Positions 1-6,043 of a stretch of DNA of 6,043 bases are shown piece by piece. The notes under the pieces are model-generated. The model worked only from the letters and a program-made list of their open reading frames with translations. It had not been told where the DNA came from and did no database searches. The position numbers and the translations under genes were made by a program. The first letter of the stretch is position 1; each line of letters begins with the position of its first letter. The stretch is from Salaquimonas sp. (GTDB lineage: Bacteria > Pseudomonadota > Alphaproteobacteria > Rhizobiales > Rhizobiaceae), in assembly GCA_024639745.1 (NCBI GenBank), contig JAHEHW010000122.1, positions 1 through 6,043 on the forward strand, given 5' to 3'.

Positions 1-737
1 ACTGGAGCCTGTGTTGTGTAGGGCACAACCTGGCCCGCTTTGTCGGCACCGTCCCGGAACAGTACGTTTCGATGTAGATTGTTGCCCTCGACGAGAGAGG
101 TCCACTCAAAGCCAATGATGGTGGTGAAGTTGCCAGGATCATTGAAGCGCTCAGCCGCATCAACGACCTTATCCCAGATCGATCTGTAGGTTCTTCCACC
201 CGGCGAATACTCGGCCAACATCTCAGGGTTCATATCACCCTGGGAAAAAGTGCCAATAAGGTTTAGCGCCGCTGCTACTGAAGCCTCTCCACCCGCCTGC
301 AGCCCCTCGTACCAGGACTTGGCCTGATCAAACTTGAGAATGTTCGGCTCACCCGCTTCAAGATCATTGAAGAAGCCCATTCCGTCCGAGTGATCGGCGA
401 TTACGAGCCAGTCGAGAGGGCGCCCCAGTTTCGCGGGCTGGCCGCTCGATGCCATGACTTCCTCGCCACGGGCGAAACGGTAAGCTTCATCAAGCTCAAG
501 ACGCGCGCCAAAAAGCCCCGCATCCATAGACAGTCCGGTATGAAGATGAGTATCGCCCCAATACACATTGCTTGGAAAGCGACGCTGCGCATAAGGCGAA
601 TAGGCCTTGCCGGGATAAAGGTCAGAAAGAGACTCTGCAGACGGCACGAACTGCGCAAACCCCGGATTTGAGCCAAAGAAGGAAACAGCCAGGGCGAGTG
701 TGAACGCCCCTATCGAATTTATTTTCACTCGTGCCAT
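1..737 (-). CDS. DUF3604 family exported protein (PHP-like, metal-dependent), 5' part only
   Basis: The reading frame opens at an ATG (735-737) and runs off the left edge, giving 245 visible residues; the C-terminus is outside the window. Residues 1-28 form a Sec-type signal peptide: basic MARVK, hydrophobic stretch, then a likely cut after NPGFA before Q29, so the protein probably works in the periplasm. The mature part carries the hallmarks I associate with DUF3604: YWGDTHLHTGLSMDAG (59-74), DWLVIADHSDGMG (109-121) and IGFEWTS (208-214). The D-x-H-x-H and ADHSD motifs resemble metal-binding segments of PHP/amidohydrolase-type phosphoesterases, so a metal-dependent hydrolase is a reasonable inference, but no substrate is known to me. 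AGGA lies 8 nt before the ATG and supports this start. The gene points away from its neighbours and is not in an operon with the L,D-transpeptidase (275 bp gap). I am sure of the family and unsure of the function. Confidence 0.85.
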   Translation of the reverse strand, partial: MARVKINSIGAFTLALAVSFFGSNPGFAQFVPSAESLSDLYPGKAYSPYAQRRFPSNVYWGDTHLHTGLSMDAGLFGARLELDEAYRFARGEEVMASSGQPAKLGRPLDWLVIADHSDGMGFFNDLEAGEPNILKFDQAKSWYEGLQAGGEASVAAALNLIGTFSQGDMNPEMLAEYSPGGRTYRSIWDKVVDAAERFNDPGNFTTIIGFEWTSLVEGNNLHRNVLFRDGADKAGQVVPYTTQAP

Positions 738-745
738 CGCTTCTT

Positions 746-749
746 TCCT
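746..749 (-). promoter_or_regulatory. Shine-Dalgarno site of the DUF3604 gene
   Basis: The minus strand reads TAGGAAAGAAGCG directly before the ATG. AGGA sits 8 nt from the start codon, a normal spacing, and the next codons begin a clear signal peptide, so this site fixes the start. Confidence 0.65.
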
Positions 750-753
750 ACCT

Positions 754-771
754 ATTTTCAGATCTGAAAAT
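754..771. promoter_or_regulatory. 18-bp perfect palindrome, candidate operator of the DUF3604 gene
   Basis: ATTTTCAGATCTGAAAAT is a perfect 18-bp inverted repeat with no spacer. It lies in an AT-rich stretch and ends 17 bp upstream of the DUF3604 start codon, just before the ribosome-binding site. The position fits a repressor site overlapping the transcription start or 5' leader. The binding protein is unknown; I do not recognise the motif as belonging to a named regulator. A short RNA hairpin in the leader is an alternative, though the lack of a loop makes a DNA operator more likely. Confidence 0.5.
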
Positions 772-1012
772 TAATGAAGAAAACTTTCGCATAATGACAG
801 GGAATTGAAAAGGTTTGATCGCTGCAGAACTTTGCTCGCACTCTTCCGTGCAGCCTGCTGCGATTGAATTTGTCGCAGAATCAATATTCTACGAAGAATT
901 TAGTGTGAGTGTGGTGCAAACCCACAAGGCCGCCTCACTCATCCCGCCGCCAATTGCCCATAAAAGGTGCGGGACTGGATGTGTCTCTCGAACAGATTTC
1001 CGAGTTCTAAAC

Positions 1013-1705
1013 CTACGTTGCGGCGGGCATGACGAGAATTGGTGCGCCAGCGTTTACGCGTTCGTAGAGGTCGATCACATCCTGCTGCATCATGCGTACA
1101 CAACCGCTTGAAACAGCATTTCCAATTGTCCAGTATTCAGGCGTGCCGTGAATTCGGTAAAGAGTGTCCTCGCCGTCCTGGAAAATGTAGAGTGCGCGAG
1201 CTCCCAGAGGATTTTCCGGCCCCGGCGGCATGCCGCCATTATCCGCGCTGTATTTTTCGAGATCCGGTTGTCGCGCGATCATCTCCTCAGGTGGCGTCCA
1301 TGTCGGCCATTTCTGCTTCCATCCGACTTCCGCCCGGCCCGACCAGCCAAATCCTGCGCGACCAAGCCCGACACCATATCGCATGGCGGTGTCTCGACCC
1401 TCGATCAGGTAAAGGTGAAAATTTGCCGTATCGACGATGATTGAACCAACCGGTTCTCGCGAGCGATAACGTACGCGTTGCCGATAGAATTGGTTTGGCA
1501 CCCGACTCAAATCGACCGCGCCGATCGGATAGGGCTCGCTGGTGATTGGGCCGTAAAGTTGCCCATAGCGGTCATCGAGATTCGACTCGAGCGGCTCCTG
1601 AAAGGTGGGGCGCTCATCCCTGAAGCGCTCCGACGCGCAGGCGTATAGTGGACTGGTCAAGCCCACCGCACAAATGCCGTTGAGAAAATTTCGCCGGGTG
1701 ACCAC
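1013..1705 (-). CDS. L,D-transpeptidase (YkuD domain), Tat-exported probable lipoprotein
   Basis: This 230-residue protein should form 3-3 cross-links in peptidoglycan, or attach a partner to it, outside the inner membrane. The YkuD catalytic domain spans about residues 87-227. It starts at GSIIVDTANFHLYLIEG, contains NPLGARALY (165-173), and ends in the signature HGTPEYWTIGNAVSSGCVRM (186-205), with His186 and the nucleophile Cys202. The N-terminus has a twin-arginine motif (TRRNFL, 3-8), a hydrophobic stretch and a lipobox-like L-Y-A-C with Cys23, so it may be a Tat-exported lipoprotein; Tyr at -2 makes the lipidation less certain. The start is GTG (1703-1705); a TGA lies in frame 24 bp upstream (1727-1729) with no better start between. 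No strong Shine-Dalgarno is visible. Active-site residues appear intact. It is divergent from the lytic transglycosylase at 1923, another wall enzyme. The physiological acceptor (wall, Braun-type lipoprotein or outer-membrane protein) cannot be told from sequence. Confidence 0.9.
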   Translation of the reverse strand: MVTRRNFLNGICAVGLTSPLYACASERFRDERPTFQEPLESNLDDRYGQLYGPITSEPYPIGAVDLSRVPNQFYRQRVRYRSREPVGSIIVDTANFHLYLIEGRDTAMRYGVGLGRAGFGWSGRAEVGWKQKWPTWTPPEEMIARQPDLEKYSADNGGMPPGPENPLGARALYIFQDGEDTLYRIHGTPEYWTIGNAVSSGCVRMMQQDVIDLYERVNAGAPILVMPAAT

Positions 1706-1779
1706 TGGAATTCGCTTTCGTCTATTTCATTACACGCCGCGGGCAACGCATGAGGCGCTTAATTGTTTCTTGTTTGCGA

Positions 1780-1785
1780 ATTATA
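1780..1785 (-). promoter_or_regulatory. Candidate -10 box for the L,D-transpeptidase gene
   Basis: The minus strand reads TATAAT, a perfect sigma-70 -10 match, about 75 bp upstream of the GTG start. No good -35 hexamer lies 16-18 bp further up (the sequence there is around CTCAAT), so it would have to be an activated or -10-driven promoter. The segment is also nearly self-complementary and could be read in either direction. Confidence 0.3.
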
Positions 1786-1866
1786 AGGTTCGATTGGGCG
1801 CTATTGAGGCGGCGCCGGGGCGTTAGTTTCCAGCTATCAGGCGACCGGGCATGGGTAGATCAACGG

Positions 1867-1896
1867 TTGACGCGAAGTGCCAGGGCCTTCAAATAT
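1867..1896 (+). promoter_or_regulatory. Candidate promoter of the lytic transglycosylase gene
   Basis: TTGACG (1867-1872) is a 5/6 match to the -35 consensus, followed after 18 bp by AAATAT (1891-1896), a weak -10. A start near 1903 would give a leader of about 20 nt carrying the GGAG site. If real, it rules out translation from the upstream ATG at 1851. The call rests on hexamer matching only. Confidence 0.3.
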
Positions 1897-1910
1897 CGAA
1901 CATCATATCG

Positions 1911-1914
1911 GGAG
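1911..1914 (+). promoter_or_regulatory. Shine-Dalgarno site that selects the ATG at 1923
   Basis: GGAG, within CGGGAGAAA, stands 8 nt before the ATG at 1923. It decides between this start and the in-frame ATG at 1851, which has no comparable site and would bury the signal peptide behind 24 extra residues. Confidence 0.75.
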
Positions 1915-1922
1915 AAATAATT

Positions 1923-3128
1923 ATGCGCCTTCTGACCACCGCATGTCGGCCATTTGTAATCACCGCTGTCGCTTTTTTGAACTTGTTTTTGAATCAGGCA
2001 ATGGCTTCGGCGGTTGAGTGCGGTGGCGATTTCGGCAACTTCCTTTCTAAAGTGAGGGCAGAGGCGCGTTCACGCGGCTTATCGCAACAGGCAATTGACC
2101 GAACGCTTGCCAATGCCCGAATCGACAGGAAGGTGTTGTCGCGGGACCGTGCGCAGGGTGTTTTCAAACTGACTTTCCTTGAGTTTTCGCAACGTGCGAT
2201 CAGCAGCTACCGTTTGAAAAACGGGAGGGCCAATATAGAGAAATACGCTTCCGTTTTTCGCAGAGCGGAGCAGGAATTCGGGGTGCCGGCTCCCGTGATT
2301 GCTGCATTCTGGGCGCTGGAGACGGACTTCGGCGCGGTTCAGGGCGATTTCAATACGATCAATGCGATCGCGACCCTTTCGCACGACTGCCGCCGTCCGG
2401 AGCTTTTTCAGCCTCATCTGTTTGCTGCAATACGGATGGTCGAGCATGGAGACCTTGATCCCGCGCGCACCACGGGTGCCTGGGCAGGTGAAATCGGTCA
2501 GGTGCAGATGCTTCCGGAAGACATAATTGAATTTGGGGTCGATGGGGATGGTGACGGTCATGTTCGGCTAAAGCAGAGCGCCCCGGACGCGATCATGACG
2601 GCTGCGCGTTTCATTCAGCATCTTGGCTGGCGTCGTGACGAACCCTGGATGCAAGAGGTTGACGTGCCCGGTCAATTCCACTGGGCGGAAGCGGGCCTTC
2701 ACCAACGCCTTCCCGTATCGAGATGGCAAAGCCTGGGCGTGCGCGCCAGGTCCGGCAATCTTCCGGCTGGCAGCCTGCAGGCCTCACTCGTCCTTCCGCA
2801 GGGACGCAATGGGCCAGCTTTCCTGTTGTTCGAGAATTTTGATATTTATCTCGAATGGAACCAGTCGCTCGTATACACGCTAACGGCATCCTACCTGGCG
2901 ACAAGGCTCGCCGGAGCACCACGATATGATGCGGGCAATCCCGAACCTGGTCTTTCAGATGCGCAAATGGAAAGTCTGCAACGGACGCTCCAGTCACGCG
3001 GTTACGATGTCGGCGGCGTTGATGGTATTCTGGGCGCAAAGACGCGAGACGCGGTGAGAACAGAGCAGTCGCGATTGGGGCTGCCGGCCGACGGTTGGCC
3101 AACTCCGAAGCTGCTGAACGCATTGTAG
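1923..3128 (+). CDS. Lytic murein transglycosylase, MltB-like, with C-terminal peptidoglycan-binding domain
   Basis: The 401-residue product should cleave the MurNAc-GlcNAc bond of peptidoglycan in the periplasm, leaving 1,6-anhydroMurNAc ends. Residues 1-29 form a signal peptide (MRLLTTACRP, hydrophobic core, cut near AMASA); I see no lipobox, so it is probably soluble, unlike E. coli MltB. The catalytic domain (about 35-330) contains WALETDFGA (130-138) with catalytic Glu133 and the AGEIGQVQMLP segment (188-198), equivalent to the G-x-x-G-Q-x-Q-F-M-P block of the family. An EF-hand-like loop with Asp207, Asp209, Asp211 and Gly212 matches the calcium site known in the E. coli Slt35 fragment. 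Residues 344-401 (SDAQMESLQRTLQSRGYD, then VDGILGAKTRDAV) are a PG_binding_1 domain for holding the wall. The longer frame from 1851 is rejected in favour of 1923. It is divergent from the L,D-transpeptidase and convergent with the LysR gene. Confidence 0.9.
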   Translation: MRLLTTACRPFVITAVAFLNLFLNQAMASAVECGGDFGNFLSKVRAEARSRGLSQQAIDRTLANARIDRKVLSRDRAQGVFKLTFLEFSQRAISSYRLKNGRANIEKYASVFRRAEQEFGVPAPVIAAFWALETDFGAVQGDFNTINAIATLSHDCRRPELFQPHLFAAIRMVEHGDLDPARTTGAWAGEIGQVQMLPEDIIEFGVDGDGDGHVRLKQSAPDAIMTAARFIQHLGWRRDEPWMQEVDVPGQFHWAEAGLHQRLPVSRWQSLGVRARSGNLPAGSLQASLVLPQGRNGPAFLLFENFDIYLEWNQSLVYTLTASYLATRLAGAPRYDAGNPEPGLSDAQMESLQRTLQSRGYDVGGVDGILGAKTRDAVRTEQSRLGLPADGWPTPKLLNAL

Positions 3129-3152
3129 CGATTGGGCGAGTATGAAGAAGCG

Positions 3153-4091
3153 TTAGGCGGTTTCGCTTATTTGTTGCTCTACGGTCACGCGATTGTTCTG
3201 CGGTAGTCTTACCTGATCGAAAATCCAATTCCTGAAGGCTGCGATCTTGGGCCGATTGGCTTCGCTATCCGGATAGGTAAGGGAATAGACGATCGTTCCT
3301 CTGGTTTCGATGTCAAAGAGCTGGATCAATTCTCCGGATGCCAGTTCTTTTTCGATCAACGCGCCGTAGCCAAGTACAACGCCCTGTCCTGCTTTTGCGG
3401 CGCGTAGCGTCAACTCACAATGCGGCAGTACTGGCCCAGCAACTTTTCCGGGTAGCTTGCCTTCCGCTGCCTCGAACCATTCTTGCCAGGAATCCCCGTA
3501 TTCGTCTTTCAATAAAGTCTGCCCAAGAAGGTCCGAAGGCTTTGTGAATTCACCATTTTTCTCGATCAATGTCGGACTGCAAACGGGGAAACGTGTTGTC
3601 GTCAGGAACGGCTCGACACGATAGCCGTCGGTGGGTTCGGATCCATATTGAATCAGAATGTCGATCCCACTATCCGGAAAAGCGAGTGGTTGGTCTATCG
3701 GTACTATTTCGAGCGAGATCTCGGGATAAATATTGTAGAAATCGCCCATACGGGGCAGGAACCACCGGCTCGTGAAGGCGGGGGTAGCGCCGATCAAGAG
3801 TGGCCCGGAAAGACTTTCGCCGCGGGTGCGGTGGGTCGCGGCGGAAAGATGATCGAGCACCTCCGTGATTTCACTGTAATAATCTTTTCCCTGACTGGTC
3901 AGCCGTATCGCCGATTTTTCCTTGTCACGGTCGAACAGGCTGGTATCCAGAAATTCCTCCAGCTGCTTCACTTGGTGACTGATTGCCGACTGTGTTCGGT
4001 GCAATTCTTCGGCCGCATGCTTGAAGCTACCCAGCCTGGCAGCGGACTCAAATGCTTTCAGCGCGGCAAAGGGCGGTAACAGCCGCTTCAC
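3153..4091 (-). CDS. LysR-family transcriptional regulator, GcvA-like
   Basis: This is a full-length 312-residue LysR regulator. The N-terminal winged helix-turn-helix covers about residues 5-64: LPPFAALKAFESAARLGSF is typical of the GcvA-like subgroup, followed by the recognition region RTQSAISHQVKQLEE (32-46) and SLFDRD (51-56). The effector-binding domain runs from about 95 (SGPLLIGATPAFTSRWFLPRM) to near 295 and is a type-2 periplasmic-binding fold by family. The effector cannot be read from sequence; membership in the GcvA-like group does not imply control of glycine cleavage. The start is GTG (4089-4091), which places the family's usual N-terminus correctly; the upstream GGA is close and weak. 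The gene is divergent from the photolyase, the classical arrangement for a LysR protein and its target, so it may control the photolyase and itself. Its 3' end faces the transglycosylase across 24 bp with no clear terminator. Confidence 0.92.
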   Translation of the reverse strand: MKRLLPPFAALKAFESAARLGSFKHAAEELHRTQSAISHQVKQLEEFLDTSLFDRDKEKSAIRLTSQGKDYYSEITEVLDHLSAATHRTRGESLSGPLLIGATPAFTSRWFLPRMGDFYNIYPEISLEIVPIDQPLAFPDSGIDILIQYGSEPTDGYRVEPFLTTTRFPVCSPTLIEKNGEFTKPSDLLGQTLLKDEYGDSWQEWFEAAEGKLPGKVAGPVLPHCELTLRAAKAGQGVVLGYGALIEKELASGELIQLFDIETRGTIVYSLTYPDSEANRPKIAAFRNWIFDQVRLPQNNRVTVEQQISETA

Positions 4092-4130
4092 GTTTCCAAT
4101 CCGGGTTTTTGACTCCCTTGCATAACTCTC

Positions 4131-4158
4131 AGGGTACGGGATTTGACTTTACAGTCAA
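4131..4158 (-). promoter_or_regulatory. Candidate promoter of the LysR gene
   Basis: On the minus strand TTGACT (4158-4153) is a 5/6 -35 match and TACCCT (4136-4131) a modest -10 after 16 bp, about 40 bp before the GTG. The -35 element is one arm of the 4143-4158 dyad, so a protein bound there would block or adjust this promoter, as in LysR autoregulation. Confidence 0.35.
4143..4158. promoter_or_regulatory. TTGACT-N4-AGTCAA dyad, candidate regulator site
   Basis: TTGACTTTACAGTCAA has two perfect 6-bp arms around TTAC. It lies between the divergent LysR and photolyase genes, about 51 bp from the LysR start and 95 bp from the photolyase ATG. Such dyads are where LysR proteins bind, but the spacing does not give a symmetric T-N11-A box, so ownership by this LysR protein is an inference. 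Confidence 0.4.
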
Positions 4159-4253
4159 GATTTCGGAGTTCCCCGACAATTTTGCAGCGGGTGGCGTTGT
4201 TGATCTCAAGCCCTATATTTCTCCTCACCAGAAGCAAAAGTAACCGGTTCAAG

Positions 4254-5489
4254 ATGAGCCTCCAGCAATCTTCGAAACTTCAGCAGGCGTCAGTTTTTCA
4301 GTCGCCGACAAGGAGGGCCGGCCTTAATCAACTTGAGGCATTCCTTCCAAATTCGGGACTCCATTATGCCAGTTGGCGCAATAGCGATCTCGGGCCTGAT
4401 GACCGCTCCAATGTCTCGGTTCTCTCGCCATGGCTTCGACATCGCCTTGTCACAGAAACAGAGGCGGTCAAGCGCTCGCTTGAGGAGCAGTCATTCGACG
4501 CTGCTGAAAAATTCGTCCAAGAAGTCTTCTGGAGAGCCTATTTCAAGGGTTGGCTTGAGCAACATCCAAGCGTCTGGACAAACTACAAGCAACAAACTTC
4601 TCTGCTTGATAACTTCCTCGCAGAAGACCAAGCACTAAGATGTCGTTATGAGACGGCATTGGAGGGTCGAACGGGGATCGATTGTTTCGATCATTGGGCG
4701 ATGGAGCTCGTAGAGACGGGCTATCTCCATAACCATGCAAGGATGTGGTTCGCCAGTATCTGGGTTTTTACTCTGAAACTGCCCTGGGAACTCGGTGCCG
4801 ATTTCTTTCTTCGCCATCTGATGGATGGTGACCCGGCTTCGAATACTCTTTCCTGGCGCTGGGTTGCAGGTCTTCACACAAAGGGAAAGACCTATCTTGC
4901 CCGCTCCTCCAATATCGAGAAATTCACCAATGGTCGCTTCAAGCCGGTCGGGCAGTTGAGTGCTAAAGCGGAACCTGTGCATGAAAGCGCCGAGCACTCG
5001 CTTGAGCCGCTGGAATTGCCAGAGCCCGAACTGTTCGGGCGGATCGGGCTTCTGTTGACCGGGGAAGATTGCTTTCCGGAACAGCTTTTTCCCGAGTTGG
5101 AGCCAGTATCGATATTTGCCCTGACAGTTGATATTCGCGGTGATCGCGCGACAGGTTCCTGTGCTGAAACGTTCACAAAAGGAGCGCTGTCGGATGCAGT
5201 CAAACGCAGTGCATCGCATTTTTCGCAGGATGTCGTCGAGGGCAGCGATACCGAAACGCTCTGCGAGTGGGCCAGAGACCTGGGGCTGGACACCATCGTG
5301 ACGGCGTATGTGCCGATCGGCCCGGTTGGTGATCGACTAGAGGCTGCACAAGCCAGTCTCGTAGAAAGTGGGATCTCGATCGCAAAGCGTATTCGCGATC
5401 ATGACCGCGTGTCGTGGCCGCATGCGACCAAGGGCTATTTCAAACTGAAAAAGCAGCTCCCAGATATTCTTCAGGAACTTGGAATCTAG
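4254..5489 (+). CDS. Photolyase with inverted domain order (NewPHL-type), FAD domain N-terminal
   Basis: The 411-residue protein carries the photolyase/cryptochrome FAD-binding domain at its N-terminus (about 20-235) instead of its C-terminus. Diagnostic blocks are SNVSVLSPWLRHRLVTE (52-68), EKFVQEVFWRAYFKGWLE (85-102), GYLHNHARMWFASIW (156-170) and DGDPASNTLSWRWVAG (191-206). Asn197 aligns with the residue facing flavin N5 in E. coli photolyase (Asn378). Trp201 and Trp178 align with its electron-transfer Trp382 and Trp359; I cannot place a Trp306 equivalent. After a Glu/Pro-rich linker (about 236-260), residues 262-411 resemble a Rossmann-like domain; RDLGLDTIVTAYVPIGPVGD and the ESGISI and DHDRV segments recall the end of the normal N-terminal antenna domain. 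This order matches the NewPHL class, reported as light-dependent repair enzymes for pyrimidine dimers in single-stranded DNA. The ATG at 4254 is preferred over an in-frame TTG at 4143; the ribosome-binding site is weak. It is divergent from the LysR gene and 7 bp tail-to-tail with the renalase-like gene. Confidence 0.88.
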   Translation: MSLQQSSKLQQASVFQSPTRRAGLNQLEAFLPNSGLHYASWRNSDLGPDDRSNVSVLSPWLRHRLVTETEAVKRSLEEQSFDAAEKFVQEVFWRAYFKGWLEQHPSVWTNYKQQTSLLDNFLAEDQALRCRYETALEGRTGIDCFDHWAMELVETGYLHNHARMWFASIWVFTLKLPWELGADFFLRHLMDGDPASNTLSWRWVAGLHTKGKTYLARSSNIEKFTNGRFKPVGQLSAKAEPVHESAEHSLEPLELPEPELFGRIGLLLTGEDCFPEQLFPELEPVSIFALTVDIRGDRATGSCAETFTKGALSDAVKRSASHFSQDVVEGSDTETLCEWARDLGLDTIVTAYVPIGPVGDRLEAAQASLVESGISIAKRIRDHDRVSWPHATKGYFKLKKQLPDILQELGI

Positions 5490-5496
5490 CCCGTCC

Positions 5497-6043
5497 TCAA
5501 GCAAGAACTTCACCAATGGCATGAGCCAATTCGTGCCCGCTGGTAAATGCCGCTTCAACACGGCCGCCTATACACCAATCACCACATGCGGCTATCTGCA
5601 GATTTTCATCCAGGAGGAAGTTCTCTCCTGCCGGCACCGAGACATTTGCATAGCGCCACCGGTGTACTGTCGCGTAGCTTGGCTTGGGCAACTTCATTAC
5701 CAAAATCCCGTGAATCGCTGATTTAAGGTCTTTCAACACCTCTTGAGGATCGCGCTCCAGATTTTGGGCGCTCCATTCGTTCGAGGCATGGACGGTCAAA
5801 CAGGTTGCTTTCGCCCTGTCTGGCTTCGACTGATTCGCGGCTATCCAGCATAGTTGCCGGTGCTCGACCAATGCAGCGTCGAAGGGCAAGCCAACTTGCC
5901 TTTCGAACCCCAGCATCATCGTGAAGCTCGGTATCAATTGGGCCGTCTGGACGAGTTCGATCCCGGAAAACCGATCCGGCAGCAGATTGGCCGTTTGCGG
6001 CGCAGGCGCGGTCAGGACGACCCAGTCGAATGGTCCGTGGGTT
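5497..6043 (-). CDS. Renalase-like NAD(P)/FAD-dependent oxidoreductase, C-terminal half
   Basis: The frame is open to the right edge and ends at TGA (5497-5499); 181 residues are visible, roughly the C-terminal half of a family of about 330 residues. The N-terminal FAD-binding GxGxxG segment lies outside the window. Visible blocks match bacterial renalase (COG3380): HGPFDWVVLTAPAPQTANLL near visible residues 2-21, WIAANQSKPDR (66-76), HASNEWSAQNL (85-95), HRWRYA (127-132) and CGDWCIGGRVEAAFTSG (153-169), the last covering the flavin-contacting end of the fold. In Pseudomonas, characterised bacterial renalase oxidises the wrongly reduced 2- and 6-dihydro isomers of NAD(P)H to NAD(P)+, passing electrons to oxygen. 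The same reaction here is inferred from family. A TTG at 5935-5937 can look like a start but the homology continues upstream of it, so it is an internal Leu. The gene is convergent with the photolyase, and the 7-bp gap leaves no room for separate terminators. Confidence 0.85.
   Translation of the reverse strand, partial: THGPFDWVVLTAPAPQTANLLPDRFSGIELVQTAQLIPSFTMMLGFERQVGLPFDAALVEHRQLCWIAANQSKPDRAKATCLTVHASNEWSAQNLERDPQEVLKDLKSAIHGILVMKLPKPSYATVHRWRYANVSVPAGENFLLDENLQIAACGDWCIGGRVEAAFTSGHELAHAIGEVLA

Follow-up and report, generated by a model that had tools for sequence, protein, structure and literature searches.

The stretch of DNA analysed here (the window, 6,043 bases) is one entire contig (C363); the draft genome to which it belongs comprises 493 contigs totalling 2.45 Mb and has an estimated completeness of 77%. 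A gene for a NewPHL-type photolyase was assigned at 4254..5489 of the forward strand, based on the open frame, Pfam, homologues and an AlphaFold2 model. It is a single unbroken frame of 411 residues from ATG to stop, which bore out the claim of an earlier note that the frame is uninterrupted and not an artefact of fused reads. A TTG at 4143 would allow a longer reading; the ATG at 4254 is backed by P0001, a 92%-identical homologue that also has 411 residues and begins MSLQQ. The divergent neighbour upstream encodes a LysR-type regulator (3153..4091, reverse strand; Pfam and NCBIfam, GcvA-like, below the NCBIfam cut-off), and genes for MltB, LysR and a DUF3604 protein share the contig (1-4091) with the NewPHL gene. 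Downstream, after a gap of 7 bases, lies the 3' part of a convergent gene for an amine-oxidase-type flavoprotein (5497..6042, reverse strand; frame and Pfam), which is cut by the contig end. Rfam and tRNA scans of the window found none, and a promoter scan of the window yielded no promoter-like and one terminator-like site, not above shuffles.

The protein contains an N-terminal FAD catalytic domain and a C-terminal alpha/beta domain in one chain, as in NewPHL. The fold of the FAD domain occupies about residues 14-247 (4293..4994, forward strand; Pfam, AlphaFold2 model and fold match), and the model matches solved photolyases over roughly residues 8-247. The earlier note had seen FAD motifs at residues 52-206; its FAD-first order stands, with different limits. 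It had also proposed Pfam searches and a structure prediction. The former matched the FAD_binding_7 core at residues 87-223 (4512-4922, forward strand; E 6.4e-23), leaving the last third of the profile (135-203) unmatched, and the end domain had no Pfam match. The AlphaFold2 model was confident for both domains (pTM 0.92), which suggests that the domain arrangement is confidently predicted, and it supported an FAD domain first and an alpha/beta domain last. The strands and helices of the latter run from 264 to 408, in agreement with the separate domain previously placed at 262-411. We then considered an alignment of 54 rows, made up of the window protein, 38 proteins out of the 120 listed and 15 of the 80 genome loci. 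FAD_binding_7 was present in all 54 rows, and the distance from the W-x-W motif of the FAD domain to the protein end was 206-242 residues in each; therefore, the domain order is not a local artefact.

Active-site residues were compared with those of E. coli photolyase at 22 positions. Seventeen flavin, lesion and electron-path residues were identical in 54/54 rows, and five positions differed from E. coli: T234 (V/I), R236 (variable), W271 (F/Y), W306 and R342 (H). E. coli W359 and W382, which we take to be the middle electron-transfer tryptophan and the tryptophan adjoining the flavin, correspond to W178 (4785..4787) and W201 (4854..4856), each W in 54/54 rows; N378, which presumably faces flavin N5, corresponds to N197 (4842..4844; N in 54/54). 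The residues assumed to form the CPD pocket of the E. coli enzyme (E274, W277, N341, M345 and W384) have their equivalents in E90 and W93 (4521..4532), N160 and M164 (4731..4745, with H161 in place of R342) and W203 (4860..4862), each kept in 54/54 rows; all of these codons lie on the forward strand. The column of the distal tryptophan (W306) holds E124 in the window protein and W in 0/54 NewPHL rows. The features that mark NewPHL proteins were accordingly present: a tryptophan dyad (W201 and W178) in place of the triad, the CPD-photolyase pocket residues, and a lack of Fe-S cysteines, the CxxC..C motif being found in 0/319 NewPHL-type tails. A dyad has been reported for the Dinoroseobacter (D. 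shibae) NewPHL, according to sources on the class (PMC9426592, PMC13274461 and PMC8948257).

A match on a Deinococcus plasmid led us to a second FAD-first family, the reverse-order Fe-S type. Deinococcus AJ005 and D. psychrotolerans carry fused FAD-first proteins of 456 and 457 residues, and a search with the AJ005 protein returned 1,749 proteins, with Cyanobium PCC 7001 and NIES-981 among the 120 listed. The CxxC..C motif follows the FAD domain in 118/121 reverse-type proteins versus 0/319 NewPHL-type proteins, and PF00875 was listed for two of the 120 reverse-type proteins shown (P0264 and P0343). This type possibly overlaps the 'short photolyase-like' SPL class (for example S. elongatus SePhrC), reportedly described by Xu et al. 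in 2021. In PMC9426592, a reverse-order Phr6 is described in Cyanobium PCC 7001 and NS01, phr4 and phr5 of marine Synechococcus adjoin each other, and Phr7, with an N-terminal FAD domain and a C-terminal Z-domain, is placed nearest Phr4 and Phr6.

A quick maximum-likelihood tree was built from 144 FAD domains, including 79 of the 80 genome loci (L050, which had yielded a piece of just 15 residues, was left out), 45 sampled reverse-type rows (32 in the residue table) and 14 classical rows (from 22 loci, eight on the reverse strand being left out). The 85 NewPHL rows lay on one side of a branch with a support of 98; the support was 92 for the 45 reverse-type rows, 98 for the 14 classical rows and 98 for NewPHL plus reverse type. 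The sampled FAD-first photolyases form one group. The tree is unrooted and does not give the age order of the domain arrangements; long branches (two classical rows and Persicobacter) were flagged as possibly meeting falsely. The window protein pairs with P0001 (support 100) among Alphaproteobacteria and some Gammaproteobacteria. The NewPHL class was reportedly defined by Emmerich et al. in 2020 (NAR gkaa1147), with D. shibae A8LJA9 and M. mesophilicum M7YZC8. The group of 85 includes Roseobacteraceae and Methylobacterium rows, relatives that stand in for these characterised sequences, which are not themselves among the rows. With this proviso, architecture, residues and phylogeny supported the assignment to NewPHL in the earlier note. 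The class is known and the window gene is one more NewPHL.

The C-terminal domain ('Z-domain', residues 264-411; 5043..5486, forward strand) has a predicted antenna-domain fold, based on the model, a fold search and profiles. A profile of 64 end domains (63 from the 80 genome loci plus the window's own) matched at 5016-5486 of the forward strand. The domain carries the signature WPHATKGYF at residues 388-396 (5415..5441, forward strand), in which W388, P389 and G394 are invariant in 54 rows. Pfam and NCBIfam searches of the window's end domain gave nothing over the cut-off, PF00875 included, and only two of the 64 end domains matched PF00875 at all (best E 0.048). A PDB sequence search with the single end-domain sequence gave 0 matches; the matches of a PDB profile search were weak and unrelated (best E 0.034) and were rejected. 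No NewPHL structure was seen in PDB sequence searches, among the best 60 of 71 matches in one and 53 in a second. When the complete model was searched against BFVD by fold, ordinary viral photolyases occupied the top two rows, and one row had an E of at most 0.001. When the end domain was folded alone, photolyase antenna domains were the best fold match of the predicted structure, and the predicted model has the same fold as the antenna domain over its whole length.

The earlier note had called this region Rossmann-like. The alpha/beta domain was confirmed; the description understated it, and a displaced photolyase antenna domain explains it better. The alternative is that the C-terminal domain is an unrelated Rossmann or universal stress protein (USP)-type domain acquired independently, which we consider doubtful. 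USPs tie in Z with the antenna rows in the end-domain fold search (10.0 versus 10.7). However, among the 50 VIA rows listed, USP alignments cover 104-136 residues, whereas most photolyase or cryptochrome rows cover at least 139 and reach the last helices; three photolyase or cryptochrome rows align over 115-118 residues. In profile comparisons, the NewPHL end domain matched the reverse-type C-terminal domain at 94.3% (E 9.6e-8, 109 columns), which in turn matched the classical antenna at 96.6% (E 6e-10, 134 columns). The direct match of the end domain to the classical antenna was weak (7.5%, 80 columns) and lower than that to USPs (29.3%), although the latter covers 31-33 columns only (31 in this comparison). 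The profile sets consisted of 42 antenna rows (29 of 30 PF00875 loci and 13 of 14 classical rows), 27 of 30 USPs, 27 of 30 CTP-transferases and 119 of 122 reverse-type proteins.

The USP control was unclean, with 82.7% for the reverse type (38 columns) and 77.2% for the classical antenna (90 columns); therefore, part of the profile signal reflects a shared superfamily, and USPs are probably distant relatives of the NewPHL end domain, the reverse-type domain and the antenna domain. CTP-transferase matched the end domain at 0.5%, and the reverse type and classical antenna both below 1%. Against 100 column shuffles, the end domain scored 55.6 with the reverse type (shuffle maximum 20.3), 25.4 with the classical antenna (23.4), 29.3 with USPs (16.3) and 16.9 with CTP-transferase (17.7). 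That is, the direct link to the classical antenna is weak and falls below the USP link by percentage and against shuffles, which favours an unrelated USP-type domain. The reversed end-domain profile gave no match, and the end domain matched a merged profile of reverse type and antenna at 89.1% over 113 columns. The case for a displaced antenna rests on the bridge group and the fold coverage, the direct sequence link being weak; the two FAD-first groups are also neighbours in the tree, which argues against independent acquisition. Taken together, the end domain is likely an ordinary photolyase antenna domain relocated to the opposite terminus. PMC9426592 (2022) names the Z-domain 'an atypical, short photolyase domain'; thus, its kinship with photolyase domains and that among FAD-first groups were already hinted at in print. 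No title or abstract among the papers listed called the end domain a displaced antenna and the FAD-first proteins one lineage; Emmerich 2020 and Xu 2021 may do so.

With regard to function, we assign a probability of about 0.87 to the reading that this protein of the NewPHL type, in which an FAD domain precedes a predicted antenna fold, uses light to split UV-made CPDs in single-stranded DNA. To judge from residue conservation, the FAD-binding residues would be Y38, S55, L57, S58, R94, R163, D191, D193 and N197. Light would reduce FAD along a wire of two tryptophans (W201 and W178); the third is absent. An electron would then pass from the excited reduced flavin to a dimer held in place by E90, W93, N160, M164 and W203. 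The C-terminal domain may close the flavin site without harvesting light, and the protein presumably carries no antenna pigment; the abstract of Emmerich et al. is said to describe this domain as sealing the flavin site rather than harvesting light. NewPHL reportedly repairs CPDs in a light-dependent manner only in single-stranded DNA. The window protein is an ordinary NewPHL and probably a CPD photolyase for single-stranded DNA, the strand preference being taken from the literature.

Cryptochromes share the fold, the tryptophan path is shortened and a LysR regulator is divergent from the gene; the protein might have become a cryptochrome-like light sensor that has lost DNA repair. We consider this very unlikely, as the lesion-pocket residues (E90, W93, N160, M164 and W203) are kept in 54/54 rows, LysR does not adjoin the photolyase gene in other loci, and a further photolyase gene lies nearby in 23/80 genome loci of relatives. 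In this survey of 80 related NewPHL loci, up to 6 kb on each side was covered, and the kind of photolyase was assigned by similarity to one representative each (Pfam-checked). The second gene was conventional in 18 loci, of the DPRP type in 14 and both in nine.

Regarding the remaining neighbours, LysR was rejected as a conserved partner (homologues in 3/86 loci, 2.2-3.4 kb away, none adjacent), as was MltB (0/86). Homologues of the amine-oxidase-type flavoprotein occur near NewPHL in 6/86 loci, five of them within 400 bases, in related loci. Shadow frames and blocks common to related Rhodobacterales were set aside in the neighbour clustering. Photolyase gene clusters with NewPHL (23/80, L031-L110) were mostly found in Alphaproteobacteria, and tandem photolyase genes are still common around NewPHL. 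An AarF/UbiB kinase gene was observed near NewPHL in 4/86 loci (L021, L022, L023 and L050), adjoining it in L021, L022 and L050. A DUF3429 gene was found by BLAST in 4/86 loci (L023, L034, L047 and L054) and by annotation in L024.

The earlier note had supposed that NewPHL has few members, which was wrong. At least 591 loci in GTDB species genomes were confirmed as relatives, among which some reverse-type relatives may be included, and in a protein search at least 7,998 proteins, all of those scored, passed E 1e-3, the weak end of which may include other photolyases. NewPHL is commoner than was supposed. Phylum labels among the 79 tree loci included Actinomycetota (five), Verrucomicrobiota (one) and Vulcanimicrobiota (one). 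The end-domain profile matched 8/115 genomes drawn across the class, the window's own included. Six pattern matches in viral contigs were considered and none was confirmed as NewPHL. The note had also expected automatic annotation to give 'FAD-binding domain-containing protein' and miss the function. This name was indeed given to six of eight full-length plasmid matches (the other two being one without a listed feature and one in a record without annotation), but many JGI names read 'deoxyribodipyrimidine photo-lyase'.

Membership in the Fe-S reverse-order group (Phr4/5/6 or SPL type), with possible repair of (6-4) products, would fit the shared domain order and the neighbouring position in the tree. 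It is scarcely probable, however, given the absence of CxxC..C from all 319 NewPHL-type tails and the position of the window protein inside the NewPHL group (support 98). In the reverse-order group itself, Deinococcus sp. QL22 carries on a plasmid (L115:2890-4181) a reverse-order photolyase as two genes overlapping by four bases, an FAD half of 257 residues and a 173-residue 'hypothetical protein'. The latter matched PF00875 with an E of 2.3e-4, which does not reach the curated cut-off, and in a pairwise comparison it matched the C-terminal domain of Cyanobium P0338 with an E of 2e-18. This split pair indicates that a homologue seemingly without an antenna domain can have it next door. In addition, the metagenomic proteins P0280, P0282, P0283 and P0284 join a Deinococcus-type reverse-order photolyase to a uracil-DNA glycosylase superfamily domain (PF03167), which is C-terminal in P0282 (residues 543-697). 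A Persicobacter plasmid (L119:2917-5548) has an unannotated FAD-first photolyase ORF of 391 residues with FAD_binding_7, overlapping a 507-residue ORF that by eye resembles a conventional-order photolyase.

The tetranucleotide correlation of the contig with its bin was 0.89-0.92; the range was 0.74-0.94 in 16 of 20 bin contigs, and 12 stretches taken from other genomes gave 0.68-0.87. A full-length NewPHL was found in none of six congeners, five of which have a conventional photolyase in its place, and in 3/41 genomes near the window's, its own included (G000, G008 and G025). In the window's genome, which is 77% complete such that a gene may be missed, NewPHL is the sole PF03441 match and PF00875 has none. 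In the six congeners, matches to the MltB gene longer than 100 residues did not exceed 35% identity, and those along the length of the LysR gene did not exceed 37%; a close relative of the DUF3604 protein was found in 0/6. In composition the contig matches its bin, yet its genes look accessory. Decay or misassembly of the gene might be suspected on a 6 kb contig of a draft bin, where close orthologues of the contig's genes are missing from six congeners. It can hardly be credited, however: the frame is intact, residues are conserved, other records contain an equally long 92%-identical homologue, and the tetranucleotide profile falls within the spread of the remaining bin contigs.

The importance of these results lies in the class and not in the window gene itself. 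FAD-first photolyases probably do not lack an antenna domain but have it at the other end or in the next gene. At somewhat better than even odds, we favour the view that they (NewPHL, Phr4/5/6 and probably SPL) derive from one domain-order swap, with the Z-domain as the antenna domain at the C-terminus, sometimes as a separate adjacent gene; they would hence be rearranged photolyases rather than antenna-less ancestors. The swap perhaps occurred when two photolyase genes in tandem each lost their outer half. Should the end domain indeed be an antenna that changed place, the argument reported in PMC9649867 would weaken, with either polarity of the change still conceivable.

Finally, we compared the window protein with known systems. 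Class I CPD photolyase (E. coli PhrB, 1dnp) and CRY-DASH (2j4d) share with it the FAD fold and most active-site residues; however, they have the antenna first and a tryptophan triad, whereas no antenna domain precedes the FAD domain in the window protein, and a full FAD_binding_7 match is missing. An identity as CRY-DASH was rejected, as NCBIfam crypto_DASH scored 66.1 bits against a cut-off of 317.05. The prokaryotic (6-4) photolyases of the FeS-BCP type (PhrB, 4dja), which we take to have a DPRP-type domain first and to act on (6-4) lesions, differ in that first domain, and an FeS-BCP-type gene is a frequent neighbour of NewPHL (14/80 loci). The reverse-order Fe-S type (Cyanobium Phr6, Synechococcus Phr4/Phr5 and the deinococcal proteins) is alike in placing FAD first, in forming a neighbouring tree group and in its profile-related C-terminal domain, but it carries CxxC..C and its C-terminal domain is closer to the antenna. 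NewPHL and Prochlorococcus Phr7 share with the window protein the FAD domain first, the Z-domain last, the tryptophan dyad, the lack of Fe-S cysteines and the CPD-pocket residues, with no difference among the features compared.
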